Positions 1-64,000 of a DNA stretch of 64,000 bases are shown one piece after another. Within the stretch, counting starts at the first letter, position 1. Each line of letters starts with the position of its first letter. The DNA comes from Luteimonas saliphila. Its GTDB lineage: Bacteria > Pseudomonadota > Gammaproteobacteria > Xanthomonadales > Xanthomonadaceae. Below the pieces are notes generated by a model. That model was not told the DNA's origin. It made no database searches and saw nothing but the letters and a program-made list of their open reading frames with translations. Both the position numbers and the translations under genes were made by a program. The stretch covers positions 186,001 through 250,000 of the forward strand of contig NZ_JAETWA010000045.1 in NCBI RefSeq assembly GCF_016774335.1, in the 5' to 3' direction.

Positions 1-60
1 CAGCACGGCCTGCAGCGCGTGCAGGTTGCCGTGGACGTCCGAGATCGCGGCGATGCGCAT
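1..60 (-). CDS. Metallophosphoesterase family protein (5' end only)
   Basis: Partial gene running off the left edge. The reverse strand from 60 starts with ATG and reads MRIAAISDVHGNLHALQAVL. The D-V-H-G-N block is the first metal-binding motif of calcineurin-like phosphoesterases (YfcE/ApaH type). Only the first 20 residues are present, so substrate and length cannot be judged. It lies just downstream of, and on the same strand as, the aldehyde dehydrogenase gene with a 19-bp gap, so the two may be co-transcribed. Confidence 0.75.
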   Translation of the reverse strand, partial: MRIAAISDVHGNLHALQAVL

Positions 61-79
61 GGTGCGTGCGCCTGCGGGG

Positions 80-1615
80 TCAGAGGTCGAACTTGATGCC
101 CTGGGCGAGCGGCAGCGCGTCGGAGTAGTTGATGGTGTTGGTCTGGCGCCGCATGTAGGCCTTCCATGCGTCCGAACCCGACTCGCGGCCGCCGCCGGTC
201 TCCTTCTCGCCGCCGAAGGCGCCGCCGATCTCCGCGCCCGAGGTGCCGATGTTGACGTTGGCGATGCCGCAATCCGAGCCCGAGGCGGCGAGAAAGGCCT
301 CGGTGCGCTTGAGGTTGGTGGTGAAGATCGCCGACGACAGGCCCTGCGGCACCGCGTTCTGCATGTCGATGGCGTCGTCGAGCTCGCGGTACTTCATCAC
401 GTACAGGATCGGGGCGAAGGTTTCGTGCTGGACGATGTCGGCGTCGTTCGACAGGCCGGTGACCAGGGTCGGCAGCACGAAGTAGCCCTTGCGGTCGGTC
501 AGCGCGGCGCCGCCGGTCTCGATGGTGCCGCCGGCCGCCCTGGCCTTCTCCACGGCGTCGAGGTAGGCCTCGACCGCATCGCTGCTGTTGAGCGGACCCA
601 TCAGGTTGGCCGGATCGGTCGGGTCGCCGATCTTCTTGCCGACCTGTTCGTAGGCGGCGACCAGCCTGGCCAGCACGTCGTCGTAGATGGACTCGTGGAC
701 GAACAGGCGGCGCGTGCTGGTGCAGCGCTGGCCGGCGGTGCCGACCGCGCCGAACACGATGGCCGGGATCGCGAGCTTCAGGTCGGCGGTCTCGTCGACG
801 ATGATCGCGTTGTTGCCGCCCAGTTCCAGCAGGCTGCGGCCCATGCGGCGCGCGACGCGCTCGCCGACCTGGCGGCCGACCTTCGTGGAACCGGTGAAGC
901 TGACCAGCGCGATGCGCCTGTCGTCGACGAACTGCCGCGCGAGCTCGGTGCCGCCGTCGTTGAACAGGAAGAAGATGTCCGGGAAGCCGCCCTTGCGCAG
1001 CGCCTCGTTGCAGATCTTCATCGACGCGATCGCCGACAGCGGCGTCTTCGGCGACGGCTTCCAGATGCAGATGTCGCCGCACACGCCGGCGACGAACGCA
1101 TTCCACGCCCACACCGCGACCGGGAAGTTGAACGCGCTGATGATCCCGACCAGGCCGATCGGGTGCCACTGCTCGTACATGCGGTGGCCGGGGCGCTCGC
1201 TGTGCATGGTCAGGCCGTAGAGCTGGCGCGACAGGCCGACGGCGAACTCGCCGATGTCGATCATCTCCTGCACCTCGCCGTCGCCCTCGGGCTTGGACTT
1301 GCCCATCTCCAGCGCGACCAGCGAACCGAGCGCGTCCTTGTGTGCGCGCAACGCATCCGCGCACAGGCGGATCGCCTCGCCGCGGCGCGGTGCCGGGGTG
1401 GTGCGCCAGACCTTGAACGCGGCCTGCGCGCGTTCGACGATCAGCGCGTAGTCGGCTTGCGACGAGGCCCGCACCCGGCCCAGCACCTCGCCGGTGGTGG
1501 GGTTGACCGGCTCGAGCACGCCGGCGTCGGCGGTCTTCGACCACTCGCCGTTGCCGAGGTAGGTGCCGGATTCGTCGGCGCCGAGGCCGAGCGCGGTGAG
1601 GACGGGGTGGGTCAT
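80..1615 (-). CDS. amaB: ALDH7-type aldehyde dehydrogenase (likely alpha-aminoadipate semialdehyde dehydrogenase)
   Basis: A 511-residue NAD(P)-dependent aldehyde dehydrogenase. The nucleotide-fold [12 protein letters not shown], the general-base segment LELGGNN and the catalytic-cysteine segment [12 protein letters not shown] are visible. LELGGNN and GQRCT are typical of the ALDH7 (antiquitin) family, whose members oxidise alpha-aminoadipate semialdehyde in lysine breakdown or related semialdehydes. The start is the ATG at 1615 ([10 protein letters not shown]); an upstream in-frame extension to 1705 would run into the tRNA gene and is not credible. It is a host gene flanking the prophage. 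The exact substrate is inferred from family, so the gene symbol is tentative. Confidence 0.9.
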
Positions 1616-1677
1616 GGCGATGGGAACTCCTGTGCGCCGCGGGGCCGCGGGGCGGCACGGTCGGCTCGTGTGAAGGG

Positions 1678-1754
1678 TGGCGCCCCCGGCGCGATTCGAA
1701 CGCACGACCTTCCCCTTAGGAGGGGGACGCTCTATCCAGCTGAGCTACGGGGGC
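1678..1754 (-). tRNA. tRNA-Arg (anticodon CCU), prophage attachment gene
   Basis: A 77-nt cloverleaf on the reverse strand: 5' GCCCCCG pairs with CGGGGGC near the 3' end, followed by G and an encoded CCA (1678-1680). The anticodon loop CTCCTAA gives CCU, reading AGG. The 5' half (1716-1754) is identical to a second copy at 53249-53287, so this tRNA is the integration site. The intact copy sits at the integrase end of the prophage. Its 5' half and everything upstream now come from phage DNA. Confidence 0.97.
1716..1754. repeat. attL core (39 bp, 5' half of tRNA-Arg)
   Basis: Direct repeat identical to 53249-53287. It runs from the anticodon loop to the first base of the tRNA. Flanks differ on both sides (C at 1715 against T at 53248; TTGTTT against CAAGTG), which sets the boundaries. 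Confidence 0.93.
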
Positions 1755-1778
1755 TTGTTTAAAATCAACCTGTTACGT

Positions 1779-1807
1779 TTGGCTGTGCTTTTTTACTGTG
1801 CTATCGT
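1779..1807 (+). promoter_or_regulatory. Candidate sigma-70 promoter for the attL-edge gene
   Basis: TTGGCT at 1779-1784, a 17-bp spacer, and TATCGT at 1802-1807. The predicted start of transcription, about 7 bp on, falls on the ATG at 1814, suggesting a leaderless message. Confidence 0.45.
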
Positions 1808-1813
1808 TTAGCA

Positions 1814-2383
1814 ATGGGCCTATACCTTCAGCACCTTTCAGAGCCGGACGACGGCATGAGGCTGATCGCCTCAGCAAAGAGCTACACGATGTACCAGCGC
1901 GCCAACGGCACATGGTACGTAAACTTTCGCGCGGGCGGGAGGCAGGTCAGGCTATCGACAGGGCGAAACGCATACGAGGAAGCTCGCGCACTTGTGGAGA
2001 CTTTCCGCGCCGCCCCCGTTAAAGATGCGCGACCGGTTGACGACAAGCACCTTTACCGGATGATCGAACGCGCTAGATACAAGCATCGGAATAAGGCAAC
2101 TCCGTTCGGTTTGACCATTGGCCTGCTTCGCGAGATTGCCGGAAGATGCAAGGGCCACTGCGAGGTAACCGGCCATGCGCTGGAGGATTCTGGCCCATTC
2201 CGCCCGTCCCTAGACCGAATAGTCCCCGAGCTTGGGTACGTCCCCGGGAACGTTCGGATCGTGTGTCTCATCACCAATACCGGCATGCTTCATTACGGTG
2301 AGGCGGCTTTCGCCGAGCTTGCTATTGCCTACTGCCGGAACCGCGGGCTTTTGCCGCCCGCCCCCAGCCAGCCATCGAATTGA
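1814..2383 (+). CDS. Integrase-arm-like / HNH-like two-part protein of unknown function
   Basis: A 189-residue protein at the extreme left edge of the prophage, convergent with integrase and overlapping its end by 62 bp. Residues about 26-60 (MYQRANGTWYVNFRAGGRQV and onward) resemble the AP2-like arm-binding N-terminus of tyrosine integrases. Residues about 115-155 carry CEVTG, SLDRI and GYVPGNVRIVC, a pattern seen in compact HNH-type nucleases whose metal site uses Cys, Asp and Asn. The ATG at 1814 sits at the predicted +1 of a promoter; ATG 1889, preceded by AAAGAG, is an alternative start. Nuclease activity is inference. Confidence 0.65.
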   Translation: MGLYLQHLSEPDDGMRLIASAKSYTMYQRANGTWYVNFRAGGRQVRLSTGRNAYEEARALVETFRAAPVKDARPVDDKHLYRMIERARYKHRNKATPFGLTIGLLREIAGRCKGHCEVTGHALEDSGPFRPSLDRIVPELGYVPGNVRIVCLITNTGMLHYGEAAFAELAIAYCRNRGLLPPAPSQPSN

Positions 2384-3311
2384 CCGCAGCCCGTCCGTAG
2401 TCCGGGGCGTGGTGGGCGTATTGCTCCGTGACCGTGATGGACGAATGCCCGGCCAGCCGCTTGATTTCGTGCAGGCTGACCCCCGACTGCGCCAGTGACG
2501 TACAGAAGGTGTGCCGGAGCCAGTGCAGGGAGCCGCCCACGCCCACGTAATCGGCGTCTGCACGGAACCAGTCGCCCAACGTGTCCTTGTGACACTCGAC
2601 CAGTAGGTCGCCGCCTAGCGCCCGCAGAGCGCGCTTGGCGTAGGGGTTAAGCGGGATCGCCCGCCACTTGCCCGACTTCGTACGGCCCTCGGCCGACGAC
2701 TCCACCAGCAGGACGCCATCGCGGCAGTCCTCGCGTCTAGCTTTCACCATCTCCCCCCGTCTGACCCCCGTTGCCGCCATGAACACCCAGGCCGCGCCGT
2801 GGCGCGTGCCCGCCAGCTTGCGTAGTTGTTCGGGCCGAAAGTAGGGCGGCGCTCGACTCGTGAGGCTCTTGGGGATGTTAACCCCCTCCATTGGGCTCAG
2901 GGCCAGCGTGCGCTGCTTCACGGCACGCCGGAACGCGGCGCGTGCCAGCTTGAGGGCTTTCTCGGCTTGGCCCTTGGCGGTCTGTCTGTGCGCCCACGCC
3001 TCGATCATGGCGGCGGGCAGCCCCTCGGCGGGGAGTCGGTCGAACTGTGCACGGAAGGGCTTGAGGGCGCTCAGGGCGCGCCTGTACGTCGTGGGGCGGG
3101 CGTCCCTGTACCAGTCGAGGTAGCCGTCCAGCACGACCCCCACGGCGACGCCACGGGTGGGTGTGATTAGCCCGTGGAGCTGGGCCTCTTTCTCGGCACG
3201 AAGGGCCTCCGCCTGCCGTCTCTCAATTTGTCCGAGAGAGACCCGGTGCTGCCGGCCGTCAGACCGCCAATTGAGATAGTAGGCGTCGCCGCGCTTGTAG
3301 AGGGTTGCCAC
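2322..3311 (-). CDS. int: Tyrosine-family phage integrase
   Basis: Site-specific recombinase that would insert and excise the prophage at tRNA-Arg. The N-terminus (VATLYKRGDAYYLNWRSDGR) is an arm-binding domain, followed by a core-binding SAM-like domain and a catalytic domain. Catalytic residues visible are Arg in ATGVRRGE, Lys in TKSGKW, His-Trp-Leu-Arg in HWLRHTF, His in LAGHSS and the nucleophile Tyr in VTEQYAHH. I chose the GTG at 3311 because the arm domain starts there; ATG 3416 would add about 35 residues of low-complexity sequence. It lies next to attL, as expected. Confidence 0.93.
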   Translation of the reverse strand: MATLYKRGDAYYLNWRSDGRQHRVSLGQIERRQAEALRAEKEAQLHGLITPTRGVAVGVVLDGYLDWYRDARPTTYRRALSALKPFRAQFDRLPAEGLPAAMIEAWAHRQTAKGQAEKALKLARAAFRRAVKQRTLALSPMEGVNIPKSLTSRAPPYFRPEQLRKLAGTRHGAAWVFMAATGVRRGEMVKARREDCRDGVLLVESSAEGRTKSGKWRAIPLNPYAKRALRALGGDLLVECHKDTLGDWFRADADYVGVGGSLHWLRHTFCTSLAQSGVSLHEIKRLAGHSSITVTEQYAHHAPDYGRAAVNSMAGWGRAAKARGSGSRQ

Positions 3312-3472
3312 GGTCGGGAGAGTAGGGCCGCGTCGATGGTGGGGCGATGATAGACCTTCCGGCCGCCGGAGTTGCTGGCCGGCAGCCCCATCTTGCGGAA
3401 CGCCCACAGGCTGCATTTGGCGTACTCGGCCGCCTCGGGCTCCGTCAGCCAGTCCGAAAACCTCTCACCCAC
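3167..3472 (-). CDS. Xis/AlpA-like helix-turn-helix protein
   Basis: A 101-residue protein starting at GTG 3472. Residues 9-50 (LTEPEAAEYAKCSLWAFRKM, then GRKVYHRPTIDAAL) match the MerR-type winged-helix fold of AlpA and small excisionases. Such proteins bend att DNA and steer integrase towards excision. The second half (residues about 56-101) overlaps the integrase reading frame by 145 bp and has no recognisable domain. The gene ends the leftward early operon, so int expression may be coupled to it. Confidence 0.7.
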   Translation of the reverse strand: MGERFSDWLTEPEAAEYAKCSLWAFRKMGLPASNSGGRKVYHRPTIDAALLSRPWQPSTSAATPTISIGGLTAGSTGSLSDKLRDGRRRPFVPRKRPSSTG

Positions 3473-3701
3473 CGCCCGCCTCCCCCGTCAGGGCCTGGCG
3501 GGCTTCCCGGCCGTACTTGTCGTGCAGCCACCGCACAGAGCGGCCGACTGCGCCTTGGTAATCGCCCGTCAGCATCCACGGCTGTTGCCAGTGCATGACC
3601 ACCTGTTCGAGCGCTGCCATCAGCTCCGGTTCGGTCATGTTGCCAATGACCACTCGCATCTCGGCCGGCGTGCACGGGCCGGCGCCAGGGACGTTATCCA
3701 C
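3465..3701 (-). CDS. Small phage protein, unknown
   Basis: A 78-residue protein from GTG 3701, chosen because GGGGAGG lies just upstream; a longer frame to 3731 has no such site. The sequence (EPELMAALEQVVMHWQQPWM) looks helical and has no known domain. It overlaps the Xis-like gene by 8 bp in the leftward operon. Confidence 0.65.
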   Translation of the reverse strand: MDNVPGAGPCTPAEMRVVIGNMTEPELMAALEQVVMHWQQPWMLTGDYQGAVGRSVRWLHDKYGREARQALTGEAGGG

Positions 3702-3951
3702 GCGACCTCCCCTCCGCGCTGCCGGCGGCATCCAGCGGGACGAGGGCCTGGGTCATGTCCGCGATGTCGGCCGCATCGTTCAACGCTTTGGCGAGCGCTC
3801 TCGCATTAGCTGGGGAGATGTACCCGATGCTTACCGAAAGGTCGCCGCCTGCAGACAAGTGAATCGAATCACTCGCGTAGAACGGAACGGTCACGGTTGC
3901 GCCTACGTCGGAGGTCAGATCGACGCTGCTGGAATACGGGTCTTCTGTCAC
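3694..3951 (-). CDS. Small phage protein, unknown
   Basis: 85 residues, acidic, with a beta-rich middle (VTVPFYASDSIHLSAGGDLS) and a helical segment (SPANARALAKALNDAADIAD). No known family recognised. Start ATG 3951 overlaps the stop of the upstream gene (3948) in the ATGA style that runs through this operon. Confidence 0.7.
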   Translation of the reverse strand: MTEDPYSSSVDLTSDVGATVTVPFYASDSIHLSAGGDLSVSIGYISPANARALAKALNDAADIADMTQALVPLDAAGSAEGRSRG

Positions 3952-4439
3952 GTCGTCTCTCCCGGTTGCGCGGCGTTGGTGGATAGGAGTTCGTCGATCT
4001 GCTCAGCGCGCCGCTGGCAATGTCGCGGCCACGTATCGTTTGGCTGCGGACCGTGCGCCCCAGTTCGGCACCACTCCCGATATGCATCCTCGGACAAGCC
4101 GAGCGCATGTTCGTAATCGCTACGGCACTCCCGCAACGCCTCCGCCAGCCGCTCGTTGCGTTGCAGTAGTTCCGACTGCTGTTCGCGCCCGGAATCCACC
4201 ACGCCTCGAAGGAACGCCACATCCGCCCGCAACTCATCCTCCCGTGCCTGCGCGGATGCGAGGGCGGCGGTGACGTTGGCGCGGGCGTATTCCTTGATGC
4301 GCTCGAACACAAGCTGCCAACGATGCAGGCGGACAGGTTCGGAAACTCCGTCCAACCGAGCGCACCCGTACTCCCCGAGCGCGTCGATCAATTCCTGCGG
4401 CAACGGCAGCAGCGCGACATCCTGCGGGCGGGCGGTCAT
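3948..4439 (-). CDS. Coiled-coil phage protein, unknown
   Basis: 163 residues from ATG 4439. A long charged helical stretch (about residues 50-115, ALASAQAREDELRADVAFLR and following) predicts a coiled coil. No catalytic motif seen. It overlaps its neighbours by four bases on each side. Confidence 0.7.
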   Translation of the reverse strand: MTARPQDVALLPLPQELIDALGEYGCARLDGVSEPVRLHRWQLVFERIKEYARANVTAALASAQAREDELRADVAFLRGVVDSGREQQSELLQRNERLAEALRECRSDYEHALGLSEDAYREWCRTGAHGPQPNDTWPRHCQRRAEQIDELLSTNAAQPGETT

Positions 4440-4744
4440 GGCCGCATTACCTTCACGTCCCAGCCGAAACATTCCCGCACGTCCTGCTGCGCCTGTTCGG
4501 TCGTTTGTCCGTTGACGGGCTTGAATGTGATCCCGTCGCCTTCGGGGAAGCACGAGGCCCAATAGCCCCTCTGCCGGAAGGCGTCCATCGCCTCGGAATT
4601 TCCGTATTGGCCGGACTTGAAATGAACCCCGCCGCCAACTGGATGGGCGGCTGGGAACTTGCCACCGTTCATGGGGAACGCACCTTCCCATGCCAGGTTG
4701 CCCATGCCCTTTCCTTCCATGTAGCCAAAATACTTGATCTTCAT
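4436..4744 (-). CDS. Phage protein, unknown
   Basis: 102 residues, rich in Gly and aromatics (MKIKYFGYMEGKGMGNLAWE), with a central FRQRGYWASCFPEGDG segment. No family recognised. Overlaps upstream and downstream genes by four bases. Confidence 0.7.
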   Translation of the reverse strand: MKIKYFGYMEGKGMGNLAWEGAFPMNGGKFPAAHPVGGGVHFKSGQYGNSEAMDAFRQRGYWASCFPEGDGITFKPVNGQTTEQAQQDVRECFGWDVKVMRP

Positions 4745-5910
4745 GGCTTGCCTCCCGCCGCATCGTCGCCGGGCGGGGTGGCTGCGTGGATCATGCTCTG
4801 ATAAATGATCGCAACCTTGTTCGGTGAGTTGCCAAACATGATTCCGGCTTCAATCATTTCCCGCGTCGGCTCAACCGGCACCAGCTTCAACCCATCCCCC
4901 GGTGCAGATAGGGCGTTGAACAACGCTGCGTGTGCGGCCTGCTTTCCGATGCGGATGTCGAACTCGCCGCCAAGATAGTCGTCTAAACGACGGGCCATCG
5001 CTTCTGTCACTCTAGGAAACCCATCCCCCGGCGCGGCTTGGGCGGGCTGCTGGGTGAGGCTGAGCCGCAGGCGATTGAGGTATTCCCCGATGGCCCAATA
5101 CACGGCCTCAACGGCATCCTCAGCATCAGAATTGTGTGTAGGCCAATCACGATAGCGTGCACGCAGTCTTGCTTCCAATGCCTCCACCCCCACCGGCGCG
5201 CTCGGGGGTGCGGCACACGGGCATTTGCCAGAGTCGCGTAGGCCGCGTTCGTAGCCCTTGATTTCCTCGCGCTCCAACGCCAGGCGATGCTGCGTCTCCA
5301 TGCCTCGCATCGCGCGGTGGCACGCGGCATCTTCTTCCGCGTAGTCCGCTTCCTTTGCCTCCATGCGGCGGTACTCTGCCGGGTCGATCTGGCACGCTGG
5401 CAGGTGATGCAACTTCGTGCCGAAGTGACCCGCTGCGGCTTCCTGGTCGGTGAATGCCTCGTCGCAGTGGAAGCAGCGCCACACCTCCCCGCCACCCTCC
5501 TGCACGGGCTGCTGCACGCCACCGTTACTTACACCGCCCACGCCCGGCTGAGTAACGGGAGGCTGCGCGGCGGTGAGGGCGAAGACGAATTGCTCCGCTG
5601 CACCTGTTGGCGCCCATCTGCCGCGTCCTGTCTTTTCCAGCAGGCCAAGCGTGGTCATGGCATCGAGCATCGGACGCCCTACACCGCAGTCCACCCCCTC
5701 GTCTGCGGCTGATAGGCAATGCTCGGTCGCGTGCAACAGCCGGCGCACGGCTTCCGGAATCACATCCACCACGCCCCGCGCCTCGGGCTGCTCGCGCAGG
5801 GCTGCGACGATCTCGTCGTAAAGGTCTGCCGGAAGCGATACATCATGGTCCGATAGCATCTCGTCCAGCCGCAGTTTTGCAATGTAGGTCTTGCGATCAA
5901 CGCTGCCCAT
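4741..5910 (-). CDS. Large phage early protein with one zinc-finger-like segment
   Basis: 389 residues, the largest gene in this part of the operon. Around residues 145-170 the pattern CFHCDEAFTDQEAAAGHF followed by KLHH has the C-x2-C...H-x3/4-H spacing of a C2H2 finger. The C-terminal half contains repeated helical segments and the phrase EPTREMIEAGIMFG, a short motif common in small phage early proteins of mosaic origin. No enzyme motif seen; function unknown. Confidence 0.7.
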   Translation of the reverse strand: MGSVDRKTYIAKLRLDEMLSDHDVSLPADLYDEIVAALREQPEARGVVDVIPEAVRRLLHATEHCLSAADEGVDCGVGRPMLDAMTTLGLLEKTGRGRWAPTGAAEQFVFALTAAQPPVTQPGVGGVSNGGVQQPVQEGGGEVWRCFHCDEAFTDQEAAAGHFGTKLHHLPACQIDPAEYRRMEAKEADYAEEDAACHRAMRGMETQHRLALEREEIKGYERGLRDSGKCPCAAPPSAPVGVEALEARLRARYRDWPTHNSDAEDAVEAVYWAIGEYLNRLRLSLTQQPAQAAPGDGFPRVTEAMARRLDDYLGGEFDIRIGKQAAHAALFNALSAPGDGLKLVPVEPTREMIEAGIMFGNSPNKVAIIYQSMIHAATPPGDDAAGGKP

Positions 5911-6193
5911 GGTCTGATCCTTCCTTGCCGGGAGTAAGTCCGGCTATGTCGATGCTGACCCATCGATCCACGATGTCTTGGAGCAGTTCCGGATGGGTTC
6001 CCGCGTCGCGCAGACTTCTGGCATATCCGATGATCGCCGCGCGAGCGTGCGGATCGTGCGTCACGTCCAGCACGAAGTACTCGCAGCCTTCGTGCTTGCC
6101 ACCGGGCTGGTCGCTGCCGTCCGTTCGGATCACGTCAAACTTGCGATACAGGCCCTGCTCGGTGTTCGGCTTGTCCGGATCACGGTCATTCAT
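5897..6193 (-). CDS. Phage protein, unknown
   Basis: 98 residues. The segment GCEYFVLDVTHDPHARAAII resembles small phage proteins of mixed families that begin YRKFxVxRTDGSD, frequent in early operons of Pseudomonas and Xanthomonas phages. No activity can be assigned. Overlaps the next gene by 14 bp. Confidence 0.7.
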   Translation of the reverse strand: MNDRDPDKPNTEQGLYRKFDVIRTDGSDQPGGKHEGCEYFVLDVTHDPHARAAIIGYARSLRDAGTHPELLQDIVDRWVSIDIAGLTPGKEGSDHGQR

Positions 6194-6629
6194 GGTCGGC
6201 TCCTTTCGGGATCAGAGCGGCGAGTTCGTCGGCCCATCGCTTGGCGTCTCGCGCGCAACCCAGCTGCGCGTCGCTGTCCCAATCTGCTGCCGCACCCTCC
6301 ATTTCCTCCACCAACCGTTCCAGCGCATCGGCGGGCACGGCGGCGGGTGGGCGGGTGTAGAGTTGATGCCTGCCTGCACAGAGCCGGAAGCGACCCGTCT
6401 CGGTTAATCGCAGCGGCGCGTCAGGCCACTCCATCCCTTCGCTTGCTTCGGTCAAGGTCAGCTCCGCAACAACCTCCCCCGCGCTGGCTGCGGTGTGGGC
6501 GGCGATGGCGGCGCGCCATGCGTCTTTCGCAAGCTGCTCGGGGTCTTTGGGGCCTCCGCAGCCGTCATATACCGCGTACCACTCGGAAAACGCAGCCTCC
6601 GCCGCTGCCGCTTCGTTGTCTGTGGTCAT
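6186..6629 (-). CDS. Phage protein, unknown
   Basis: 147 residues from ATG 6629 (MTTDNEAAAAEAAFSEWYAV), whose start overlaps the stop of the exonuclease gene. The N-terminal AAFSEWYAVY...AWRAAIAAH pattern recurs in many phage early proteins of unknown role. An extended frame to 6881 lies inside the exonuclease gene and was rejected. Confidence 0.7.
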   Translation of the reverse strand: MTTDNEAAAAEAAFSEWYAVYDGCGGPKDPEQLAKDAWRAAIAAHTAASAGEVVAELTLTEASEGMEWPDAPLRLTETGRFRLCAGRHQLYTRPPAAVPADALERLVEEMEGAAADWDSDAQLGCARDAKRWADELAALIPKGADHE

Positions 6630-7321
6630 GCTGCTCTCCGCTTGATTCCGTAGTCGAATCCGTAGGCCGCCCGCAGGTGCTTGAACATCTCCCAAGCGTC
6701 GTCTAGTTCGGCGTAATGGTGGTGGGCAAAGTCCCCGTGATCCTTGCTGAACCGGCACAGGTGGAAGCCGCCGACCAACACCTGATCCGGGTGGTTCACT
6801 TCCCACAGGTGGCGGTAGGCCGCCAGTTGCAGCAGGTAGTCGGAATACACCGCGTTGCTGGTCTTCCAGTCCACCAGACACAGTTGGCCGTCAACGATCC
6901 CGATGGCGTCCGGAGTTCCCGCGAACCTGTATTCCTCGCTGATCAGCGGGAGTTCCTGGTGCAGGATTTCCAGCTTGGACATGCGCGCCCAGCGCTGATA
7001 GTTGTCGAACGATGATCGAGCCTTCGCCCGCTGGTCGTCGGGGAGTTCGAGGTATGACGCCACCATTTCCGGCTTCCCGCCGTTAATGCTGACCTCGACC
7101 ATGGCGTGCGCTGCTGTGCCGATATCTGCGGCCTTGGAGGTTTCGGCGTAGAGGCTGGCCGGGGCTTCCTGCCCCAGCGCCTCCATCCGTCCGTGTTCGC
7201 GCCCCTGCGAATAGGCCCACTTCATCAGCGCCCCCGAATCCTTGAACCGGGAGAGGATGGTGGTGACGGACGGGATGCGAACCCCGTCCGCCGCGCGGTA
7301 GCCTTGCCGTGGCGTAGGCAT
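6626..7321 (-). CDS. PD-(D/E)XK exonuclease (RecB/Cas4-like)
   Basis: 231 residues. The active-site pattern GTPDAIGIVDGQLCLVDWKT provides the Asp and the D-x-K of the PD-(D/E)XK fold, followed by the RecB-type motif YLLQLAAYRHLW. Such proteins are the 5'-3' exonuclease partner in phage recombination modules. The upstream neighbour (7323-7943) ends in an SSB-like tail, which supports a DNA-recombination role. Start ATG 7321 (MPTPRQGYRAADGVRIPSVT) lies directly after the upstream stop. No Red-beta/RecT-like annealing protein was recognised beside it. Confidence 0.85.
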   Translation of the reverse strand: MPTPRQGYRAADGVRIPSVTTILSRFKDSGALMKWAYSQGREHGRMEALGQEAPASLYAETSKAADIGTAAHAMVEVSINGGKPEMVASYLELPDDQRAKARSSFDNYQRWARMSKLEILHQELPLISEEYRFAGTPDAIGIVDGQLCLVDWKTSNAVYSDYLLQLAAYRHLWEVNHPDQVLVGGFHLCRFSKDHGDFAHHHYAELDDAWEMFKHLRAAYGFDYGIKRRAA

Positions 7322-7322
7322 G

Positions 7323-7943
7323 TCAGAACGGAATATCGTCGTCGCGGAAGTCATCGCTTCCGGCGTGGGATTCGCTGCCGCCCGGCTTGCTCGGTCGCAA
7401 CTGTCCCTCGATCTTCTCGCGCAGCCACTTGGGCAACGCTTCCAGTTCCTTCGATCCGCAACTGTCATCGAAGTACAACAGCGGGTTCTCAGCTTCCGGC
7501 GGGTCCATGCCCTTGGGCATCTTGCCGATGCCGGCGATGTTGCTGTACGTCTTGCCGCCGCTCTCGGACTCGATGACGGACAGCATGGCCGCCTTGCCCA
7601 GCAGGGCCGACACGTCGAACGCCGCAGCCTCATCGTCGGTGAACGCCTTGCCGCGCCAGCCTTCCAGGTGCTTGCGCAGCGTCGCTTTCTCGTTCATGGA
7701 TGCCGTATAAAAGCTACCGATGGTCAGCGGCCCCTCGACTTGCTTGCCGTCCTTTTCGTACTCGACTCGCTCGGCGGGAATCTCGAAGCGCACGTAAATC
7801 TTCCGCTTCGGCGCCGGGAATGCCTGGGAGCCGGGTTGCAGGCCGCAGTCGGCCACAAGGTTGCACACGGCGATATGGGAGCCTGCCGGTGCGCGCTTGA
7901 AGTCGCCGCCACCGGAGCCGCCAACAGGGAGTGTCAAAGCCAT
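7323..7943 (-). CDS. Phage single-strand-DNA-binding-like protein with SSB-type acidic tail
   Basis: 206 residues. The middle (KRKIYVRFEIPAERVEYEKD) resembles phage proteins found beside exonucleases. The last residues DFRDDDIPF match the acidic tip of bacterial SSB (DDDIPF in E. coli), preceded by a Gly/Ser-rich linker. In SSB this tip recruits host repair and replication proteins. I infer a phage SSB or annealing cofactor; the OB fold itself is not certain by eye. Confidence 0.75.
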   Translation of the reverse strand: MALTLPVGGSGGGDFKRAPAGSHIAVCNLVADCGLQPGSQAFPAPKRKIYVRFEIPAERVEYEKDGKQVEGPLTIGSFYTASMNEKATLRKHLEGWRGKAFTDDEAAAFDVSALLGKAAMLSVIESESGGKTYSNIAGIGKMPKGMDPPEAENPLLYFDDSCGSKELEALPKWLREKIEGQLRPSKPGGSESHAGSDDFRDDDIPF

Positions 7944-7997
7944 TTCATCACCTTCATTCAGAGATATGCCCGGAACCTGCCGGGACAGGTCGCAGCC

Positions 7998-8315
7998 TTA
8001 GCGGGCCGCTGCGACTCGGCCGTCTTGCATCTCGTCGCGCTCATACTCGGCACCGTCCCTGTAGAGCGGGATCGGCGTGTCCGTGTAAGCGTCGAACGGG
8101 TCATAAGAAACCCCATCCGCCAGCGCGCTACGGGATGCGGCTGCTTCTGACTGGCGGCGGGGGTTGAAACGGGCGCGCACTTCGTCTGCTGTCGGCACTC
8201 GGCCGTTCACGGTTAGGCGGGACTGCGCGATGTAGAACTCGCGGTTGCAGGACAGCAGCTTGTGGGCGCTGTCTGCGTACTCTGCGAACCCGTTGGTCGC
8301 GGCGAACAGGCTCAC
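7998..8315 (-). CDS. Phage protein, unknown
   Basis: 105 residues; N-terminal helical segment (MSLFAATNGFAEYADSAHKL) and a DAYTDTPIPLYRDGAEYERD tail. No family recognised. A 54-bp gap separates it from the SSB-like gene downstream. Confidence 0.65.
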   Translation of the reverse strand: MSLFAATNGFAEYADSAHKLLSCNREFYIAQSRLTVNGRVPTADEVRARFNPRRQSEAAASRSALADGVSYDPFDAYTDTPIPLYRDGAEYERDEMQDGRVAAAR

Positions 8316-8548
8316 GGAATCCGCCCAAGGAAGGCTTGGTTGCGCGTGACCTTGCCGCTTGCCTTCGCGTTGCGCTTGATCTTGCGAAGCTCTGCCTGAG
8401 CGTGCTCCAGCGTGATCTCGCCAGAATGCACGCGCTGCATTAGCGTCTTGCGCACATCCATGCTGTCGGCCACTTGCCCAGCCGCTTCGGCCTCCTTCAA
8501 CGAAGCCTTGCGTTCCTGTGCCGTCCAGAATGCGTCACCCTTCGCCAT
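8312..8548 (-). CDS. Small charged phage protein, unknown
   Basis: 78 residues from ATG 8548 (MAKGDAFWTAQERKASLKEA), helical and strongly basic near the C-terminus (ELRKIKRNAKASGKVTRNQ). Overlaps the neighbouring gene by four bases. May bind nucleic acid; that is only inferred from charge. Confidence 0.65.
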   Translation of the reverse strand: MAKGDAFWTAQERKASLKEAEAAGQVADSMDVRKTLMQRVHSGEITLEHAQAELRKIKRNAKASGKVTRNQAFLGRIP

Positions 8549-8720
8549 TGTGTTTCTCCTGTTCCATCGGCACCGGAGCATCCGGAACCGGCTTGTAGTC
8601 ATCGGGGAATTGCGCGGCATAGCCCGGATTGCAGTATTGGCAGCCGTCGCCGACCATGAACTGGCGGAACGTGCATTCGCATTTGTCGGGCCTACGCCGC
8701 GTGGAGCTTTCGATTCTCAC
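8535..8720 (-). CDS. Small Cys-rich phage protein
   Basis: 61 residues from GTG 8720, which shares GTGA with the upstream stop. Two Cys pairs (CECTFRQFMVGDGCQYC) suggest a small zinc ribbon. Function unknown. Confidence 0.6.
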   Translation of the reverse strand: MRIESSTRRRPDKCECTFRQFMVGDGCQYCNPGYAAQFPDDYKPVPDAPVPMEQEKHNGEG

Positions 8721-9043
8721 GCCCGCTTCCTCCCATGCCAGCCCCGCATTTCGTCGTCGGCTTGCTCCGCCTTCCGGATCGCGTCCTCGCACCGCTGCGC
8801 CAGCTCCACCATTTCCCGTTGCAGCTTGTTGCGGGCGTAGATGTCCTGATAGCCGGTGATGTAGTCGCCGAGGATCTCGGCCGCGCTGGATAGGAGTTCC
8901 TCGGCCATGTTCTCGGCCAGCCATGTGCCGGTTTCGTTCCGGCACTCCAGCACTGAGCCGGTGGACTCGGGTTCGTTCTGCGGATCGCCTGGGCCGGTCA
9001 AATCCCCCGGACCCTTCGTCGTGTACTTCGGCTGAGCGTTCAT
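8717..9043 (-). CDS. Phage protein, unknown
   Basis: 108 residues from ATG 9043. Acidic N-terminal part, then a helical stretch (ENMAEELLSSAAEILGDYIT and LQREMVELAQRCEDAIRKAE). No family recognised. Confidence 0.65.
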   Translation of the reverse strand: MNAQPKYTTKGPGDLTGPGDPQNEPESTGSVLECRNETGTWLAENMAEELLSSAAEILGDYITGYQDIYARNKLQREMVELAQRCEDAIRKAEQADDEMRGWHGRKRA

Positions 9044-9192
9044 TGGTCTCCGTCCTCCGTCTTTGACCCAGCGATGAATGCGATTGCGATACCGGCGGCA
9101 ACTGCTGCAGGCCAACCCACGACGACGGAGCCAAGGAAGCCGAGGAAAACGGCAGTAACGAAGATCGCGAAACCCTTGGAGTCACTGTCCAT
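9040..9192 (-). CDS. Small membrane protein
   Basis: 50 residues from ATG 9192. Two hydrophobic segments (FAIFVTAVFLGFLGSVVVGW and AAVAAGIAIAFIAG) with a charged tail, so a likely two-pass inner-membrane peptide. It overlaps both neighbours. Confidence 0.6.
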   Translation of the reverse strand: MDSDSKGFAIFVTAVFLGFLGSVVVGWPAAVAAGIAIAFIAGSKTEDGDQ

Positions 9193-9547
9193 CCCCGCCC
9201 TCCGGGTGTTGGGTGGTGAGTGCCTCTCGCGCAAGCTGGGCGTCCTCGTCAGCGGCACAGCAGCCGCCGTTGTAGTCGTCGCTGCTCTCTGTCCAAGTCG
9301 AACCGCAGTGCTGGCAAACCGGCTCCTGATCGAACTCGACCGACGTATGACTCACGTTGTCCACATGCCTGCGCACCTGTTCGGCAATCTCCCGGCAGCG
9401 GTCGTCGTACTCTTGCGCGATCCTCTCGTCCGCCAACGGCCCCCGATAGAAGAACGAGTCACTAACGCTGATCGACCCGAAGTTTCCGAGCCGGCGCGGC
9501 TCAATCACGACGCGGAAGTTCGTGCGCGGACCCAATGCCTTACCCAT
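9182..9547 (-). CDS. Phage protein with zinc-ribbon-like segment
   Basis: 121 residues. Near residue 80 the pattern CQHCGSTW followed by GGCCAAD could bind zinc. The N-terminal half has no recognisable domain. Start ATG 9547. Confidence 0.65.
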   Translation of the reverse strand: MGKALGPRTNFRVVIEPRRLGNFGSISVSDSFFYRGPLADERIAQEYDDRCREIAEQVRRHVDNVSHTSVEFDQEPVCQHCGSTWTESSDDYNGGCCAADEDAQLAREALTTQHPEGGDGQ

Positions 9548-9815
9548 TCCCGCCGCCCTCCGAATCCTGGCCGGGGGTGAAGGCTTTCAGCGCAGCAGAC
9601 AGGCGCGAGCGGGTCGGCGTCGATGCGACGTAGAAGCCCGTTTCGAGACTGTCCCTTGCGGCCTCCACCAGCGCCTCGACCTGCGCGATGGCTTCGAGTT
9701 CGCGGAGATACTCCCCGTCATGGTGAGCGGCAAGCACCGGGAGTCCATTACGGAAATGGCAGGAATTGACCTGCATCTGGCGCAGCACCGCCAGCGGATC
9801 GCGTGTCGTGGTCAT
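9540..9815 (-). CDS. Phage protein, unknown
   Basis: 91 residues from ATG 9815; helical centre (YLRELEAIAQVEALVEAARD). Overlaps its neighbours by 4-8 bases. Function unknown. Confidence 0.65.
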   Translation of the reverse strand: MTTTRDPLAVLRQMQVNSCHFRNGLPVLAAHHDGEYLRELEAIAQVEALVEAARDSLETGFYVASTPTRSRLSAALKAFTPGQDSEGGGNG

Positions 9816-10045
9816 GTCACTCTCCCAGCCTCGTGCGCGCATACGGTCCATTCGCCTTTGTTGAAGGCGATAGCGCCACGCTTGCGCAACGCTTGCAGGC
9901 GGCGGTCAACTAGGCGGTAGCCGTCTCTCGGCCTGTCGTAGTACGCCCGCTTTGACACTTCGTCGCTGAAGATGTCGTTGAACTTCGTGCGCCCGGACTT
10001 GATCGCATCAACTATCAGTCCGTCCAGAATCGCAAAGGTGCTCAT
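9812..10045 (-). CDS. Small winged-helix-like phage protein
   Basis: 77 residues. The layout (FAILDGLIVDAIKSGRTKFN ... RLVDRRLQALRKRGAIAFNK) resembles a small winged helix in which a recognition helix RRLQALRKRG is followed by a beta wing ending GEW. It may bind DNA; inference only. Confidence 0.65.
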   Translation of the reverse strand: MSTFAILDGLIVDAIKSGRTKFNDIFSDEVSKRAYYDRPRDGYRLVDRRLQALRKRGAIAFNKGEWTVCAHEAGRVT

Positions 10046-10260
10046 TCCACGTCTCCCAATCTTGTCCGCGCATACGGGCTGCGCGGCGCTACCTGTCTCA
10101 GCATTGCCTGCGCCTGCGCGTTCATCGCGTCCAGCATCACCAGCGTCTCGGCGAGGCTCGGCGGATCAGGCTGCACGGACTCGGCTGCGTGCTTCATGTC
10201 GCGGCGGAAGCGGCGCACGATCGCGCGCAGGACGCTGCCGGCCTGGGTTTGGCGGGTCAT
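10042..10260 (-). CDS. Small phage protein, unknown
   Basis: 72 residues, basic N-terminus (SVLRAIVRRFRRDMKH) and a helical Ala-rich middle. Overlaps both neighbours by four bases. Confidence 0.6.
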   Translation of the reverse strand: MTRQTQAGSVLRAIVRRFRRDMKHAAESVQPDPPSLAETLVMLDAMNAQAQAMLRQVAPRSPYARTRLGDVE

Positions 10261-10529
10261 GGCGTGCTCCCGGTGACGCGGGCGAGGGCGGCGTCAAGTC
10301 GACGGATTTCTGCGAGACGGCGCGAACGGTAGGCGTCCGACGACTCGACTTCCGGGTCGTGATACTGGCCCTTGCGGTAAATACTCGCCGCCTCGATCAG
10401 CTCGGCCACGGCGGCGCGGGTTTCGCGCAGTTCGCGGGCCATCGGGCTGTTCGTGTTCGCTGGCGACATATCCACGATCAAGGCGGCTCCGCGCTCGATC
10501 ACCGCCAGCACATCTACCGGCCCGCTCAC
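10257..10529 (-). CDS. Phage protein, unknown
   Basis: 90 residues from GTG 10529, which overlaps the stop of the small membrane peptide gene upstream. Helical (MARELRETRAAVAELIEAAS) with a basic Arg-rich C-terminus. No family recognised. Confidence 0.6.
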   Translation of the reverse strand: MSGPVDVLAVIERGAALIVDMSPANTNSPMARELRETRAAVAELIEAASIYRKGQYHDPEVESSDAYRSRRLAEIRRLDAALARVTGSTP

Positions 10530-10678
10530 GACAGCGCCCCCACAGCCAGCGCCGCACGCTCGGCCAGCAAGTCAGCCAGCCCGTACACCGCCAGCGCGAC
10601 CACCACGATCACGCACGCCACCACGGCCTGCACATCGCGACGGTGCGCGTTGCTCTCGTATCCCTTGCGACGGTTCAT
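10526..10678 (-). CDS. Small single-pass membrane peptide
   Basis: A 50-residue frame: basic N-terminus MNRRKGYESNAHRRD, then one hydrophobic helix (AVVACVIVVVALAVYGLADL) and a short tail. ATGA/GTGA overlaps with both neighbours argue that it is a real cistron of the operon. Confidence 0.6.
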   Translation of the reverse strand: MNRRKGYESNAHRRDVQAVVACVIVVVALAVYGLADLLAERAALAVGALS

Positions 10679-10866
10679 TGCATTTCCCTCCGGACAAGTT
10701 CGTCTGCCACGGCCTGCGCGGCGTCCAGACGGTTGAGTCGATTGACGTGGGCCTTGATCGCGCAGTACGCCTTGGCGGCGTCGGTGCGCTCCTGCGGCGT
10801 CAGCACGAACTCCAGCGCGTCGCTAGGCTCGTCCTGCTGCACGACCGGCTGCCAGCGGGTGTGCAT
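10675..10866 (-). CDS. Small phage protein, unknown
   Basis: 63 residues from ATG 10866, helical (TPQERTDAAKAYCAIKAHVN). Its start is one base from the stop of the pentapeptide-repeat gene. Function unknown. Confidence 0.6.
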   Translation of the reverse strand: MHTRWQPVVQQDEPSDALEFVLTPQERTDAAKAYCAIKAHVNRLNRLDAAQAVADELVRREMQ

Positions 10867-10867
10867 G

Positions 10868-11590
10868 TCAATACGCCTCAGCTTCCAGGCGCGTGATAAA
10901 GAAATGCACCCCGTTGCTGCACTCGTCCTGCCAGTTGTCATCGAACGAATCGGGCGTGACGCGCTGGCCTACGCGGTATTCGGTCTTGCCGTCGTGTCTG
11001 CTGATTCCGACCTCGGCGCCGAACACTTCCAGCACGTCGGCGAACTCGGCGCGACACTTGCGGCCGAATGCGTGCGAGCGATTGGCGTCGGCGGGAATGC
11101 GCAGCTTGACGATCACGCTGTCCTGACACTTCTTCCAGCCGATCAGGTCGCCTTCGGGAAGGATGCGGGTTCGGGCGATGGCAAGGTCGGCACCCTTGGC
11201 GCCGCGCAGGTTGGCGCCGCGCAGGTTGGCGTCGATCAGGTTGGCGTTGCTCAGGTTGGCGCCGCGCAGGTTGGCGTCGCTCAGGTTGGCGTTGCTCAGG
11301 TTGGCGCCGCGCAGGTTGGCGTCGCTCAGGTTGGCGCCGCGCAGGTTGGCGTCGCTCAGGTTGGCGTTGCTCAGGTTGGCGTCGCTCAGGTTGGCGTTGC
11401 TCAGGTTGGCGCCGCGCAGGTTGGCGTCGCTCAGGTTGGCGTTGCTCAGGTTGGCGCCAGCCTTCACTGCCTCCCGCACCGCGCGCCCCAGCTTCTCGCT
11501 GACGGTCAAGCCGGTAACGTCGGAATCGGCTTCCCAGGTGAACAGCACGGCGGCCGTGTAGCGTTGCCGGATTTCGATCTTCTCGCCCAT
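10868..11590 (-). CDS. Pentapeptide-repeat protein with DUF5758-like C-terminus
   Basis: 240 residues, first gene of the leftward PL operon. Residues about 48-135 hold 17 consecutive A-N-L-x-x pentapeptides ([15 protein letters not shown], one ANLID) that should form a right-handed square beta helix. The C-terminal 90 residues (from [20 protein letters not shown]) match a domain, which I recall as DUF5758, that often caps pentapeptide repeats in phages. Some pentapeptide proteins mimic DNA and inhibit gyrase (Qnr, MfpA); whether this one does is unknown. Start ATG 11590 follows GGGAG and lies about 45 bases after the predicted PL start; an ATG at 11650 is upstream of that start. Confidence 0.85.
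11207..11458 (-). repeat. 17 tandem 15-bp repeats inside the pentapeptide gene
   Basis: Near-perfect 15-bp units on the plus strand (CAGGTTGGCG plus TCGCT, TTGCT or CCGCG). The three unit types are shuffled, not merely repeated, and encode the [10 protein letters not shown] and ANLRG pentapeptides. Copy number could change by slippage or unequal exchange without frame loss. Confidence 0.95.
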
Positions 11591-11640
11591 CTCGGTCTCC
11601 CGCCCCGTCCTCGGATGAGGGTGTCGTGGGGCATGGGAGT

Positions 11641-11680
11641 AGTAAATCATCGTTGACTATCAATGTCAACAAGTATTTAC
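11641..11680 (-). promoter_or_regulatory. PL promoter with two repressor operators (OL1, OL2)
   Basis: Reverse strand: -35 TTGACA (plus 11664-11669), 17-bp spacer, -10 TTTACT (plus 11641-11646), start near 11634. Two 16-bp operators cover it: GTAAATCATCGTTGAC at 11642-11657 and GTCAACAAGTATTTAC at 11665-11680. Both match the three sites between cI and cro (consensus half GT(A/C)AA). The promoter drives the pentapeptide gene and the long leftward operon. Confidence 0.85.
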
Positions 11681-11721
11681 TTTTCAGGCGTGAGAATTTA
11701 TTGTGCGCTGCAGCGTAAGAG

Positions 11722-12249
11722 TCAGTTCGGCAGGCTTGGCCGGTAATTCATTTCGGGCGCAGGCTCTTGATCAGCCCTTTGTGGTTCGCCGTAGCTTGGC
11801 AGGGGAGGGATCGGCCGCCTTTTGACCCCGATGTACGCGATCCAGGTTTTGGAGCGCTCGTGGTATCCGTATACCTCAACGATGAATCCCGAGCGAAAGA
11901 TCAGCTTGTAGGGAGAAAACCCGGTGTATCCGCCATAACTGTTCTTCCCGTTCACGGAGACGCTCAGGATCCATCCAGGCGTTCCGAAGCGTTCAAGCCC
12001 ACCCCGAAAAACTCCCTGTTCAATGCCGCCCCATTCGTAGCGCGCCGACTCGGCGTCTTTCAGGATGAGTCGAAAATATTCGAGCGCGGCGGCTTGTGCG
12101 TACTCCATGCTGGGGCGCGGCCCTTCAGCCGGGAGCGACTGCAGGTACTCCTCATACTTCTTCTTCGTAGTCCAAGCTTCCGCGTCGGCTGGCACGCCAA
12201 AGCTCGCCAATGCCACGCAGAGCATCAATCCTCCCAGCTTCCTATCCAT
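11722..12249 (-). CDS. Secreted protein co-transcribed with cI (candidate lysogenic-conversion gene)
   Basis: 175 residues from ATG 12249 behind GGGAGAG. The N-terminus MDRKLGGLMLCVALASFGVP ending ADAEA is a standard Sec signal peptide. The mature part (AWTTKKKYEEYLQSLPAEGP onward) has aromatic-rich beta segments (YGGYTGFSPYKLIFRSGFIV) and no family I recognise. Its start overlaps the last codons of the repressor gene by 25 bp, so it should be made in the lysogen from the repressor promoter. Confidence 0.75.
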   Translation of the reverse strand: MDRKLGGLMLCVALASFGVPADAEAWTTKKKYEEYLQSLPAEGPRPSMEYAQAAALEYFRLILKDAESARYEWGGIEQGVFRGGLERFGTPGWILSVSVNGKNSYGGYTGFSPYKLIFRSGFIVEVYGYHERSKTWIAYIGVKRRPIPPLPSYGEPQRADQEPAPEMNYRPSLPN

Positions 12250-12875
12250 CTCACTCTCCCTAGTACTTCGAAGTCGTCGGAATCCTTCACAAGCACGGGC
12301 TTTCTCCACTGAGGATCGTCCTTGTTGTCGCTGAGAATCAGTGTCAAATCCCCGTGTTTCTGCAGTCTTTTGACGAAGTAGTGGTGCTCGTGTCGAATGA
12401 AGTAGATACGGTCGTCCACGATGCGGGTGTCGGTTTTGTCAACCAACACGGCATCGCCATCCTTGATGCGCGGTTCCATTGAATCGCCACGGCCATAGTA
12501 GACCTCAAGCGAGGGCGGGCGCAGCCCTTTTCGCTGCAGGCTAGAGGCGCGAAATTTCAGGTGATGGGTCTCCGCGTAGTCGTCTGGCGACATGCCGGCC
12601 CCCATGGATGCGCCTTGAATTGTGGCCCTGATATCCCGCCAGTCCTCGTTGCTTGAAGTCTGGTCCTCCAGCTTGGGACCTTTCCCTTTGGTCAGCCATT
12701 GCATCCGGACACCGAAGTGCCGGGCCCAGCTCTCAAGAAAGTCGCCGTTAGGGGTTTTATTGACCCCACTTTCGAGCTGAGAAACGTACTGCTTGGTCGT
12801 TCCCGCGATAGCGCCAAACGCCTCCTGATTGAGGCCGGCACCTTTCCTGAGTTCCTTGAGGCGAGTTCCGATCAT
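12225..12875 (-). CDS. cI: CI-like prophage repressor (HTH plus S24 peptidase)
   Basis: 216 residues. Residues 2-60 form an XRE helix-turn-helix (LKELRKGAGLNQEAFGAIAG then TTKQYVSQLESG). The C-terminal half is a LexA/S24 self-cleavage domain with catalytic Ser in GRGDSMEPRI and Lys in YFVKRLQ. RecA-triggered cleavage would induce the prophage. Start ATG 12875 is next to operator 12876-12891 and lies about where transcription should begin, as with leaderless lambda PRM. Longer in-frame starts upstream would run through the operators. Confidence 0.93.
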   Translation of the reverse strand: MIGTRLKELRKGAGLNQEAFGAIAGTTKQYVSQLESGVNKTPNGDFLESWARHFGVRMQWLTKGKGPKLEDQTSSNEDWRDIRATIQGASMGAGMSPDDYAETHHLKFRASSLQRKGLRPPSLEVYYGRGDSMEPRIKDGDAVLVDKTDTRIVDDRIYFIRHEHHYFVKRLQKHGDLTLILSDNKDDPQWRKPVLVKDSDDFEVLGRVRWIGSWED

Positions 12876-12938
12876 GTCAAGTATAGTTGACTCCCCTGTG
12901 TAAATAGTGGTTGACCCCGCCGGTAAACGATGATTTAC
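12876..12938. promoter_or_regulatory. Right operator region: three 16-bp operators, PR and PRM
   Basis: Three near-palindromes: GTCAAGTATAGTTGAC (12876-12891), GTAAATAGTGGTTGAC (12900-12915), GTAAACGATGATTTAC (12923-12938), with centres 24 and 23 bp apart, about two helical turns. PR (plus): TTGACC 12911-12916, 17 bp, TTTACT 12934-12939. PRM (minus): -10 TATACT on 12880-12885 with a poor -35, consistent with activation by repressor on the middle site. Layout matches lambda OR. Confidence 0.85.
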
Positions 12939-12945
12939 TGGGGGT

Positions 12946-13140
12946 ATGAGCATCACCAAACGCCAGATCAAAGACGGCCTTGGGCTAAAAACCGACGTTG
13001 ACGTGGCCTATTTTTTCGGGACCACCAAGCAGGCGGTTGGCCAGTGGGGTGAGGACAACGCGATCCCGCCGGGCCGTCAGTGGCAAGCCCGTGCTCTACG
13101 GCCTGACATCTTCGGCACCCCGGAGGCCCGGGATGCCTAG
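12946..13140 (+). CDS. cro: Cro-like repressor
   Basis: 64 residues, divergent from cI across the operators. The helix-turn-helix (DVDVAYFFGTTKQAVGQWGE) with the AVGQW recognition helix and a following AIPPGRQWQ turn match small Cro proteins that favour lytic growth. The ATG at 12946 is 7 bp after the PR -10 hexamer, so the message may be leaderless, although GGGGG just before the ATG could also serve as a ribosome site. Confidence 0.9.
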   Translation: MSITKRQIKDGLGLKTDVDVAYFFGTTKQAVGQWGEDNAIPPGRQWQARALRPDIFGTPEARDA

Positions 13141-13403
13141 CGCCCCCTCATACGCCTCCTGTGCGCACTCAGGTAGTGCAGCGCTTCCACAGTCTTGGCG
13201 ACTGCGATGCCGACCGCCACAAAGCGGGCGAGCGCCCATATCCCAGGCCGAACCGTTGGCGGGCGGTCGATGAAGAACAGCACCGCCACTGCGACGATCA
13301 CCGAGAGCGCCGCGAACAGGGCCTTGGTCTCCAGCGAACTCGTCCTTTGGGCTGCGCTGTTGGGCTCCATCCTGCCGCTTCCCGAGTGGGCCTTGCTCAC
13401 CAT
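13137..13403 (-). CDS. Possible small membrane protein opposite to PR transcription
   Basis: An 88-residue frame with GC-rich codon use, two hydrophobic helices (ALFAALSVIVAVAVLFFID and ARFVAVGIAVAKTVEALHYL) and a basic tail. No good ribosome site is seen, and it faces the cro-cII transcript. A frame on the other strand (13270-13572) also encodes a hydrophobic segment, so the coding strand is uncertain. Confidence 0.35.
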   Translation of the reverse strand: MVSKAHSGSGRMEPNSAAQRTSSLETKALFAALSVIVAVAVLFFIDRPPTVRPGIWALARFVAVGIAVAKTVEALHYLSAHRRRMRGR

Positions 13404-13440
13404 GATCGGGGCAATGGCGCTGTCTGCAGTCGCCCACAGT

Positions 13441-13599
13441 CTAGCGCTCCGTCAGTGGGATCGCACGCCGCACCAACCGGTATCGCAGCTTCCCCTCTCG
13501 CCAGCAAAAGGCGAACACACCGCTCGGCAGCCGAACGATCACGTAGACGTTCGGCGGGGCGTTTCGGACTGAATCAAGTAGCGCTTGTGCGTTCTGCAT
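13441..13599 (-). CDS. Possible small phage protein
   Basis: A 52-residue frame (MQNAQALLDSVRNAPPNVYV onward) with an alternating beta pattern ending in IPLTER. It is divergent from the CII-like gene. Start could also be ATG 13626. Weak ribosome sites; coding status is uncertain. Confidence 0.4.
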   Translation of the reverse strand: MQNAQALLDSVRNAPPNVYVIVRLPSGVFAFCWREGKLRYRLVRRAIPLTER

Positions 13600-13642
13600 A
13601 GGCGCTTTTTTTCGCTCAAAACCCATTGGCAAGGATAGGCAA

Positions 13643-13999
13643 GTGAAGGCAAGTAATGGCACGCAACAGGAACTGAGGCTCGCGTTCGGCGTCCACCGCG
13701 CACCCGTTGACGCTCCCGCCAAGGTGCTGCGGCAGATCGAGTCTGAGGCAATGGCGCTGGCTGTTTCGATGAAGGCCGGCGGTCACAAGCTGGCAAGCGT
13801 CGCGGCGGCCATCGGCAAGTCCGAGGGATACGTCTCGCGTATGCGCAAGGGGCTACGGCCCATCCCACACCGCCTGGTCGGCCCGCTGTGCGGCGCCACC
13901 GGATCGAACCTACTGCGCCAGTACATCGACCTACAGCGAGCGCTGGAAGGCGCCTGCGAGGTCACGCGGCTGGCCGAACAACTGAGGGCTGCGGCATGA
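13643..13999 (+). CDS. CII-like transcriptional regulator
   Basis: 118 residues from GTG 13643. A helix-turn-helix (KLASVAAAIGKSEGYVSRMR) lies at residues 49-68, followed by a helical C-terminal part (LLRQYIDLQRALEGACEVTR). The position after cro and before the replication gene is that of lambda cII, whose product activates the lysogenic promoters. Its partner sites cannot be identified from this sequence alone. Confidence 0.65.
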   Translation: MKASNGTQQELRLAFGVHRAPVDAPAKVLRQIESEAMALAVSMKAGGHKLASVAAAIGKSEGYVSRMRKGLRPIPHRLVGPLCGATGSNLLRQYIDLQRALEGACEVTRLAEQLRAAA

Positions 14000-14292
14000 C
14001 TACGTTCTACGTGGGGCAGCGGGTAAAGAAAGTTCGAGGGGAAGCGAATATTGGCCTTACCGGAGTAGTGGTTAGCGCTTGGGTCGAGCATCCGATTGAT
14101 CCCCTCGCAACCCTGAGAGTGAAATTAGATCAGGCGGGTTTGGGCACGCATGGGGATTACGCGGCGGGGGAGGTGGCCGCAACCCACCCTGATGACTGGG
14201 AACCCATCCTCGACCAGAAGCACGAAGCCTGCGACGAGGACTTCAAGCGCTCGATGGACGAGCTGCTGGAGCGGGAGGGCGTTTCCGCATGA
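13996..14292 (+). CDS. Phage protein, unknown
   Basis: 98 residues from ATG 13996, overlapping the previous stop. The N-terminal half (VGQRVKKVRGEANIGLTGVV) looks like a small beta-barrel (SH3/KOW-like), and the C-terminus is acidic and helical. Function unknown. Confidence 0.7.
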   Translation: MTTFYVGQRVKKVRGEANIGLTGVVVSAWVEHPIDPLATLRVKLDQAGLGTHGDYAAGEVAATHPDDWEPILDQKHEACDEDFKRSMDELLEREGVSA

Positions 14293-14462
14293 ACTCGAAA
14301 CCCGCGCAATCCATCCCCCACCCATACCGTGCCACGGGTGACGTGAGCGGGACGCGTGCGACTGAGCGCGCCATTCAGCTGGTCATCGCGCAGTGGATCG
14401 TCGCCGGGATCGACCGGGACACGGACGCGGAAGTGATGGCAGTGGCAGGGGGTGGCAAATGA
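14289..14462 (+). CDS. Small phage protein, unknown
   Basis: 57 residues (MNSKPAQSIPHPYRATGDVS onward), with ATGA overlaps at both ends, which argues for real translation in this tightly packed operon. No domain recognised. Confidence 0.6.
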   Translation: MNSKPAQSIPHPYRATGDVSGTRATERAIQLVIAQWIVAGIDRDTDAEVMAVAGGGK

Positions 14463-14794
14463 CTAAGCGACGCAGCATTCCGTCATCGCTCAGGTTCGAG
14501 ATATGGCGGATGCCGTGCGCCATTTGCGGTGACAAGGACGACATCGAGATTGACCACATCGTGCCTATCGCCAAAGGGGGAACGAACGACCGCGAGAACC
14601 TGCAGCCGCTTTGCTTCCAGTGCCACAGACGCAAGGGAAACAAGCTCGGCCGGTCGAATCATGAGCTGTCAGCCCTGTACGAGGCGGACAAGGAAATGCA
14701 CCACCTGAGAAATGGATATCGCCTAGCCACTCGCTACATGAACCCTTACGACGGTCCGTCGTTCCACGAGTGGAGGGCAAAGAATGCCAAATAG
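14459..14794 (+). CDS. HNH endonuclease
   Basis: 111 residues. CAICG (residues 19-23), EIDHIVPIAKGGTNDRENLQ and CFQCHRRKGNK form a complete zinc-braced HNH site with catalytic His in DHI. It overlaps the upstream gene by four bases and the replication gene by 11. It may be a free-standing homing nuclease or a DNA-processing enzyme; one of eight HNH-type proteins in the prophage. Confidence 0.85.
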   Translation: MTKRRSIPSSLRFEIWRMPCAICGDKDDIEIDHIVPIAKGGTNDRENLQPLCFQCHRRKGNKLGRSNHELSALYEADKEMHHLRNGYRLATRYMNPYDGPSFHEWRAKNAK

Positions 14795-15671
14795 GCTTGT
14801 TCGTGAAGGCTTCCTCGACTCTGAGGCGATCCACGCCCTGAGCGACGCTGCCGAGTGCTTCTTTCACCGTCTGATGCTAGCCGCTGACGATGCCGGACGT
14901 ATGGATGGCCGCGTAGAGATTCTGCGCGCCCGCCTGTTCCCGCTCGATCTCAGCCGCCGAGCCAGTGACGTTGAAAAGACACTTTCGGAATGCGTCTCCC
15001 GCGGCTTGGTTACCCCGTACGAATGGCGGGGGCAGCGGTTCCTGCAAATCACGAAATGGCAGCGGTGTTCGCCTTGCGTGACTTCCAAGTTCCCCTGGCG
15101 GGATGGGTCGTTTCGTTTTGCCTACGTCAAGAGGGAGACGAGGGACGGAGAGAAAGACTTCGTTGCCTCATCCGTAGGCATGTCTATCCCATCCGTAAGG
15201 GATGCCGATCCCATAGCACCCATTACCCCGCCAATGTGCGGAGACGTAGACGGAGACGTAGACGTTGAAGAGCAGGGCGCCTCGCCTGCGGCTCCGCCCC
15301 CCGCTGAACCTGCGGAGAAACAGCCAACGGCGGCACGGCTGCCGGGCGACTGGACGCTCCCTGACGACTGGCGGGCATGGGCTGCTGCCAAGCGCCCGGA
15401 CCTGGACCTGACAGAGCAGGGCGAGAAGTTCGCCGATTTCTGGCGGTCGCAGCCCGGGGTGAAGGGGCGCAAGACCGACTGGCTCGCCACATGGCGCAAC
15501 TGGATTCGCAACGAGAAGCGGGCTGCGGGCTTCTCGCCCCCGGCTGCGGTGAGCCCGCGTCAGCCGCCAGCGGCCGAGGTGATGGCGCGACACCGCCCGG
15601 CGACGGTCGCCGATCCCGCTCGCGTGAAGGACTTGCTCGCTGACTTGGGGAAGGAGTTTGGCCGTGAATGA
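14784..15671 (+). CDS. O-like phage replication initiator
   Basis: 295 residues. The N-terminal 110 residues (VREGFLDSEAIHALSDAAEC onward) resemble the winged-helix replisome organiser of lambdoid phages. A flexible acidic, Pro-rich linker follows, then a C-terminal domain (LPDDWRAWAAAKRPDLDLTE, then FWRSQPGVKGRKTDWLATWR) seen in phage initiators that recruit the helicase loader. No P-like loader or DnaB-like helicase gene follows, so the host supply is probably used. Confidence 0.75.
   Translation: MPNRLVREGFLDSEAIHALSDAAECFFHRLMLAADDAGRMDGRVEILRARLFPLDLSRRASDVEKTLSECVSRGLVTPYEWRGQRFLQITKWQRCSPCVTSKFPWRDGSFRFAYVKRETRDGEKDFVASSVGMSIPSVRDADPIAPITPPMCGDVDGDVDVEEQGASPAAPPPAEPAEKQPTAARLPGDWTLPDDWRAWAAAKRPDLDLTEQGEKFADFWRSQPGVKGRKTDWLATWRNWIRNEKRAAGFSPPAAVSPRQPPAAEVMARHRPATVADPARVKDLLADLGKEFGRE
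15169..15263. other. Possible phage replication origin inside the O-like gene
   Basis: Two imperfect 21-bp direct repeats (CATCCGTAGGCATG at 15169 and CATCCGTAAGGGATG at 15190) are followed by a perfect tandem 12-bp repeat GGAGACGTAGAC (15240-15251 and 15252-15263). Lambda's iterons also sit mid-gene in O, in the linker-coding part. Only two copies of each are present, so this is a weak call. Confidence 0.3.
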
Positions 15672-15864
15672 TTTCGACTGGGACGCAACCTGCGACCGCC
15701 CGCTGACCCGCGAATGCGTGTGGACGCTGATGCAGGCCGGGTGCAACGCGCACGAGATCGCTGCGGCCGGCGGGGTTTCGCTGGTGGTGGCGCTGGGGCT
15801 GATGCACGAGGCCGTACCGCGCCCGGAAGCCAAGCCGGTGCTGCGGATGCGGGAGGCGGCGTGA
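15664..15864 (+). CDS. Small HTH-like phage protein
   Basis: 66 residues from GTG 15664. The segment TRECVWTLMQAGCNAHEIAA resembles a short helix-turn-helix. It overlaps the O-like gene by eight bases and shares GTGA with the next gene. Confidence 0.6.
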   Translation: MNDFDWDATCDRPLTRECVWTLMQAGCNAHEIAAAGGVSLVVALGLMHEAVPRPEAKPVLRMREAA

Positions 15865-16040
15865 AGTGGCTACGCAAATCCAAGTACCACGAAGAAAGCG
15901 ACCCGCCGAGGTACTACCTCGCGGCGGTGAAGGGGCCTGACGGCTGGAAGTTCAGCCTGACGGATGTCAACAAGCTGGTGGGCTGGTACGCCACTGGCGC
16001 AGAGGCGAAGGCGGAGGCGGAGAGACGTGAGCAGAACTGA
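15861..16040 (+). CDS. Small phage protein, unknown
   Basis: 59 residues from GTG 15861. The sequence (SDPPRYYLAAVKGPDGWKFS) suggests a small beta fold with a helical acidic end. No family recognised. Confidence 0.6.
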   Translation: MKWLRKSKYHEESDPPRYYLAAVKGPDGWKFSLTDVNKLVGWYATGAEAKAEAERREQN

Positions 16041-16494
16041 CTATCAGACGCGGAAAATCCTTCTGCGGACGGAAATCCAGCGCGACATGGCGGCGGCTGC
16101 CGTGCGCAATGCGCCGCTTGATGATTCGCGCCCGCTTGAATTCGTGCTGCGCGAGGAAGTCAAGGCCCGCAAGCCTGACCAGAACGCGCTGATGTGGGTG
16201 GGTCCGCTCGCGGACATCGCAGAACAGGGCTACGTCGCCGGACGCACATTCACCGCCGAGGTGTGGCACGAGCACTTCAAGCGCGAATACCTGCCGGAGG
16301 AATTCGACCCGGAGCTGTGCAAGGAGGGTTACCGGAAGTGGGACTACACGCCTGCCGGCGAGCGTGTCCTGGTGGGGTCGACCACGAAGCTGACCATCCG
16401 GGGGTTCGCCCTGTACCTGAAACAGGTGGAGGCATACGCGCAGACCGAGCTAGGCGTGCAGTTCCACGCCAACCCCAAAGGGCTCGCCGCATGA
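16027..16494 (+). CDS. ninB: NinB (Orf-family) recombination protein
   Basis: 155 residues from GTG 16027. The core pattern RPLEFVLREEVKARKPDQNA, the LPEEFDPELCKEGYRKWDYT block and the closing LTIRGFALYLKQVEAYAQTE are hallmarks of lambda NinB/Orf, a DNA-binding recombination mediator that replaces host RecFOR. It sits in a NinB-nuclease-RuvC order typical of lambdoid nin regions. Confidence 0.9.
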   Translation: MSRTDYQTRKILLRTEIQRDMAAAAVRNAPLDDSRPLEFVLREEVKARKPDQNALMWVGPLADIAEQGYVAGRTFTAEVWHEHFKREYLPEEFDPELCKEGYRKWDYTPAGERVLVGSTTKLTIRGFALYLKQVEAYAQTELGVQFHANPKGLAA

Positions 16495-16847
16495 AACCCG
16501 ACCTGCGCGACTACGCGATCCGCGACTTGGGCTGCACAGCATGTTCGTTGTTCGGGCAAAGCCGCGTGCCGTGCGAGAAGCACCATCTAAACGAAGGCGA
16601 CCAGCCGGGACGCAAGCGCCGCGGCGAGGCGTACACGGTCGGCCTGTGCCAGTGGCACCACGTTGGCCGATGTCATTGCACTGGGGCGATCAAGAACTGC
16701 CCGCGCTGCTACGTGACGTATGGCCCGAGCTGGCGGCACCACAAGCGCGAGTTCATCCAGACATTCGGCGACGGCGACGCGTTGCTGGCCTTCCAAAACG
16801 AGAGGATCGAGAAATGGCACAGGGGAACAAAGCCGTGGGCGGCATGA
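16491..16847 (+). CDS. Ref-like RecA-dependent HNH nuclease
   Basis: 118 residues. CTACSLFG and CEKHHLNEG, then TVGLCQWHHVG and CHCTGAIKNCPRCY, give a Cys/His-rich HNH core. The closing KREFIQTFGDGDALLAFQNE matches the tail of the Ref/YbcN recombination-enhancement nucleases (P1 Ref cuts at RecA-made D-loops). The extra CxC...CxxC finger is unusual for the family. Overlaps ninB by four bases. Confidence 0.8.
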   Translation: MKPDLRDYAIRDLGCTACSLFGQSRVPCEKHHLNEGDQPGRKRRGEAYTVGLCQWHHVGRCHCTGAIKNCPRCYVTYGPSWRHHKREFIQTFGDGDALLAFQNERIEKWHRGTKPWAA

Positions 16848-17005
16848 TCGCGAACATGGCAGGACCGAAGTGGACGGACGCGGAGGATGCGGTGGTCCGC
16901 GACCTGTACCCGATGGGCGGCTGGCGTGCTGTGCAGGCGCTGTATCCCGACCGCACCACGGCCGCGATACAAGCCCGCGCATCGCGTCTAGGCGTGCGTG
17001 CCTAG
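16844..17005 (+). CDS. Small SANT/Myb-like DNA-binding protein
   Basis: 53 residues from ATG 16844 (shares ATGA with the upstream stop). KWTDAEDAVVRDLYPMGGWR followed by RTTAAIQARASRLGV is a Myb/SANT-type three-helix domain. ATG 16814 would add ten residues. Likely DNA-binding; target unknown. Confidence 0.65.
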   Translation: MIANMAGPKWTDAEDAVVRDLYPMGGWRAVQALYPDRTTAAIQARASRLGVRA

Positions 17006-17144
17006 CGCGAAGAAGCCGCCGACCGTGGAGCCGCCGGGGTGGCCTGTGCCGTCGCCTGCGGACGACGAAATTCTGCAACTGCAAGCACACGTCAAGCGCG
17101 CATATGGCGCGACGCCCGGAAACCTGACAGCGAGGATTGCGTGA
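16998..17144 (+). CDS. Small Pro-rich phage protein
   Basis: 48 residues from GTG 16998. Begins PSAKKPPTVEPPGWPVPSPA and continues with a helical stretch. Overlaps neighbours at both ends (TGATG at its stop). Weak evidence beyond position. Confidence 0.5.
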   Translation: MPSAKKPPTVEPPGWPVPSPADDEILQLQAHVKRAYGATPGNLTARIA

Positions 17145-17545
17145 TGAAGATTGAGCCGGTTGCGCTGCGCGAGTTGGCGGAAAGTGACATGTTCAGCATG
17201 ACGGAGGTTTTCGTGGCGCTGAACAGCGCGGCCGACACCATCGACACCCTGCGGGCTGAGATTGCGCAGGTCCGCGAGGCATATCTGGATCGAACCGTGG
17301 ATTGCTACTCGCCGGGCGAGGCGCACGACGTAATGCAAGTACGAGTAGAGCGCGCCGAAGCCGAGGCCGATGCGCTGCGGAAGGTGGTCAGCTTTCACAA
17401 GAATGTAGCGGCATCGGTAAGGGACATCCTGGCCGAATGCCGGTCTTATGTGGAGGCGTCGCCCTCGACGATTGGCCGGGCAGAACTGCTTGGCAGAATC
17501 GATTCGGATGCCAACCCGAGCGTGCGCGACTGGAGTGGCGGCTAA
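17144..17545 (+). CDS. Coiled-coil phage protein, unknown
   Basis: 133 residues from ATG 17144. Long helical segments (NSAADTIDTLRAEIAQVREA, VERAEAEADALRKVVSFHKN) predict a coiled coil, a common layout for small phage early proteins. Function unknown. Confidence 0.7.
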   Translation: MKIEPVALRELAESDMFSMTEVFVALNSAADTIDTLRAEIAQVREAYLDRTVDCYSPGEAHDVMQVRVERAEAEADALRKVVSFHKNVAASVRDILAECRSYVEASPSTIGRAELLGRIDSDANPSVRDWSGG

Positions 17546-17585
17546 TGGGCGTTGCAATCGACGCCGCCACAAAGGAGCAGGGCTG

Positions 17586-17780
17586 ATGGACAAGCCGAAC
17601 ATCATCCGTGGCGTCGTGTTCCGCGAACGCGACAGCGTCGGCCTTGACCGGTTCGAGGTCTGCGTTTCTGAGGACGTGATCACGATGAACGCGGACCAGC
17701 TTCCCGACGACATGACGGAATGGCAGGCGCGGTGCGTGGCGGAAATGCTGCTGGCTGCGGCTGTGGAGTTGGGCGAGTGA
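17586..17780 (+). CDS. Small phage protein, unknown
   Basis: 64 residues from ATG 17586 with AAGGAG upstream. Acidic (DQLPDDMTEWQARCVAEMLL) and overlaps the RuvC gene by GTGA. Confidence 0.65.
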   Translation: MDKPNIIRGVVFRERDSVGLDRFEVCVSEDVITMNADQLPDDMTEWQARCVAEMLLAAAVELGE

Positions 17781-18253
17781 GCGGCGTCCGCTTCGCCATC
17801 GGTATCGACCCCGGCCTTTCCGGCGCCATTGCCCTGATCCGTGACGGCGAGTTCGCCGAGGTCCGCGACATGCCCACGATGGCGCGCGGGACGGGCAATA
17901 AGCAGCAGGTCAACGCCGCCGAGATCGGCAAGCTGCTGCGCGAGTGGCCGCCGTGCCCGAGCTTCATCGAGCAAGTGGGCGCGATGCCGGGGCAGGGCGT
18001 GTCGTCAATGTTCAACTTCGGCAAGGCGACGGGGGCGTGTCTCGGCGCGCTGGCGGCCCTGCAGTTTCCGGTGACTCACGTCACGCCGGTCAAGTGGAAG
18101 CGGTATTTCAATCTGATCGGCAAGGACAAGGACATGGCCAGGACGGTAGCGCAGGAGCTGATGCCTACCGCGCCACTGGCACGAAAGATGGATTGCGGTC
18201 GGGCCGATGCTCTGCTGATCGGGCTTTGGGGTTACAGGCAGCTAGGGGGCTGA
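17777..18253 (+). CDS. ruvC: RuvC-family Holliday junction resolvase
   Basis: 158 residues from GTG 17777. RNase H-fold motifs: first acidic residue in AIGIDPGLSGAIALI, Glu in SFIEQVGAMPGQGVSSMFNF, and the final acidic pair in KMDCGRADALLIG. This is the phage lineage of RuvC that resolves branched DNA before packaging, here taking the place of lambda Rap/RusA. Confidence 0.92.
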   Translation: MSGVRFAIGIDPGLSGAIALIRDGEFAEVRDMPTMARGTGNKQQVNAAEIGKLLREWPPCPSFIEQVGAMPGQGVSSMFNFGKATGACLGALAALQFPVTHVTPVKWKRYFNLIGKDKDMARTVAQELMPTAPLARKMDCGRADALLIGLWGYRQLGG

Positions 18254-18254
18254 C

Positions 18255-18536
18255 ATGTCATTCGACGCGGTGAGGGACTTGATACGCGACGCCGAGCGGG
18301 CAGCGGCGCTTGCCGGGATTCCGGCGGCCAAGGCGGCGGAGGTGCTGATCCGCGCCGAGGAAGAACTGATGCAGGCGCTACTTGCCAGCCAGCGGGCAGA
18401 GCGACAACTGCTGCTGGAGCTGCGCGATCGTGGCGCGACGGAGCTTGCGAAACAGCGCGGGGTAAGTCGCGCGCAGGTGTACGTCCTGCGGGATCGTGCG
18501 CTTAACAAACTGTCCAGAATCGCTGTTCAAGGCTAG
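18255..18536 (+). CDS. Small HTH regulator-like protein
   Basis: 93 residues, helical throughout. The C-terminal third (TELAKQRGVSRAQVYVLRDR) is a clear helix-turn-helix of sigma-region-4 type. It could be a late regulator; that is inference from the motif and position. Confidence 0.65.
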   Translation: MSFDAVRDLIRDAERAAALAGIPAAKAAEVLIRAEEELMQALLASQRAERQLLLELRDRGATELAKQRGVSRAQVYVLRDRALNKLSRIAVQG

Positions 18537-18589
18537 ACACTCGGGCTTGAAGATGGCAGTCATCGAAGGTCCGCAAAGGAGCGGCAACG

Positions 18590-18781
18590 ATGGCACAGCA
18601 GACAAGCAGCGGCGGGATCGGGTTCGTCGGGCTGCTCACAATCGTTTTCATCACGCTCAAGCTGACGGGCGTCATTTCGTGGTCGTGGCTTTGGGTGCTT
18701 TCGCCTCTGTGGATCGGCTTCGCGTTCTGGCTGGCTATCGTGGCGCTGATCATCGGCATCGCCGCCCTAGCTGGCCGCTGA
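18590..18781 (+). CDS. Small two-pass membrane protein
   Basis: 63 residues behind AAGGAGC. Two hydrophobic helices (FVGLLTIVFITLKLTGVISW and IGFAFWLAIVALIIGIAALA). Proteins of this shape are frequent in phage early regions; function unknown. Confidence 0.7.
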   Translation: MAQQTSSGGIGFVGLLTIVFITLKLTGVISWSWLWVLSPLWIGFAFWLAIVALIIGIAALAGR

Positions 18782-18782
18782 C

Positions 18783-19343
18783 ATGGCCGCCCTGATCGGA
18801 ATCGCGGGGCACAAGCAGGCAGGCAAGACGATGCTTGCCGAGATGCTGGCCCGCCGGCTCAACCTGACGCACGACAGCTTCGCCGCGCCGATCCGTGAGG
18901 CGGTGGCGCGCATTCTCGGGATCTCCGTGGACGCGCTGGAGGTCCGCAAGGAAACCCCGGTGCCGTGGCTGGGCGGCAAGACGCCGCGCTACCTGATGCA
19001 GACCTTCGGGACCGAGTGGGGACGGGAGATGATCGACCCCGACATTTGGGTCAAGGCGCTGATCCAGCGTGTGGCGGGTGAGGGCGCGGTGGTGTCCGAC
19101 GTGCGCTTCGCCAACGAAGCCGAGGCGATCCGCAACAGCGGCGGCCGGGTGATCCGGCTGGTGCGCCCGGGATTCCTGTCGCACGACCGACACGTCAGCG
19201 AAACGCCGATCCCGGCGGAGCTGGTAGACGCCGAACTGGTCAACGACGGCCCCGCGTTCGAGCTGGTGCAGAAGGCGCTGGAAGTGCTGGGCGGGCAGGA
19301 CAGCGACCGAATCCCTGTGTACCCGTCGGGAGACGAGGAATGA
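18783..19343 (+). CDS. Deoxynucleoside monophosphate kinase
   Basis: 186 residues. The P-loop GIAGHKQAGKTMLAEMLARR, the lid-like KTPRYLMQTFGTEWGRE and the VVSDVRFANEAEAIR segment are those of phage dNMP kinases (T4 gp1-like), which feed dNTP synthesis for phage replication. Overlaps the next gene by four bases. Confidence 0.88.
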   Translation: MAALIGIAGHKQAGKTMLAEMLARRLNLTHDSFAAPIREAVARILGISVDALEVRKETPVPWLGGKTPRYLMQTFGTEWGREMIDPDIWVKALIQRVAGEGAVVSDVRFANEAEAIRNSGGRVIRLVRPGFLSHDRHVSETPIPAELVDAELVNDGPAFELVQKALEVLGGQDSDRIPVYPSGDEE

Positions 19344-20089
19344 AGCTCCTGACGATAGACATCGAGACGCGGCCGCTTGTCGCCCGGACCTGGGGCCTGT
19401 GGGGCCAGAACATCGGAATCAATCAGATCGTGGACTCCGGCGGCCTGCTGTGCTTCGCGGCCAAGTTCCACGGCGAACGGAAGATGCACTTTCACTCCGC
19501 ATGGGAGGACGGTGAGAAGGGCATGGCCCGCCGCCTGCACAAGCTGCTGGACGAGGCGGATGCGGTGGCCGGCTGGAACTCGGACAAGTTTGACGTTCGG
19601 TGGATTCAGGCCCAATTTCTGCAGCACGGCATGACGAAGCCTTCGTCGTTCGTGAAGGTGGACCTGATGAAGTCCGTCAAGCGACAGGTCTACCTGCCGA
19701 GCTACAAGCTGGACTTCGTGGCCCGGTGGCTGGGTATCGGCAAGAAGGTCCGCACGGGCGGTTTCGACCTGTGGACCGACGTGCTGGCCGGCGACCCCAA
19801 GGCTCAGGCCCTTATGCGCCGGTACAACATCGGCGACGTGAAGCTGACGGAACAGGTGTTCGACCGGCTCAACGCACGCGGGTGGGTGCTGGGACTGCCC
19901 AATGCGGCGGTCGAGGGCGGCACGTGCTGCAGCAACCCGACTTGCGGCAGCGACCGCCTGCAGCGGCGCGGCTACTCGGTGACCAAGACGCGCCGGTACG
20001 CCCGCTTTCAGTGTCGAGACTGCGGATCGTGGTCCCAAGCCACGCACTCAGAGCCCGGTAGCGCCAAAGTGAAACCGGTGGCGGCATGA
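19340..20089 (+). CDS. DnaQ-like (DEDDy) exonuclease with C-terminal zinc ribbon
   Basis: 249 residues. Exo motifs: LTIDIET (residues 4-10), AGWNSDKFDVRWI, and YNIGDVKLTEQVF with the Y-x3-D spacing of DEDDy nucleases. Residues about 195-230 carry CSNPTCG and CRDCG, a four-Cys zinc ribbon of the type found on nucleic-acid enzymes. Likely a 3'-5' exonuclease; substrate unknown. Confidence 0.82.
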   Translation: MKLLTIDIETRPLVARTWGLWGQNIGINQIVDSGGLLCFAAKFHGERKMHFHSAWEDGEKGMARRLHKLLDEADAVAGWNSDKFDVRWIQAQFLQHGMTKPSSFVKVDLMKSVKRQVYLPSYKLDFVARWLGIGKKVRTGGFDLWTDVLAGDPKAQALMRRYNIGDVKLTEQVFDRLNARGWVLGLPNAAVEGGTCCSNPTCGSDRLQRRGYSVTKTRRYARFQCRDCGSWSQATHSEPGSAKVKPVAA

Positions 20090-20562
20090 ACGAGAAGCGA
20101 TGCCCCCAATGCGACTGCATCAAGCCCCTCGACGCGTTTGGTATGACCACAAGGCAACTAGCGCAGGGGCGCGTCCAACGCCGACAGTCCTACTGCAAGC
20201 CGTGTCGCGTTCGGATTCAGACGGAGCGTGACAAGCGGCTGCCCGACAGGCTGAAGGAGAATCGTAGGCGCATGAAGCTGCGAAAGAACTATGGCATCAC
20301 TCCTGAGCAGCACAAGCGGCAGATTGCCGGCCAAGGCGGCAAGTGCGCCATCTGTCAGTGCGGGCTTGCTGACCTGTCTCCCCAGTCTGTGCACGTAGAT
20401 CACTGCCACGCAAGCGGGACACTTCGCGGGGTCCTCTGTGGATCGTGCAATGTGGGCCTAGGCAGCTTCCGGGACAGCGAGCAATTCCTCCTGCGGGCGA
20501 TTACCTACCTGCGCGCTGGCGGCGTGTGGATCCACGCGGAAACGTTTCGGGAGGCCGCATGA
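20086..20562 (+). CDS. Recombination endonuclease VII-like HNH nuclease
   Basis: 158 residues. N-terminal CPQCDCIK...CKPCR zinc site, then YGITPEQHKRQIAGQGGKCA and HVDHCHASGTLRGVLCGSCN, the endonuclease VII fold that cleaves branched DNA before packaging. A RuvC-type resolvase is also present, so the phage may carry two junction-cutting enzymes. Confidence 0.88.
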   Translation: MNEKRCPQCDCIKPLDAFGMTTRQLAQGRVQRRQSYCKPCRVRIQTERDKRLPDRLKENRRRMKLRKNYGITPEQHKRQIAGQGGKCAICQCGLADLSPQSVHVDHCHASGTLRGVLCGSCNVGLGSFRDSEQFLLRAITYLRAGGVWIHAETFREAA

Positions 20563-21134
20563 CCATCCTGACCCCCAAGGTGCGCGGCCACGAGGAACCG
20601 GACGTTCACGACGAGGTGGCGAAGCGCGTTGCGTCGTGGTGGTGGGGCGGTGGCGACGAGGACATCGCCAGCCACCTGTCTGCGGCCAGGATCATTGCCC
20701 GCGACCCGATCCACGAGGCGATTTACCTCGCCCGCGTGGCGGACGACACGAGCAAGTACCGCCAGCTCAAGGATTGGGCCTATGGCGTGGCCGTGGAGTA
20801 CGCCGGGGCCAAGGGTAGCGCGCAGCGTCGGCGCAGCCTTGTGGAGTCGTACAGGACCGACTGGGGGCATCAGGCGGCCCGTGATGGGCTGGCCCGCGCG
20901 CTTTGGCCTTCGGAGGTCGAGTACATGCCGGGCGTGAACAAGCAGGCGGCCCGGTTCGGCGTGGGCAATCAAGCCTACCAGCGCGTTCGCGACGAGGTGC
21001 AGAGCCGGGCGCTCGATGGGTTCGTGGAGTACATGTTCGACCTTGGCTGCTTGGCGCAGGGCCGATGGACGCAGCACATGATCCTGCGGTGGGAAGCGGC
21101 GACCGGTGCGGATTTCCGGCACGCGCTTATCTAG
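20559..21134 (+). CDS. Candidate late antiterminator (Q-like position)
   Basis: 191 residues from ATG 20559, last gene before the long untranslated region and the late operon. Mostly helical, with a helix-turn-helix-like stretch (AARFGVGNQAYQRVRDEVQS). The place is that of lambda Q or a similar late activator. I see no direct sequence signature of a Q family, so the role is inferred from context. Confidence 0.55.
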   Translation: MTILTPKVRGHEEPDVHDEVAKRVASWWWGGGDEDIASHLSAARIIARDPIHEAIYLARVADDTSKYRQLKDWAYGVAVEYAGAKGSAQRRRSLVESYRTDWGHQAARDGLARALWPSEVEYMPGVNKQAARFGVGNQAYQRVRDEVQSRALDGFVEYMFDLGCLAQGRWTQHMILRWEAATGADFRHALI

Positions 21135-21482
21135 GATGGGTTATCGGGCATTTATGCCATGGTAGAGGCTTGGGGTCATTGCACCCGCCCGGCCACGGCA
21201 ACACTCACGCTGCGCGCTGACGAGCAGCCGCGACCGCCGTTGTAGCAGCGCAAGCTCGCCGGGAACCTATTGCAGCAAGCGTCAGTTGGGCCGGCAAGAA
21301 CCGGTCGCTGTCTCGTGGCAGTCACCCGCGAGGACGTGGGCTAAGGCCATAGCCCTGCTGCACAACCGGTCGTCCAAGCGACCCCGGATCGCGTAACCGG
21401 GCACCTACAACTCGCCACCCCTGACGAATAGCCGGGGGTTTTGGCGGCTACTCGCCATCCGTGGCGACTCCACGAGGACCGC
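21135..21482 (+). other. 348-bp untranslated late-leader region
   Basis: No credible gene. Contains a perfect short palindrome GGCATTTATGCC (21147-21158), a hairpin GGGCTA-AGGCCA-TAGCCC (21338-21355) and, near 21417-21443, a C-run/G-run pair followed by TTTT that looks like a weak terminator. The location between the Q-like gene and the late genes matches the lambda pR'-tR' leader, where late transcription starts, pauses and is antiterminated. Confidence 0.5.
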
Positions 21483-21722
21483 ATGACCGAGCCCGAGGAA
21501 ATCGAGGACGACGCCGAATTCGACTACGGCCCGACTGTCCCGGTGATCCTCGGGGCTGAGGACGTGGCGATCCCTGACCCCGACCTGCTTTGCCGGGAAT
21601 CTGGCGCGGAGGGCGTGCTGGCGATCCGGATCACGCATGACTTGGACGTTGAGTATCTGGACGGTGCGTCGAGGGTGTGGCTGTCGGCATCGGTTCCGGC
21701 GGGGCCGCGCAGGCAGAACTAG
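21483..21722 (+). CDS. Small acidic phage protein
   Basis: 79 residues from ATG 21483 with GAGGACC upstream. Strongly acidic start (TEPEEIEDDAEFDYG) followed by beta segments. First gene after the leader region; function unknown. Confidence 0.65.
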   Translation: MTEPEEIEDDAEFDYGPTVPVILGAEDVAIPDPDLLCRESGAEGVLAIRITHDLDVEYLDGASRVWLSASVPAGPRRQN

Positions 21723-21758
21723 CTATACCACGACGCCGGTAAAACCGGGGCCAACAGG

Positions 21759-22223
21759 GTGGTGACATTGAGACAGGGCGAACTGCGATCCTTGGCGGAC
21801 TGGTTGTCTGACAGGTCGATTCTCGTTATCCCACGCCGGCCCGGAATGGAGAGCGCTTGCCTCGAATGGCAGGGCGCTACATCGATTGGCGGGTACGGGA
21901 AAGGGAAGTGGTACGGCAGAACGGTTGCCGCGCATCGTGCGGCATGGGAAGACGCGAACGGGCCGATCCCTGCCGGCAAATGGGTGTTGCACCGTTGCGA
22001 CAACCCGTTGTGTTGCCGGGTGAGCCACCTTTTCATCGGCACGCCGCAAGAAAACTCTGCCGACATGGTGGCGAAGGGGCGTGCCCGCAACGGGTCTCTC
22101 TCGGGCGAGACCCGCCACCGTATTGCTGTGGACGAGAGGCCGCATCGCGAGATCGCCGACGAGTACGGCATTACGCAGACCACGGTTTACAGGATTAAGC
22201 AGGCTGCGCGTCGGGCTGCGTGA
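21759..22223 (+). CDS. HNH endonuclease with C-terminal helix-turn-helix
   Basis: 154 residues. CLEWQG, the AHRAAWEDANGPIPAGKWVL block and HRCDNPLCCRVSHLFIGTPQ form an HNH_3-type site, and ENSADMVAKGR follows as in many free-standing homing nucleases. The last 30 residues (HREIADEYGITQTTVYRIKQ) add a helix-turn-helix for target binding. Confidence 0.88.
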   Translation: MVTLRQGELRSLADWLSDRSILVIPRRPGMESACLEWQGATSIGGYGKGKWYGRTVAAHRAAWEDANGPIPAGKWVLHRCDNPLCCRVSHLFIGTPQENSADMVAKGRARNGSLSGETRHRIAVDERPHREIADEYGITQTTVYRIKQAARRAA

Positions 22224-22249
22224 CGTGGGTTAACAGGGGGCGGCATGTG

Positions 22250-22480
22250 ATGAGGGACCAGATCGACGCCACGGGCGTCGTAGTCGGCAAGCTGAGCGCC
22301 TACGGCGGCGGCGCGAGCGCGATTTTCTTCGGGCTGTCCGCCAGCGAGTTCGCCGCGATAGTCGGCGCCGTGGTGGCCGTGATCGGCTTGGCGGTGCAGT
22401 GGGTGTTCAACCGCCGCCGTGATCGCCGGGAGCAGGCGGAACACGCCGCCCGGATGCGGACGTACGGGATCGGCAAGTGA
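22250..22480 (+). CDS. Class II-type holin
   Basis: 76 residues from ATG 22250. A weakly hydrophobic first segment (GKLSAYGGGASAIFFGLSAS), a second strong one (FAAIVGAVVAVIGLAVQWVF) and a basic tail (NRRRDRREQAEHAARMRTYG) match S21-like pinholins and holins. It overlaps the lysozyme gene by four bases, so it sets lysis time for that enzyme. Confidence 0.85.
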   Translation: MRDQIDATGVVVGKLSAYGGGASAIFFGLSASEFAAIVGAVVAVIGLAVQWVFNRRRDRREQAEHAARMRTYGIGK

Positions 22481-22929
22481 AAGCGAAGGTCGTGGGAGGG
22501 GGTGCCGCTGCGGTGCTGCTGGCCGCAATCGCGCTGATCGCCCCGTGGGAGGGGCTGCGGACCGATCCGTATCAGGACATTGTGGGCGTCTGGACGGTCT
22601 GCTACGGCGAGACGAACGTCGAGATGCGCCGCTACACGCCCGCCGAGTGCGAGGCGATGCTGGGCGAGAGCGTCGGGCGCTACGTGGAAGGCGTGGCGAA
22701 GTGCATCAATCGGCCGCTGACCGTGAATCAGTGGGCGGCCATCGGTTCGTGGACCTACAACGTGGGCGCCAAGGCGGCCTGCAACTCCACCCTGGTCCGC
22801 CAGATCAACGCCGGCCAGCCTGCATCGACATGGTGCCGGCAGCTGCTGCGGTGGAATCGCGCGGGCGGTCGAGAGGTCCGGGGCCTGACGAACAGGCGGA
22901 AGGCTGAATTCGAGGTGTGTCTGCGATGA
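22477..22929 (+). CDS. Endolysin, T4-type lysozyme with signal-arrest-release anchor
   Basis: 150 residues. The N-terminal 22 residues (AAAVLLAAIALIAP) form a weakly hydrophobic Ala/Gly-rich helix like the SAR anchor of R21. The GH24 active site follows: Glu in WEGLRTDPY, Asp in YQDIVGVW, Thr in CYGET. It cleaves peptidoglycan glycan strands after holin-driven release. Overlaps holin and the following small gene by four bases each. Confidence 0.92.
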   Translation: MKAKVVGGGAAAVLLAAIALIAPWEGLRTDPYQDIVGVWTVCYGETNVEMRRYTPAECEAMLGESVGRYVEGVAKCINRPLTVNQWAAIGSWTYNVGAKAACNSTLVRQINAGQPASTWCRQLLRWNRAGGREVRGLTNRRKAEFEVCLR

Positions 22930-23060
22930 CTGAATCGGAAGCGAATTTTTGGGACTACGTTTTCTCGCTGGTGTTCGAGCGGACGGCGAATACCGAGAAA
23001 GCCGGGGCGGCCGCGGACGCGGCGTTGGCCGCGAGGCGGAAGGCTGGGGCCGGTGCTTGA
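22926..23060 (+). CDS. Small phage protein in lysis cassette
   Basis: 44 residues (MTESEANFWDYVFSLVFERT onward), helical and Ala-rich at the end. Overlaps the lysozyme stop by ATGA. No domain recognised. Confidence 0.5.
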   Translation: MTESEANFWDYVFSLVFERTANTEKAGAAADAALAARRKAGAGA

Positions 23061-23199
23061 CCTAACCAACCCCAAGGTCCGCAAGGCGCTGGCATGGGGC
23101 CTGGGCGCCATCGTCCTGCTGTCCGTCGCTGGTGTGCTGGCACCGCCGGAGACCGTTCAACTGCTGTCCGCGCTGTTCGGCGCGGCGTTTGGAGGCTGA
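23053..23199 (+). CDS. Small single-pass membrane protein
   Basis: 48 residues from GTG 23053 with one hydrophobic helix (ALAWGLGAIVLLSVAGVLAP) and a hydrophobic end (LLSALFGAAFGG). One of several tiny membrane peptides in this cassette. Confidence 0.5.
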   Translation: MLDLTNPKVRKALAWGLGAIVLLSVAGVLAPPETVQLLSALFGAAFGG

Positions 23200-23200
23200 G

Positions 23201-23371
23201 ATGGGTGTGAGTGCATTGGAGGCCGCCGAGTCTAGGCGTGAGTTCCTGCGCGTGACGGAGTTGGCGCAGTACCTGGGCGCTACGCATGCCGGAGTGAGCA
23301 GCCGCGCCCACGACCGCGACGACGGCTGCATTACCGGGCCCGAGGAAATCGACACGGACGGCGGCCTGTAA
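23201..23371 (+). CDS. Small phage protein, unknown
   Basis: 56 residues from ATG 23201. SRREFLRVTELAQYLGATHA could be a short helical DNA- or protein-binding element. Stop overlaps the next start as TAATG. Confidence 0.55.
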   Translation: MGVSALEAAESRREFLRVTELAQYLGATHAGVSSRAHDRDDGCITGPEEIDTDGGL

Positions 23372-23535
23372 TGGCCGTTGCCATGTTCTTGCCGGATGCG
23401 CTTCTGTTCCTGTCGCTGCTGGGCTTTCTCGGCTTGGTGCTCTACGCGGCCTTCGGGCGGCTAGAGGTTGACCGGATGCAGGGCAGTTCCCGAGCCGCCG
23501 CCTTCCGCGCACTCAACAAGGGGGATTCGCCGTGA
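23371..23535 (+). CDS. Small membrane protein, first copy of a duplicated pair
   Basis: 54 residues: MAVAMFLPDALLFLSLLGFL, then GLVLYAAFGRLEVDRMQGSS. One membrane helix and a soluble tail. Nearly the same protein is encoded at 23713-23871, with the 50-residue gene at 23561 between them. Confidence 0.6.
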   Translation: MAVAMFLPDALLFLSLLGFLGLVLYAAFGRLEVDRMQGSSRAAAFRALNKGDSP

Positions 23536-23560
23536 TCGAAACTGGCTACGGAGACGGCTG

Positions 23561-23713
23561 ATGATCGAATTCGCACTGGGCGCCATCGGTGCCGCCGCGC
23601 TGTACACCTTCTTCCCCACGCTGGCGGTCGTGCCCTCGGGCTGGCTGCGCGCGGCGTGGGCGTGGTTCCAGAGTCGCGGCAAGCCGGACGACACGGACGA
23701 GGCGGGCGCGTGA
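23561..23713 (+). CDS. Small membrane protein, unknown
   Basis: 50 residues from ATG 23561. Hydrophobic first half (FALGAIGAAALYTFFPTLAV) and an acidic end (KPDDTDEAGA). Its stop overlaps the start of the following duplicate. Confidence 0.55.
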   Translation: MIEFALGAIGAAALYTFFPTLAVVPSGWLRAAWAWFQSRGKPDDTDEAGA

Positions 23714-23871
23714 TGGCCGTTGCCATGTTCGCGCTTGACGTGCTGCTGTTCCTGTCGCTGCTGGGCCTCACCGGGCTGGTGCTCTACGGGGCCTTCGGGC
23801 GCCTAGAGGTTGACCGGATGCAAGGGAGTTGCCGCGCGGCTGCCTTCCGGGCACGCAACGAGAAAAAGTAA
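23713..23871 (+). CDS. Small membrane protein, second copy of a duplicated pair
   Basis: 52 residues: MAVAMFALDVLLFLSLLGLT, then GLVLYGAFGRLEVDRMQGSC. Clear paralogue of 23371-23535, at DNA level too, so a recent tandem duplication within the lysis cassette. Confidence 0.6.
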   Translation: MAVAMFALDVLLFLSLLGLTGLVLYGAFGRLEVDRMQGSCRAAAFRARNEKK

Positions 23872-23873
23872 CC

Positions 23874-23972
23874 GTGATCCCCGCCCTGATCGCCGCCCAC
23901 TGGCTAGTGGCGCTGGCGATTGTGGGCTTGCTGGTCGCGATCGTGCGGCCGCATTGGAGGCGTTCCCCGTGA
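23874..23972 (+). CDS. Possible tiny membrane peptide
   Basis: 32 residues from GTG 23874, almost one hydrophobic helix (IAAHWLVALAIVGLLVAIVR). Shares GTGA with the protease gene start. Real translation is likely from the tight packing but unproven. Confidence 0.4.
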   Translation: MIPALIAAHWLVALAIVGLLVAIVRPHWRRSP

Positions 23973-24493
23973 AACACACCCTCGCCGCCCTGCTGGTGCT
24001 GCTGGCGGGGTGTGGCGGCTGCGCGTCCATTCCCACGCACACGGACCTGCGGAGCGTGAATCACCGGCTGACGACGGCAAGCGGCATCTGCAGCGGAACG
24101 GCCGTCGGGCCTGACCTGCTGGTGACGGCGCTGCACTGCGGCAAGGTGGTGCAGGTCAGCGGCGTGCCGGTCGAGGTCGAGACGGTCGAGACGGGTAAGC
24201 GCGACTTCGTGCTGCTCCGGGTCAAGGGCCTGGAGTTCAAGCGCTGGGCCAGGCGCGGCGATCTGCCGAGGCAGGGTGACCGGCTGCGGTGGTGGGGTAA
24301 TCCGGTCGGCGAAACCGACGTGTACCGCGAGGGCTACGTGGCCCGCGTGGACGAGAACGCCATCGTGATCGCTGCCCAAATCTGCAAGGGCGACTCGGGC
24401 GCCGGCCTGTTCAATGAGCGGGGTGAGGTGGTGGGGGTCGTGTCTGCCATGACGGCGGACCAGCACTGCCAGTTCGCGCTGAGCTTCCCGTGA
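23969..24493 (+). CDS. Trypsin-like serine protease lipoprotein
   Basis: 174 residues from GTG 23969. The start KHTLAALLVLLAGC is a lipoprotein signal with lipobox LAGC. The mature part has the chymotrypsin-fold triad in order: His in GPDLLVTALHCGK, Asp in KRDFVLLRVKG, Ser in CKGDSGAGLF with the oxyanion Gly. It lies between small membrane peptides and the spanin genes. A lipid-anchored serine protease in a phage lysis cassette is unusual; it may act in the lysogen or at lysis. Confidence 0.8.
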   Translation: MKHTLAALLVLLAGCGGCASIPTHTDLRSVNHRLTTASGICSGTAVGPDLLVTALHCGKVVQVSGVPVEVETVETGKRDFVLLRVKGLEFKRWARRGDLPRQGDRLRWWGNPVGETDVYREGYVARVDENAIVIAAQICKGDSGAGLFNERGEVVGVVSAMTADQHCQFALSFP

Positions 24494-24960
24494 CCATTCT
24501 CCTGCGCTACTGGCCGCACTTCCTGGCCGCCGCCCTCATCGCCTACGTGGCCTTCGCCATGGGGCAGGCAAGTGGCGACCGTAGGGCAGCTAGGGCCGAG
24601 CTTGCCCTGAGCCACGTACAGCGGGACGCAGCACAGCGGGAAGTCATCGCCGCCGAGAAGGCTCGAGGCGAGGAACGGGCAAGGGTCGAGGCAGTCGCCC
24701 AAGCCGCCAAGCAAGCCGAACAGAGGGCACAAGATGCGGAAGCTAGGGCTGATCGTGCTGTCTCTGCTGGCAACGAGCTGCGTAAGCACTGGGCAGGTTG
24801 CGCCACCGACCTCGTGTCCCGCGACGCCGCCACTGCCGCCGAACTTGAGCGACAGGACGGACTACGTCGAGCCGATCTGCGAGAGGTTCTTCGACTCGTC
24901 GGACGGCTGCAGGCCCAGCGGGACGGACTGATCGAGGCATACGAGGCACTGAGGCCGTGA
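24490..24960 (+). CDS. Rz-like inner-membrane spanin
   Basis: 156 residues: an N-terminal membrane helix (FLAAALIAYVAFAMGQASGD) followed by a long charged coiled coil, the classic i-spanin shape. It joins with the embedded Rz1 lipoprotein to fuse inner and outer membranes at the last step of lysis. Confidence 0.85.
   Translation: MTILLRYWPHFLAAALIAYVAFAMGQASGDRRAARAELALSHVQRDAAQREVIAAEKARGEERARVEAVAQAAKQAEQRAQDAEARADRAVSAGNELRKHWAGCATDLVSRDAATAAELERQDGLRRADLREVLRLVGRLQAQRDGLIEAYEALRP
24734..24931 (+). CDS. Rz1-like outer-membrane spanin, embedded in Rz
   Basis: 65 residues in the +1 frame wholly inside the Rz gene. Signal peptide MRKLGLIVLSLLATSC with lipidation Cys, then a Pro-rich mature part (APPTSCPATPPLPPNLSDR). 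Nested Rz/Rz1 architecture is as in lambda. Confidence 0.85.
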   Translation: MRKLGLIVLSLLATSCVSTGQVAPPTSCPATPPLPPNLSDRTDYVEPICERFFDSSDGCRPSGTD

Positions 24961-25268
24961 AGATGGTCAGGGGCGGCGATGGCGTGTGGCGGGAACTGCC
25001 GGGCTACCAAGCGCTGTGGGGTTGGTTCGGCCTGTCCCGGGCGTCGTGGCTGACGCTGCCCCGCGTCCTGATGCACGAGATGCCGGACGACTGGCAGGCG
25101 AGCATGGCCGAGCTTCTCCACGAATACGACCAAACGTATCGAAACCTTCCGGGCCACTCGGTTGTCGTGCAGGTAAAGAAAGACGGCAAGTTCACGGCAA
25201 TGCCGGACTGGGTGGCGTACCGCTATCCAGACATGGAAGCAATCGAGTCATTCAAGGCCAAGCAATGA
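24957..25268 (+). CDS. Phage protein, unknown
   Basis: 103 residues from GTG 24957 (ATG 24963 is possible). WRELPGYQALWGWFGLSRAS is a helical aromatic segment; the C-terminus is mixed. Located between the spanins and accessory genes. Function unknown. Confidence 0.65.
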   Translation: MKMVRGGDGVWRELPGYQALWGWFGLSRASWLTLPRVLMHEMPDDWQASMAELLHEYDQTYRNLPGHSVVVQVKKDGKFTAMPDWVAYRYPDMEAIESFKAKQ

Positions 25269-25477
25269 CCCACTGCGCCAAGTGCGGCGCCACTGGGAAG
25301 CTGTGGGAGTGGACAACCGCCCCATGCGCGCTGGACAGGCAGGAGCACACCTTCTGGCTGTGCGACGAGCACGACATCGAGCGCAACCGGGAAGCCCTGC
25401 AGCTGCTGGGAGTGCCGGACGTGGACGCCAGGATCGAGGCATACGCCGAGAAGGTACGCAGTACGGAGGTCTCGTGA
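25265..25477 (+). CDS. Small zinc-ribbon-like phage protein
   Basis: 70 residues from ATG 25265. CAKCGATGKLWEW and, further on, LCDEHD could form one metal site. Overlaps both neighbours by four bases. Confidence 0.6.
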   Translation: MTHCAKCGATGKLWEWTTAPCALDRQEHTFWLCDEHDIERNREALQLLGVPDVDARIEAYAEKVRSTEVS

Positions 25478-25671
25478 CCCTAGATGACATGGGCATCGCC
25501 TTCGCCCAAGCGTGCCAAGAGGACGGGCAGATCGGCTTTGCGCTTCGTCTGCTGGATTCAGGCGACTTGCGGCTGATCGGGTTATCCCTGCCGCGCAAGA
25601 CAGTTGCCGACATGCTGAGGACTGCGGCCGACGCCTACGAGGCAAACGTCGAGCCCGAAACCCTGAACTAG
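25474..25671 (+). CDS. Small phage protein, unknown
   Basis: 65 residues from GTG 25474, helical (VADMLRTAADAYEANVEPET). It converges with the following minus-strand gene, overlapping its stop by four bases. Confidence 0.6.
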   Translation: MTLDDMGIAFAQACQEDGQIGFALRLLDSGDLRLIGLSLPRKTVADMLRTAADAYEANVEPETLN

Positions 25672-26081
25672 GGCGCCTGACAGGACCGGATAAGCTCGGG
25701 TAGGTTGCAGATCGGGGCGTCGCCCTCGAACGTCTTGGGGTAATCGGTGTACACGGTCCGGATTCGCTGGCCGGTCATGATCTGGCTCAGTGCGGTCACG
25801 GCGGGTTCGGCATCCCCGGAGAAGTAGGCGCCGGTAGAGCGGTGCCGGCCGAACACGATGGACTCGTTGTCGTCCACACGGATGCGCAGCGTGCCGTTGC
25901 GATAGACCGATGGCGTCCCGAACGTCACATGGTCAGGGGTGACGAACAGTGAGATGCCAGCGGCGCCGGAGGAAATCTGGCAGCTGCGGGTGTCATCCAT
26001 CGGGTCCACGGACTCGGTGAGCTTCCAGTCGCAGGCATAGGCCTGGCTGGCGATCAGAAGCAGGGCGAGGGCGGCCTTCAT
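25668..26081 (-). CDS. Secreted protein moron on the opposite strand of the late operon
   Basis: 137 residues with signal peptide MKAALALLLIASQAYA and Cys residues in the mature part (CDWKLTESVDPMDDTRSCQI), so probably periplasmic. No family recognised. It is the only minus-strand gene within the late genes before the right end and has its own promoter-like sequence, so it could be expressed in the lysogen. Confidence 0.7.
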   Translation of the reverse strand: MKAALALLLIASQAYACDWKLTESVDPMDDTRSCQISSGAAGISLFVTPDHVTFGTPSVYRNGTLRIRVDDNESIVFGRHRSTGAYFSGDAEPAVTALSQIMTGQRIRTVYTDYPKTFEGDAPICNLPELIRSCQAP

Positions 26082-26087
26082 GGCCGC

Positions 26088-26093
26088 GTTATA
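26088..26093 (-). promoter_or_regulatory. Extended -10 promoter for the secreted moron
   Basis: Reverse strand reads TGATATAAC: TATAAC with the upstream TG of an extended -10. The predicted start is at or next to the ATG at 26081, suggesting a leaderless message. No clear -35. Confidence 0.4.
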
Positions 26094-26117
26094 TCACACA
26101 CCACGGCGAGGTGGCGG

Positions 26118-26309
26118 ATGAGCGCAAGATTTGCGGGGTATGCGGTGATTCTGGCCCTTTTTGCGGCCGTGGTCATCCTTGCCGCCAGCATCAAAGGGGT
26201 GGCCGCTGTGCTTTTGCTGGTTACCGGGACGTTGGCAGTTTCTGCGACTGTCGTATGGGCCATCGGGGCCATCATCTTTGAGGACTGGTGGCCTTTCAGG
26301 CACATGTGA
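26118..26309 (+). CDS. Small membrane protein, paralogue of 27021-27212
   Basis: 63 residues, two hydrophobic helices, ending AIGAIIFEDWWPFRHM. The ending and length are shared with the gene at 27021, so the two are duplicates that have diverged in the helices. Function unknown. Confidence 0.65.
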   Translation: MSARFAGYAVILALFAAVVILAASIKGVAAVLLLVTGTLAVSATVVWAIGAIIFEDWWPFRHM

Positions 26310-26446
26310 TGCGCGGATGCGAAGGGTGCCGTCGTCGCAGGGAGGCAATGAGACGCAAGGCCCGCAAGGCATGGGACGCCACGAACAAGCTATTGGGTAG
26401 GGATCGGCCCTATCCGAAATGGATGCAGGAACCTACGGCGAGGTAG
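26309..26446 (+). CDS. Tiny basic CxxC protein
   Basis: 45 residues (MRGCEGCRRRREAMRRKARK onward), start overlapping the previous stop as TGATG. Very basic with one CxxC, which resembles the 45-residue CARC protein at 30538. Possible nucleic-acid binder. Confidence 0.45.
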   Translation: MRGCEGCRRRREAMRRKARKAWDATNKLLGRDRPYPKWMQEPTAR

Positions 26447-26449
26447 GAC

Positions 26450-26614
26450 ATGAAGGTCAAGACGAAACAGGACCTGGTTGATTTCATTCAAGGCTTGCCG
26501 GGTGATTGGGTTCCCAGCAAGTGCATTTCGTGGCGGTGCCCTGAGCCGATTTCTATTGGGATTGGCTACACGGACAGCGTTTCTCTACTGCGCTGGAGAG
26601 CTAGACATGATTGA
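26450..26614 (+). CDS. Small phage protein, unknown
   Basis: 54 residues (MKVKTKQDLVDFIQGLPGDW onward). Base use is less GC-rich than in its neighbours, hinting at a recent insertion together with 26607-27212. Confidence 0.5.
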   Translation: MKVKTKQDLVDFIQGLPGDWVPSKCISWRCPEPISIGIGYTDSVSLLRWRARHD

Positions 26615-26864
26615 CGTTGGGATCAGGGCAGGCTTCAGCGCAAGGGATGAGTCGATTCAGCTGATCGCCCGCGTGTTGCGGGATAAGGATCACAACGAAG
26701 GCTTCCGGCTGTCACGCCATGGCCAGAACAGGTACAGGGTCAACGTTGAGTTCCAGTCTGAGGGGCAGTACCTGGCCGATGCCGAGCGCATCCTAGATTC
26801 TGAAATAGTCCGGATGGCCGAAGAAAGGATCATGGCCCGCATCCGCGGAGAATCTCATGACTGA
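26607..26864 (+). CDS. Phage protein, unknown
   Basis: 85 residues from ATG 26607. Mixed alpha/beta (YRVNVEFQSEGQYLADAERI). No family recognised. Overlaps both neighbours. Confidence 0.6.
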   Translation: MIDVGIRAGFSARDESIQLIARVLRDKDHNEGFRLSRHGQNRYRVNVEFQSEGQYLADAERILDSEIVRMAEERIMARIRGESHD

Positions 26865-27024
26865 CGACGAATTCAAGGCCGCGCTGATAGGCGTACTAGG
26901 CCACATCGGCGACGGCCTGCACCGGATCGCGGACGCCAAGCACACAGAGAATGAGTTGCTGGCAGAGGACACGGGCGCTGAGGTAGAGCGTCAGGTGGAC
27001 ATGGCTGGGAGGCCGATACGATGA
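26857..27024 (+). CDS. Small acidic phage protein
   Basis: 55 residues (MTDDEFKAALIGVLGHIGDG onward), helical and acidic. ATGA-type overlaps on both sides support it. Confidence 0.55.
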   Translation: MTDDEFKAALIGVLGHIGDGLHRIADAKHTENELLAEDTGAEVERQVDMAGRPIR

Positions 27025-27212
27025 GCGCCAAGATCGCGGGCTATGAGGTGTTCGTGTTGTTTTGGGCAGCCCTGTTTGCGGCGACTGGGGTAAGCCTCGG
27101 TTGGCTTGCCGCTGTGGCCGTGTGGGCCACCGCACTATCCGGCTCCTTCGTCGCTATATGGGCCACTGGCGCCATCATCTACGAGGACTGGTGGCCTTTC
27201 AGGCACCTGTGA
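27021..27212 (+). CDS. Small membrane protein, paralogue of 26118-26309
   Basis: 63 residues, two hydrophobic helices and the ending ATGAIIYEDWWPFRHL, almost identical to the end of the gene at 26118. The conserved aromatic EDWWPFRH tail suggests a shared partner or surface. Function unknown. Confidence 0.65.
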   Translation: MSAKIAGYEVFVLFWAALFAATGVSLGWLAAVAVWATALSGSFVAIWATGAIIYEDWWPFRHL

Positions 27213-27252
27213 ACTGGCCAGCCCACATGCCCAGCAAGTGGGGTAAGGGCAT

Positions 27253-27564
27253 ATGACGCACAGTTGGCGCACGGACAGGCGCAAGACAAGCGAGAGGGGA
27301 TACGGGTGGAAGTGGCAGCAGGCTAGGGCGGCGTTCCTGTCGCGCCCTGAGAACGTCCTGTGCCGCTACTGCGAGAGGCAGGGCCGGATCACCCCCGCTA
27401 ACGTGGTGGACCACATACAGCCGCACAAGGGCGACCAGAGGCTGTTCTGGCAACGGTCAAATTGGCAACCCCTGTGCAAGGCGTGTCATGACAGCGCCAA
27501 GCAGGCTGAGGAAAAGTCTGGAGTTTGCGCCATCGGTGTTGACGGATGGCCGGTTAACAGCTAG
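27253..27564 (+). CDS. HNH endonuclease next to terminase
   Basis: 103 residues. WRTDRRKTSERGYGWKWQQA, CRYCERQG, VVDHIQPHKGD and PLCKACHDSAK match the HNH proteins that sit just upstream of terminase in HK97-like cos phages and help terminase cut DNA. Catalytic His in VDHI. Confidence 0.88.
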   Translation: MTHSWRTDRRKTSERGYGWKWQQARAAFLSRPENVLCRYCERQGRITPANVVDHIQPHKGDQRLFWQRSNWQPLCKACHDSAKQAEEKSGVCAIGVDGWPVNS

Positions 27565-27580
27565 GGCTGCTAAGATAGGC

Positions 27581-27614
27581 GGGCCGTACAGGTGCTACCA
27601 ACACCTGCCGGCCC
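27581..27614 (+). other. Stable RNA hairpin between two HNH genes
   Basis: GGGCCG (27581-27586) and CAGGTG (27589-27594) pair with CACCTG (27602-27607) and CGGCCC (27609-27614) around a 7-nt loop, with a small internal bulge. There is no T-run after it, so it is not a standard terminator. Confidence 0.5.
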
Positions 27615-27641
27615 TAACCACGCAACCTAGTTGGAGGCTGT

Positions 27642-28481
27642 ATGGCTGAGGCGGATTCTATCCGTTGCTGCGCCCACTGTGGAGAGAGGATTGCCCCTAG
27701 GATCAACAAGGGGAGCGGCCTGCCGAGTCGGATGCCCAGGCGCTACTGTAGCCGCACCTGTCTGGTGCAGGCCTCCCGCCAGAGGGAGAAGCAGAAGCCT
27801 CGCGCCCGGAAGAGGAAAGACGAGAGATGCGGCAGCACGGGTAGAGGCCCAGTGCTGACCGCCGTGTGTGAGGGTTGCGGCGGGAGCTTCTCCCGGCAAA
27901 GGTCTTCCAGTGTGGACCGGATGCTGTACTGCACCCAGCAGTGCGCCCACGATGTTCGCAAGAGGGTCGGCTTAGAGCGCGCGGCCAAGGCGGCCATTGT
28001 TCGGGCAGAGGCAGCCGCCCTGAGAAGGATGGCGAAGTACGTCGAAAGGAAGAGGCCAGAGCCTCGCCTGTGCGCTAGGTGTAATGGGCGTATGGGCGAT
28101 TGCCATGGGCGCGCCCGCCTGTGCGCTGAGTGCCGGCAGGAAAGAATACGGGAATGGCGTAAGGCGTCCCCGTCCAGGCGGAAGGGAAAGCGGGTATACA
28201 AGTCCAAGCGTAGGGCGCTAGAGCGCGGCGCGATGGCAGACAGCATAGACCCATTACTTGTGTTCGAGCGGGACAAGTGGGCCTGCCACCTGTGCGGGAG
28301 AAAGACGCCTGCGAGGCTCAGGGGCTCGTGTGACCCGAGGGCCCCAGAGATTGACCACGTTCTACCGCTGGCGGCAGGCGGAACCCATACGTGGGGAAAC
28401 GTGAAGTGTGCTTGCCGCGAGTGCAATGGCAGGAAGTCGGACAGGCCGCTAGGGCAGCTGGGGCTGGAGCTGGCAGCGTAG
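27642..28481 (+). CDS. Multi-zinc-finger HNH endonuclease
   Basis: 279 residues. Three Cys-rich zinc motifs precede the nuclease: CCAHCGERIAP...YCSRTC (residues 9-43), CEGCGGSFSR...YCTQQC (about 77-105), and CARCNGRMG...CAECRQERIREWRK (about 145-175). The C-terminal HNH has CHLCGRK, PEIDHVLPLAAGGTHTWGNV and CRECNGRKSD. It lies between another HNH gene and the small terminase gene. Likely a mobile endonuclease; the zinc array probably reads DNA. Confidence 0.82.
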   Translation: MAEADSIRCCAHCGERIAPRINKGSGLPSRMPRRYCSRTCLVQASRQREKQKPRARKRKDERCGSTGRGPVLTAVCEGCGGSFSRQRSSSVDRMLYCTQQCAHDVRKRVGLERAAKAAIVRAEAAALRRMAKYVERKRPEPRLCARCNGRMGDCHGRARLCAECRQERIREWRKASPSRRKGKRVYKSKRRALERGAMADSIDPLLVFERDKWACHLCGRKTPARLRGSCDPRAPEIDHVLPLAAGGTHTWGNVKCACRECNGRKSDRPLGQLGLELAA

Positions 28482-28573
28482 GCCGGCGGGGGGAGGTATC
28501 CGAGAAACCCCCGTTCGGCTCCTGACCGCCGCCCGAATCGCTCTTTTACCGCTAAGTCCAAAGAATCCCAATT

Positions 28574-29041
28574 ATGGAACGAGACAAGAAAAACAGGAAC
28601 CGTCGTTCCGATAGCGCAGCGGCCGCCGTGCAGGCTGCGCAGAACGCATCGCTGGGGCCACATAGTCCGCCGGAACACATGGAGTTCCCCGAGGCCGCGA
28701 GGCCGTATTGGGACTGGATCATGACGGCGCGGGCGCGGGATCGGTGGCTTCCGATTGACCTGGCGAACGCGGCTGAGTTGGCCACCCTTTACGCGGACAT
28801 TGCCCGCATGAGGGCACGGGTTGCCTTGGACGGCGACTTGGGTCAGGACAGGAAGGCACACCCGTTGTTCAAGGTCATCTCCGACGCAAGCCGCCGCGTG
28901 ATCGCGTTGTCGCGCCTGCTGCATATCCACCCGGAGGCGACCGAGGGCCGGAGCCGGGACGCGGGCAACGCGCTGAAGGTGGAGCGTGCTTCTGCTGCGG
29001 CTGCCGACAACGTGCATCCGCTGATCCGCCGGGTGTCATGA
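28574..29041 (+). CDS. Terminase small subunit (P27-like)
   Basis: 155 residues. The block FPEAARPYWDWIMTARARDR and the helical LATLYADIARMRARVALDGD fit the P27-type small terminase that recognises the packaging site. Directly upstream of and overlapping the large subunit gene by four bases. Confidence 0.82.
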   Translation: MERDKKNRNRRSDSAAAAVQAAQNASLGPHSPPEHMEFPEAARPYWDWIMTARARDRWLPIDLANAAELATLYADIARMRARVALDGDLGQDRKAHPLFKVISDASRRVIALSRLLHIHPEATEGRSRDAGNALKVERASAAAADNVHPLIRRVS

Positions 29042-30537
29042 GCCGGGCCGGAGACGTTATCCGGTTCATTGAGGATTTGTGCCCGGTTCCAGAGGGTGAT
29101 TCTGTCGGGAAGCCGATCCGGCTGGCTGAGTTCCAGAAGGAGTTCATCAAGGCGGTATACGACAACCCGGCCGGCACGCGGCGGGCCTACCTCTCCATTG
29201 CGCGCAAGAACGGAAAGTCCGGGCTGATCGCCGGCCTGCTGCTGGCGCACCTTGTCGGCCCGGAGGCCCGGCTGAACAGCCAGATCGTTTCTGGCGCGAT
29301 GAGCCGGGATCAGGCGGCGCTGGTGTTCAACCTTGCGTCGAAGATGGTGCAGCTATCGCCGGCACTGTCGGAGGTCGTCCGGATCGTGCCAAGCGGCAAG
29401 CGGCTGATCGGGCTGCCGATGAATGTTGAGTACCGGGCTCTGGCGGCTGAGGGCAAGACGGCGCACGGGCTTTCCCCGGTCCTGGCGATTCTGGACGAAG
29501 TGGGGCAGGTGCGGGGTCCGCAGTCCGACTTCATCGACGCGATTACAACGTCTCAGGGCGCGCACTCAGACCCGCTGCTGGTGGCAATCTCCACGCAGGC
29601 CGCCAACGACGGCGACCTGCTATCGATCTGGCTTGACGACGCTCAGGAGTCCCGCGACCCGCGCATCGTGTGTCACTTGTACGCCGCGCCGGAAGGCTGC
29701 GACCTGCTGGACGAGTCGGCCTGGCGGGCGTCGAACCCGGCGCTTGGCCTGTTCCGGTCGGAAGACGATTTGCGCGAGCAGATGGTGCAGGCGCAGCGGA
29801 TGCCCAGCGTCGAGAACGGGCACCGGAACCTGCTGCTGAATCAGCGGGTGACCACGGTGTCGCCCTTCATCTCCCGCGATGTATGGGATTCGTGCGGCGC
29901 TGAGCCTTGTCCGTTCGACGGTCCGGTGTATGGCGGGCTTGACCTGTCCATGCGAACCGACCTGACGGCGCTTGTGCTGGTCGGCCGCGTCAAGGGCGTG
30001 TGGCAGGTTCGTCCGTATTTCTGGACGCCGGGCGATGGTGTGATCGATCGGTCGAAGCGTGACCGCGCACCGTATGACGTTTGGGTGAATCAGGGATACA
30101 TCCGCACGACGCCGGGCGCCACGGTGGACTATGAGGATGTCGCCAAGGACATTGCGGAAATCTGCCGAGGGCTGAACGTTGTTGAGGTCGCGTATGACCG
30201 CTGGCGGGTTTCGATCCTCCAGAAAGAGTTCGACCGCATCGGCTTGCGGCTACCTCTGAAGGAGTGGGGGCAGGGCTTCAAGGACATGAGTCCCGCCGTT
30301 GACGCGCTGGAAGCGGAGTTGTTGAACGGCCGCGTGGCCCACGGAAAACACCCGGTCCTGACCATGTGCGCCAGTAACTCCGTCGTCGTCCGCGACCCGG
30401 CCGGCGGTCGGAAGCTGGACAAGAGCAAGTCCACCGGCCGCATGGACGGAATGCAGGCGCTGGCAATGGCGATGGGGACGGCAACGATGCACGTTCAAGA
30501 AGAAAAGAAGCCCCTCCAGATGTTCATGGTGGGCTGA
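29038..30537 (+). CDS. Terminase large subunit
   Basis: 499 residues. ATPase domain with Walker A-like SIARKNGKSGLIAGLLLAHL and Walker B LAILDEVGQ; the nuclease domain shows acidic residues in GGLDLSMRTDLTALVLVG and the late Asp in RMDGMQALAMAMG. HK97/Terminase_1 type motor that pumps and cuts DNA at the portal. Confidence 0.95.
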   Translation: MSRAGDVIRFIEDLCPVPEGDSVGKPIRLAEFQKEFIKAVYDNPAGTRRAYLSIARKNGKSGLIAGLLLAHLVGPEARLNSQIVSGAMSRDQAALVFNLASKMVQLSPALSEVVRIVPSGKRLIGLPMNVEYRALAAEGKTAHGLSPVLAILDEVGQVRGPQSDFIDAITTSQGAHSDPLLVAISTQAANDGDLLSIWLDDAQESRDPRIVCHLYAAPEGCDLLDESAWRASNPALGLFRSEDDLREQMVQAQRMPSVENGHRNLLLNQRVTTVSPFISRDVWDSCGAEPCPFDGPVYGGLDLSMRTDLTALVLVGRVKGVWQVRPYFWTPGDGVIDRSKRDRAPYDVWVNQGYIRTTPGATVDYEDVAKDIAEICRGLNVVEVAYDRWRVSILQKEFDRIGLRLPLKEWGQGFKDMSPAVDALEAELLNGRVAHGKHPVLTMCASNSVVVRDPAGGRKLDKSKSTGRMDGMQALAMAMGTATMHVQEEKKPLQMFMVG

Positions 30538-30675
30538 ATGGCTTGTGCGCGATGCCTTGCCGCGCGGAAGCGTGCGGTGAAATTGTTTTGCAGGAAGCCA
30601 GATAGCGCGCTGTGCCGGAAGGCCCGCGAGGCGCTGGCCAAGTTGACGGCGAAAATCGAGGGTGAGTCGAGATGA
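30538..30675 (+). CDS. Tiny basic Cys-containing protein
   Basis: 45 residues (MACARCLAARKRAVKLFCRK onward), one CxxC and two more Cys, very basic. Fits exactly between terminase and protease with overlaps at both ends, so probably translated. Confidence 0.5.
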   Translation: MACARCLAARKRAVKLFCRKPDSALCRKAREALAKLTAKIEGESR

Positions 30676-31259
30676 AGAAGGCCTGGAGCCTGCTGGAAGT
30701 GAAGTCCGTCGAGGATGACCAGCGCATCGTGCGCGGCATGGCGACGACCCCGACCGTTGACCGTGTGGGCGACGTGGTGGAGCCTGAAGGGGTTGTGTTT
30801 CGCGGCCCAGTAAAACTTCACCTGTACCACAAGCACGATCTGCCCGTTGGCCAAGTCAAGTTCGGGCGCCCGACGAAGGCCGGCATTCCGTTCGAGGCGC
30901 ACATCCCCGACGTGAAGGAAGCCGGCACCGTCCGCGAGCGCGTGAACGAGGCGTGGCATTCGGTCAAGTACAAGTTGCTGGATGCGGTGTCGATTGGCTT
31001 CGGCGTGCTGGAGGATGGCGTCGAGCTGATGAGGTCGGGCGGCTACCGCTTCACGAAGTGGGAGATGCTGGAATTGTCTTTGGTCGGAGTCCCGGCCAAC
31101 CCTGACGCGGTGGTCACGGCGTTCAAGTCCGCCGACTCCCGTGTGATCCGTTCGGCGCTGGGCATTGAGCGTGCCGAGCCGGAACATGTCGAGTCAGTCG
31201 TGAAGCTGCTTTCAGCCCGCGACATGCACATCAAGAACGGGGCGGTTCCGCTCCGTTAA
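30672..31259 (+). CDS. HK97-type prohead protease
   Basis: 195 residues. VRGMATTPTVDRVGDVVEPE, the catalytic His in LYHKHDLPVGQV and Ser in LDAVSIGFGV, and LELSLVGVPANPDAVVTAFK are characteristic of S78 prohead proteases, which trim the capsid protein's N-terminal delta domain during maturation. Confidence 0.92.
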   Translation: MKKAWSLLEVKSVEDDQRIVRGMATTPTVDRVGDVVEPEGVVFRGPVKLHLYHKHDLPVGQVKFGRPTKAGIPFEAHIPDVKEAGTVRERVNEAWHSVKYKLLDAVSIGFGVLEDGVELMRSGGYRFTKWEMLELSLVGVPANPDAVVTAFKSADSRVIRSALGIERAEPEHVESVVKLLSARDMHIKNGAVPLR

Positions 31260-31281
31260 CTCAAGCAACGGCGAGGTTGTG

Positions 31282-31506
31282 ATGAAAGGCCTTCCATACT
31301 TGGTCAAGGGACGTATTCACGGAGAGACTGCCTCAAACATTGTGTTTGTCACGGAAGAGTTTCTTGCGAACGTGTCTGATGAGCAGTTTCGTCAAGTTAT
31401 GCGGTCCACGGTTTCTGACATCATTGAGGAAAAGTACGGGCCCGGCGTCGAGTTTGAGTTGACGTGGGAACGCGGAAATTTCGCAGAGATTCCCGTTTCG
31501 TCGTGA
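31282..31506 (+). CDS. Small phage protein, unknown
   Basis: 74 residues from ATG 31282 behind GCGAGG. Mixed fold (FVTEEFLANVSDEQFRQVMR). Its stop codon falls inside the loop of the first GNRA hairpin at 31497-31512. Confidence 0.65.
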   Translation: MKGLPYLVKGRIHGETASNIVFVTEEFLANVSDEQFRQVMRSTVSDIIEEKYGPGVEFELTWERGNFAEIPVSS

Positions 31507-31534
31507 GACGAATCGCCGCACTGTCGTGAGACAG
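31497..31534 (+). other. Tandem GNRA-hairpin RNA element, copy 1
   Basis: Hairpin A: TTCGTC-GTGA-GACGAA (31497-31512). An 8-nt linker follows. Hairpin B: CTGTC-GTGA-GACAG (31521-31534). Further hairpins follow at 31540-31552 and 31554-31572 before the first tRNA. Same architecture as copies at 31821 and 39377. Confidence 0.6.
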
Positions 31535-31579
31535 CGCAAGTCCTGACAGGACAGCCGGGTGGGATTCCCGGCCCTATTT

Positions 31580-31667
31580 GGGAGCGTGGCCGAGAGGCCG
31601 AAGGCAGCGGCTTGCTAAGCCGTAGGTCCGTTGTGGCCCGCAGGTTCGAATCCTGCCGCTCCCGCCA
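31580..31667 (+). tRNA. tRNA-Ser (anticodon GCU), prophage-encoded
   Basis: 88 nt with acceptor GGGAGCG/CGCTCCC, anticodon loop TTGCTAA (GCU, reads AGC/AGU), a long variable arm as in tRNA-Ser, T-stem GCAGG/CCTGC with TTCGAAT loop, and encoded CCA. Confidence 0.93.
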
Positions 31668-31676
31668 GGTTCAAAC

Positions 31677-31765
31677 GGGCGGTTCCGCTGTGCTGGACGG
31701 CAAGCGGTCTCGAAAACCGTGGTGCCCAGAGATGGGTAAGGGTTCGACTCCTTAACCGCCCGCCA
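31677..31765 (+). tRNA. tRNA-Ser (anticodon CGA), prophage-encoded, somewhat divergent
   Basis: 89 nt with acceptor GGGCGGT/ACCGCCC, anticodon loop CTCGAAA (CGA, reads UCG), a variable arm with CCC/GGG pairing, T-loop TTCGACT and encoded CCA. The T-stem has a mismatch and a G-U pair and the D-arm is weak, so it may be less efficient. Confidence 0.85.
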
Positions 31766-31820
31766 CATTCACGCAGGCAGTGCTCCCCGTGGAACGGGAG
31801 CCGTAGGGCTGCGCCACCGA

Positions 31821-31857
31821 CTGCCGTGAGGCAGCCGACCGCATCGCCGCGAGGCGA
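31821..31857 (+). other. Tandem GNRA-hairpin RNA element, copy 2 (capsid leader)
   Basis: Hairpin A: CTGCC-GTGA-GGCAG (31821-31834). A 9-nt linker. Hairpin B: TCGCC-GCGA-GGCGA (31844-31857). A further hairpin precedes it near 31785. The capsid start codon is 25 bases after hairpin B. Confidence 0.6.
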
Positions 31858-31882
31858 AGCAATCCCTTTGCTGGAAAAGACA

Positions 31883-33289
31883 ATGAGCGATTACAAGAAG
31901 CAGATCGAGGATCTGCAGGCGACGCGCAAGGCCAAGGCCGAGCGCATGAAGGCGATCCAGGCCAAGGCTTCCGACGAGGCCCGCACGCTGGACACTGGCG
32001 AGCAGGAAGAGTTCGACACCCTGCAGGCCGAGCTTGGCACCATCGACAAGAACGTGGGCAACCTGCGCACGCTGGAAGCGATGGACAAGGCCGATGCTGC
32101 GACCGCCGCGCCGATCAACGACAGCGCCAACCGCAACGCGACGGTTTCAACCGCCCGTTCGCATGTCGAGGTCAAAGACACCACGAAGCTTGAGCCGGGA
32201 ATGGCGTTCGCGCGCATTGCCCGCGTCAAGGCGCTGGCGTTCACCGGGCAGGCCGGCACCCGCAATGAGCTGGATATTGCCAAGAACGTGTACCCGGGCG
32301 ATGAAAAGCTGGTCACTAATCTGGTGCAAAAGGCTCCAGTGTCGGCGGCCAACACGCAATCCGAGACGTGGGCAAGCCCGCTGATCAACGACCGGGGATC
32401 TGCGTTCGCGGACTTCGTGGAGTACCTGCGTGCACGCGGCCTGTTCGGTCAGATCGCAAGCCGCTTCCGTACCCTGCCGTTCGATACGCCCGTCCTGATT
32501 CAGACTTCGGGCGCGATGGGCTACTGGACCCCGGAGGGTGCAGGCAAGGGCGCAACCTCTTGGGGCTACACCAAGACGCGCCTGTCCCCGCTTAAGGTCG
32601 CCACCATCGCGGCAGCGACTCAGGAAATGCTGATGCGGGCTTCTGTAGCCGCTGACACGCTGATTCGTGACGAGCTGGCCCGCGCGGTGAATGCCCGTAT
32701 CGACACCACCTTGGTGTCGGAGGACGCGGCGGTTCCGGACGAGTCTCCGGCCGGTCTGCGCAACAACGTGACTCCACTGACCCTGACCGGCGACGGCAGC
32801 GTGGCGGGCATCCGCTGCGACATCGCGCAGTTCCTGAAGGAGCTGGTTACGGAGAATCTTTCCGTGGCTGGCGCTTTCTGGGTCATGTCGGAAACCACCG
32901 CAATTGACTTGTCGATGGCGACGAACGAGGTTGGCGCGACTGCCTTCCCCGGCGTGACCCCGACCGGCGGCACTCTGGCCGGCCTGCCTGTTTATACGTC
33001 TCAGTACGTGCTGGACGAGACGGAAGGCCCGGTCGTGATGCTGGTGAAGGGTGACGAGATCTTCCTCGGCGACGAGGGTGGTATTCAGGTCTCGGTTTCG
33101 GATCAGGCGTCCATCCAGCTCGACACCGCGCCGACAAACAACAGCATCACCCCGACGGCAACGTCCTTGGTGTCGCTGTGGCAGACCAACTCCATCGGCT
33201 TCCGAGTGGAGCGGTATCTGAACTGGGCGAAGCGTCGTGCCCAGTCGGTGGTTTGGGCGCATGTCAACTGGAATGCGTGCGCGTCGTAA
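31883..33289 (+). CDS. Major capsid protein (HK97 fold)
   Basis: 468 residues from ATG 31883. An N-terminal coiled-coil delta domain (residues 1-80, KKQIEDLQATRKAKAERMKA) precedes the mature shell domain, whose FGQIASRFRTLPFDTPVLIQ, GKGATSWGYTKTRLSPLKVA and LAGLPVYTSQYV segments are typical HK97 capsid motifs. The long open frame upstream runs through tRNA genes and is not coding. Its leader holds a tandem GNRA hairpin element, and a strong terminator follows at 33300. Confidence 0.95.
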   Translation: MSDYKKQIEDLQATRKAKAERMKAIQAKASDEARTLDTGEQEEFDTLQAELGTIDKNVGNLRTLEAMDKADAATAAPINDSANRNATVSTARSHVEVKDTTKLEPGMAFARIARVKALAFTGQAGTRNELDIAKNVYPGDEKLVTNLVQKAPVSAANTQSETWASPLINDRGSAFADFVEYLRARGLFGQIASRFRTLPFDTPVLIQTSGAMGYWTPEGAGKGATSWGYTKTRLSPLKVATIAAATQEMLMRASVAADTLIRDELARAVNARIDTTLVSEDAAVPDESPAGLRNNVTPLTLTGDGSVAGIRCDIAQFLKELVTENLSVAGAFWVMSETTAIDLSMATNEVGATAFPGVTPTGGTLAGLPVYTSQYVLDETEGPVVMLVKGDEIFLGDEGGIQVSVSDQASIQLDTAPTNNSITPTATSLVSLWQTNSIGFRVERYLNWAKRRAQSVVWAHVNWNACAS

Positions 33290-33299
33290 GCGGTAGTTC

Positions 33300-33329
33300 G
33301 GAGGGGCTGGGAAACCGGCCCCTCCTTTT
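33300..33329 (+). terminator. Rho-independent terminator after the capsid gene
   Basis: 11-bp stem GGAGGGGCTGG / CCGGCCCCTCC closed by a GAAA tetraloop and followed by TTTT. In the middle of the late operon, it would lower expression of portal and later genes relative to capsid unless antiterminated. Confidence 0.8.
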
Positions 33330-33344
33330 CATAGGCGAGGACCA

Positions 33345-33536
33345 ATGTTGATCGAATACGTGGCGAACGGATCTCGGCGGGAAGTGCGGGACAGCATCGG
33401 CGAGGTTCTTATCGCCCGCAAGATCGCGCGGCCCGTCTATGACACCCGGCACGTTGAGCCGGAGCTGGAGATTTCCCCGCTCACCGGCAAGCCGAAGCGG
33501 CAGTACAAGCGCCGGGACATGAAGGCCGAAGAATGA
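33345..33536 (+). CDS. Small phage protein, unknown
   Basis: 63 residues. IEYVANGSRREVRDSIGEVL looks like a small beta structure, then a basic C-terminus (KPKRQYKRRDMKAEE). Position after the capsid suggests a minor head or scaffold-related protein; unproven. Confidence 0.6.
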   Translation: MLIEYVANGSRREVRDSIGEVLIARKIARPVYDTRHVEPELEISPLTGKPKRQYKRRDMKAEE

Positions 33537-33724
33537 AAGGCAAGCTCGCGGCATTCGCCGCCAACCCGATGACCTATGTCCTCGGATTCGCGCTGTGCGG
33601 CGCCGTGAGCGTTGTTTCCGGTGTGGCCTTGCTGGCTGGTGCCGGGTGGGCGCTGGTGGCCTCTGGCGCGTTCCTGCTGGCAGCGGCGGGCTACATTACA
33701 AAGGGGCTGACGCCTAATGGCTGA
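33533..33724 (+). CDS. Small two-pass membrane protein in head module
   Basis: 63 residues with two hydrophobic helices (YVLGFALCGAVSVVSGVALL and GAGWALVASGAFLLAAAGYI). A membrane peptide between capsid and portal genes is unusual; it overlaps portal by eight bases. Confidence 0.6.
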   Translation: MKGKLAAFAANPMTYVLGFALCGAVSVVSGVALLAGAGWALVASGAFLLAAAGYITKGLTPNG

Positions 33725-35123
33725 GTTGACCATCTTTGGGGCGCTGCGCAATGCGGCGACCAGCCAAAAGGCGCTAACCCCTGTCTCCAACTGGCGCGGA
33801 GGCTGGCGGACGATCCACGAACCGTTCGCTGGCGCGTGGCAGCGTAACGATGAGCTGAAGGTCGGCGACCTGACGTGCTACCCGGCGCTGTATGCGTGCC
33901 TGAACCGAATTTCGCAGGACATTGGCAAGCTGCCGTTCCTGCTGAAGCGGGAGGATGACAACGGAATCTGGCAAACGGTCGAGAACACGGCCTATAGCCC
34001 CGTCCTGCGCAAGCCGAACGGATACCAGACCGCGCAGCAGTTCCGCGAGTCGTGGATTCTGTCGAAGCTGATTCATGGGAACACCTACGTCCTGAAGCAA
34101 AGGGACAATCGGGGCGTGGTCACGTCCCTGTACGTGCTGGACCCGTGCCGCGTGATCCCGATGGTGTCGGACGCCGGCAATGTGTTCTATCAGATCAACT
34201 ATCCGTCGGCGCAGAACCTGCTGCCGCAATCGTACCCGGCTGAACAGCTGACGGTCCCGGCTTCGGAGATCATCCACGACCGGATCAATTGCTTTCACCA
34301 CCACCTGATCGGGGTTCCGCCGCTGTGTGCCGCGTACTGGCCAGCGGTGAAGAACCTGAAGATTCTGAAGTCATCGGCTGAGTTCTTCGGCAACAACGCG
34401 CAGCCGGGCGGCATTCTGACGGCGCCTGCGGGGATGGGGCCGGAGGACGCCGAAGCGATCAAAGCCTACTGGGCCGAGAACTACACCGGAGCCAACGCCG
34501 GCAAGATCGCGGTAATCGGCGCGGACATGAAGTTCACCGCGTTTGCGATGAAGTCCGCAGACTCGCAGCTGGTCGAGCAGATGCGCTACTCCGACGAGCA
34601 GATTTGCCAGCCGTTCGGCGTGCCGCCGTTCAAGATCGGCATTGGGGCGATCCCCGCCGGCCTGGGGGTGGACGCGATCAATCAGCTCTACTACGCCGAC
34701 GCCCTGCAGGGGCACATCGAGTCGATGGAAAACCTGCTGGACGAGGGGTTGCGGATCAGCCGGCCGGAAGGCGTGGAGTTGGACCTGTGGCCTCTGCTGC
34801 GCATGGACCTTGGCAAACAGGCTGACGTGATGGTCAAGCTGACTGGCGGCGGGATCGCCACTCCGAACGAAGGTCGCAAGGAATTCGGTTATGCGCCCTT
34901 GTCCGGCGGCGACACCGTTTACATGCAGCAGCAGGACTTCCCGCTGGATCAGGTGCGCAAGAACAAGATCGTGGAAGCGGAGCAGAACCCCGCACCACCA
35001 CCCGCCCCAGAACCCGAGCCTGACCCGGAAGCGGAAGCCGAGCGCGACGAGACGCGCCGCATGGCTGCGGAGCTTTACACACTCAAGGCGTTTGACGCCG
35101 CCCGTATCGAGGCTACGCGATGA
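33717..35123 (+). CDS. Portal protein (HK97 family)
   Basis: 468 residues. CYPALYACLNRISQDIGKLP, the RESWILSKLIHGNTYVLKQR block, FFGNNAQPGGILTAPAG and the EQMRYSDEQICQPFGVPPFK region are typical of Caudovirales portals of the PF04860 type. The C-terminal 60 residues are Pro/Glu-rich. It follows capsid instead of preceding protease, an uncommon order. Confidence 0.93.
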   Translation: MAELTIFGALRNAATSQKALTPVSNWRGGWRTIHEPFAGAWQRNDELKVGDLTCYPALYACLNRISQDIGKLPFLLKREDDNGIWQTVENTAYSPVLRKPNGYQTAQQFRESWILSKLIHGNTYVLKQRDNRGVVTSLYVLDPCRVIPMVSDAGNVFYQINYPSAQNLLPQSYPAEQLTVPASEIIHDRINCFHHHLIGVPPLCAAYWPAVKNLKILKSSAEFFGNNAQPGGILTAPAGMGPEDAEAIKAYWAENYTGANAGKIAVIGADMKFTAFAMKSADSQLVEQMRYSDEQICQPFGVPPFKIGIGAIPAGLGVDAINQLYYADALQGHIESMENLLDEGLRISRPEGVELDLWPLLRMDLGKQADVMVKLTGGGIATPNEGRKEFGYAPLSGGDTVYMQQQDFPLDQVRKNKIVEAEQNPAPPPAPEPEPDPEAEAERDETRRMAAELYTLKAFDAARIEATR

Positions 35124-36052
35124 TTGACCCGATTGAGTTCGGCAAGCACATGGGCGGGATCGTCCGGGATGCCGTAGCCCCGCTGCTGAAGCGGATCGAG
35201 GAACTGGAAGCCCGGCAGCCAGAGCGCGGCGAGAAGGGCGCCCCCGGTGATCCGGGCCGCGACGCCGATCCGGTGGCAGTGCCTGACGTTGTTGACGAAC
35301 TTGTCAAAACTGACGCGCTCAAGACGCTGATTGACTTGCAGGTAGCGGAATCACTTGCAGAATACATCAAGGCCAACCCCCCAAAGGATGGCAGGGACGG
35401 TGATCGCGGACCTCCCGGCGATACTGTGTCGGCGGCCGATGTTGCGTCCGAGCTGGTCAATAGCCCAGTCATCGATCACGTCATCGCCACCCGCACTGCT
35501 GATGCGGTCGCCAAGCACTTGGGCTACAACCCCCCGCCTGCCGGTAAGGATGGCGCGCCAGGACCGGAAGGCCCGCGCGGCGAGAAGGGCGCAGACGGCA
35601 AGGACGGGGCTGGAGTGGCTGACCTGCTGATCGACCGCGAGGGATCGCTGGTGGTGACCCTGACGGACGGCCGCACCAAGTCGCTGGGCACAGTGATCGG
35701 CAAGGACGGCACGCCGGGGCGCGACGGCAGGGACGGCGCCGACTTCACCGACGTTGAATTCGACTATGACGGCGAGCGCACCCTGACCATTCGTGGTCGG
35801 GGTGGTGAGATCGTCAAGCGGCTGCCGATCCCGATTGACCGGGGGTATTGGTCCGAGGGCAAGGGCGCCGAACAGGGCGACGTGTACACGCATGATGGCA
35901 CCGCGTTCATCGCCCTACGCGAGACGAAGGCCAAGCCGTGCCGGGAGAATGGCGAGGACTGGCGCATCCTGGCGCGCAAGGGCCGCGATGGGAAGGACGG
36001 GCGGAACGGTATCGACCGGACCAAGCCGGTGAAGGTCGGCGGCGATGCTTGA
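35120..36052 (+). CDS. Collagen-like phage structural protein
   Basis: 310 residues. Four short Gly-X-Y stretches (around residues 40, 92, 138 and 195, e.g. GEKGAPGDPGRDADP and GKDGTPGRDGRDGADF) separate folded parts. The C-terminus (RGYWSEGKGAEQGDVYTHDG) resembles a small carbohydrate-binding module. Such genes in head clusters often encode head fibres or decoration proteins that trimerise. Overlaps portal by four bases. Confidence 0.8.
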   Translation: MIDPIEFGKHMGGIVRDAVAPLLKRIEELEARQPERGEKGAPGDPGRDADPVAVPDVVDELVKTDALKTLIDLQVAESLAEYIKANPPKDGRDGDRGPPGDTVSAADVASELVNSPVIDHVIATRTADAVAKHLGYNPPPAGKDGAPGPEGPRGEKGADGKDGAGVADLLIDREGSLVVTLTDGRTKSLGTVIGKDGTPGRDGRDGADFTDVEFDYDGERTLTIRGRGGEIVKRLPIPIDRGYWSEGKGAEQGDVYTHDGTAFIALRETKAKPCRENGEDWRILARKGRDGKDGRNGIDRTKPVKVGGDA

Positions 36053-36458
36053 GCTTGTCAGCGTCGAGGACGCCCGCTATCAGCTTCGGCTGGACGACCC
36101 GGACAGCGACGGCGGGGCGGATGACGGGTGGCTGGCGATCTTCATCCCGGCCGTGTCGGCTGCGGTCGCGCTGTGGCTGAAAGACGAGTGGCGGGTGTAC
36201 CTGCCGGAGCTGGATTCAGTCGGTGTCCCCGTGCTGGACAGCAACGACGACCCGATCCCCGCGCTCGATAGCAGCGGCGCCCCCATCGTTCACCCGACCG
36301 TGCGCGCGGCGGTGCTGATCGAGCTGGCCTCGCAGTTCCGGTTCCGCGAGGGCGAGGGGAAGGACAACGTGGTCACACCCGATGCGGGCTATGGCTACAC
36401 GCTCAACAAGGCGAGCACGGCGCTGCTGACCGGGCTGCGTCGGCCGACGGTGGCCTAA
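36045..36458 (+). CDS. Head-tail connector (gp6-like)
   Basis: 137 residues. Starts LVSVEDARYQLRLDDPDSDG, the usual opening of gp6-like adaptor proteins, with a helical AAVLIELASQFRFREGEGKD end. Binds below the portal and closes the head. Confidence 0.82.
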   Translation: MLELVSVEDARYQLRLDDPDSDGGADDGWLAIFIPAVSAAVALWLKDEWRVYLPELDSVGVPVLDSNDDPIPALDSSGAPIVHPTVRAAVLIELASQFRFREGEGKDNVVTPDAGYGYTLNKASTALLTGLRRPTVA

Positions 36459-36797
36459 GTGAGCCTCGCATCCGGCCGCCTGCGCCACCGCATCGAGCTA
36501 CAGGCTCCGGTGACGACGCAAGATCCGATCACGGGCGAGATGGAGACGACGTGGCAGACCTACGCCCGCGTGTGGGCTGAGATCGTTCCACTGTCCGCGC
36601 GCGAGTTCATCGCCGCATCCGCCGAGCAATCCGAAGTCCGGGGCCGCATCACGATACGCCGCCGGGCTGACGTGAACGCATCGCACCGCGCGGTGCATCG
36701 CGGGATGGCGTACGACATTCTCGGCGTGCTGGCCGACCCGGTGAGTGGGTTGGAGTATCAGACGCTTCCGGTGAGCGAGGGCGTCAAGGTCGCGTAA
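36459..36797 (+). CDS. Head closure protein (SPP1 gp16/HK97 gp7-like)
   Basis: 112 residues from GTG 36459. LRHRIELQAPVTTQDPITGE, WAEIVPLSAREFIAASAEQS and ITIRRRADVN are diagnostic of the phage head-tail joining family PF05521. Ends one base before the next start. Confidence 0.9.
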   Translation: MSLASGRLRHRIELQAPVTTQDPITGEMETTWQTYARVWAEIVPLSAREFIAASAEQSEVRGRITIRRRADVNASHRAVHRGMAYDILGVLADPVSGLEYQTLPVSEGVKVA

Positions 36798-37324
36798 TGC
36801 TTTGGTACGTCCTCGCCCCCGGCCCGAGCATGTCGGCCGGGCTGGCCGAGCGCGTCCGGGGCAACAATTGTTGCGTGGTCAGCAACACCTACACGCTGGC
36901 CCCGTGGGCTGACGTGCTGGTCGCCAATGACCATGCGTGGTGGCGCAAGCATCCCGAGGCGCACCAGTTCTCAGGGCGCAAGTTCAGCGCCAACGAGATC
37001 AAGGGAGTCGAGCGGGCCAAGCCCTGCACCTTCGGCAGCCGGGGGAATAGCGGTGTCCTGGCGCTGGACGTGGTGCGCAACCTTGGGGCCAAGCGCGTGA
37101 TCCTGCTGGGGCTGGACATGCACGGCACGCATTTCTTCGGTCCGTACAAGAACGGCTGCACGAACACGACCGAAGCCAAGCGCCGGATTCACGTCGCGCA
37201 GTTCAAGCAATGGCGGCGGCGGAACCCCGGCATTGAGGTCACCAACTGCACCGAAGGGTCAGCCCTGACGTGCTTTCCCATGGCGAGGCTAGATGAAGTC
37301 GATTGTCACATGGCTGTGGAATGA
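36797..37324 (+). CDS. DUF115-like / MAF-type protein in a modification cassette
   Basis: 175 residues. VLAPGPSM near the start, the GSRGNSGVLALDVVRNLGAK block and VILLGLDM resemble phage and bacterial proteins of the DUF115/MAF_flag10 sugar-transfer group. With the glycosyltransferase and methyltransferase downstream, it forms a three-gene insert between head closure and gp10 genes. Enzymatic role is inferred. Confidence 0.65.
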   Translation: MLWYVLAPGPSMSAGLAERVRGNNCCVVSNTYTLAPWADVLVANDHAWWRKHPEAHQFSGRKFSANEIKGVERAKPCTFGSRGNSGVLALDVVRNLGAKRVILLGLDMHGTHFFGPYKNGCTNTTEAKRRIHVAQFKQWRRRNPGIEVTNCTEGSALTCFPMARLDEVDCHMAVE

Positions 37325-37994
37325 CGGTGGACGCGGGTACAAGCCCGAGCACGTCAACGTCCTGCACCGGATGTTCAAGCGCCACCTTCCGGAGCCGCAT
37401 CGGTTCATCTGCATCACGGACGATGCGGGGCAGTTTGACGAGGGGGTCGAGATTATGCCAACGCCTGCGGACGCCCGCGCGCTGGCGAACCTGAAAACTC
37501 CGGAGGGTTCACGGTTCCCGAGCTGCTACCGGCGGCTGTGGATGTTTTCGGACGAGGCTCGCTGCCTAGGTGAGCGCGTCCTGCTGGTGGACATTGACCT
37601 TCTGCTGGTCGGGGATGCGTCCAAGCTGTTCGCACCGCAAGACGAGTTCGTTGGCTGGAAGCCGAGCGCATCGTGGGGACACAACAACAACCGGATCGGC
37701 GGGGGAATCTACCTGTTGACGCCGGGAGCCCGCACCGAAGTCTGGACGGACTTCAAGGGCGCCGAGTCAATCCGCGAAGCCCGCGCCAAGGGATACCGTG
37801 GCAGCGATCAAGCGTGGCTGAGCCACAAGCTTTGGGGATGCCCACTGTTCCCGAAGTCGGCCGGAATCTACAGCATCCGCGACCTGCGAAATGGTGCGGT
37901 GAAGCCGCCGTCGGATGCGGTGCTTATCCAGCACAACGGGACCACGAAGCCGTGGACATCGCGTGTTCCGTGGGTGCAGAGCGCGTGGCATTGA
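37293..37994 (+). CDS. Glycosyltransferase (GT-A, GT8-like)
   Basis: 233 residues. RFICITDDAGQF is an early strand of the GT-A fold and VLLVDIDLLLVGD holds the D-x-D metal site; NRIGGGIYLLTPGARTEVW and GSDQAWLSHKLWG fit the acceptor side. Likely transfers a sugar to a phage or host product. Overlaps upstream by 32 bp. Confidence 0.75.
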   Translation: MKSIVTWLWNDGGRGYKPEHVNVLHRMFKRHLPEPHRFICITDDAGQFDEGVEIMPTPADARALANLKTPEGSRFPSCYRRLWMFSDEARCLGERVLLVDIDLLLVGDASKLFAPQDEFVGWKPSASWGHNNNRIGGGIYLLTPGARTEVWTDFKGAESIREARAKGYRGSDQAWLSHKLWGCPLFPKSAGIYSIRDLRNGAVKPPSDAVLIQHNGTTKPWTSRVPWVQSAWH

Positions 37995-38500
37995 TTACCG
38001 AGGAATACCGCAGGCTTAACCGGGAAGCGCACGAAGATCCAAGGTATGGGACGGCGGGGCAAATGCACGCCGATCTGGTGCAGTCCGTCATCGACCGATC
38101 CGGGGCGCGGGCCCTGCTGGACTACGGGTGCGGCAAGCAGACACTAAGCGGCGCTTTGAGTGGCGTCGAGTATCGGGGATACGACCCCGCCTTGCCGGGT
38201 CTGGACGGGCCCCCTGCGCCCGCTGACGTGGTGTATTGCGGCGACGTGATGGAGCACGTGGAGGAACAGTTTACTGATGCCGTCTTGGCCGACGTGGCGA
38301 GTATGGCAGGCAAGGCGGCCATCTTCACGATCTGCTGCGCCGAGGGCAATCGAATCCTTGGGGACGGCAAGCCCGCGCATCGGAACGTCCACCCCGTAGA
38401 GTTCTGGCGGGGCAAGCTGTCCGCGTATGGCCGGCTTGAGGAACACGAGGGGATCGCAAGCAAGCCCGAATACCGGGTGGTCGTTTGGAAGGGGAATTGA
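37985..38500 (+). CDS. SAM-dependent methyltransferase
   Basis: 171 residues from GTG 37985 (TTG 37991 also possible). ALLDYGCGKQTLSGALSGVE is motif I; ADVVYCGDVMEHVEEQ is the motif II region of class I methyltransferases. Third gene of the modification cassette; target unknown. Confidence 0.75.
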   Translation: MALITEEYRRLNREAHEDPRYGTAGQMHADLVQSVIDRSGARALLDYGCGKQTLSGALSGVEYRGYDPALPGLDGPPAPADVVYCGDVMEHVEEQFTDAVLADVASMAGKAAIFTICCAEGNRILGDGKPAHRNVHPVEFWRGKLSAYGRLEEHEGIASKPEYRVVVWKGN

Positions 38501-38965
38501 GTGGCTGACTTCGAGTTCCGAATCGAGGGCCTTGAGGAAGTCAAGCGCAAGCTGAAGGCCCTGCCGGAGAAGTTCGCCAAGCGCGGGATGCGACGGGCAC
38601 TTCGCAAGGGCGCCAACATCGTGCGCAACGCGGCGCGCAACAACGCCAAGCGGATCGATGACCCAGCAACCCGCGAGCAAATCTGGAAGAACACCGTTGT
38701 TGCAGGTGGTGGAGCGCGGCGGGAGCGGCAGGAAGGCGGCCCGATGATGCGGATTGGCGTGCGTGGTGGCGCCAAGCCAACGAGCGGCGACAACGGCCAG
38801 CCCGGCGGTAACACGACCCACTGGCGGTTCATTGAGCTGGGGACAAGTCTCGCAGCCGCGCAGCCGTTCATGCGGCCCGCGCTGGCTAACAACGTGGCGG
38901 CCGTGACCAACGCCGTAGTGGACGCGGCAAAGGTCGAACTTGATAAGGAACTGGCGAAGCTCTGA
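38501..38965 (+). CDS. HK97 gp10-like tail/neck protein
   Basis: 154 residues from GTG 38501. RIEGLEEVKRKLKALPEKFA and ALRKGANIVRNAARNNAKRI, closing with FMRPALANNVAAVTNAVVDA, are typical of HK97 gp10-family neck proteins joining head and tail. Confidence 0.9.
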   Translation: MADFEFRIEGLEEVKRKLKALPEKFAKRGMRRALRKGANIVRNAARNNAKRIDDPATREQIWKNTVVAGGGARRERQEGGPMMRIGVRGGAKPTSGDNGQPGGNTTHWRFIELGTSLAAAQPFMRPALANNVAAVTNAVVDAAKVELDKELAKL

Positions 38966-39351
38966 TGATCCCGACCATCTTCACCTACGCCGCGCAGTCC
39001 GTCACAGTGACGACGCTGCTTGGCACGAACCCGACCCGGTTCTGGTCGTTCAACCAAGCGCCGCACGCCAAGGATGACGCCATCGCGGCTGCGCCCTATT
39101 CCGTATGGCAGTTGGTCTACGGCTCGCCCGCAAACTACATCGGCGGACTGCCCGATTCGGATAACACCGGAATCCAGGTGGACTGTTACGCCACCACCGC
39201 AACAGGTGCGCGCTCCGTGCTGATCGCCCTGCGCGACGCATTCGAGCCGCACGGCTACGTCACCGCATACAACGGCGAGGACAGGGACACCGCAACGGGC
39301 CTGTACCGCGCCGGCTTCACCGTCGAGTTCTGGACGGATAGAGGCAGCTAG
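38965..39351 (+). CDS. Tail completion/terminator protein (DUF3168-like)
   Basis: 128 residues. PYSVWQLVYGSPANYIGGLP, the VDCYATTATGARSVLIALRD block and LYRAGFTVEFWTDRGS fit the DUF3168 tail-completion family that caps the tail tube. Confidence 0.85.
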   Translation: MIPTIFTYAAQSVTVTTLLGTNPTRFWSFNQAPHAKDDAIAAAPYSVWQLVYGSPANYIGGLPDSDNTGIQVDCYATTATGARSVLIALRDAFEPHGYVTAYNGEDRDTATGLYRAGFTVEFWTDRGS

Positions 39352-39376
39352 TTCGGGGTCTAGAACCCGAAGCCGC

Positions 39377-39414
39377 CAGCCGTGAGGCTGCCGGTTCACC
39401 GCGCCGTGAGGCGC
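39377..39414 (+). other. Tandem GNRA-hairpin RNA element, copy 3 (tail tube leader)
   Basis: Hairpin A: CAGCC-GTGA-GGCTG (39377-39390). A 10-nt linker. Hairpin B: GCGCC-GTGA-GGCGC (39401-39414). A third hairpin TTCGGG/CCCGAA precedes at 39352-39371. The tail tube start is 28 bases downstream. Confidence 0.6.
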
Positions 39415-39442
39415 TGTTTCCCATCGATGGAAGGAAAGAAAA

Positions 39443-39925
39443 ATGCCAGCTCTGAATGTGCAGGGTTCCAACCTGTACTTCATCGACCCGGACGCCAGCG
39501 GCGGACCGGAGGTTGTTGAAGTCGGGTGCGTGACCACCCTTGACGGCCTGACGGCCTCCCGCGACCAGCTTGACGTGACCTGCATCTCCGACGAGGCGCG
39601 CAGGTTCGAGGCTGGTCTGCTGACGCCCGGCGCGGCGACGTTCACCATCCTGTTCGACCTGTCCGACGAGTCTCATGCGCGGATGCATGAACTCTACCGT
39701 GCCGGCACGACCTTGGAGTGGGCGCTCGGCTTGGCCGACAACCCGGACACTCCGCCGACCGGCGTCGATTCCGACGGGTTCATCCTGCCGACCGACCGCA
39801 GCTTCATCACGTTCGAGGGCTACCTGTCCGACTTCCCGTGGTCGTTCGCTACCGGGCAGAAGGTGACCAACAACATCTCTGTGCAGGTGTCGGACTTCCC
39901 GCTCCTGGTCCGCGCGACCACCTAA
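39443..39925 (+). CDS. Major tail tube protein
   Basis: 160 residues. Beta-rich (VVEVGCVTTLDGLTASRDQL, TFTILFDLSDESHARMHELY, ISVQVSDFPLLV) as in lambda-V/HK97 tail tube proteins. Strong ribosome site GGAAGGA. Preceded by a tandem GNRA-hairpin element and followed by a predicted pseudoknot. Confidence 0.88.
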   Translation: MPALNVQGSNLYFIDPDASGGPEVVEVGCVTTLDGLTASRDQLDVTCISDEARRFEAGLLTPGAATFTILFDLSDESHARMHELYRAGTTLEWALGLADNPDTPPTGVDSDGFILPTDRSFITFEGYLSDFPWSFATGQKVTNNISVQVSDFPLLVRATT

Positions 39926-39929
39926 CGGC

Positions 39930-39988
39930 GTAGCACTACCTTCGGAGGGGGTCAGCGGGGTTTCCTCGCCGTGCTACCGCGCCCCTCC
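39930..39988 (+). other. Predicted RNA pseudoknot after the tail tube gene
   Basis: Stem 1: GTAGCAC (39930-39936) with GTGCTAC (39971-39977). Stem 2: GGAGGGG (39944-39950) with CCCCTCC (39982-39988). The stems cross, so they form a pseudoknot, with an inner hairpin GCGGGG-TTT-CCTCGC (39955-39969). It lies in the 83-bp gap before the tail assembly chaperone. Confidence 0.5.
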
Positions 39989-40008
39989 ACCTATTCAGGC
40001 GAGACGAA

Positions 40009-40335
40009 ATGACCACGATGAAAGAACTGCGCGCCAAGGGCGCGCTGGTGTCGGACGTTCCTGTCCGCAAGGAAATCACCTTCAAGCTGGACGGCAGCGA
40101 TGACATCACCGCCGTGATCCATGTGAAGAAGCTGTCGGTCGGCGACCACGAGAACCTGTTTCTCACCGGCACCGACGACAAGAACCGGACCTGCAAGCTG
40201 ATCGCCGAGACGATCACGCTGGGCAACGACGGCAAAGAGAAAATCACCTTCAAGGATGCGTACCAGCTGCATCCGGCGCTGGCTGGCGCAATGCTCGCCG
40301 CCTTCAACGAGGTCAACGGCGCAAAAAAGCCCTAA
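40009..40335 (+). CDS. Tail assembly chaperone, short form (gpG-like)
   Basis: 108 residues. KLDGSDDITAVIHVKKLSVG and AYQLHPALAGAMLAAFNEVN fit gpG-like chaperones that coat the tape measure. The end reads GAKKP-stop over a slippery AAAAAAG, where a -1 shift opens the following frame. Confidence 0.85.
   Translation: MTTMKELRAKGALVSDVPVRKEITFKLDGSDDITAVIHVKKLSVGDHENLFLTGTDDKNRTCKLIAETITLGNDGKEKITFKDAYQLHPALAGAMLAAFNEVNGAKKP
40323..40329 (+). promoter_or_regulatory. -1 programmed frameshift site (A AAA AAG)
   Basis: The zero frame reads GCA AAA AAG CCC TAA. The heptamer A-AAA-AAG is the classic -1 slippery sequence (as in dnaX). Slipping yields a G-T fusion ending at 40634 instead of stopping at 40335. 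Confidence 0.85.
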
Positions 40336-40634
40336 CCGCTCGCGACAAGTTCCTGCACGACCTGGCCATGGCCCTCGGCATGACCGTGGCCGATGTGCGC
40401 GAGCGGGTGTCTTACGGGGAGCTGTTGGATTGGATGGCCTACACGGAAGAGATGGGACCGCTTAACGGGCATGTCCGCGTGGAGTGGGCGATTGCCCGCG
40501 CCGTCGCGCCATTCCTGAAAGACGTGACCCCGCGCGACCTGATGGCGTGGCCCAAGGAAGCGCCCAAGCCCGCAACCCCTGACGAAGTGTTCGGCGTCCT
40601 GATGGATGCCGCCCGAAAGAACAAGAAGGACTGA
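40329..40634 (+). CDS. Tail assembly chaperone, frameshift extension (gpT-like)
   Basis: Second half of the fusion made by -1 frameshifting: ALTARDKFLHDLAMALGMTV onward, about 101 residues, giving a full product of about 208. YGELLDWMAYTEEMG and the late DEVFGVLMDAARKNKKD resemble gpT parts of tail chaperones. A separate start at ATG 40368 has no good ribosome site, which supports frameshifting. Confidence 0.82.
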   Translation, partial: ALTARDKFLHDLAMALGMTVADVRERVSYGELLDWMAYTEEMGPLNGHVRVEWAIARAVAPFLKDVTPRDLMAWPKEAPKPATPDEVFGVLMDAARKNKKD

Positions 40635-40635
40635 T

Positions 40636-42744
40636 ATGGCAACCCGCAGCCTCGGCGCGTTGACGTTGGACATCATTGCCAAGATCGGCGGCTTCGAGCA
40701 GGGCATGGACAAGGCTGCCCGTGTCGCTGACCAGCGCATGAAGCAGATCGAGGCGCGGGCTAAGAAGTTCGGCGTGGCTGTGGGCGTTGCACTGGTGGCC
40801 GGCGCGGGGATCGTTGCCAACGAACTTCGCAAAGCCATCAACAGCATGGACGAGCTGACGAAGGCGGCGCAGCGTGCGAATGTTCCGGTCGAGGAATTCA
40901 CCAAGCTTGCCCATGCCGCCAGCTTGGCCGACGTTCAGATCCAAGACCTGCAATCGAGCATGGGCCGGCTCGCCAAGGCGCAGGGAGACGCGCTCAAGGA
41001 AACGTCGCAGCAGGGTCGCATCTTTGAAGCGCTAGGAATCGCGGTCAAGGACGCAGGAGGGAACCTGCGTTCGACCTATGAAGTGTTCCTTGACTTCGCG
41101 GATGCGTTCAAGCGCAACCAAGGGTCCCCGGAGATCATGGCGGCTGGCCTACTGCTGTTTGGCCGGTCGTTCCAGAACCTTGTCCCACTGCTGAAGGAAG
41201 GGTCGCAGGGGCTTCGCGATGCTGGCGACGAAGCGGAGCGCCTGGGGCTGGTGTTCAGCGCCGAGGCTGGGGCCAATGCCGAGAAGTTTAACGACGACCT
41301 GACCCGCCTGCGTGGCGCGCTTCGTGGCGTGTGGGTCGAGATTGCTCAGCAGCTTCTGCCGCAGCTTTCCGAGACGACGGACCGGCTGCAACAGTTGGCG
41401 AGGGATGGCGACCTCGCGTCCAACGCGGTCTCTGTTATTTCGGCGGCGATGAAGTCCGGCGTCTGGATCATTGAGCAGTACAACAACGCCGTTGCCCGGA
41501 CCTCGATCGCCATCGAGACGGTCGCCAACTCCGCGAGCGGGCTTGCGGAGATCATGCGCAACGTCGGCGTCGGAGGGCTGCTGAATGAAGGTTCCGTCCG
41601 AGACGGAATGGCGAAGGTCGCCAAGGCATTCGAGGACGGGCAGAAGCAACTAGACAACCTGATCGAGCGCCAGAACAGCCCGTGGCGCAACGTCCGTTCG
41701 GGCTCGTCCACGGTCACTCCGGGCGGCTCCGGCCCTGACAACCTCTCAGCTCTTGGGTTGGCGCTGGGGGATGCTCCCAAGCGCGGCGGCAAGTCCGAAG
41801 CGCAGAAGCAAGCCGAACAGCTACAGCGTTCCTACGACTCCCTGATGGAGACGATGCGCGAACGCATCGACCTGATGGGCGTCGAGTCCGAAGTCTCGCA
41901 AATGCTGTACCGCGTCACGAACGGCGACCTGAAGGCGCTGGACGACACGCGCAAGCAAGCACTGCTGACGCTGGCGGAGGAATTCGACGCCAAGAAGATG
42001 CTGCGCGAGGAAATCGAGAAAGAGAACAAGGAGCGAGAAGAAACCCAGAAGCGGATCAAGGACGGTCTGAAATATGGCGAGGAAGTGCTTGACCATCTCC
42101 GGTTCGAGCTTGAGCTGATGAGGATGGGCAACGCCGAGCGCGCCGCTGCCATCCAGCTTTACGGCATGGAATCTGAGGCGGTCGCCAAGTACGGGGAGGC
42201 CATCATCCAGGCTAACCGCGACATTGAAGAACAGCTCAGGCAGATCGATGTGGTGGACGACTTCCGTTCGGAGTTCGCCGACTTTTTCGAGGACGTGCTG
42301 ACTGGAACCAAGTCCATCAAGGACGCTTTCCGCGACATGCTGGACAACATCAACCGGATGATCCTGCGGCGTATCAACGAGAACTGGGTCGAGCAACTGT
42401 TCGGGCAAATGGGGACTACGCAGACAGGATCGTCTGGCGGGTGGCTTCAGCTATTTGGCAGCCTGTTCGGTAGCGGCAGGGCCAATGGCGGCGGCGTCAA
42501 GGCCGGGATGATCTATCCGGTTACCGAGTTCGGAGACGAAATGTTGACCGTCCGGGGACGGAACTATCTGCTGCCCGCCAGCTCGGGAACCGTCACCTCT
42601 AATCAGCAAATGGCGAGAGGCGGTGGTGGTGTGGTGTTCAACAACACCAACAACTTCAACCGCCCTGTAACGCGCAGCACCGGGCAACAGATCTCGCTTG
42701 AGATCGCTCAGAAGACTCGAATGGCAACGGTAAGGGATAGCTGA
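40636..42744 (+). CDS. Tape measure protein
   Basis: 702 residues. LGALTLDIIAKIGGFEQGMD opens as in many siphophage tape measures; long helical stretches follow, then a Gly-rich segment (SGGWLQLFGSLFGSGRANGG) and a C-terminal part with GMIYPVTEFGDEMLTVRGRN. By the usual 0.15 nm per residue it predicts a tail of roughly 100 nm. Confidence 0.9.
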   Translation: MATRSLGALTLDIIAKIGGFEQGMDKAARVADQRMKQIEARAKKFGVAVGVALVAGAGIVANELRKAINSMDELTKAAQRANVPVEEFTKLAHAASLADVQIQDLQSSMGRLAKAQGDALKETSQQGRIFEALGIAVKDAGGNLRSTYEVFLDFADAFKRNQGSPEIMAAGLLLFGRSFQNLVPLLKEGSQGLRDAGDEAERLGLVFSAEAGANAEKFNDDLTRLRGALRGVWVEIAQQLLPQLSETTDRLQQLARDGDLASNAVSVISAAMKSGVWIIEQYNNAVARTSIAIETVANSASGLAEIMRNVGVGGLLNEGSVRDGMAKVAKAFEDGQKQLDNLIERQNSPWRNVRSGSSTVTPGGSGPDNLSALGLALGDAPKRGGKSEAQKQAEQLQRSYDSLMETMRERIDLMGVESEVSQMLYRVTNGDLKALDDTRKQALLTLAEEFDAKKMLREEIEKENKEREETQKRIKDGLKYGEEVLDHLRFELELMRMGNAERAAAIQLYGMESEAVAKYGEAIIQANRDIEEQLRQIDVVDDFRSEFADFFEDVLTGTKSIKDAFRDMLDNINRMILRRINENWVEQLFGQMGTTQTGSSGGWLQLFGSLFGSGRANGGGVKAGMIYPVTEFGDEMLTVRGRNYLLPASSGTVTSNQQMARGGGGVVFNNTNNFNRPVTRSTGQQISLEIAQKTRMATVRDS

Positions 42745-43391
42745 TGGCACATCTTGAAGCATTCATTCCGGCCTGCGCGGCGTATGGCTGGGTCGGCGGC
42801 CCTGAGTTCAAGACTGAGGTGCTGCAGCTTCGGAATGGGAAGAAGCGGAAGAACGGAGAGTGGAGTCAACCCATCTATCGTTTCACGCTTCCGTTCAACA
42901 ATATCAGCCAGGGGATGTACCTCGGAATTCTCAATCACTTTCTCGCATGCCACGGGCAGCTGCACACGTTCCTCTATCGGAACCCGCTCGACTCTGCGGC
43001 GAACGATGAAGCATTCGCCGTTGGTGACGGAACGACCACCGTCTTTCAGCTCAAGAAGGTTAGCAATGTCGACGGAGTGTTTATGCAGCGGGACGTGACT
43101 GCGCTCTTCGTGCCAGGCGATAACGGTTCTGCAGTCCAGGCATCCATCGAGGTCACCGAGGACACTGTGCCCGCGATGGCGACCGTCGATTACGAGCGGG
43201 GGCTTGTTGCGTTCGACTCTCCCCCCGAACTCGGCGCGATCCTTCGATGGTCTGGTGATTTCGCGCATTGGGTCAGCTTCGCGCAGGACTGGCTTCCGTT
43301 CTCGATCGACAACAGGTCGGGCGCCGAGTATGTCAATAACGGGACGATAGATCTGATCGAGGAAGACCCGCCGGAAGAGGTTGAATCCTGA
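42744..43391 (+). CDS. DUF2460 distal tail protein
   Basis: 215 residues. FKTEVLQLRNGKKRKNGEWS and PIYRFTLPFNNISQGMYLGI, with FLYRNPLDSAANDEAFAVGD, mark the DUF2460 family found beside DUF2163 and NlpC/P60 genes in gene-transfer-agent-like tail tips. Overlaps the tape measure stop. Confidence 0.88.
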   Translation: MAHLEAFIPACAAYGWVGGPEFKTEVLQLRNGKKRKNGEWSQPIYRFTLPFNNISQGMYLGILNHFLACHGQLHTFLYRNPLDSAANDEAFAVGDGTTTVFQLKKVSNVDGVFMQRDVTALFVPGDNGSAVQASIEVTEDTVPAMATVDYERGLVAFDSPPELGAILRWSGDFAHWVSFAQDWLPFSIDNRSGAEYVNNGTIDLIEEDPPEEVES

Positions 43392-44392
43392 TGCGCGCCT
43401 GTTCGGAAGCGCTACTGCAGCATCTGCGCGGTTCCTCCACCACCATGTGCGGTCTGCTGAAGATCGGCCCGCTCGCAGACGGCAGCTATCTGTGCATGAC
43501 CTCGCTAGACCGGGACCTCACCTACGACGCCACCGCATGGGACCCGGCCGTGACCGGCGGCGAGCAGACCTACCACGCATCCACCGGCTTCCAGGACTCC
43601 GCCTATTCGGCCACGCACGACCTCGGCGTCGACAACGCAGAAGCCGAGACCCTTCAGCCAGTGTTCCCGAATACCAACGGCGTCACCGTTGAGATGATCG
43701 ACCGAGGCGACCTCGACGGCATCCCGTACGACATCCTGGTCGTGAACTACCGCGACCTGTCGATGGGGCACATCTACTGGGCCTCGGGCCCGCTGGGCGA
43801 GCAGATCGTTACGCGCGACGGCATCGTGAGGCTGGAGCTGCGCAGCTGGTCGCAGCTGATGAAGCAGCGGTCGGTGGTGCAGTACACGTCGGTCACCTGC
43901 CGCGCGGACTTCGGCTCGATGCCCATCGGTACCGGTGGCGGGATGATCGATGAGCGGTTCCCCTGCAACTACGACACCACCGACGAGTGGGTGCAGGTGG
44001 TGGTGACGGACGTCGGCACCGAGACGGTGCGCGAGTTCACCGTGGAGGCCGATGGCGGCGACACGCTGAACCCGGCGGCCGACTACTACGCGCCCGGCCT
44101 GATGGTGTGGGAGTCGGGCAACAACGCGGGCCAGCGGCTGGAGATCGAGGCCTACGACGACGGCGCCGTGAGCCTGATGATCGCCGCGCGCAACCCGGTG
44201 CAGGTGGGCGATGCCGGCCGGCTGCGGCGCTCGTGCACGAAGCACTGGACCGGGCACAACAGCTGCGAGACCTACGACAACCGGGAGTGGTTCCGCGGCG
44301 AGCCGAACCTGATGATCGGCGATGCCCTGGCGCTGAACGTGCCGGGCGTGGCCGGCGGTGGCAGCATCGACGGCACCGGTGAATCGGCATGA
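43391..44392 (+). CDS. DUF2163 tail-tip protein (BR0599 family)
   Basis: 333 residues. MCGLLKIGPLADGSYLCMTS and LDRDLTYDATAWDPAVTGGE, LRSWSQLMKQRSVVQYTSVT, and Cys-containing CRADFGSM/FPCNYD/CTKHWTGHNSCETYDN match the DUF2163 plus BR0599 C-terminal layout. Structural hub protein of the tail tip. Confidence 0.9.
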   Translation: MRACSEALLQHLRGSSTTMCGLLKIGPLADGSYLCMTSLDRDLTYDATAWDPAVTGGEQTYHASTGFQDSAYSATHDLGVDNAEAETLQPVFPNTNGVTVEMIDRGDLDGIPYDILVVNYRDLSMGHIYWASGPLGEQIVTRDGIVRLELRSWSQLMKQRSVVQYTSVTCRADFGSMPIGTGGGMIDERFPCNYDTTDEWVQVVVTDVGTETVREFTVEADGGDTLNPAADYYAPGLMVWESGNNAGQRLEIEAYDDGAVSLMIAARNPVQVGDAGRLRRSCTKHWTGHNSCETYDNREWFRGEPNLMIGDALALNVPGVAGGGSIDGTGESA

Positions 44393-44841
44393 GGCTGCTG
44401 GGCGCGCCGTTCACCGACGAGGAACGGCTGGCGGCCATCGCCGCCGCGCGTGCGCTGCTGGGCGTGCGCTGGGGCCACCATGGGCGCGGCAGGCGCCTGG
44501 ACTGCCTGGGCATGGTCCACGCCGCTGCCTGCGCCGTGCGCCCCGCCATTCCGGCCCTGCCGACCGACTACGGCCGCACGCCCTACGGCGGCACGCTGCG
44601 GTCGCGCATGTGCCAGTGGCTGGGCGACCCCGTGCAGCGCGAGCCCCGCCCGGGCGACGTGGTGTCGTGGACGCTCGCCGGCGAGGAAAACCATGTCGGC
44701 CTGATCACCGACCACCGCGACTACGGCATCGGCCTGATCCACTGCTATGCCCGCACCGCGGGCGGCAGCGGCGGCAAGGTGATCGAGCACGGCATCGACG
44801 CGAAAGAGCGGCGCCGCATCGTGGAGGTCTGGGCGCTATGA
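44389..44841 (+). CDS. NlpC/P60 tail peptidase
   Basis: 150 residues. Catalytic Cys in RLDCLGMVH, His in ENHVGLITDH; GVRWGHHGRGRRLDCLG is the usual GxxWxxxGR-DC context. Probably cuts murein peptide bonds at DNA entry. Overlaps neighbours by four bases. Confidence 0.9.
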   Translation: MRLLGAPFTDEERLAAIAAARALLGVRWGHHGRGRRLDCLGMVHAAACAVRPAIPALPTDYGRTPYGGTLRSRMCQWLGDPVQREPRPGDVVSWTLAGEENHVGLITDHRDYGIGLIHCYARTAGGSGGKVIEHGIDAKERRRIVEVWAL

Positions 44842-47800
44842 GCGGCAGCACCATTGGTGGGGTAGTCGGCGGCGTCATCGGCTTCGTCGTCACCGGCTTC
44901 AACCCTGCGGGCGCGCAATGGGGCGTCATGCTGGGCTCGATGGCCGGGTCGATCATCGACCCCGAGCGCATCGCTGCGCCCGACGGCCGCGACGCCCAGG
45001 AGCAGACCACCACCGACGGCATCCCGATCCCCGTCGTCTATGGCTCGCCGTCGCCGTTCATGGGCACCGTGCTGGATGGCGAGCGCAAGGCCCGCCGGAT
45101 CAAGGGCAAATACCAGTCCGGCAAGGGCGGCCCGCGCGTGCAGGAGCCGGACAGTTACCTGTGGACCGGTGCCATCCTGATCTGCGAGGGACCGATCGAC
45201 GGTCTGGCCTTCATCGTGCGCAACGGCGTGCTGGTGGCCGACTGGCGCGACAACCCGAAGATCCCAGCGGCCGAAACCGCCAAGTTCGCGAGCAAGATCC
45301 GCATCTACCTGGGCACCGAAGACCAGAACCCGGACCCGGCGCTCGAAGCGATTCACGGCGTGGGCAACACGCCCTACTACCGCGGCCGCGCCTACTTCGT
45401 CATCGTCGACGACGACGTCACCGACACCGCTGGCCGGATCGCGCAGTACGCCTTCGGCGTGGTCAAGAGCGGGCAGACCAACACGGTCACGGTGTCCGAG
45501 TACGCGACCCCGCCGCTGTCCAGATTCCAGAATGCCGACTGGCCGCTGGTCGACTCCGAGATCGAGTACGACCTGACGGGCTACATGCACAACTACAACG
45601 GGGACGGCGGCGCATATCTGTCCTCCTACACCGGCTCGTCCATTCAGGACATCAAGAGCCACTTCGCCGACCACCTCGGCGGCAACCGTTCCTTCACCGC
45701 GTTTCTGGGGTGGTCAGCCTCCACGGCCGTCGAGCCCGGCGGCGTCGCATCCGGGCCGTTGGGGTCTTTCGGTTACACCGGGCTGCAGACGCAACCCGAT
45801 GTGACGGACAACGCGCTGCTCTGGCTCGTCTTTGCGGACACGCAGCCAGAGAACATCCTCAGCACGATCGACTGCACGACGGTGCCGCTCGGCGCGCCGC
45901 CGAACACGTTCAACGAGTCCGGAATGCAGGTGATGCAGGTGCCAGGGAGCTACCCGGGCGCCTTCATCATGGCGGGCTACTGCATCCCGCCAGGTGCGCC
46001 CTACATCGTGGCCGGGCTGCCGGCGCTCTACATCAGGGTCAGCCGCAAGCGGCGAATTCCGGACTACGAGTTCGGAGATCCGTGCGACGAACGGATGCCG
46101 GTCAAGCTGCCGGATGCGCCGGCCTACCACATCGACTGCGATGGCGTGATCGACGGTTCCCCGGAGATATCGACCGCTACCGGGATCTTCCGTCACTTGA
46201 GGCTGCTTCAGTTGCAGACGATCGACGGACGCCTCCAGGTCACGGCGTACCCGGTCGGTCCCGTCCTGCGCAACGACGACCCCAACTACAGCAGCCAGGT
46301 CTTCTGGGAAAACGCCTACAACCAGGCCGTGCTCGCCGGTCGGATTCCAGCGGGTCTGACGTACGGCGTCGACTATCCGCAGGCATCGAGCACCGCCACC
46401 AATCCGGTCTACATCTACACCTATAGCACCACCACCATCGAACCGGACGAGGTGTTCCTGCAGGAGGTTCAGGAGGATCTGGCCTACCGCTGCGACGTGC
46501 CCGCGTCGCGCATCGACGCGAGCGAGCTGGCGGCCATCCCGATCCCTGGCTACATGGTGGCCACCCCGGCCACGGGCGCGAATGCCAGCCGCGGGCTGCA
46601 GCCGATGTTCTTCTACGACATGCCGGAGGTCGACGGCAAGATCCGTTGCGTGGTGCGCGGCAAGGCCGCAGTCGGCACGCTCACCGACGACGACTTCGTC
46701 TCGATCGAGACCGACGACGAGGACATCCGCAGCCAGCAGATCGAGTTCCCGAAGAAGATCCACCTGGCCTATCCGGACCCGGAGCTGAACTACGCCGTCA
46801 CGAAGCAGACGTTCTCGCGCGAGGCGGCGAGCGTGGTCAGCGTGGACGAGCAGATCGTGAGCACCACGATTCCATTCAGCGGTGACCAGGCTGCCAAGAT
46901 CGTCGACATCATGGGCAAGGTGGCGTGGGCTTCTGCCGAAGGCAGGATGAAGTGCACGCTGCCGCGCGAATTCACGCTGTGGACCCCGGCCGACTGCTTC
47001 AACTACAACGGCAAGCGCTGGGAGATCTTCAGCGCCAACTACGACAGCTACGCCACCATCGCGCTGGAGGCCCGCTACGACCGCGCCTCGAACTACCTGT
47101 CCATCGCCACGGGCAAGGATGCGCGGCCGCCCGGCGAGCAGACTTCCGGCCTTCGCGGCCCTACGCGACTGGAGACGATCAACCTGTCGCCGCTGCTCGA
47201 TTCGCAGGATCGGCTGGGCCTCTACTTCGGCGTGTGTGGCATCCTTGAGGGCTGGCGCGGTGGCATGGTCAGCGCCTCCATCGACGGCGGCGCCACGTAC
47301 ACCACGCTCGGCACCTGGCGTGACGGGTCGGTCATGGGGCACTCCACCACGGCGCTGGGCGAGGCCAGTCCATGGGTCTACGATCCCGCCGCCACCGTGA
47401 CGGTCAAGGTGCACGGCGGAGAGTTGGAATCGGCCACGTTCCTGCAGTTGCTCAACGAGGCGAACGCCTGCGTGATCGGCGACGAGGCGATCCAGTTTTC
47501 CCAGGCCGTGGAGTTGGACGAATACGTCTACGAGTTGACCGGCCTGACCCGCGCTCGCCACGGCACCACGATGCAGGCGCATGGCGTGCACAGCCGGTTC
47601 GTGCTGCTGGGGGGATCGCTGAACTTCGTGGAGCTGCAGGCGTCGTGGATCGGGCGCACGATCACCCTGCACGTGCAGAGCATCGGCACGCCGGCCGGCA
47701 CCGGCTACACCGAAACCTTTGTCTGGCAGCCGGCCAACGCGCAGACCGAGTGGCAGCCGTTCCAGTTCCAGCACGAGCACGACGGCAGCAGCACGCATGT

Positions 47801-48047
47801 CAGCTGGAACGGCCGCGGCCGGCTTGGCACCACCGCCACCCCGTTCCATTCCAGCTACTTCGACGGTTACCGGATCACACTCACGGATGGCGCCACGACG
47901 GTGACCTTCGATACCGCCGCGACGAGCTTCGACTACAGCGACGCTCAGCGCACCGCGGACTTCGGCAGCCTCGATCCGCTGTCGGTGTCGATCTCCGCAT
48001 TGAACCGCATCACGGGCCCCGGCCCGGCACTTACAGGAACGATCTGA
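44838..48047 (+). CDS. Tail tip host-specificity protein
   Basis: 1069 residues from ATG 44838. A Gly-zipper start (GGVVGGVIGFVVTGFNPAGA) is followed by IPVVYGSPSPFMGTVLDGER, the conserved opening of J-like/PF13550 central tip proteins of gene-transfer-agent type, then beta domains. C-terminal TEFVWQPANAQTEWQPF-like repeats near the end may face the receptor. Confidence 0.88.
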   Translation: MSGSTIGGVVGGVIGFVVTGFNPAGAQWGVMLGSMAGSIIDPERIAAPDGRDAQEQTTTDGIPIPVVYGSPSPFMGTVLDGERKARRIKGKYQSGKGGPRVQEPDSYLWTGAILICEGPIDGLAFIVRNGVLVADWRDNPKIPAAETAKFASKIRIYLGTEDQNPDPALEAIHGVGNTPYYRGRAYFVIVDDDVTDTAGRIAQYAFGVVKSGQTNTVTVSEYATPPLSRFQNADWPLVDSEIEYDLTGYMHNYNGDGGAYLSSYTGSSIQDIKSHFADHLGGNRSFTAFLGWSASTAVEPGGVASGPLGSFGYTGLQTQPDVTDNALLWLVFADTQPENILSTIDCTTVPLGAPPNTFNESGMQVMQVPGSYPGAFIMAGYCIPPGAPYIVAGLPALYIRVSRKRRIPDYEFGDPCDERMPVKLPDAPAYHIDCDGVIDGSPEISTATGIFRHLRLLQLQTIDGRLQVTAYPVGPVLRNDDPNYSSQVFWENAYNQAVLAGRIPAGLTYGVDYPQASSTATNPVYIYTYSTTTIEPDEVFLQEVQEDLAYRCDVPASRIDASELAAIPIPGYMVATPATGANASRGLQPMFFYDMPEVDGKIRCVVRGKAAVGTLTDDDFVSIETDDEDIRSQQIEFPKKIHLAYPDPELNYAVTKQTFSREAASVVSVDEQIVSTTIPFSGDQAAKIVDIMGKVAWASAEGRMKCTLPREFTLWTPADCFNYNGKRWEIFSANYDSYATIALEARYDRASNYLSIATGKDARPPGEQTSGLRGPTRLETINLSPLLDSQDRLGLYFGVCGILEGWRGGMVSASIDGGATYTTLGTWRDGSVMGHSTTALGEASPWVYDPAATVTVKVHGGELESATFLQLLNEANACVIGDEAIQFSQAVELDEYVYELTGLTRARHGTTMQAHGVHSRFVLLGGSLNFVELQASWIGRTITLHVQSIGTPAGTGYTETFVWQPANAQTEWQPFQFQHEHDGSSTHVSWNGRGRLGTTATPFHSSYFDGYRITLTDGATTVTFDTAATSFDYSDAQRTADFGSLDPLSVSISALNRITGPGPALTGTI

Positions 48048-48721
48048 TGTCCGTTGAGCCGAGAACCAATCTGTCCTTCTGGCCGCCCGGTGCGATGCAG
48101 CCGGACCTTGTGTTCAACGCCATGATCTTCTGGCTCGCCGTGTGGGCGCAGGGCGTGGTGCTCTCCCAGGAGAACGACCCACCAGGCTCGCCTGATCCTG
48201 GCGACACGTATCTGGTCCAGACGGGCACCGGCGCGTGGGCGGGGCAGGACGACAACATCGCGTACTGGGACGGCTTCCAGTGGAAGTTCTTCGTGCCGGG
48301 CGAGGGGTACTTCGTCCGCGATCTAGACGCCGATGTCTGGCTCACCTACAGCACCGGCAGCGGGTGGACCGTCTGGGCGGGCTCCGGTGGCGATCTGCGC
48401 AACACCACGACTGCGATTACGTCTGGCACGACGGTAACGATCGACCTGTCGCAGGGCGACTACTTCACCTTGACGCTGGCGCACAACGCGACCGTCGCTT
48501 TCTCGAACCCTCCGGGGAGCGGCAAGGGCTTTTCTGTCCGCCTGCGCGTTACGCAGGATGGCACCGGCGGGCGTTCGCTGACCCAGCCGGCCGCCGTGAA
48601 GCTCACCGATGGCAGCGACCTGGCGATTCAGTCGGGCGCCGGCGTCGTGACGCTGGTCCACTACACCAGCGATAACAACGGCACCAGCATCGACGCAACA
48701 ATCAAGGCGCGCGGCGTATGA
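48047..48721 (+). CDS. DUF2793-domain tail fibre protein
   Basis: 224 residues. NDPPGSPDPGDTYLVQTGTG then AWAGQDDNIAYWDGFQWKFF and GEGYFVRDLDADVWLTYSTG are the DUF2793 pattern found in tail fibres. The C-terminal 90 residues form a beta-rich segment (VTIDLSQGDYFTLTLAHNAT). Confidence 0.82.
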   Translation: MSVEPRTNLSFWPPGAMQPDLVFNAMIFWLAVWAQGVVLSQENDPPGSPDPGDTYLVQTGTGAWAGQDDNIAYWDGFQWKFFVPGEGYFVRDLDADVWLTYSTGSGWTVWAGSGGDLRNTTTAITSGTTVTIDLSQGDYFTLTLAHNATVAFSNPPGSGKGFSVRLRVTQDGTGGRSLTQPAAVKLTDGSDLAIQSGAGVVTLVHYTSDNNGTSIDATIKARGV

Positions 48722-49341
48722 GCCTACTCGCCGCGCACGCAATGATGATGGCCAGCGGCGACGTATACGCGCCGGCCTGGAATCCCGCCGACTGCCACTC
48801 CAGCATCGCGCTGTCCTCCGCCAACACCATCGCCACGCGGACCACTGCAGCAGCGGCTTGGCGCTCTGTCCGCAGCATCACGTCGCACAACTCAGGGAAG
48901 TGGTACGCCGAGTGTGAGAACTTGGCGAACGGCGCGAGCAACGGCTCTGCGATATTTGGAATTGGCGATCCAATCGACGCGCTGACGATCTACCCGGGGC
49001 AGTCAAACAGCAGCTACGGGGTGCAAGCGAACGACCCGGGAGGGAAGCGAACATATACCAACGGAATCCCAACGGGTCGCGCTGGCGCTACGATAGGAAT
49101 CGGCGGAGTGAGTTGGGTAGCGGTTAACTTCGGCCCCGGCCATATCTGGTTCGGCGATAGCATTAGCGGCTGCTATGCGGGCGACCCCGCCGCTGGGACG
49201 GGGCCGCAATACACGTTTGCAGCAGGCACCGCCCGTAAGCTCATGCTCGGCCTGTTCAGCAACCCGCAGTCCTGCCTGCTGCGTAACCATCCAGGCCAGA
49301 ACCTGCTAACGATCCCCGGTGGCTTCTCGATGTGGGGCTGA
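48718..49341 (+). CDS. Distal tail fibre / receptor-binding candidate
   Basis: 207 residues. SGKWYAECENL, AIFGIGDP, SSYGVQAND and WVAVNFGPGHIWFGDSISGC have the spacing of SPRY-like beta-sandwich domains used as tail fibre tips. Last structural gene, converging with the hydrolase and overlapping its end by 36 bp. Codon use is less biased than in the tail genes upstream, as expected for a swapped receptor module. Confidence 0.7.
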   Translation: MSLLAAHAMMMASGDVYAPAWNPADCHSSIALSSANTIATRTTAAAAWRSVRSITSHNSGKWYAECENLANGASNGSAIFGIGDPIDALTIYPGQSNSSYGVQANDPGGKRTYTNGIPTGRAGATIGIGGVSWVAVNFGPGHIWFGDSISGCYAGDPAAGTGPQYTFAAGTARKLMLGLFSNPQSCLLRNHPGQNLLTIPGGFSMWG

Positions 49342-50220
49342 CGCCCCCCACAGCAGCCGGGCCATCGTTGGCGATATGTCGTGCTGGTCGAGTTCATCGA
49401 CCACAAGTCCGAACTGCCCGCCAAGCTCTGCCGCGCGCTTCTCCACGAACGGCCGGTAGGTGTGGGCAAGATCGCCTGGGAAGCAGCAGGGGTCATGCCG
49501 CACCAGTACCTGGAACTGCTCGCGGCCCTCGGAAGCGGCCATAAGGTACAGGTCGATGTAACCCATGCTCAATCCTGGCAGCGACTGCTCGTGGTCGCCG
49601 ATCGAGTGCGGGACGAATTGGCGCAGGTATTCCGGAAGCGAGCCAGCAATCTGGTAGCTGCGCTGGATGCGCGGGTCCATCGCGGCGTAGACAACCGTTG
49701 TCCAGCCGCCGCCGGACAGCCCGACCATGATCACCTCGTCGTAAGCCTTCTGCTCCAGGGCATAGTTCAGCCCAAGGGCCACCGGCTCTAGGAAACGACG
49801 CAAGGGGTACGGCTCGCCATCGATCCGTTCGTGATAAACGCCCGGCAGCATGCTGATCGCGAGCACGTCATAGCCGGCCGATTGCAGCGCCCGCGCGCCG
49901 AACGCTTCCTCGGCAACCTGCTTGTGGCCGCCATGGTAGATCGCGAGCGAGCGCGACGGCTTGTCGGCGGGCAGGATCGAAGCCCTCACCAACTCGCGGC
50001 CCGTGGGCAGTTCGCCACCGAACACCTCCCGGATCAACTGCGCCCGGAGGCGGTGCACGTCCTCGACGGTGCGCACCTGCGTTTCCGCCTCGAAGTCCGG
50101 GATCGCCAGCTCCGGCGGCGGCGGGGCGGTCACCACGGGCTTTTCCTGCGACAAGCGCCAAGCCCACGTCGCGCCGGCCGCTGCCGTCAACACGATGAGA
50201 ATTGCGACGTTGCGCTGCAT
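49306..50220 (-). CDS. Membrane-anchored alpha/beta hydrolase (candidate lysogenic conversion gene)
   Basis: 304 residues. N-terminal signal-anchor (VAILIVLTAAAGATWAWRLS), Pro-rich linker, then an alpha/beta-hydrolase core: oxyanion segment AIYHGGHKQV, nucleophile elbow VGLSGGGWTTVV (Ser), and a C-terminal His in ELDQHDIS. GGCGGAGGGG upstream of ATG 50220 is a strong ribosome site. Opposite strand to the tail genes, so probably its own transcript. It could deacylate or de-esterify envelope polymers. Confidence 0.78.
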   Translation of the reverse strand: MQRNVAILIVLTAAAGATWAWRLSQEKPVVTAPPPPELAIPDFEAETQVRTVEDVHRLRAQLIREVFGGELPTGRELVRASILPADKPSRSLAIYHGGHKQVAEEAFGARALQSAGYDVLAISMLPGVYHERIDGEPYPLRRFLEPVALGLNYALEQKAYDEVIMVGLSGGGWTTVVYAAMDPRIQRSYQIAGSLPEYLRQFVPHSIGDHEQSLPGLSMGYIDLYLMAASEGREQFQVLVRHDPCCFPGDLAHTYRPFVEKRAAELGGQFGLVVDELDQHDISPTMARLLWGASAPHREATGDR

Positions 50221-50347
50221 GCCCCTCCGCCCCCTGTGGCAGGTGGCCTATCCTACCTCGGAGCGGGATATGGCTCCGACGATAGCCGGGTGACCTTTGT
50301 GGGCCGTCCGTCGCGCCCCACGCGACGCATGGGCGTACCCTGCGCCC

Positions 50348-50599
50348 ATGCTCCCCGACAGCTACCGCTGGGCCGATTCCGACACCGGCGCCGTCCTGTT
50401 CCAGCGCTACGGCGCCGTGGCGAAGGTCACCGTCGACGGCCGGGTGACCCTGATCGGCGGCAAGCGCATCGAGGGCCCTGCGGCCAGCCTGGCGCAGGGG
50501 AAGCGCTTCGTGGAGCGGTGGATCGCCGCCAACGGGGCGCCGCTGCGCGCGCGGGAGCGGGAGATGCGCGACAGACTGCGCAACAGGGCCGGCACCTGA
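50348..50599 (+). CDS. Small phage protein, unknown
   Basis: 83 residues from ATG 50348. DTGAVLFQRYGAVAKVTVDG is a small beta segment, then a charged helix (LRAREREMRDRLRNRAGT). Divergent from the hydrolase. No family recognised. Confidence 0.65.
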   Translation: MLPDSYRWADSDTGAVLFQRYGAVAKVTVDGRVTLIGGKRIEGPAASLAQGKRFVERWIAANGAPLRAREREMRDRLRNRAGT

Positions 50600-50608
50600 A
50601 GGGCAGAG

Positions 50609-50938
50609 TCAGTGCTGGCGGCGTGAAATCAGCTCGATCAAGCGCCCACAATCGTCCGGGCCCATGCGCCCGATGTGGGCCTCGTGCTCTGCCAGGCCCA
50701 TGGCCTCGGCCATCCAGAGGTACGCGGCCGACCGGCTCATGCCACCGCCCTGCCATAGGCCGTCCAGGGCGGCGTGTGCGCGGCGACGCCACTCCCGGGT
50801 ATGCGCGTCGGCCAAGGACCCCAGCGGACGCGTAGTGCCGGCGTAGCAGCGGATATATGCGTCGCAGGGGGTGCACTTCCAGGCGGGGCCCCAGTCGGCG
50901 GGGTAGGGGTAGCCCGGGTCCGCCGGCGCCAGCAACAC
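50609..50938 (-). CDS. Zinc-finger-containing phage protein (DUF3268-like), start uncertain
   Basis: At least 109 residues. Frame extension upstream of GTG 50938 encodes ACPYCREPAVLLAPADP, so the CxxC of a CPYC/CTPC zinc site lies before any ordinary start codon; the natural start could be GTA at 50968, sharing GTAG with the upstream stop, or another rare codon. YPADWGPAWKCTPCDAYIRC and the later LWMAEAMGLAEHEAHIGRMG match phage zinc-finger proteins of this type. Confidence 0.7.
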   Translation of the reverse strand: MLLAPADPGYPYPADWGPAWKCTPCDAYIRCYAGTTRPLGSLADAHTREWRRRAHAALDGLWQGGGMSRSAAYLWMAEAMGLAEHEAHIGRMGPDDCGRLIELISRRQH

Positions 50939-50964
50939 GGCCGGTTCGCGGCAGTAGGGGCAGG

Positions 50965-51219
50965 CTACTCCGGGAATGGCGTGTCCTCGTCGCCTTCGCT
51001 GCCGAACAGGGCGGCGTCGAGGGCGCCGTCGACGATGTCGTCGATCCGTACCGTAGCCAGCTCACGCAGTTCCACCGGAGCCTGCGCCTTGATCTCGTCG
51101 GCCCGCTCCCAGAACCAGGCAATGAAGTCGGCAGGGGTACGGCCAGCGCGCTCGTTGGACCAGATGGCCACGTCGATCGCCAGGCGCTGCAGCGCGGCCT
51201 CGACCTCGTCAGGCGTCAT
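50965..51219 (-). CDS. Phage protein, unknown
   Basis: 84 residues from ATG 51219, acidic and helical (PDEVEAALQRLAIDVAIWSN). Second gene of a small leftward operon (52389 to 50609). Overlaps the upstream gene by 11 bp. Confidence 0.65.
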   Translation of the reverse strand: MTPDEVEAALQRLAIDVAIWSNERAGRTPADFIAWFWERADEIKAQAPVELRELATVRIDDIVDGALDAALFGSEGDEDTPFPE

Positions 51220-51451
51220 CGCAGGGCTCTCCGTCGTCGCCGGGGATCAGCCCGGCCTCGTGCAGGATGCAGCTCAGTCGCGAATCGACGTGAGGCAGGT
51301 CCGCTGGCGCGGCGCTCTCGCGGATCTCGTCGGCGATGCCGGCGAAGGCGTCCATCTGGTCCGAGGCCTGCGTCTCGGCCAGCAGTTGCGGCATGTGGGC
51401 GGCGAGCTCGTCGAGGCGGCGATCAAGGGTGGCACGGTCCTGGTGGGGCAT
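51209..51451 (-). CDS. Phage protein, unknown
   Basis: 80 residues from ATG 51451, helical and acidic (RATLDRRLDELAAHMPQLLA). Two bases separate it from the SRAP gene upstream, so they are one operon. Confidence 0.65.
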   Translation of the reverse strand: MPHQDRATLDRRLDELAAHMPQLLAETQASDQMDAFAGIADEIRESAAPADLPHVDSRLSCILHEAGLIPGDDGEPCDDA

Positions 51452-51453
51452 GG

Positions 51454-52389
51454 TTACGCAGCCTTGCGGTGTTCGTAGTAGGGGTGGCGCTTGTCGTCGA
51501 AGATGGCGTAGAGCGCGTCGAGGCGCTGTGGATCCGGGTTGAGCCAGGCCTCCAGGTGCTCGGGCTTGATGTTGATGATGGTGCGATCGTGGCCGGCGGC
51601 GGCCACCTCCGGCTCGGGCTCGTCGGTGATAGCGGCGAAGCAGGGCATGTCGGGCTCTTTGCCTTCGGGATCCGTCCAGTTGGCCCAGAGGCAGGCCACC
51701 AGCATGGGCTCGCCGGTCTTGGGGCGGAACTGCAGGCGGACATTCTTGCGGTCCGGGCCCTCGACGTTCTCGAAGAACGTGTTCACCACCATGAGCCCGT
51801 GCGTGTAGCCGAACTGGTGGCGCCAGTAGCGCTCCAGGTTGTCCCGACGGGCGTTGTAGGTGCCACTCATCTGGCCGGTGCGGGTGAAGTCGCTCGATGC
51901 CGGCTTGCCGGGTTGGCGGAGCTGGTACCTCATGGGGCGGACCACGTACCCGTCGCCCTCGCGGATCAGCACCGGCACCCACCACTGCGGGTAGAACTGC
52001 CAGTCCCGGGGCTTGAGCTCGGTGCGGTGCAGGTCCGCGATCCAGCCCTTCAGCTGGTCGACCTTCCGCGAGGCGCGGCCAACCTCGGTCTCCGCGGTCT
52101 TGGTGTGCTTGGCCGCCAGCTTCCGCTCATTGTCGGCCTTGCGCTTGGACTGCTTGAACAGCTCCTGCTGCCAGTCCTGTTCGTCCTGGGCCAGCATGGC
52201 GTCCATGGCCTGCGCGACCTCGGGTGGCAGATCAGGCCGGAGGGTGTCGATCAGCGCCTTGGGGATCTTCTTCCGTTCGAGGCCGTTCTGCTGCAGCCAG
52301 AGCTTGGCGAAGGCCTTCAGGTCCATGATGGCGCCGACTTCGCGGACCATTTTGCGGTAGTCGGAGTGGATCTGGGCGGAGTAGCACAT
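51454..52389 (-). CDS. SRAP (YedK/HMCES-type) abasic-site protein
   Basis: 311 residues from ATG 52389, whose product starts Met-Cys (MCYSAQ). In SRAP proteins Cys2 is exposed and links to abasic sites in single-stranded DNA. TYNARRDNLERYW replaces the common NARxE block, and GHDRTIINI holds the conserved His region. An insert of about 90 charged residues (KQSKRKADNERKLAAKHTKT) makes it longer than the usual 220. It may protect phage DNA from AP lesions. Confidence 0.85.
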   Translation of the reverse strand: MCYSAQIHSDYRKMVREVGAIMDLKAFAKLWLQQNGLERKKIPKALIDTLRPDLPPEVAQAMDAMLAQDEQDWQQELFKQSKRKADNERKLAAKHTKTAETEVGRASRKVDQLKGWIADLHRTELKPRDWQFYPQWWVPVLIREGDGYVVRPMRYQLRQPGKPASSDFTRTGQMSGTYNARRDNLERYWRHQFGYTHGLMVVNTFFENVEGPDRKNVRLQFRPKTGEPMLVACLWANWTDPEGKEPDMPCFAAITDEPEPEVAAAGHDRTIINIKPEHLEAWLNPDPQRLDALYAIFDDKRHPYYEHRKAA

Positions 52390-52722
52390 GGGCGGGATGG
52401 TAGCGCCGGCCTGTGAAAAGGGGAGCATGCTCGGCGTAGGAATTCCCCGACACGCCAGCACGCTGCGGCCCGATTGCTTGGTCCCGGCCCCACGGGCACC
52501 CTGACCCTGCCAGCAACGCACGGCGCACCGACGCGACCATGGCGGAGCCATCCAGCCGTGCGGACCCCGTAAGGGATTGCGGGGTCGCTGGCACACCTCG
52601 CGGCCAAAGCGCCGCGATTACGCCACCGCTACGCCAAAGTAGTGGACAGTTGCGGAAATAGTGGACAACGAGGCTCGGAGAAACTCACGCAACCCGTTGA
52701 ATTCATGGCGCCCGAAGTTGGA
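52390..52722. other. 333-bp intergenic region upstream of the SRAP gene
   Basis: No convincing gene. Contains two TAGTGGACA copies 19 bp apart (52640-52648, 52659-52667). No LexA-like box or strong promoter was recognised by eye. Confidence 0.5.
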
Positions 52723-53121
52723 CTAGACACGCCGGTTCCCCTTGCGCCGATTCTCCGCCCTGGTGATGACCCGAAGATTGCCATCCCAGTGAAGCCCGCT
52801 GAAGTTTTTCCCCAGTAGCGGCTCTATGTGGTCAACCTCGTGGGGAATTCCGGTCTCGCTTGTGAGTCGCCGCGCTTCGGCATAGATGGCCTGAATAGCC
52901 GCCACGTCAGCCCACGGCGGCATGGCCTCGCGCAATCTGGCATGGTGCAGGTGCTTTACATGGGCCTGCTTCGCGCGCCGTTCGCGCTGGGCGGGTTCGC
53001 ATAACAGCTTGCACAGCTTGGCCCGCTTGGCTGCGGTCAGACCTTCCGCCGACAGGCCAGCGCCTTCGATCATGGCAATCTGACGAAGGCGCAGCGACCT
53101 TGCTTTCTCATAGCGAGACAT
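52723..53121 (-). CDS. HNH endonuclease at the right prophage edge
   Basis: 132 residues from ATG 53121 (GTG 53157 would add 12). Helical basic first half; C-terminal HNH core EVDHIEPLLGKNFSGLHWDG then NLRVITRAENRRKGNRR. Lies 128 bp from attR. Such edge genes may be recent acquisitions carried with the att site. Confidence 0.8.
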   Translation of the reverse strand: MSRYEKARSLRLRQIAMIEGAGLSAEGLTAAKRAKLCKLLCEPAQRERRAKQAHVKHLHHARLREAMPPWADVAAIQAIYAEARRLTSETGIPHEVDHIEPLLGKNFSGLHWDGNLRVITRAENRRKGNRRV

Positions 53122-53248
53122 GGGCAGAGCGGCACCACGGATTCGGTTTGTGCTCACTGTGCTAACCGATGCGTCAGAAAGCCCAATTGTACACCACGCC
53201 GGTCCTCTAAGTCGTTGTTTGACATAGCTTCAGACGAACGGCTGGGCT

Positions 53249-53287
53249 TTAGGAGGGGGACGCTCTATCCAGCTGAGCTACGGGGGC
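53249..53287. repeat. attR core (39 bp, truncated tRNA-Arg copy)
   Basis: Identical to 1716-1754: 5' half of tRNA-Arg on the reverse strand, without the 3' half. It marks the right prophage border; host DNA resumes at 53288. Before integration the original tRNA promoter lay on this side. Confidence 0.93.
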
Positions 53288-53336
53288 CAAGTGGGTGGAT
53301 TTTCGCATGCCCGGAACGAACAAGCCAAAACGAAGC

Positions 53337-53363
53337 GAGGCCCGCGGTGGATCCGCGGGCCTC
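53337..53363 (-). terminator. Rho-independent terminator of the azurin gene
   Basis: GAGGCCCGCGG-TGGA-TCCGCGGGCCTC stem-loop; in the reverse direction it is followed by a T-rich stretch (TTCGTTTTGG). Lies 38 bp beyond the azurin stop. Confidence 0.8.
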
Positions 53364-53400
53364 GTCGTGGGTGGGGCGATGTGCGGCGGGTCGCCGCGTC

Positions 53401-53856
53401 TCAGGGCGTGACGGTCACCGTGCCACGCATCAGCGAGGAGTGGCCGGGGAACGAGCAGAAGAAGGTGTAGGCGCCCCCGGCCTTGAGCTTGCTGCCGGGA
53501 AGCGAGGCGCTCGTGGTCTCACCGCCGCCGATCAACTTCGTCGCCGCCAGGACGCGCGCATCGCCCGCCGGCAGGTAGCCGCCCGCGGCACCGGCCTTGA
53601 GCCCGTCCTTGGCCACGGCGTCCGCGTCGGCGGTGGCCGTGACCACCACGTTGTGACCCATCGCCGCGACCGGCAGCTTGCCGGTGTGCTGCAGCTCGAT
53701 GGAGACGCTCTTGCAGGCGGCCGAGACGCTGACGCTCTTCTGGTCGAACTGCATGTTGTCGCCGCCCTTGAGCTTGATCGTGCAATTGGGGGCGGCCTGG
53801 ACCACACCGGCGCAGCCGAGCAGGGCCAGGGCGAGGAGGGATTTGCGGATGTTCAT
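53401..53856 (-). CDS. azu: Azurin (periplasmic blue-copper protein)
   Basis: 151 residues. Signal peptide MNIRKSLLALALLGCAGVVQ-A, then CTIKLKGGDNMQFDQKSVSV. Copper ligands: His in AMGHNVVV, Cys and His in FFCSFPGHSSLM, axial Met in LMRG; a disulphide pair Cys near residues 25 and 48 is present. It carries electrons to terminal oxidases or nitrite reductase. An FNR-type box lies 73 bp upstream, consistent with low-oxygen induction. Confidence 0.95.
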   Translation of the reverse strand: MNIRKSLLALALLGCAGVVQAAPNCTIKLKGGDNMQFDQKSVSVSAACKSVSIELQHTGKLPVAAMGHNVVVTATADADAVAKDGLKAGAAGGYLPAGDARVLAATKLIGGGETTSASLPGSKLKAGGAYTFFCSFPGHSSLMRGTVTVTP

Positions 53857-53928
53857 GGGGTGGTACTCCGTAGGGTCGGGTGTCGATTCCGGTTGACGCC
53901 ATGGTCGCGCTTTGCAGGGCGCGGTGCC

Positions 53929-53942
53929 TTGATCTGGATCAG
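53929..53942 (-). promoter_or_regulatory. FNR/Anr-type box upstream of azurin
   Basis: TTGATCTGGATCAG: nine of ten consensus positions of TTGAT-N4-ATCAA. Its centre is 80 bp from the azurin ATG, so a class II start would leave a leader of about 38 bases. Confidence 0.65.
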
Positions 53943-54116
53943 CCGATGCGGATGCGCCGCATGTGAGACTAGCGTTGCACGGCGCCCAGCCGCTATCCCG
54001 GGGCTGAATGCCGGTTGGGCATCGCCTGCGCGATCGCGAGGGTGCGCCGCGGCCCGTCCGCAGTGCATCGACGCCTCCGCTCGGGCGTCTTCACTCCCGT
54101 CACCGCTTGCCGATCA

Positions 54117-54556
54117 ATGTCGACCTTTGAACCGCCATCGCCCTTGCCCGGCCCGGACCTCTGTACCGAGGAGGAGGTGGCGCGTCTGGTGCACGCGTTC
54201 TATGCCCGGGTGCGCGCCGACCCGCTGCTGGGGCCGGTATTCGCAACGCATGTCGCCGACTGGCCGGCCACCTGGCGCATCTGGTGGACTTCTGGTCGGC
54301 GATGCTGCGCGGCACGCGCCGCTTCAGCGGGGCCCCGGTGCAGCGCCACAACGCGCTGCCGGGGCTGGATGCAGCGATGTTCGAGCGTTGGCTGGCGCTA
54401 TTCGCGGAGACCACGGCCGGCCTCGGCAACCAAGCGATGCAGCGACTCGCCGACGAGATGGCGCAGCGGGTGGCGGCGAACCTGCAGGCGCGCTATCGGC
54501 CGGAGGACGGGGCCGCGGACGCAAGCGGACTCCATCGCAGTCGGCCTGGGCGGTGA
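54117..54556 (+). pseudogene. Group III truncated haemoglobin, split by a one-base deletion
   Basis: The first frame (MSTFEPPSPLPGPDLCTEEE, then VARLVHAFYARVRADPLLGP) reads to VADWPA and then loses sense (TWRIWW). Adding one C near 54270 restores HLAHLVDFWSAMLRGTRRFS, the next frame, which continues to MFERWLALFAETTAGLG and ends at 54556. Together they form a normal-length trHbIII of about 146 residues. Either the gene is inactive or the deletion is a sequencing error. Confidence 0.85.
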
Positions 54557-54668
54557 GGGACGCAATATCGAGGCGGGCGGGCCTGGGGCGGGTGGGATGG
54601 AGTCGTTCCTGCGCGTTGGGGCTCGACGGCAAGGTGGTCCCGGTCACGCGATGACGGCGGGACGGGTC

Positions 54669-55391
54669 CTAGGGCAGGGGCTGGCAGCCCAGGGCCGACA
54701 GCAGGTCGTGCAGCGCCGGCACCCGCATCAGCCAGGGCGCGGCGATCGTCAGCAGTCCCATCGCCAGCACCACCAGCGCGGCGCCCGTCCGCAGCCCGGG
54801 ACGCTGCAGCCAGCGTCCCATGCGCTGGCCCGACCAGGTCAGCGGCAGCATCACCGGCAGGGTGCCCAAGCCGAAGGCGAGCATCGTCAGCGCGCTGTTG
54901 CGTGGGTGCGCCTGCAGCCAGGCCACCGTCAACAGGCTGAAGCTCAGGCCGCACGGCAGCCAGCCCCAGAGTGCGCCGATGCCGAGCCGCCGGGGCGGCG
55001 TGTCCGCCGGCAGCAGGCGCCGCTGCAGCGGCTGCAGCCACGACCAGGCGCGCGCGCCGGGCCGGGACAGGAAGCCGGGCAGCGCCCGTACGCCCAGCAG
55101 GCGCAGCGCCACCACCACCAGGGCCGCGCCAGCCAGCGCCCGCAGCACGATGCCGATCCAGGGATCGCGCAGCACCGTGACCAGCCCGTGTCCGAACGTG
55201 CCCACGATCAGCCCCGCCAGCACGTAGCCGCCGACGCGCCCGAGGTTGAGCTGCAGGGCGCCAGACCAGCCGCCGCCGGGAGCGGTCGCGGACAGGCCGG
55301 TGGCGATGCCGCCGCACATGGCGGCGCAGTGCAGGCCGCCGAGCAGGCCGCTGGTCAGCGCGGCCAGCAGTACCAGCCAGTCAATCGGCAT
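54669..55391 (-). CDS. TauE/SafE-like membrane protein of the cbb3 assembly cluster
   Basis: 240 residues from ATG 55391, sharing ATGA-like overlap space with ccoS. About six membrane helices; GLLGGLHCAAMCGGIATGLS and GALWGWLPCGLSFSLLTVAW carry paired Cys/His motifs of the DsbD-gamma/TauE-like family often encoded after ccoS. Likely handles copper or other metal for oxidase assembly; substrate is inferred. Confidence 0.8.
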   Translation of the reverse strand: MPIDWLVLLAALTSGLLGGLHCAAMCGGIATGLSATAPGGGWSGALQLNLGRVGGYVLAGLIVGTFGHGLVTVLRDPWIGIVLRALAGAALVVVALRLLGVRALPGFLSRPGARAWSWLQPLQRRLLPADTPPRRLGIGALWGWLPCGLSFSLLTVAWLQAHPRNSALTMLAFGLGTLPVMLPLTWSGQRMGRWLQRPGLRTGAALVVLAMGLLTIAAPWLMRVPALHDLLSALGCQPLP

Positions 55392-55587
55392 CAGGCGTCC
55401 CCGGTGCGCGATTGCGTTCGCGCGCGGCGCGGGTTTCGCGCAGTTCGTCCTCGTCCTCGGCGAGGATGTCGAGGCCGGGTGTGTCCAGGTCGTCGAACTG
55501 GCCACGCCGCACCGCCCAGACGAACGCCCAGACCGCCAGGCCCAGCAGCACCAGGCTGATCGGCACGAGCAGCAGCAGAATCCTCAT
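55381..55587 (-). CDS. ccoS: cbb3 oxidase maturation protein CcoS
   Basis: 68 residues. One N-terminal membrane helix (ILLLLVPISLVLLGLAVWAF) then WAVRRGQFDDLDTPGLDILA, the FDDLD...L pattern of CcoS. Needed for cofactor insertion into cbb3 oxidase. Overlaps ccoI by four and the TauE-like gene by 11 bases. Confidence 0.93.
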   Translation of the reverse strand: MRILLLLVPISLVLLGLAVWAFVWAVRRGQFDDLDTPGLDILAEDEDELRETRAARERNRAPGTPDAD

Positions 55588-57956
55588 TGCGGACTCCGGG
55601 TCAGGCGCAAGGCGTTCAGTGTGACCACCAGCGACGATCCCGCCATGCCCAGCGCCGCGATCCACGGCGTCACCAGGCCCGCGGCCGCCAGCGGCACCGC
55701 CAGCAGGTTGTAGCCCAGCGCCCAGGCGAAGTTCTGGCCGATCACGCAGCGCATCCTGCGCGCCAGTCGCACCGCGGCGGGAATACGCAGCAGCGTCGGC
55801 CCGGTCATCACCAGGTCCGCCGCGCGTTGCGCCAGCGCCGCGCCCGTGTCCATCGCCAGCGACACGTCGGCGCCGGCCAGCACCGGCGCGTCGTTGAGGC
55901 CGTCGCCGACCATCGCCACGATCCGGCCGTCCGACTGCAGCCGCCGGACCAGAGCGAGCTTGTCTTCGGGGCGCTGGCGGGCATGGGCTCCGTCGATGCC
56001 GAGCGCTTGCGCCAGCGATGACACTGGCGCCGCGGCATCGCCACTGGAGAGGTGGATGCGCAGGCCGAGCCCGCGCAACGCCTCCAGCGCCGTCGGCGCG
56101 TCGCCGCGGATCGATTCGCGCAGGGCGAAGCGTGCCGCCGCGTTCCCGCCGTCGCCGAGCCAGAGCGCGCCGTCGTCTTCGCCGCCACACGCGAACTCGG
56201 CACGGCCGAGCTTCCAGCCGCGCCCGGCGATCGCGCCCTCGATGCCGTGGCCGGCGACCGCACGTACCCCAGCCACAGGCAGTCCGGCATCGGCATGCGC
56301 GAACGCGGCAGCGAGCGGGTGGTTGGCATCGCGTTCCAGCGCCGCGGCGATGGCCAAGGCGTCGCCCGCGGCGAATCCGTCGAACGTCTCGACGTCCGCC
56401 AGGACCGGACGGTCGTCGCTGAGCGTGCCGGTCTTGTCGAACACGATGTCGGTCGCGCCGGCCAGCGTTTCCATCGCGTCGGCGCGCGTGGCCAGCACGC
56501 CCACGCGCGCCAGCGCGCCGTGCGCGGCCGCGAGCGCGGTCGGCACCGCCAGCGACAGCGCGCAGGGGCAGCTGATCACCAGCAGCGCCAGCGTCACCTC
56601 GAACGCGCGCGAGGGATCGTGCAGGCGCCAGCCGGCGTAGACCAGCACGGCGACGAACAGCAGGCCGACCACGAAGCGGCTGCCGACACGGTCGGCCATG
56701 CGCGCCAGCCGAGGGCGGTGCGACTGCGCGTCCTCGACCATGCGGGTCAGCTGCGAGAGCCGCGTCTGCTGGCCGGTGCAGGTGACGCGGATACGCGCGG
56801 GCGCCTCGCGATTGACCGTGCCGGCGTAGACCGGTGCTCCCGGCGCCTTGCGCACCGCACCGGGTTCGCCGGTCAGCAGCGATTCCTCGAGCCAGGTCTC
56901 CGCGTCGAGCAGCACGCCGTCGGCGGGCACCGGTTCGCCCACCGCGATGCAGGCCACGTCGCCGGGACGCAGGTCGGACAGCGCCACCGACTCGCGGCCG
57001 CCGTCGGCGGCTTCGCGGGTCGCGAACGCGGGCCGTGCGCGCGCCAGCGCGTCGACCTGGGCGCTGGCGACGTTGCGCGCGCGTTGCTCCAGCATGCGCG
57101 CGGCCAGCAGCAGGAACACGAACATCACCGCGGCGTCGAACCACACGTGCGCGCCGCCGCGCAGCGTCTCGACCAGGCTGGCGAAGTAGGCGAGCAGGGT
57201 GGAGGTGGCGATCAGCGTGTCCATGCCGACATGGCGCGCGCGCAGTTCCCGCCACATGCCCGACAGGAACGGCCAGCCGGAATAGAACACCACCGGCGTG
57301 GACAGCAGGAACGCGATCCAGCGGAAGAAGTCGCGGGTGGCGGCCGGCATCTGGTTGTCGAAATCCAGGTACAGCGCCTCGGCCAGCATCATCGCCTGCA
57401 GCGTGCCCAGCCCCGCTACACCCAGGCGCAGCAGCCAGCGGTTGCGCTCGGCGATGCGGGCGCGCTCGCGCGCGTCGCCGCCGGCCAGGTAGGGCCGGTA
57501 GCCGAGTGCGGCGAGCCGGTGCAGCACCCGCGACAGCGGCGTGAGCGCCGGGTCCCAGTCGATGCGGATGCGTCCGGTGACGGCGTTGGCGGTGATGTCG
57601 TGCACGCCCGGCTCGCGTGCCAGCGCCTTCTGGATCAGCCAGGCGCAGGCGGCGCAGCGCATGCCGTCGGTGAGCAGGGTGATGCGATGGCCGCCGTCGA
57701 TCGCGTGCGCGTGTTCGCGCAGCAGGTCTTCGCGGTCCCAGGCGGACAGGTCCACGCGTTCGTTGCCGACGCGGCCGGCGGCGACGGTGCGCAGGCGGTA
57801 GTAGTCGCCGAGGTCGGCGTCGCGGATCCAGCGCGCCGCCGCCGCGCAGCCGTCGCAGCAGTAATCGCGGCTCTCGGCATCGACGACGCGATGCACCGCG
57901 CCACGCGGCAACGGCTCGCCGCAGTGGTGGCAGGCGGGCGCCGGTACGGCGTCCAT
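55584..57956 (-). CDS. ccoI: CcoI copper-exporting P-type ATPase
   Basis: 790 residues from ATG 57956. N-terminal zinc-ribbon-like CHHCGEPLPRG...CCDGC, one HMA domain (GMRCAACAWLIQKAL), transmembrane CPC motif (ISCPCALSLAVPTALAAA), phosphorylation site DKTGTLSD and hinge GDGLNDAPVLAGADVSLAMD. It exports copper for cbb3 oxidase assembly. Confidence 0.95.
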   Translation of the reverse strand: MDAVPAPACHHCGEPLPRGAVHRVVDAESRDYCCDGCAAAARWIRDADLGDYYRLRTVAAGRVGNERVDLSAWDREDLLREHAHAIDGGHRITLLTDGMRCAACAWLIQKALAREPGVHDITANAVTGRIRIDWDPALTPLSRVLHRLAALGYRPYLAGGDARERARIAERNRWLLRLGVAGLGTLQAMMLAEALYLDFDNQMPAATRDFFRWIAFLLSTPVVFYSGWPFLSGMWRELRARHVGMDTLIATSTLLAYFASLVETLRGGAHVWFDAAVMFVFLLLAARMLEQRARNVASAQVDALARARPAFATREAADGGRESVALSDLRPGDVACIAVGEPVPADGVLLDAETWLEESLLTGEPGAVRKAPGAPVYAGTVNREAPARIRVTCTGQQTRLSQLTRMVEDAQSHRPRLARMADRVGSRFVVGLLFVAVLVYAGWRLHDPSRAFEVTLALLVISCPCALSLAVPTALAAAHGALARVGVLATRADAMETLAGATDIVFDKTGTLSDDRPVLADVETFDGFAAGDALAIAAALERDANHPLAAAFAHADAGLPVAGVRAVAGHGIEGAIAGRGWKLGRAEFACGGEDDGALWLGDGGNAAARFALRESIRGDAPTALEALRGLGLRIHLSSGDAAAPVSSLAQALGIDGAHARQRPEDKLALVRRLQSDGRIVAMVGDGLNDAPVLAGADVSLAMDTGAALAQRAADLVMTGPTLLRIPAAVRLARRMRCVIGQNFAWALGYNLLAVPLAAAGLVTPWIAALGMAGSSLVVTLNALRLTRSPQ

Positions 57957-57964
57957 GCGGACGC

Positions 57965-58465
57965 CTAACGCGTCAACGACGGGGCCAGACGCGCCGCGTG
58001 CTGCTGTTTGGGCAGGCGGCCGCGCAGGCGCCAGCTGCCGTCGGCGGCGGAGAGTTCGACGATCCAGTCGTGGCCGTCGTCGATCGCCTGCTCGGTGCGC
58101 CAGCCGGTGGCGCTGGGCGGGAGATCGGCTTCGAGGTCTTCGGCGCTGCGGCTGGGGTGCTGCAGTACCAGCCGCAGCGTGGCCCTGCGCGCGAACTCGC
58201 CGGTGGCGGGAATGACCTCCAGCACGCCTTCGTCCGCACGCAGCACGGCGCTCAGGCCGAGCGCGCGCGCATTCTCGTCGGGCCCGAGATTGGCGGTCTG
58301 GATCTGCGAAACGCGTTGCACGTCGTCGCGCACCGAGTCGCTGCCGCCGCTGCGGGTGGCGATGACCAGCAGCGAGATCCCGGCCACGACAGACGCCAGC
58401 GGCAGACCGATCACCAGCCACATGATCGGCAGCTTCCAGAAGGGTTTTTTCTCGCTCTCGTTCAT
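57965..58465 (-). CDS. ccoH: FixH/CcoH family oxidase assembly protein
   Basis: 166 residues from ATG 58465. One membrane helix (IMWLVIGLPLASVVAGISLL) then a periplasmic beta domain ending WRLRGRLPKQQHAARL, the FixH layout. Overlaps ccoG by four bases. Confidence 0.9.
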   Translation of the reverse strand: MNESEKKPFWKLPIMWLVIGLPLASVVAGISLLVIATRSGGSDSVRDDVQRVSQIQTANLGPDENARALGLSAVLRADEGVLEVIPATGEFARRATLRLVLQHPSRSAEDLEADLPPSATGWRTEQAIDDGHDWIVELSAADGSWRLRGRLPKQQHAARLAPSLTR

Positions 58466-60012
58466 CGCACCGGTCCGAAGAAGCTGCTGTCGACCACTTT
58501 GCGGCTGGCGCCGTCGTCTTCCTCGACGATGAAGCGGATGTCGTTGCGCCCGGCCGTCCCGTCGCGCGAGACCACCACCACCGGCACCGACGCCACCGCC
58601 CCGGCCCTGGCGCGCACGGCGCCGCCATTGTCGCGCAGTTCGATGCCCGGCGCCGCCTCGACCGAGATGCGGAACGTGCGGTCGCGGTCGGACTTGTTCA
58701 CCAGCTTGAGCGTGTAGTCGTTCTCGACGACGCCATCCGCGGTCTCGCGGTAGAGCGCATTGCGGTCGCGCAGCGCTTCGACGATCAGGTCGCTGCGGGT
58801 ACTCACGCCCACTGCCCAGGCGACCATGAAACCTAGCAGCAGCAGGCCGTAGACGACGATCCGCGGGCGCAGCACGCGGGTCGACTTGCCGTCGATCGCG
58901 TTCTGCGTCGAGTAGCGGATCAGGCCATGCGGGTAGCCCATCTTGTCCATCACCTCGTCGCAGGCGTCGATGCAGGCGCCGCAGGCGATGCACTCGTACT
59001 GCAGCCCGTTGCGGATGTCGATGCCGGTCGGGCAGACCTGCACGCAGATCGTGCAGTCGACGCAGTCGCCCAGTTGCTCGGGCGCGAACTTCGGCAGCGG
59101 CGCCACCTCGCCCAGGTCGCCGTCCCAGGTGATCGTGCCCTTGGCGTGCACCAGTTGGGAGGCCGCGGAAGGGTGCCGGCCGGCGCGGAACACGTAGTCG
59201 TAGGCGGTGGTCTTGTCGAGCAGGCCGCGGACGCGCTCGAGCACGCTGCCCAGGCCGCGCTTGCGCGGACCGCGCGGCTCGCCGCGCAGCGGGTCGTAGG
59301 CGATGATCAGGGTGTTGCGGTCGAACATCGCGCTCTGGAAGCGGGCATAGGGACACATGTACTTGCACACCTGCTCGCGCAGGAAGCCGGCGTTGCCCCA
59401 GGTGGCCAGTGCGTAGAACAGCACCCAGAAGGTCTCCCAGCCGCCCCAGGACAGGGTGCCCAGGCGCGCGCCGAGATCGGTGATCGGCGTGAAGAAGCCG
59501 ACGAAGGTGAAGCCGGTCCACAATGCGAACAGCATCCACAGCGCGTGCTTGGCGCCCTTGCGCAGGACCTTCTCGCGGGTCCACGGCGCGGCATCGAGCT
59601 TCATCCGCTTCGGCCGGTCGCCCTCGGTCCAGCGCTCCATCCACAGGAACACCTCGGTCCACACCGTCTGCGGGCAGGCGTAGCCGCAGAACAGCCGGCC
59701 GGCCAGCGCGGTGAAGAAGAACAGCGCCAGCGCGGCGATGATCAGCAGCAGGGCCAGGAACAGGAAGTCCTGCGGCCAGAAGGTCAGCCCGAAGACGTGG
59801 AACTTGCGCGCGGGCAGGTCGAACAGCACCGCCTGGCGGCCGTCCCAGCGCAGCCACGGAAACACGTAGAACATGCCCAGCAGCCAGACCACGGCCGCCA
59901 CGCGCAGGCGGTTGAGCGGCCCGGAGACGTCGCGCGGATAGACCTTGCGTTCCTTCACGTAGAGCGAGCTGTCGCCCTCGTCGACCACATCGATGGGGAT
60001 GTTGCGGCTCAT
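58462..60012 (-). CDS. ccoG: CcoG (RdxA/FixG) ferredoxin-like assembly protein
   Basis: 516 residues. Five or so membrane helices; RLFCGYACPQTVWTEVFLWM is typical. Two 4Fe-4S motifs: CVDCTICVQVCPTGIDIRNG and CIACGACIDACDEVMDKMG. C-terminal Ig-like periplasmic domain. Reduces copper or supports cofactor insertion for the cbb3 oxidase. Confidence 0.95.
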   Translation of the reverse strand: MSRNIPIDVVDEGDSSLYVKERKVYPRDVSGPLNRLRVAAVVWLLGMFYVFPWLRWDGRQAVLFDLPARKFHVFGLTFWPQDFLFLALLLIIAALALFFFTALAGRLFCGYACPQTVWTEVFLWMERWTEGDRPKRMKLDAAPWTREKVLRKGAKHALWMLFALWTGFTFVGFFTPITDLGARLGTLSWGGWETFWVLFYALATWGNAGFLREQVCKYMCPYARFQSAMFDRNTLIIAYDPLRGEPRGPRKRGLGSVLERVRGLLDKTTAYDYVFRAGRHPSAASQLVHAKGTITWDGDLGEVAPLPKFAPEQLGDCVDCTICVQVCPTGIDIRNGLQYECIACGACIDACDEVMDKMGYPHGLIRYSTQNAIDGKSTRVLRPRIVVYGLLLLGFMVAWAVGVSTRSDLIVEALRDRNALYRETADGVVENDYTLKLVNKSDRDRTFRISVEAAPGIELRDNGGAVRARAGAVASVPVVVVSRDGTAGRNDIRFIVEEDDGASRKVVDSSFFGPVR

Positions 60013-60083
60013 CGCGACGGTCCCGTGGGTCCGGTCGGGACGGAGCGCGCGTTCGGGTTGGGGGGCAGGATGTTCATGTGCAT
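60009..60083 (-). CDS. Possible 24-residue leader peptide before ccoG
   Basis: MHMNILPPNPNARSVPTGPT plus four residues, stop overlapping the ccoG start as ATGA. GGTGGAG precedes the ATG. Probably a coupling or leader peptide; may be chance. Confidence 0.35.
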   Translation of the reverse strand: MHMNILPPNPNARSVPTGPTGPSR

Positions 60084-60226
60084 GGCTCCACCGGTCGTGG
60101 CCCGGTGTGGCTGGGGACGGCGGCCCGCCGTGCGGACCGTCCCAGTATGGGGTTCGCCCAGCGCGGCAAAAGCGACAGAATGTCCCAGCACGCGTCGGGC
60201 CCGGGGGCGCCTCGCCATCGTCGGCA

Positions 60227-60523
60227 TCAACCGGGCGGCAGGGCCCGGTTGAAACGGCTCGCCGGCCGCAGCAGGATCCAGGTGAACAGGCTGGACGCCG
60301 CCGTCGCCAGCCAGAACATGAAGAACCCGAGGGTGTAGCCCAACTCGCGCGTGACCGGCAGGTCGGGGAAGGTCATGTCGCGCAGCTCGATCGGGTCGAT
60401 GAAGGCGAAGAACACCATCGTGCACACGCCCGCGGCGAAGAAGCTCGGCCACAGGATCGCGCCCACCCGCTGCGCCATGGGGCGCGGCGGGTGGTCGAAA
60501 CGCGGCTCGGTGTAGTCGGTCAT
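60227..60523 (-). CDS. Small membrane protein in the cbb3 operon
   Basis: 98 residues from ATG 60523, overlapping ccoP's stop (ATGA). Two hydrophobic helices (ILWPSFFAAGVCTMVFFAFI and LGYTLGFFMFWLATAASSLF). No family recognised, but its tight place suggests an oxidase accessory peptide. Confidence 0.75.
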   Translation of the reverse strand: MTDYTEPRFDHPPRPMAQRVGAILWPSFFAAGVCTMVFFAFIDPIELRDMTFPDLPVTRELGYTLGFFMFWLATAASSLFTWILLRPASRFNRALPPG

Positions 60524-61464
60524 TGCCGTTCCGGCGGAGCCTGTGCGGTTGCCGATTGTGACAGCGACCAGACGTAGGCCGCCACCAGGCGTGCGCGGGT
60601 TTCGCCAAGCAGGTCGCGATGCGCGGGCATCACCCCGTGGCGGCCGTCGATGATCGTCGTGCGGATGCTGTCGAGCGTGTTGGGATAGAGCGTGTTGCGC
60701 ACGGTCAGGTCCGGCGCGCCGAGGTCCTGGTTGCCCTTGCCATCGGGGCCGTGGCAGGCCACGCACAGGCTGTCGTAGTACTTCTTGCCGCGCGCGGCCA
60801 TGTAGTCGCTGCGCAGCGTGGCCTCGATGTCGTCCGAGCGTAGTGCGCGCACGTAGGTCGCGGCCTGGGTGATCGCGACTTCTCCGCCGATGCCCTCGAG
60901 CACGGTGCCGAGCGGGGGCATGACGCCCTGTCGGCCGTCGAGCACCGACTGCAGGATCCGCTCCGGATCGCCGCCCCAGTTCCAGGTGGCGTCGGTCAGG
61001 TTGGGATAACCCGGCGCACCCTGCGCCGAGGAGCCGTGGCAGGCCGCGCAGGTGTTGGCGAAGATCGAGCGGCCCAGTTCCATCGCCGCCGGATCCTGCG
61101 CCAGGCGCTCGAACGGCTGGTCGGCGTAGACGCCGAAGGTTTCCTCGAGCTGGCGGTCGCGGCGCGCCTTCTCGGCGTCGTGCGCGCCGGCGGAGGTCCA
61201 GCCGCTGGTGCCGGCGAAGCTGCCGAAGCCGGGGAACCAGACCAGGTAGCCGATGCTGAAGACGATGGTGATGTAGAACAGGTTGATCCACCACTTCGGC
61301 AGCGGCTTGTTGTACTCGGTGATGTCGCCGTCCCAGACGTGACTGGTGTCTTCCGGCTTCGGGTCGCCCGGGCGCCGGCGCGCGGTCCACCACAGCAGCC
61401 AGACGCAGCCGCCGATGTTCAGCACCACCAGGACGATGACGTACCACGACCACGCGCTGCTCAT
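60520..61464 (-). CDS. ccoP: cbb3 oxidase subunit III, dihaem CcoP
   Basis: 314 residues. An N-terminal helix, HVWDGDITEYNKPLPKWW (CcoP hallmark), a second helix, then two haem-c sites CAACH and CVACH with distal Met in GVMPPLG and GVMPAH. Passes electrons from soluble cytochromes to CcoO. Confidence 0.96.
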   Translation of the reverse strand: MSSAWSWYVIVLVVLNIGGCVWLLWWTARRRPGDPKPEDTSHVWDGDITEYNKPLPKWWINLFYITIVFSIGYLVWFPGFGSFAGTSGWTSAGAHDAEKARRDRQLEETFGVYADQPFERLAQDPAAMELGRSIFANTCAACHGSSAQGAPGYPNLTDATWNWGGDPERILQSVLDGRQGVMPPLGTVLEGIGGEVAITQAATYVRALRSDDIEATLRSDYMAARGKKYYDSLCVACHGPDGKGNQDLGAPDLTVRNTLYPNTLDSIRTTIIDGRHGVMPAHRDLLGETRARLVAAYVWSLSQSATAQAPPERQ

Positions 61465-61601
61465 CGGGGGGACTCCTGCTCATCGTCCAGCGGCAGTTGC
61501 GCCGCGTCTTCGAACTCGCGCTTGCGCTTCGGGCTCCAGGCCCAGATCCATCCGCCCACGAAGCACACCAGCAACACGGCGGTGACGATGCCGGAGATCA
61601 T
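61461..61601 (-). CDS. ccoQ: cbb3 oxidase subunit CcoQ
   Basis: 46 residues. One helix ([20 protein letters not shown]), then [20 protein letters not shown], the FixQ/CcoQ pattern. Stabilises the complex. Overlaps neighbours by four bases. Confidence 0.93.
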
Positions 61602-62230
61602 GGCGCGTCTCCCGTCCTGGGTGCGTTTCGACCGAGGCCCTGCAGGTAGGCGACCACGGCATCGAGCTCGGTCTTGCCGGCGACCGCCTCCGGCGCCTGG
61701 GCGATGTCCTCGTCGGTATAGGGATCGCCGATGCCCTGCAGCGCGCGCATGCGATACGCGACCTGGTCGCGGTCGACGTTGCGGGTGGCCAGCCACGGGT
61801 AGGCCGGCATGTTCGACTCGGGCACCACGTCGCGCGGGTTGATCAGGTGCACCCGGTGCCAGTCGTCGGAGTAGCGACCGCCGACCCGGGCGAGGTCGGG
61901 CCCGGTGCGCTTGCTGCCCCACTGGAACGGCCGGTCGTAGACCGATTCGCCGGCCAGCGAGTAGTGGCCGTAGCGCTCGGATTCGAAGCGCAGCGTGCGC
62001 ACCATCTGCGAATGGCAGTTGTAGCAGCCCTCGCGCACGTAGACATCGCGGCCGGCCAGCTCCAGCGCGGGGTAGGGCTCGACGCCCGGGAGCGGTTCGA
62101 TCGCCTCGGCCTGGTACATCAGCGGCACGATCTCGGCCAGGCCGCCGAACGAGACCGCCACCGCGATCAGCACCGCCATCAGGCCGATGTTCTTCTCGAC
62201 CTTCTCGTGGGCATTGTGGTTCTCGCTCAT
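61598..62230 (-). CDS. ccoO: cbb3 oxidase subunit II, monohaem CcoO
   Basis: 210 residues from ATG 62230. One membrane helix ([20 protein letters not shown]), then [20 protein letters not shown] with haem-c CxxCH, and the distal Met in [10 protein letters not shown]. Overlaps ccoN by four bases. Confidence 0.96.
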
Positions 62231-63705
62231 GCCTGCGCTCCTGCGCGTGCCTGCGCCTGCGGCGCCAGGGCTTGGGTCGGATCGGGCGGCAGCACCGGCT
62301 GGTCGGCGGCGACCGCCTGTCCCTCGCGGTAGGTCTTCCACACGTTGAAGGCCATCAGCAGCATGCCCGCCAGCACCACCACGCCGCCGAGCAGGCGCAC
62401 CAGGTAGTACGGGTAGGTGGCGTTGAGCGCCTCGACGAAGCTGTAGGTCAGGGTGCCGTCGTCGTTGGTGGCGCGCCACATCAGGCCCTGCATCACGCCG
62501 GCGATCCACATCGAGGCGATGTACAGCACCACGCCGACCGTGTGCATCCAGAAGTGCAGGTCGATCCACTTGATCGAGTACATCTCGCGCAGGCCCAGCA
62601 GCCGCGGCAGCAGCGCGTAGATCGAGCCGATCGAGATCATCGCCACCCAGCCCAGCGCGCCGGCGTGGACGTGGCCGACGGTCCAGTCGGTGTAGTGGGA
62701 GAGCGAGTTGACCGTCTTGATCGACATCATCGGCCCCTCGAAGGTGGCGATCATGTAGAAGCTGATCGCGACGATCAGGAACTTCAGGATCGGGTCGGTG
62801 CGCAGTTTGTGCCACACCCCCGACAGGGTCATGATGCCGTTGATCGCCCCGCCCCAGCTGGGCGCCAGCAGGATCAGCGAGAACACCATGCCCAGGCTCT
62901 GCGCCCAGTCGGGCAGGGCGGTGTAGTGCAGGTGGTGCGGACCGGCCCACATGTAGACCGCGATCAGCGCCCAGAAGTGCACGATCGACAACCGGTACGA
63001 GTACACCGGCCGCCCGGCCTGCTTGGGCACGAAGTAGTACATCATTCCCAGGAAGCCGGCGGTCAGGAAGAAGCCGACCGCGTTGTGGCCGTACCACCAC
63101 TGCACCATGGCGTCGACCGCGCCGGTGTAGATGCTGTAGGACTTGCCGATCCCGACCGGGAGCGAAATGTTGTTGACGATGTGCAGCAGCGCCACGGCGA
63201 TTATGAACGAGGCGTAGAACCAGTTCGCCACGTAGATGTGCTTGACCTTGCGGATCGCGATGGTGCCTAGGAACAGCACCGCGTACGCGACCCAGACCAC
63301 CGCGATCAGGATGTCGATCGGCCATTCCAGCTCGGCGTATTCCTTGCCCTGGGTCCAGCCCAGCGGCAGGGTGACCGCGGCCAGCACGATCACCAGTTGC
63401 CAGCCCCAGAACACGAACGCCGCCAGCTTGTCCGACAGCAGCCGCACGTGGCAGGTGCGCTGGACGACGTGCAGACTGGTGGCGAACAGCGCGCAGCCGC
63501 CGAAGGCGAAGATCACCGCGTTGGTGTGCAACGGACGCAGCCGTCCGTAGCCGAGCCACTCGATGCCGTGGGTGAGGTCGGGCCAGTACAGCTGGGCGGC
63601 GATGATCACCCCCACCAGCATGCCGACGATGCCCCAGACCACGGTCATCACCGCGAACTGGCGTACCACCTTGTCGTTGTAAGTCGTTGTCGCGGCCTGT
63701 TGCAT
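62227..63705 (-). CDS. ccoN: cbb3 oxidase subunit I, CcoN
   Basis: 492 residues, about 12 membrane helices. Haem and CuB ligands seen in [48 protein letters not shown] and [16 protein letters not shown]. Catalytic subunit of a high-affinity proton-pumping oxidase. Promoter with FNR box lies just upstream. Confidence 0.97.
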
Positions 63706-63736
63706 GGGGCCTTCCCGGGGTCCGAACGTTGCGCAG

Positions 63737-63776
63737 ATTATGCACGCGGCGCGAAACCGTCGTTGATCCAGATCAA
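63737..63776 (-). promoter_or_regulatory. ccoN promoter with FNR box
   Basis: Perfect box TTGATCCAGATCAA at 63763-63776; extended -10 TGCATAAT with hexamer on 63737-63742 (reverse strand). The box centre lies about 41 bp before the expected start near 63729, the class II FNR position. Leader about 23 bases. Confidence 0.8.
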
Positions 63777-63832
63777 AGCGTGCCGGCCGGAATCATGGAA
63801 GGTTGCGTCGACGGACGGCCGGCCCGCACGGC

Positions 63833-63874
63833 TTGATCCGGGTCAAGGCGAAAGTGCCGGCGCCTGCGGATACT
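63833..63874 (+). promoter_or_regulatory. hemN promoter with FNR box
   Basis: Box TTGATCCGGGTCAA at 63833-63846 (nine of ten) and -10 GATACT at 63869-63874. Expected start about 63881, at or next to the hemN ATG (63882), so a leaderless message is predicted. Confidence 0.7.
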
Positions 63875-63881
63875 TCCGACC

Positions 63882-64000
63882 ATGCAGACGACCCCATCCC
63901 CTGTTTCCACCCAGCCGAGCTGGCGTTTCGACGCCGACCTGCTGCGCCGCTACGACCGGCCGGGACCGCGCTACACGTCGTACCCGACCGCGCCGAACTT
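63882..64000 (+). CDS. hemN: Oxygen-independent coproporphyrinogen III oxidase HemN (5' end only)
   Basis: Partial, runs off the right edge after about 39 residues. FDADLLRRYDRPGPRYTSYP is the conserved start of HemN. It makes haem without oxygen, matching the oxidase genes and FNR boxes beside it. The radical-SAM cysteines lie beyond the window. Confidence 0.9.
   Translation, partial: MQTTPSPVSTQPSWRFDADLLRRYDRPGPRYTSYPTAPN

What the first reader, a model, noticed from the sequence alone, without database searches (positions are those of the whole stretch)
31497..39414. Recurrent tandem GNRA-hairpin RNA element at the capsid and tail tube genes
Three non-coding spots carry the same design: two short GC stems with GTGA or GCGA tetraloops, 8-10 nt apart (31497-31534, 31821-31857, 39377-39414). 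Stem sequences differ but pairing is kept (CTGTC/GACAG, CTGCC/GGCAG, CAGCC/GGCTG, GCGCC/GGCGC and so on), which looks like covariation. Copies 2 and 3 end 25-28 nt before the start codons of the two most abundant virion proteins. Roles could be message stability, a processing site, a protein-binding operator, or put-like antitermination as in phage HK022. I know no named motif of this form.
Basis: partly seen in the sequence, partly recalled or inferred. Interest (0 to 1): 0.78.

Follow-up and report, generated by a model that had tools for sequence, protein, structure and literature searches.

The report
RNA leader of phage virion genes
Short folded RNA signals sit just in front of the genes for the main coat and tail proteins in this bacterial virus, and the same design recurs in quite unrelated phages, probably to control how much of those proteins is made.

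Summary
Three tandem GNRA-hairpin pairs lie where stated (simulations: 0.1 per window strand). Related leaders keep the stems with compensatory changes.

The element is larger than described. Each hairpin has 5 bp, a 1x1 mismatch (mostly A.C) and about 2 bp, with a GUGA or GCGA loop. A third mini-hairpin, UCC-N-GGA, follows, and its GGA is the Shine-Dalgarno (35 of 39 sites; 76 of 436 control ORF starts). A second covarying element, B, precedes the capsid gene (31770-31815).

The element follows gene role, not gene family. It precedes HK97-type capsid genes, three major-tail families and, singly, lambda-type gpD and gpE. Hairpin 1 alone precedes P22-type and other capsid genes and the coat gene of two ssRNA phages, one named by position only. 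Sampled host genomes essentially lack it. No Rfam match.

Best reading: a post-transcriptional leader, read by host machinery, that sets ribosome loading and/or message protection of major virion genes. Put-like antitermination is unlikely. Function is inferred, not shown.

The parts
31495..31537 (+). Element A copy 1 (two mismatch-containing GTGA hairpins), after the protease stop and before the tRNA genes; no gene starts behind it
   Evidence: R1 53.9 bits
31540..31552 (+). third hairpin of copy 1 (5 bp, not a ribosome-binding site)
   Evidence: in MFE fold
31554..31572 (+). fourth GC hairpin before the first tRNA gene; similar ones in L021, L023, L066
31580..31667 (+). tRNA-Ser (GCT)
   Evidence: ARAGORN
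31677..31765 (+). tRNA-Ser (CGA)
   Evidence: ARAGORN
31770..31815 (+). Element B: stem, conserved asymmetric internal loop, variable stem, loop CGTGGAAC; found at capsid leaders
   Evidence: 66.6 bits
31818..31860 (+). Element A copy 2 (tandem hairpins, A.C and A.A mismatches)
   Evidence: R1 66.6 bits
31863..31875 (+). Shine-Dalgarno mini-hairpin UCC-N7-GGA of the capsid gene
31883..33289 (+). major capsid protein gene
   Evidence: phrog_617
33300..33325 (+). 11-bp terminator-like hairpin 10 nt after the capsid stop
39352..39371 (+). T1 hairpin (UUCGGG..CCCGAA) just upstream of copy 3; similar hairpins before several relatives' tail-tube copies
39374..39417 (+). Element A copy 3 (tandem hairpins)
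   Evidence: R1 55.3 bits
39419..39431 (+). Shine-Dalgarno mini-hairpin UCC-N7-GGA of the tail-tube gene
39443..39925 (+). major tail (tube) protein gene
   Evidence: phrog_158

Best explanation
Element A is a cis-acting RNA leader of major virion-protein genes. One or two stiff GYGA hairpins are followed by a weak hairpin that holds the Shine-Dalgarno. It acts on the message, not on transcription. The hairpins insulate and shield the ribosome-binding region from upstream RNA and from decay. The weak third hairpin keeps the site closed until a ribosome (or a host factor bound at the GYGA hairpins) opens it. The capsid and tail-tube cistrons are thus translated strongly and independently of their neighbours in the late operon. 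The reader of the signal is host machinery or the ribosome itself, not a phage-specific regulator. Shown here: anatomy, covariation, position relative to start codons, spread by gene role across unrelated phages, near-absence from the host genomes sampled. Inferred: direction (increase), mechanism, the host reader.
For: Stem compensation in leaders of loci mostly fetched by protein homology (rows chosen by eye as carrying the element): A6, 12 capsid leaders, 97.6% of cells paired, 5 of 14 pairs with double changes, covariation 0.248 against 0.111 shuffled; A7, 9 tail leaders (L178 came from model R1 and L192 as its relative), 86.4%, 7 of 14, 0.274 against 0.124. Register: loops of the recognised copies 22-24 nt apart where 18-34 was allowed; start codon 21-27 nt after hairpin 2 at 32 of 32 sites. 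Shine-Dalgarno mini-hairpin at 35 of 39 sites against 76 of 436 mechanically chosen ORF starts with a GGA. Same leader before capsid phrog_617, tail phrog_158/584/807, and singly before lambda-type gpD (phrog_49) and gpE (phrog_29). Hairpin 1, letter for letter, before P22-coat (PF11651), PF05065 and PF13252 capsid genes and before an ssRNA-phage coat gene. Host genomes sampled lack it. No window ORF matches all three of the G405, G387 and PAJU2 phage stretches.
Against: No expression, probing or ribosome data. A hairpin holding the Shine-Dalgarno could equally repress. Copy 1 in the window and its relatives has no gene behind it, so not every copy is a translation leader. Most relatives do without it: by eye 12 of 67 capsid leaders and 8 of 48 tail leaders carry it. 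The strong hairpin behind the capsid gene (22 of 23 loci) is also there in the 8 loci of that list without element A, so it is not tied to A. Five single or distant leaders fold no or little better than shuffles (z -0.27, -0.98, -0.32, -2.01, -2.08); window copy 2 with B has z -0.81. The nearest named ssRNA relatives have other sequence at that place.
Confidence: 0.5

Rival explanations
1. mRNA end-protection/processing signal. Late RNA is cut (by RNases, and by tRNA maturation in the window); element A caps the new 5' end of the capsid or tail message, as the hairpins of the ompA 5' UTR do, and copy 1 caps the 3' end of the upstream fragment. Translation is affected only through half-life.
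For: Copies 1 and 2 flank the tRNA pair; tRNAs sit in the same slot in L026 and L064. The capsid cistron is closed by a strong 3' hairpin in 22 of 23 loci against 168 of 445 stops of mechanical ORFs. Sister phages hold terminator-like hairpins in the same place (by eye).
Against: Only 3 of 33 loci scanned have tRNAs in the slot. The loop is nearly always GYGA (34 of 36 and 37 of 40 tetraloops counted; the set was partly chosen by pattern), where stability alone would allow GAAA or UUCG. The tie to the Shine-Dalgarno is not needed for end protection. Behind tail genes the hairpin rate is 10 of 20. The 3' hairpin is equally present without element A.
Confidence: 0.27
2. Operator for a trans-acting RNA-binding protein (host, or a small phage protein missed here) that times virion-protein synthesis.
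For: Conserved GYGA loop, recurrent A.C mismatch at one distance from the loop and fixed spacing of two sites look like recognition rather than mere stability. The mini-hairpin can close the ribosome-binding site.
Against: No window ORF (35 aa or more) matches all of G405 (58 kb read), G387 (48 of 87 kb read) and PAJU2 at tblastn E<=1e-4; the other carriers were not compared, and a short or fast-changing protein could be missed. Target proteins are unrelated, so autogenous control is unlikely. Host chromosomes sampled lack the site.
Confidence: 0.17
3. Put-like or nut/boxB-like antitermination site in the late transcript.
For: Two stem-loops, as in putRNA; GNRA-fold hairpin with 5 bp, as in boxB (recalled).
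Against: putRNA is about 70 nt, lies downstream of the early promoters and acts over 10 kb (PMC9378689 passages); here 43-44 nt, repeated, copies 2 and 3 locked to start codons, and hairpin 1 before coat genes of ssRNA phages.
Confidence: 0.03
4. Mimic of a large-subunit rRNA hairpin: the core GTCGTGAGACAG of hairpin 1 also occurs in host 23S rRNA, so a ribosomal protein or rRNA-modifying/helicase protein might bind it.
For: In the own genome the 12-mer occurs three times: in the prophage and in two stretches matched by the LSU rRNA model.
Against: Only the top of the hairpin matches; the predicted rRNA hairpin has a bulge below it; three hairpin-2 type cores tested do not occur in the rRNA stretch, and stems vary.
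Confidence: 0.03

Closest known systems
Start-associated sequences (SAS/ESAS) of cluster K mycobacteriophages (PMC3203893, passages read)
   Same: phage repeats fixed just upstream of start codons, about half of them with an upstream imperfect 17-bp inverted repeat; the authors link them to translation initiation, function unknown
   Different: SAS is one 13-bp sequence at the start site of a range of gene families in mycobacteriophages; here stems vary while pairing is kept, and the genes are mostly major virion proteins
E. coli ompA 5' UTR stabiliser (PMC7509114 passages; hairpin layout recalled)
   Same: leader that stabilises the message, with a strong Shine-Dalgarno
   Different: host gene; no GYGA/mismatch design (recalled)
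T7 gene 10 leader (recalled)
   Same: stem-loop upstream of the ribosome site of the major capsid gene
   Different: transcript starts at the hairpin; other structure
MS2 coat-gene initiation hairpin (recalled; search listing only)
   Same: Shine-Dalgarno held in a weak hairpin that sets coat translation
   Different: no tandem GYGA hairpins upstream
HK022 putRNA (PMC9378689 passages)
   Same: two stem-loops in a phage transcript
   Different: length, place downstream of early promoters, acts on RNA polymerase

Membership tests
HK022 put antiterminator | about 70-nt RNA of two long stem-loops downstream of early promoters | tested here: not met
   43-44 nt, inside the late operon, three copies, two of them 22 and 25 nt before start codons (paper passages)
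HK022 put antiterminator | suppresses termination through RNA polymerase beta' zinc-binding domain | not testable with these tools
   needs a transcription assay; hairpin 1 in ssRNA phages argues against
nut/boxB | 5-bp hairpin with GNRA-like pentaloop next to boxA, bound by an N-like peptide (recalled) | tested here: inconclusive
   5-bp GNRA hairpins met, some GUGAN pentaloops; boxA and an N-like protein were not searched for
SAS/ESAS | 13-bp consensus over the start region | tested here: not met
   the conserved UCC-N-GGA has no fixed 13-bp sequence; the SAS consensus itself was not scanned for
Rfam families (release 15) | score at or above a family's gathering cut-off | tested here: not met
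   only tRNA reaches a cut-off in the region; sub-threshold hits (tRNA-Sec, Plastid-psbl-rps4 antisense to a tRNA, Hammerhead_II at 31364-31392, IRES_Bip inside a capsid gene of L071) do not lie on elements A or B
intrinsic terminator | GC hairpin followed by a T run | tested here: not met
   none of the three copies was flagged; copy 3 has only a short TGTTT behind it; terminator-like hairpins stand in the same place in sister phages
ompA-type 5' stabiliser | prolongs mRNA half-life | not testable with these tools
   no RNA data
host dispersed palindromes (REP-like) | many copies in host intergenic regions | tested here: not met
   hairpin-1 pattern in own genome twice, both in the prophage; 1 of 398 phylum genomes, the own one

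The most novel reading that the evidence does not exclude
A general 'virion-protein leader': one RNA signal (GYGA hairpin, alone or in tandem, plus a Shine-Dalgarno mini-hairpin) read by bacterial hosts and used by unrelated tailed dsDNA phages and by ssRNA phages alike to drive their coat, decoration and tail-tube genes. It would have been passed between phages or reached by convergence because a host factor or the ribosome recognises it.
Probability: 0.35. Interest if true: 0.88.

Novelty: new variant of a known kind. Interest (0 to 1): 0.74.

Why it matters
How phages make hundreds of capsid and tail-tube subunits from one polycistronic late message, while neighbouring genes give a few copies, is to my knowledge mostly unexplained outside a few model phages. 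A small RNA module that marks those genes across unrelated phages makes the question testable with simple reporters. It would also give a sequence handle for finding the major virion genes in unannotated phages: here it pointed to the tail gene of Salicola phage CGphi29, annotated as hypothetical.

Tried and rejected
Host regulon: the hairpin-1 core pattern is in the own genome only in the prophage. In 198 family genomes a looser pattern gave 5 hits: one is the element; one I read (L190) lies among repeated palindromes that look like host repeats; the other three were not examined. CM hits of 23-32 bits in 34 other family genomes I take as background: only the best, G025 at 31.8 bits, was read, and it looks coding by eye.

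A longer viral pattern (hairpin plus fixed UCC/GGA spacing) found nothing.

BLAST of short leaders against named phages gave PAJU2 and IME307 and Salicola phage CGphi29; the window tail leader and the P22-type leader gave only short chance-level matches.

Autogenous control and a shared phage-coded factor: judged unlikely and the unrelated targets, with the limits stated there.

I did not build a third covariance model (hairpin plus Shine-Dalgarno, alignment A8), because the Shine-Dalgarno columns did not align.

Selection bias and dropped rows: A3 and model R1 were seeded by a pairing rule and the viral scans by a pattern, so their pairing and loop counts are inflated. A6 and A7 were chosen by eye from protein-fetched loci; L066 (core scoring as L064) was left out of A6 and the single hairpin of L071 out of A7. 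The loop census counts 36 first and 40 second hairpins of 45 distinct rows, dropping gapped and pentaloop rows. The 33:0 strand count includes repeats of the same contigs and about seven chance pairs, mostly in coding sequence. Element B: 11 of 500 shuffles reached its number of double-change pairs, none its covariation score.

Papers: searches aimed at this element and found no description of it; 53, 64, 65, 142, 143 aimed at analogues; 99 failed. Not every paper is held.
Full report
WHAT IS THERE. The window is part of a 4.6-Mb genome (G000:C43:186001-250000); a same-genus genome (G035, contig of 331,150 bases) fits a Luteimonas record. It holds a prophage with terminase, protease, capsid (31883-33289), portal and tail genes. 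The three tandem hairpin pairs are at the stated places and far above chance. Each hairpin is 5 bp, then a 1x1 mismatch, then about 2 bp. The pairing pattern '5 pairs, 1 break, 2 pairs' is the commonest among the recognised copies. The break is A.C in 24 of 36 first and 21 of 40 second hairpins counted (copies partly found by pattern, gapped and pentaloop rows dropped). Loops there are GTGA in 31 of 36 and 30 of 40. In the recognised copies the two loops lie 22-24 nt apart.

RELATIVES. Capsid relatives were fetched by protein. I printed the leaders of 67 of the 83 loci. By eye, 12 carry element A before the capsid gene (L021, L023, L026-L030, L032, L042, L064, L066, L071). Many others carry element B, and another group has terminator-like hairpins there. 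Of 48 distinct tail-tube leaders, 8 carry A in tandem, partial or single form, among them the window and the named Pseudomonas phage PAJU2 (L105); vB_PaS_IME307 has the same DNA at 98.8%. Across 1.31 Mb of held loci there are 33 strict tandem pairs on the gene strand and none on the other (repeats and some chance pairs included).

COVARIATION. A3 (17 copies, picked by a pairing rule): 10 of 14 pairs with double changes. The fairer A6 and A7. Model R1 gives 22 hits above 40 bits in 95 loci, all on the gene strand; the best antisense hit is 16 bits.

THIRD PART. Behind hairpin 2 comes UCC, 3-12 nt, GGA, the GGA being the Shine-Dalgarno: 35 of 39 sites against 76 of 436 mechanically chosen ORF starts with a GGA. 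The four exceptions have shorter C-G pairings there (my reading). The start codon follows 21-27 nt after hairpin 2 at 32 of 32 sites measured. In copy 1 and its relatives a third hairpin follows too, but with other sequence and no gene. So the module is two or three hairpins, and where a gene follows the last one holds the ribosome site.

ELEMENT B. Window 31770-31815. 21 sequences: 98.7% of cells paired, 6 of 11 pairs with double changes, covariation 0.353 against 0.179. Model R2 gives 34 rows above 43 bits in 92 sources, the next being 22.9; two of the rows (L019, L032) are one contig. Rows compared with known capsid starts lie directly upstream; L169 was not checked. It occurs once per source and also in the named Stenotrophomonas phage SOVA965 (L104). 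Of 321 class genomes only the own one has it.

SPREAD. R1 in whole genomes: 3 of 398 in the order, 1 of 369 in the class (own). The two new ones lie in phage-like stretches of other types. G405 looks lambda-like: the tandem precedes an Ig-domain major tail protein (phrog_807), and single hairpins with the mini-hairpin precede gpD (phrog_49) and gpE (phrog_29). Its relative L192 shows the same three sites. G387 has it before phrog_584. A scan for hairpin 1 alone gave 33 stretches, 19 new loci, 2 of them the G405 type. Of the other 17, 11 have UCC-N(3-20)-GGA within 60 nt; counted once per distinct site, 9 of 14, against 1135 of 6800 random 60-nt stretches of the same contigs. Downstream genes: PF05065 capsid (L212), PF13252 capsid (L219), P22 coat PF11651 (L220), tail tube (L203 by family; L215 by resemblance only), scaffolding phrog_3927 (L205), unknown (L204/L209/L216, L207, L217), and no convincing gene at that distance in L208/L218, L210, L211. 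Two contigs are ssRNA phages: L206 (replicase PF03431, 1e-46; coat 66.7% identical to the annotated coat protein of ssRNA phage Gephyllon.3_3) and L202 (replicase 2e-37, maturation PF03863 8.5e-8; the coat named by position only). Both have the hairpin 20 nt before that start. The two named ssRNA relatives looked at do not have this hairpin. Salicola phage CGphi29 has it, with UCC-N-GGA, before SLPG_00031, a major tail protein by phrog_158; its capsid leader lacks it by eye.

MECHANISM. Position, the Shine-Dalgarno link and the ssRNA phages place the function after transcription. Unrelated target proteins and the lack of a gene common to the three carriers compared point to host machinery. A strong hairpin behind the capsid gene (present with and without A) and the tRNA slot keep message protection/processing as a strong rival. 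Whether the element raises or restrains expression is not shown.

NOVELTY. No Rfam match and no paper found. The nearest published relative in kind is SAS/ESAS. I rate it a new variant of a known kind, a structured phage gene leader, with an unusually wide and role-bound spread.

Noticed in passing
window 31770-31815; L104:4096-4135 and 32 further rows: Element B: a second covarying RNA with a conserved internal loop, once per source, at the capsid leader; riboswitch- or protein-site-like; no Rfam match.
   Followed up: partly
window 33300-33325; relatives: A strong tetraloop hairpin (often UUCG or GAAA) 4-27 nt after the capsid stop in 22 of 23 loci, with or without element A.
   Followed up: partly
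L034-L038, L040, L041, L043, L044, L046, L047, L053, L054, L101; D3 (L107): Sister phages have terminator-like hairpins immediately before the capsid and/or tail-tube ribosome site, where a terminator would be unexpected.
   Followed up: no
L201:20147-20602 (Salicola phage CGphi29 SLPG_00031): Annotated hypothetical; a major tail protein by phrog_158, found through the leader hairpin.
   Followed up: yes
window 39352-39371 and tail-tube leaders of L005, L026, L066, L173, L178, L201: Extra hairpin (T1) upstream of tail-tube copies, often with a palindromic loop (CTAG, TGCA, CATG).
   Followed up: no
window 31554-31572; L021, L023, L066: Hairpin close to GCCGGG-UGRGANU-CCCGGC behind copy-1 elements, with a T-loop-like loop.
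   Followed up: no
L208:3243-3261 and L218:4324-4342: Exact hairpin 1 in contigs of 204 and 143 kb, 67 nt before a 61-aa ORF; meaning unclear.
   Followed up: no
L223, L224 (own genome C45, C47): Core of hairpin 1 (GTCGTGAGACAG) is identical to a stretch of host 23S rRNA.
   Followed up: partly
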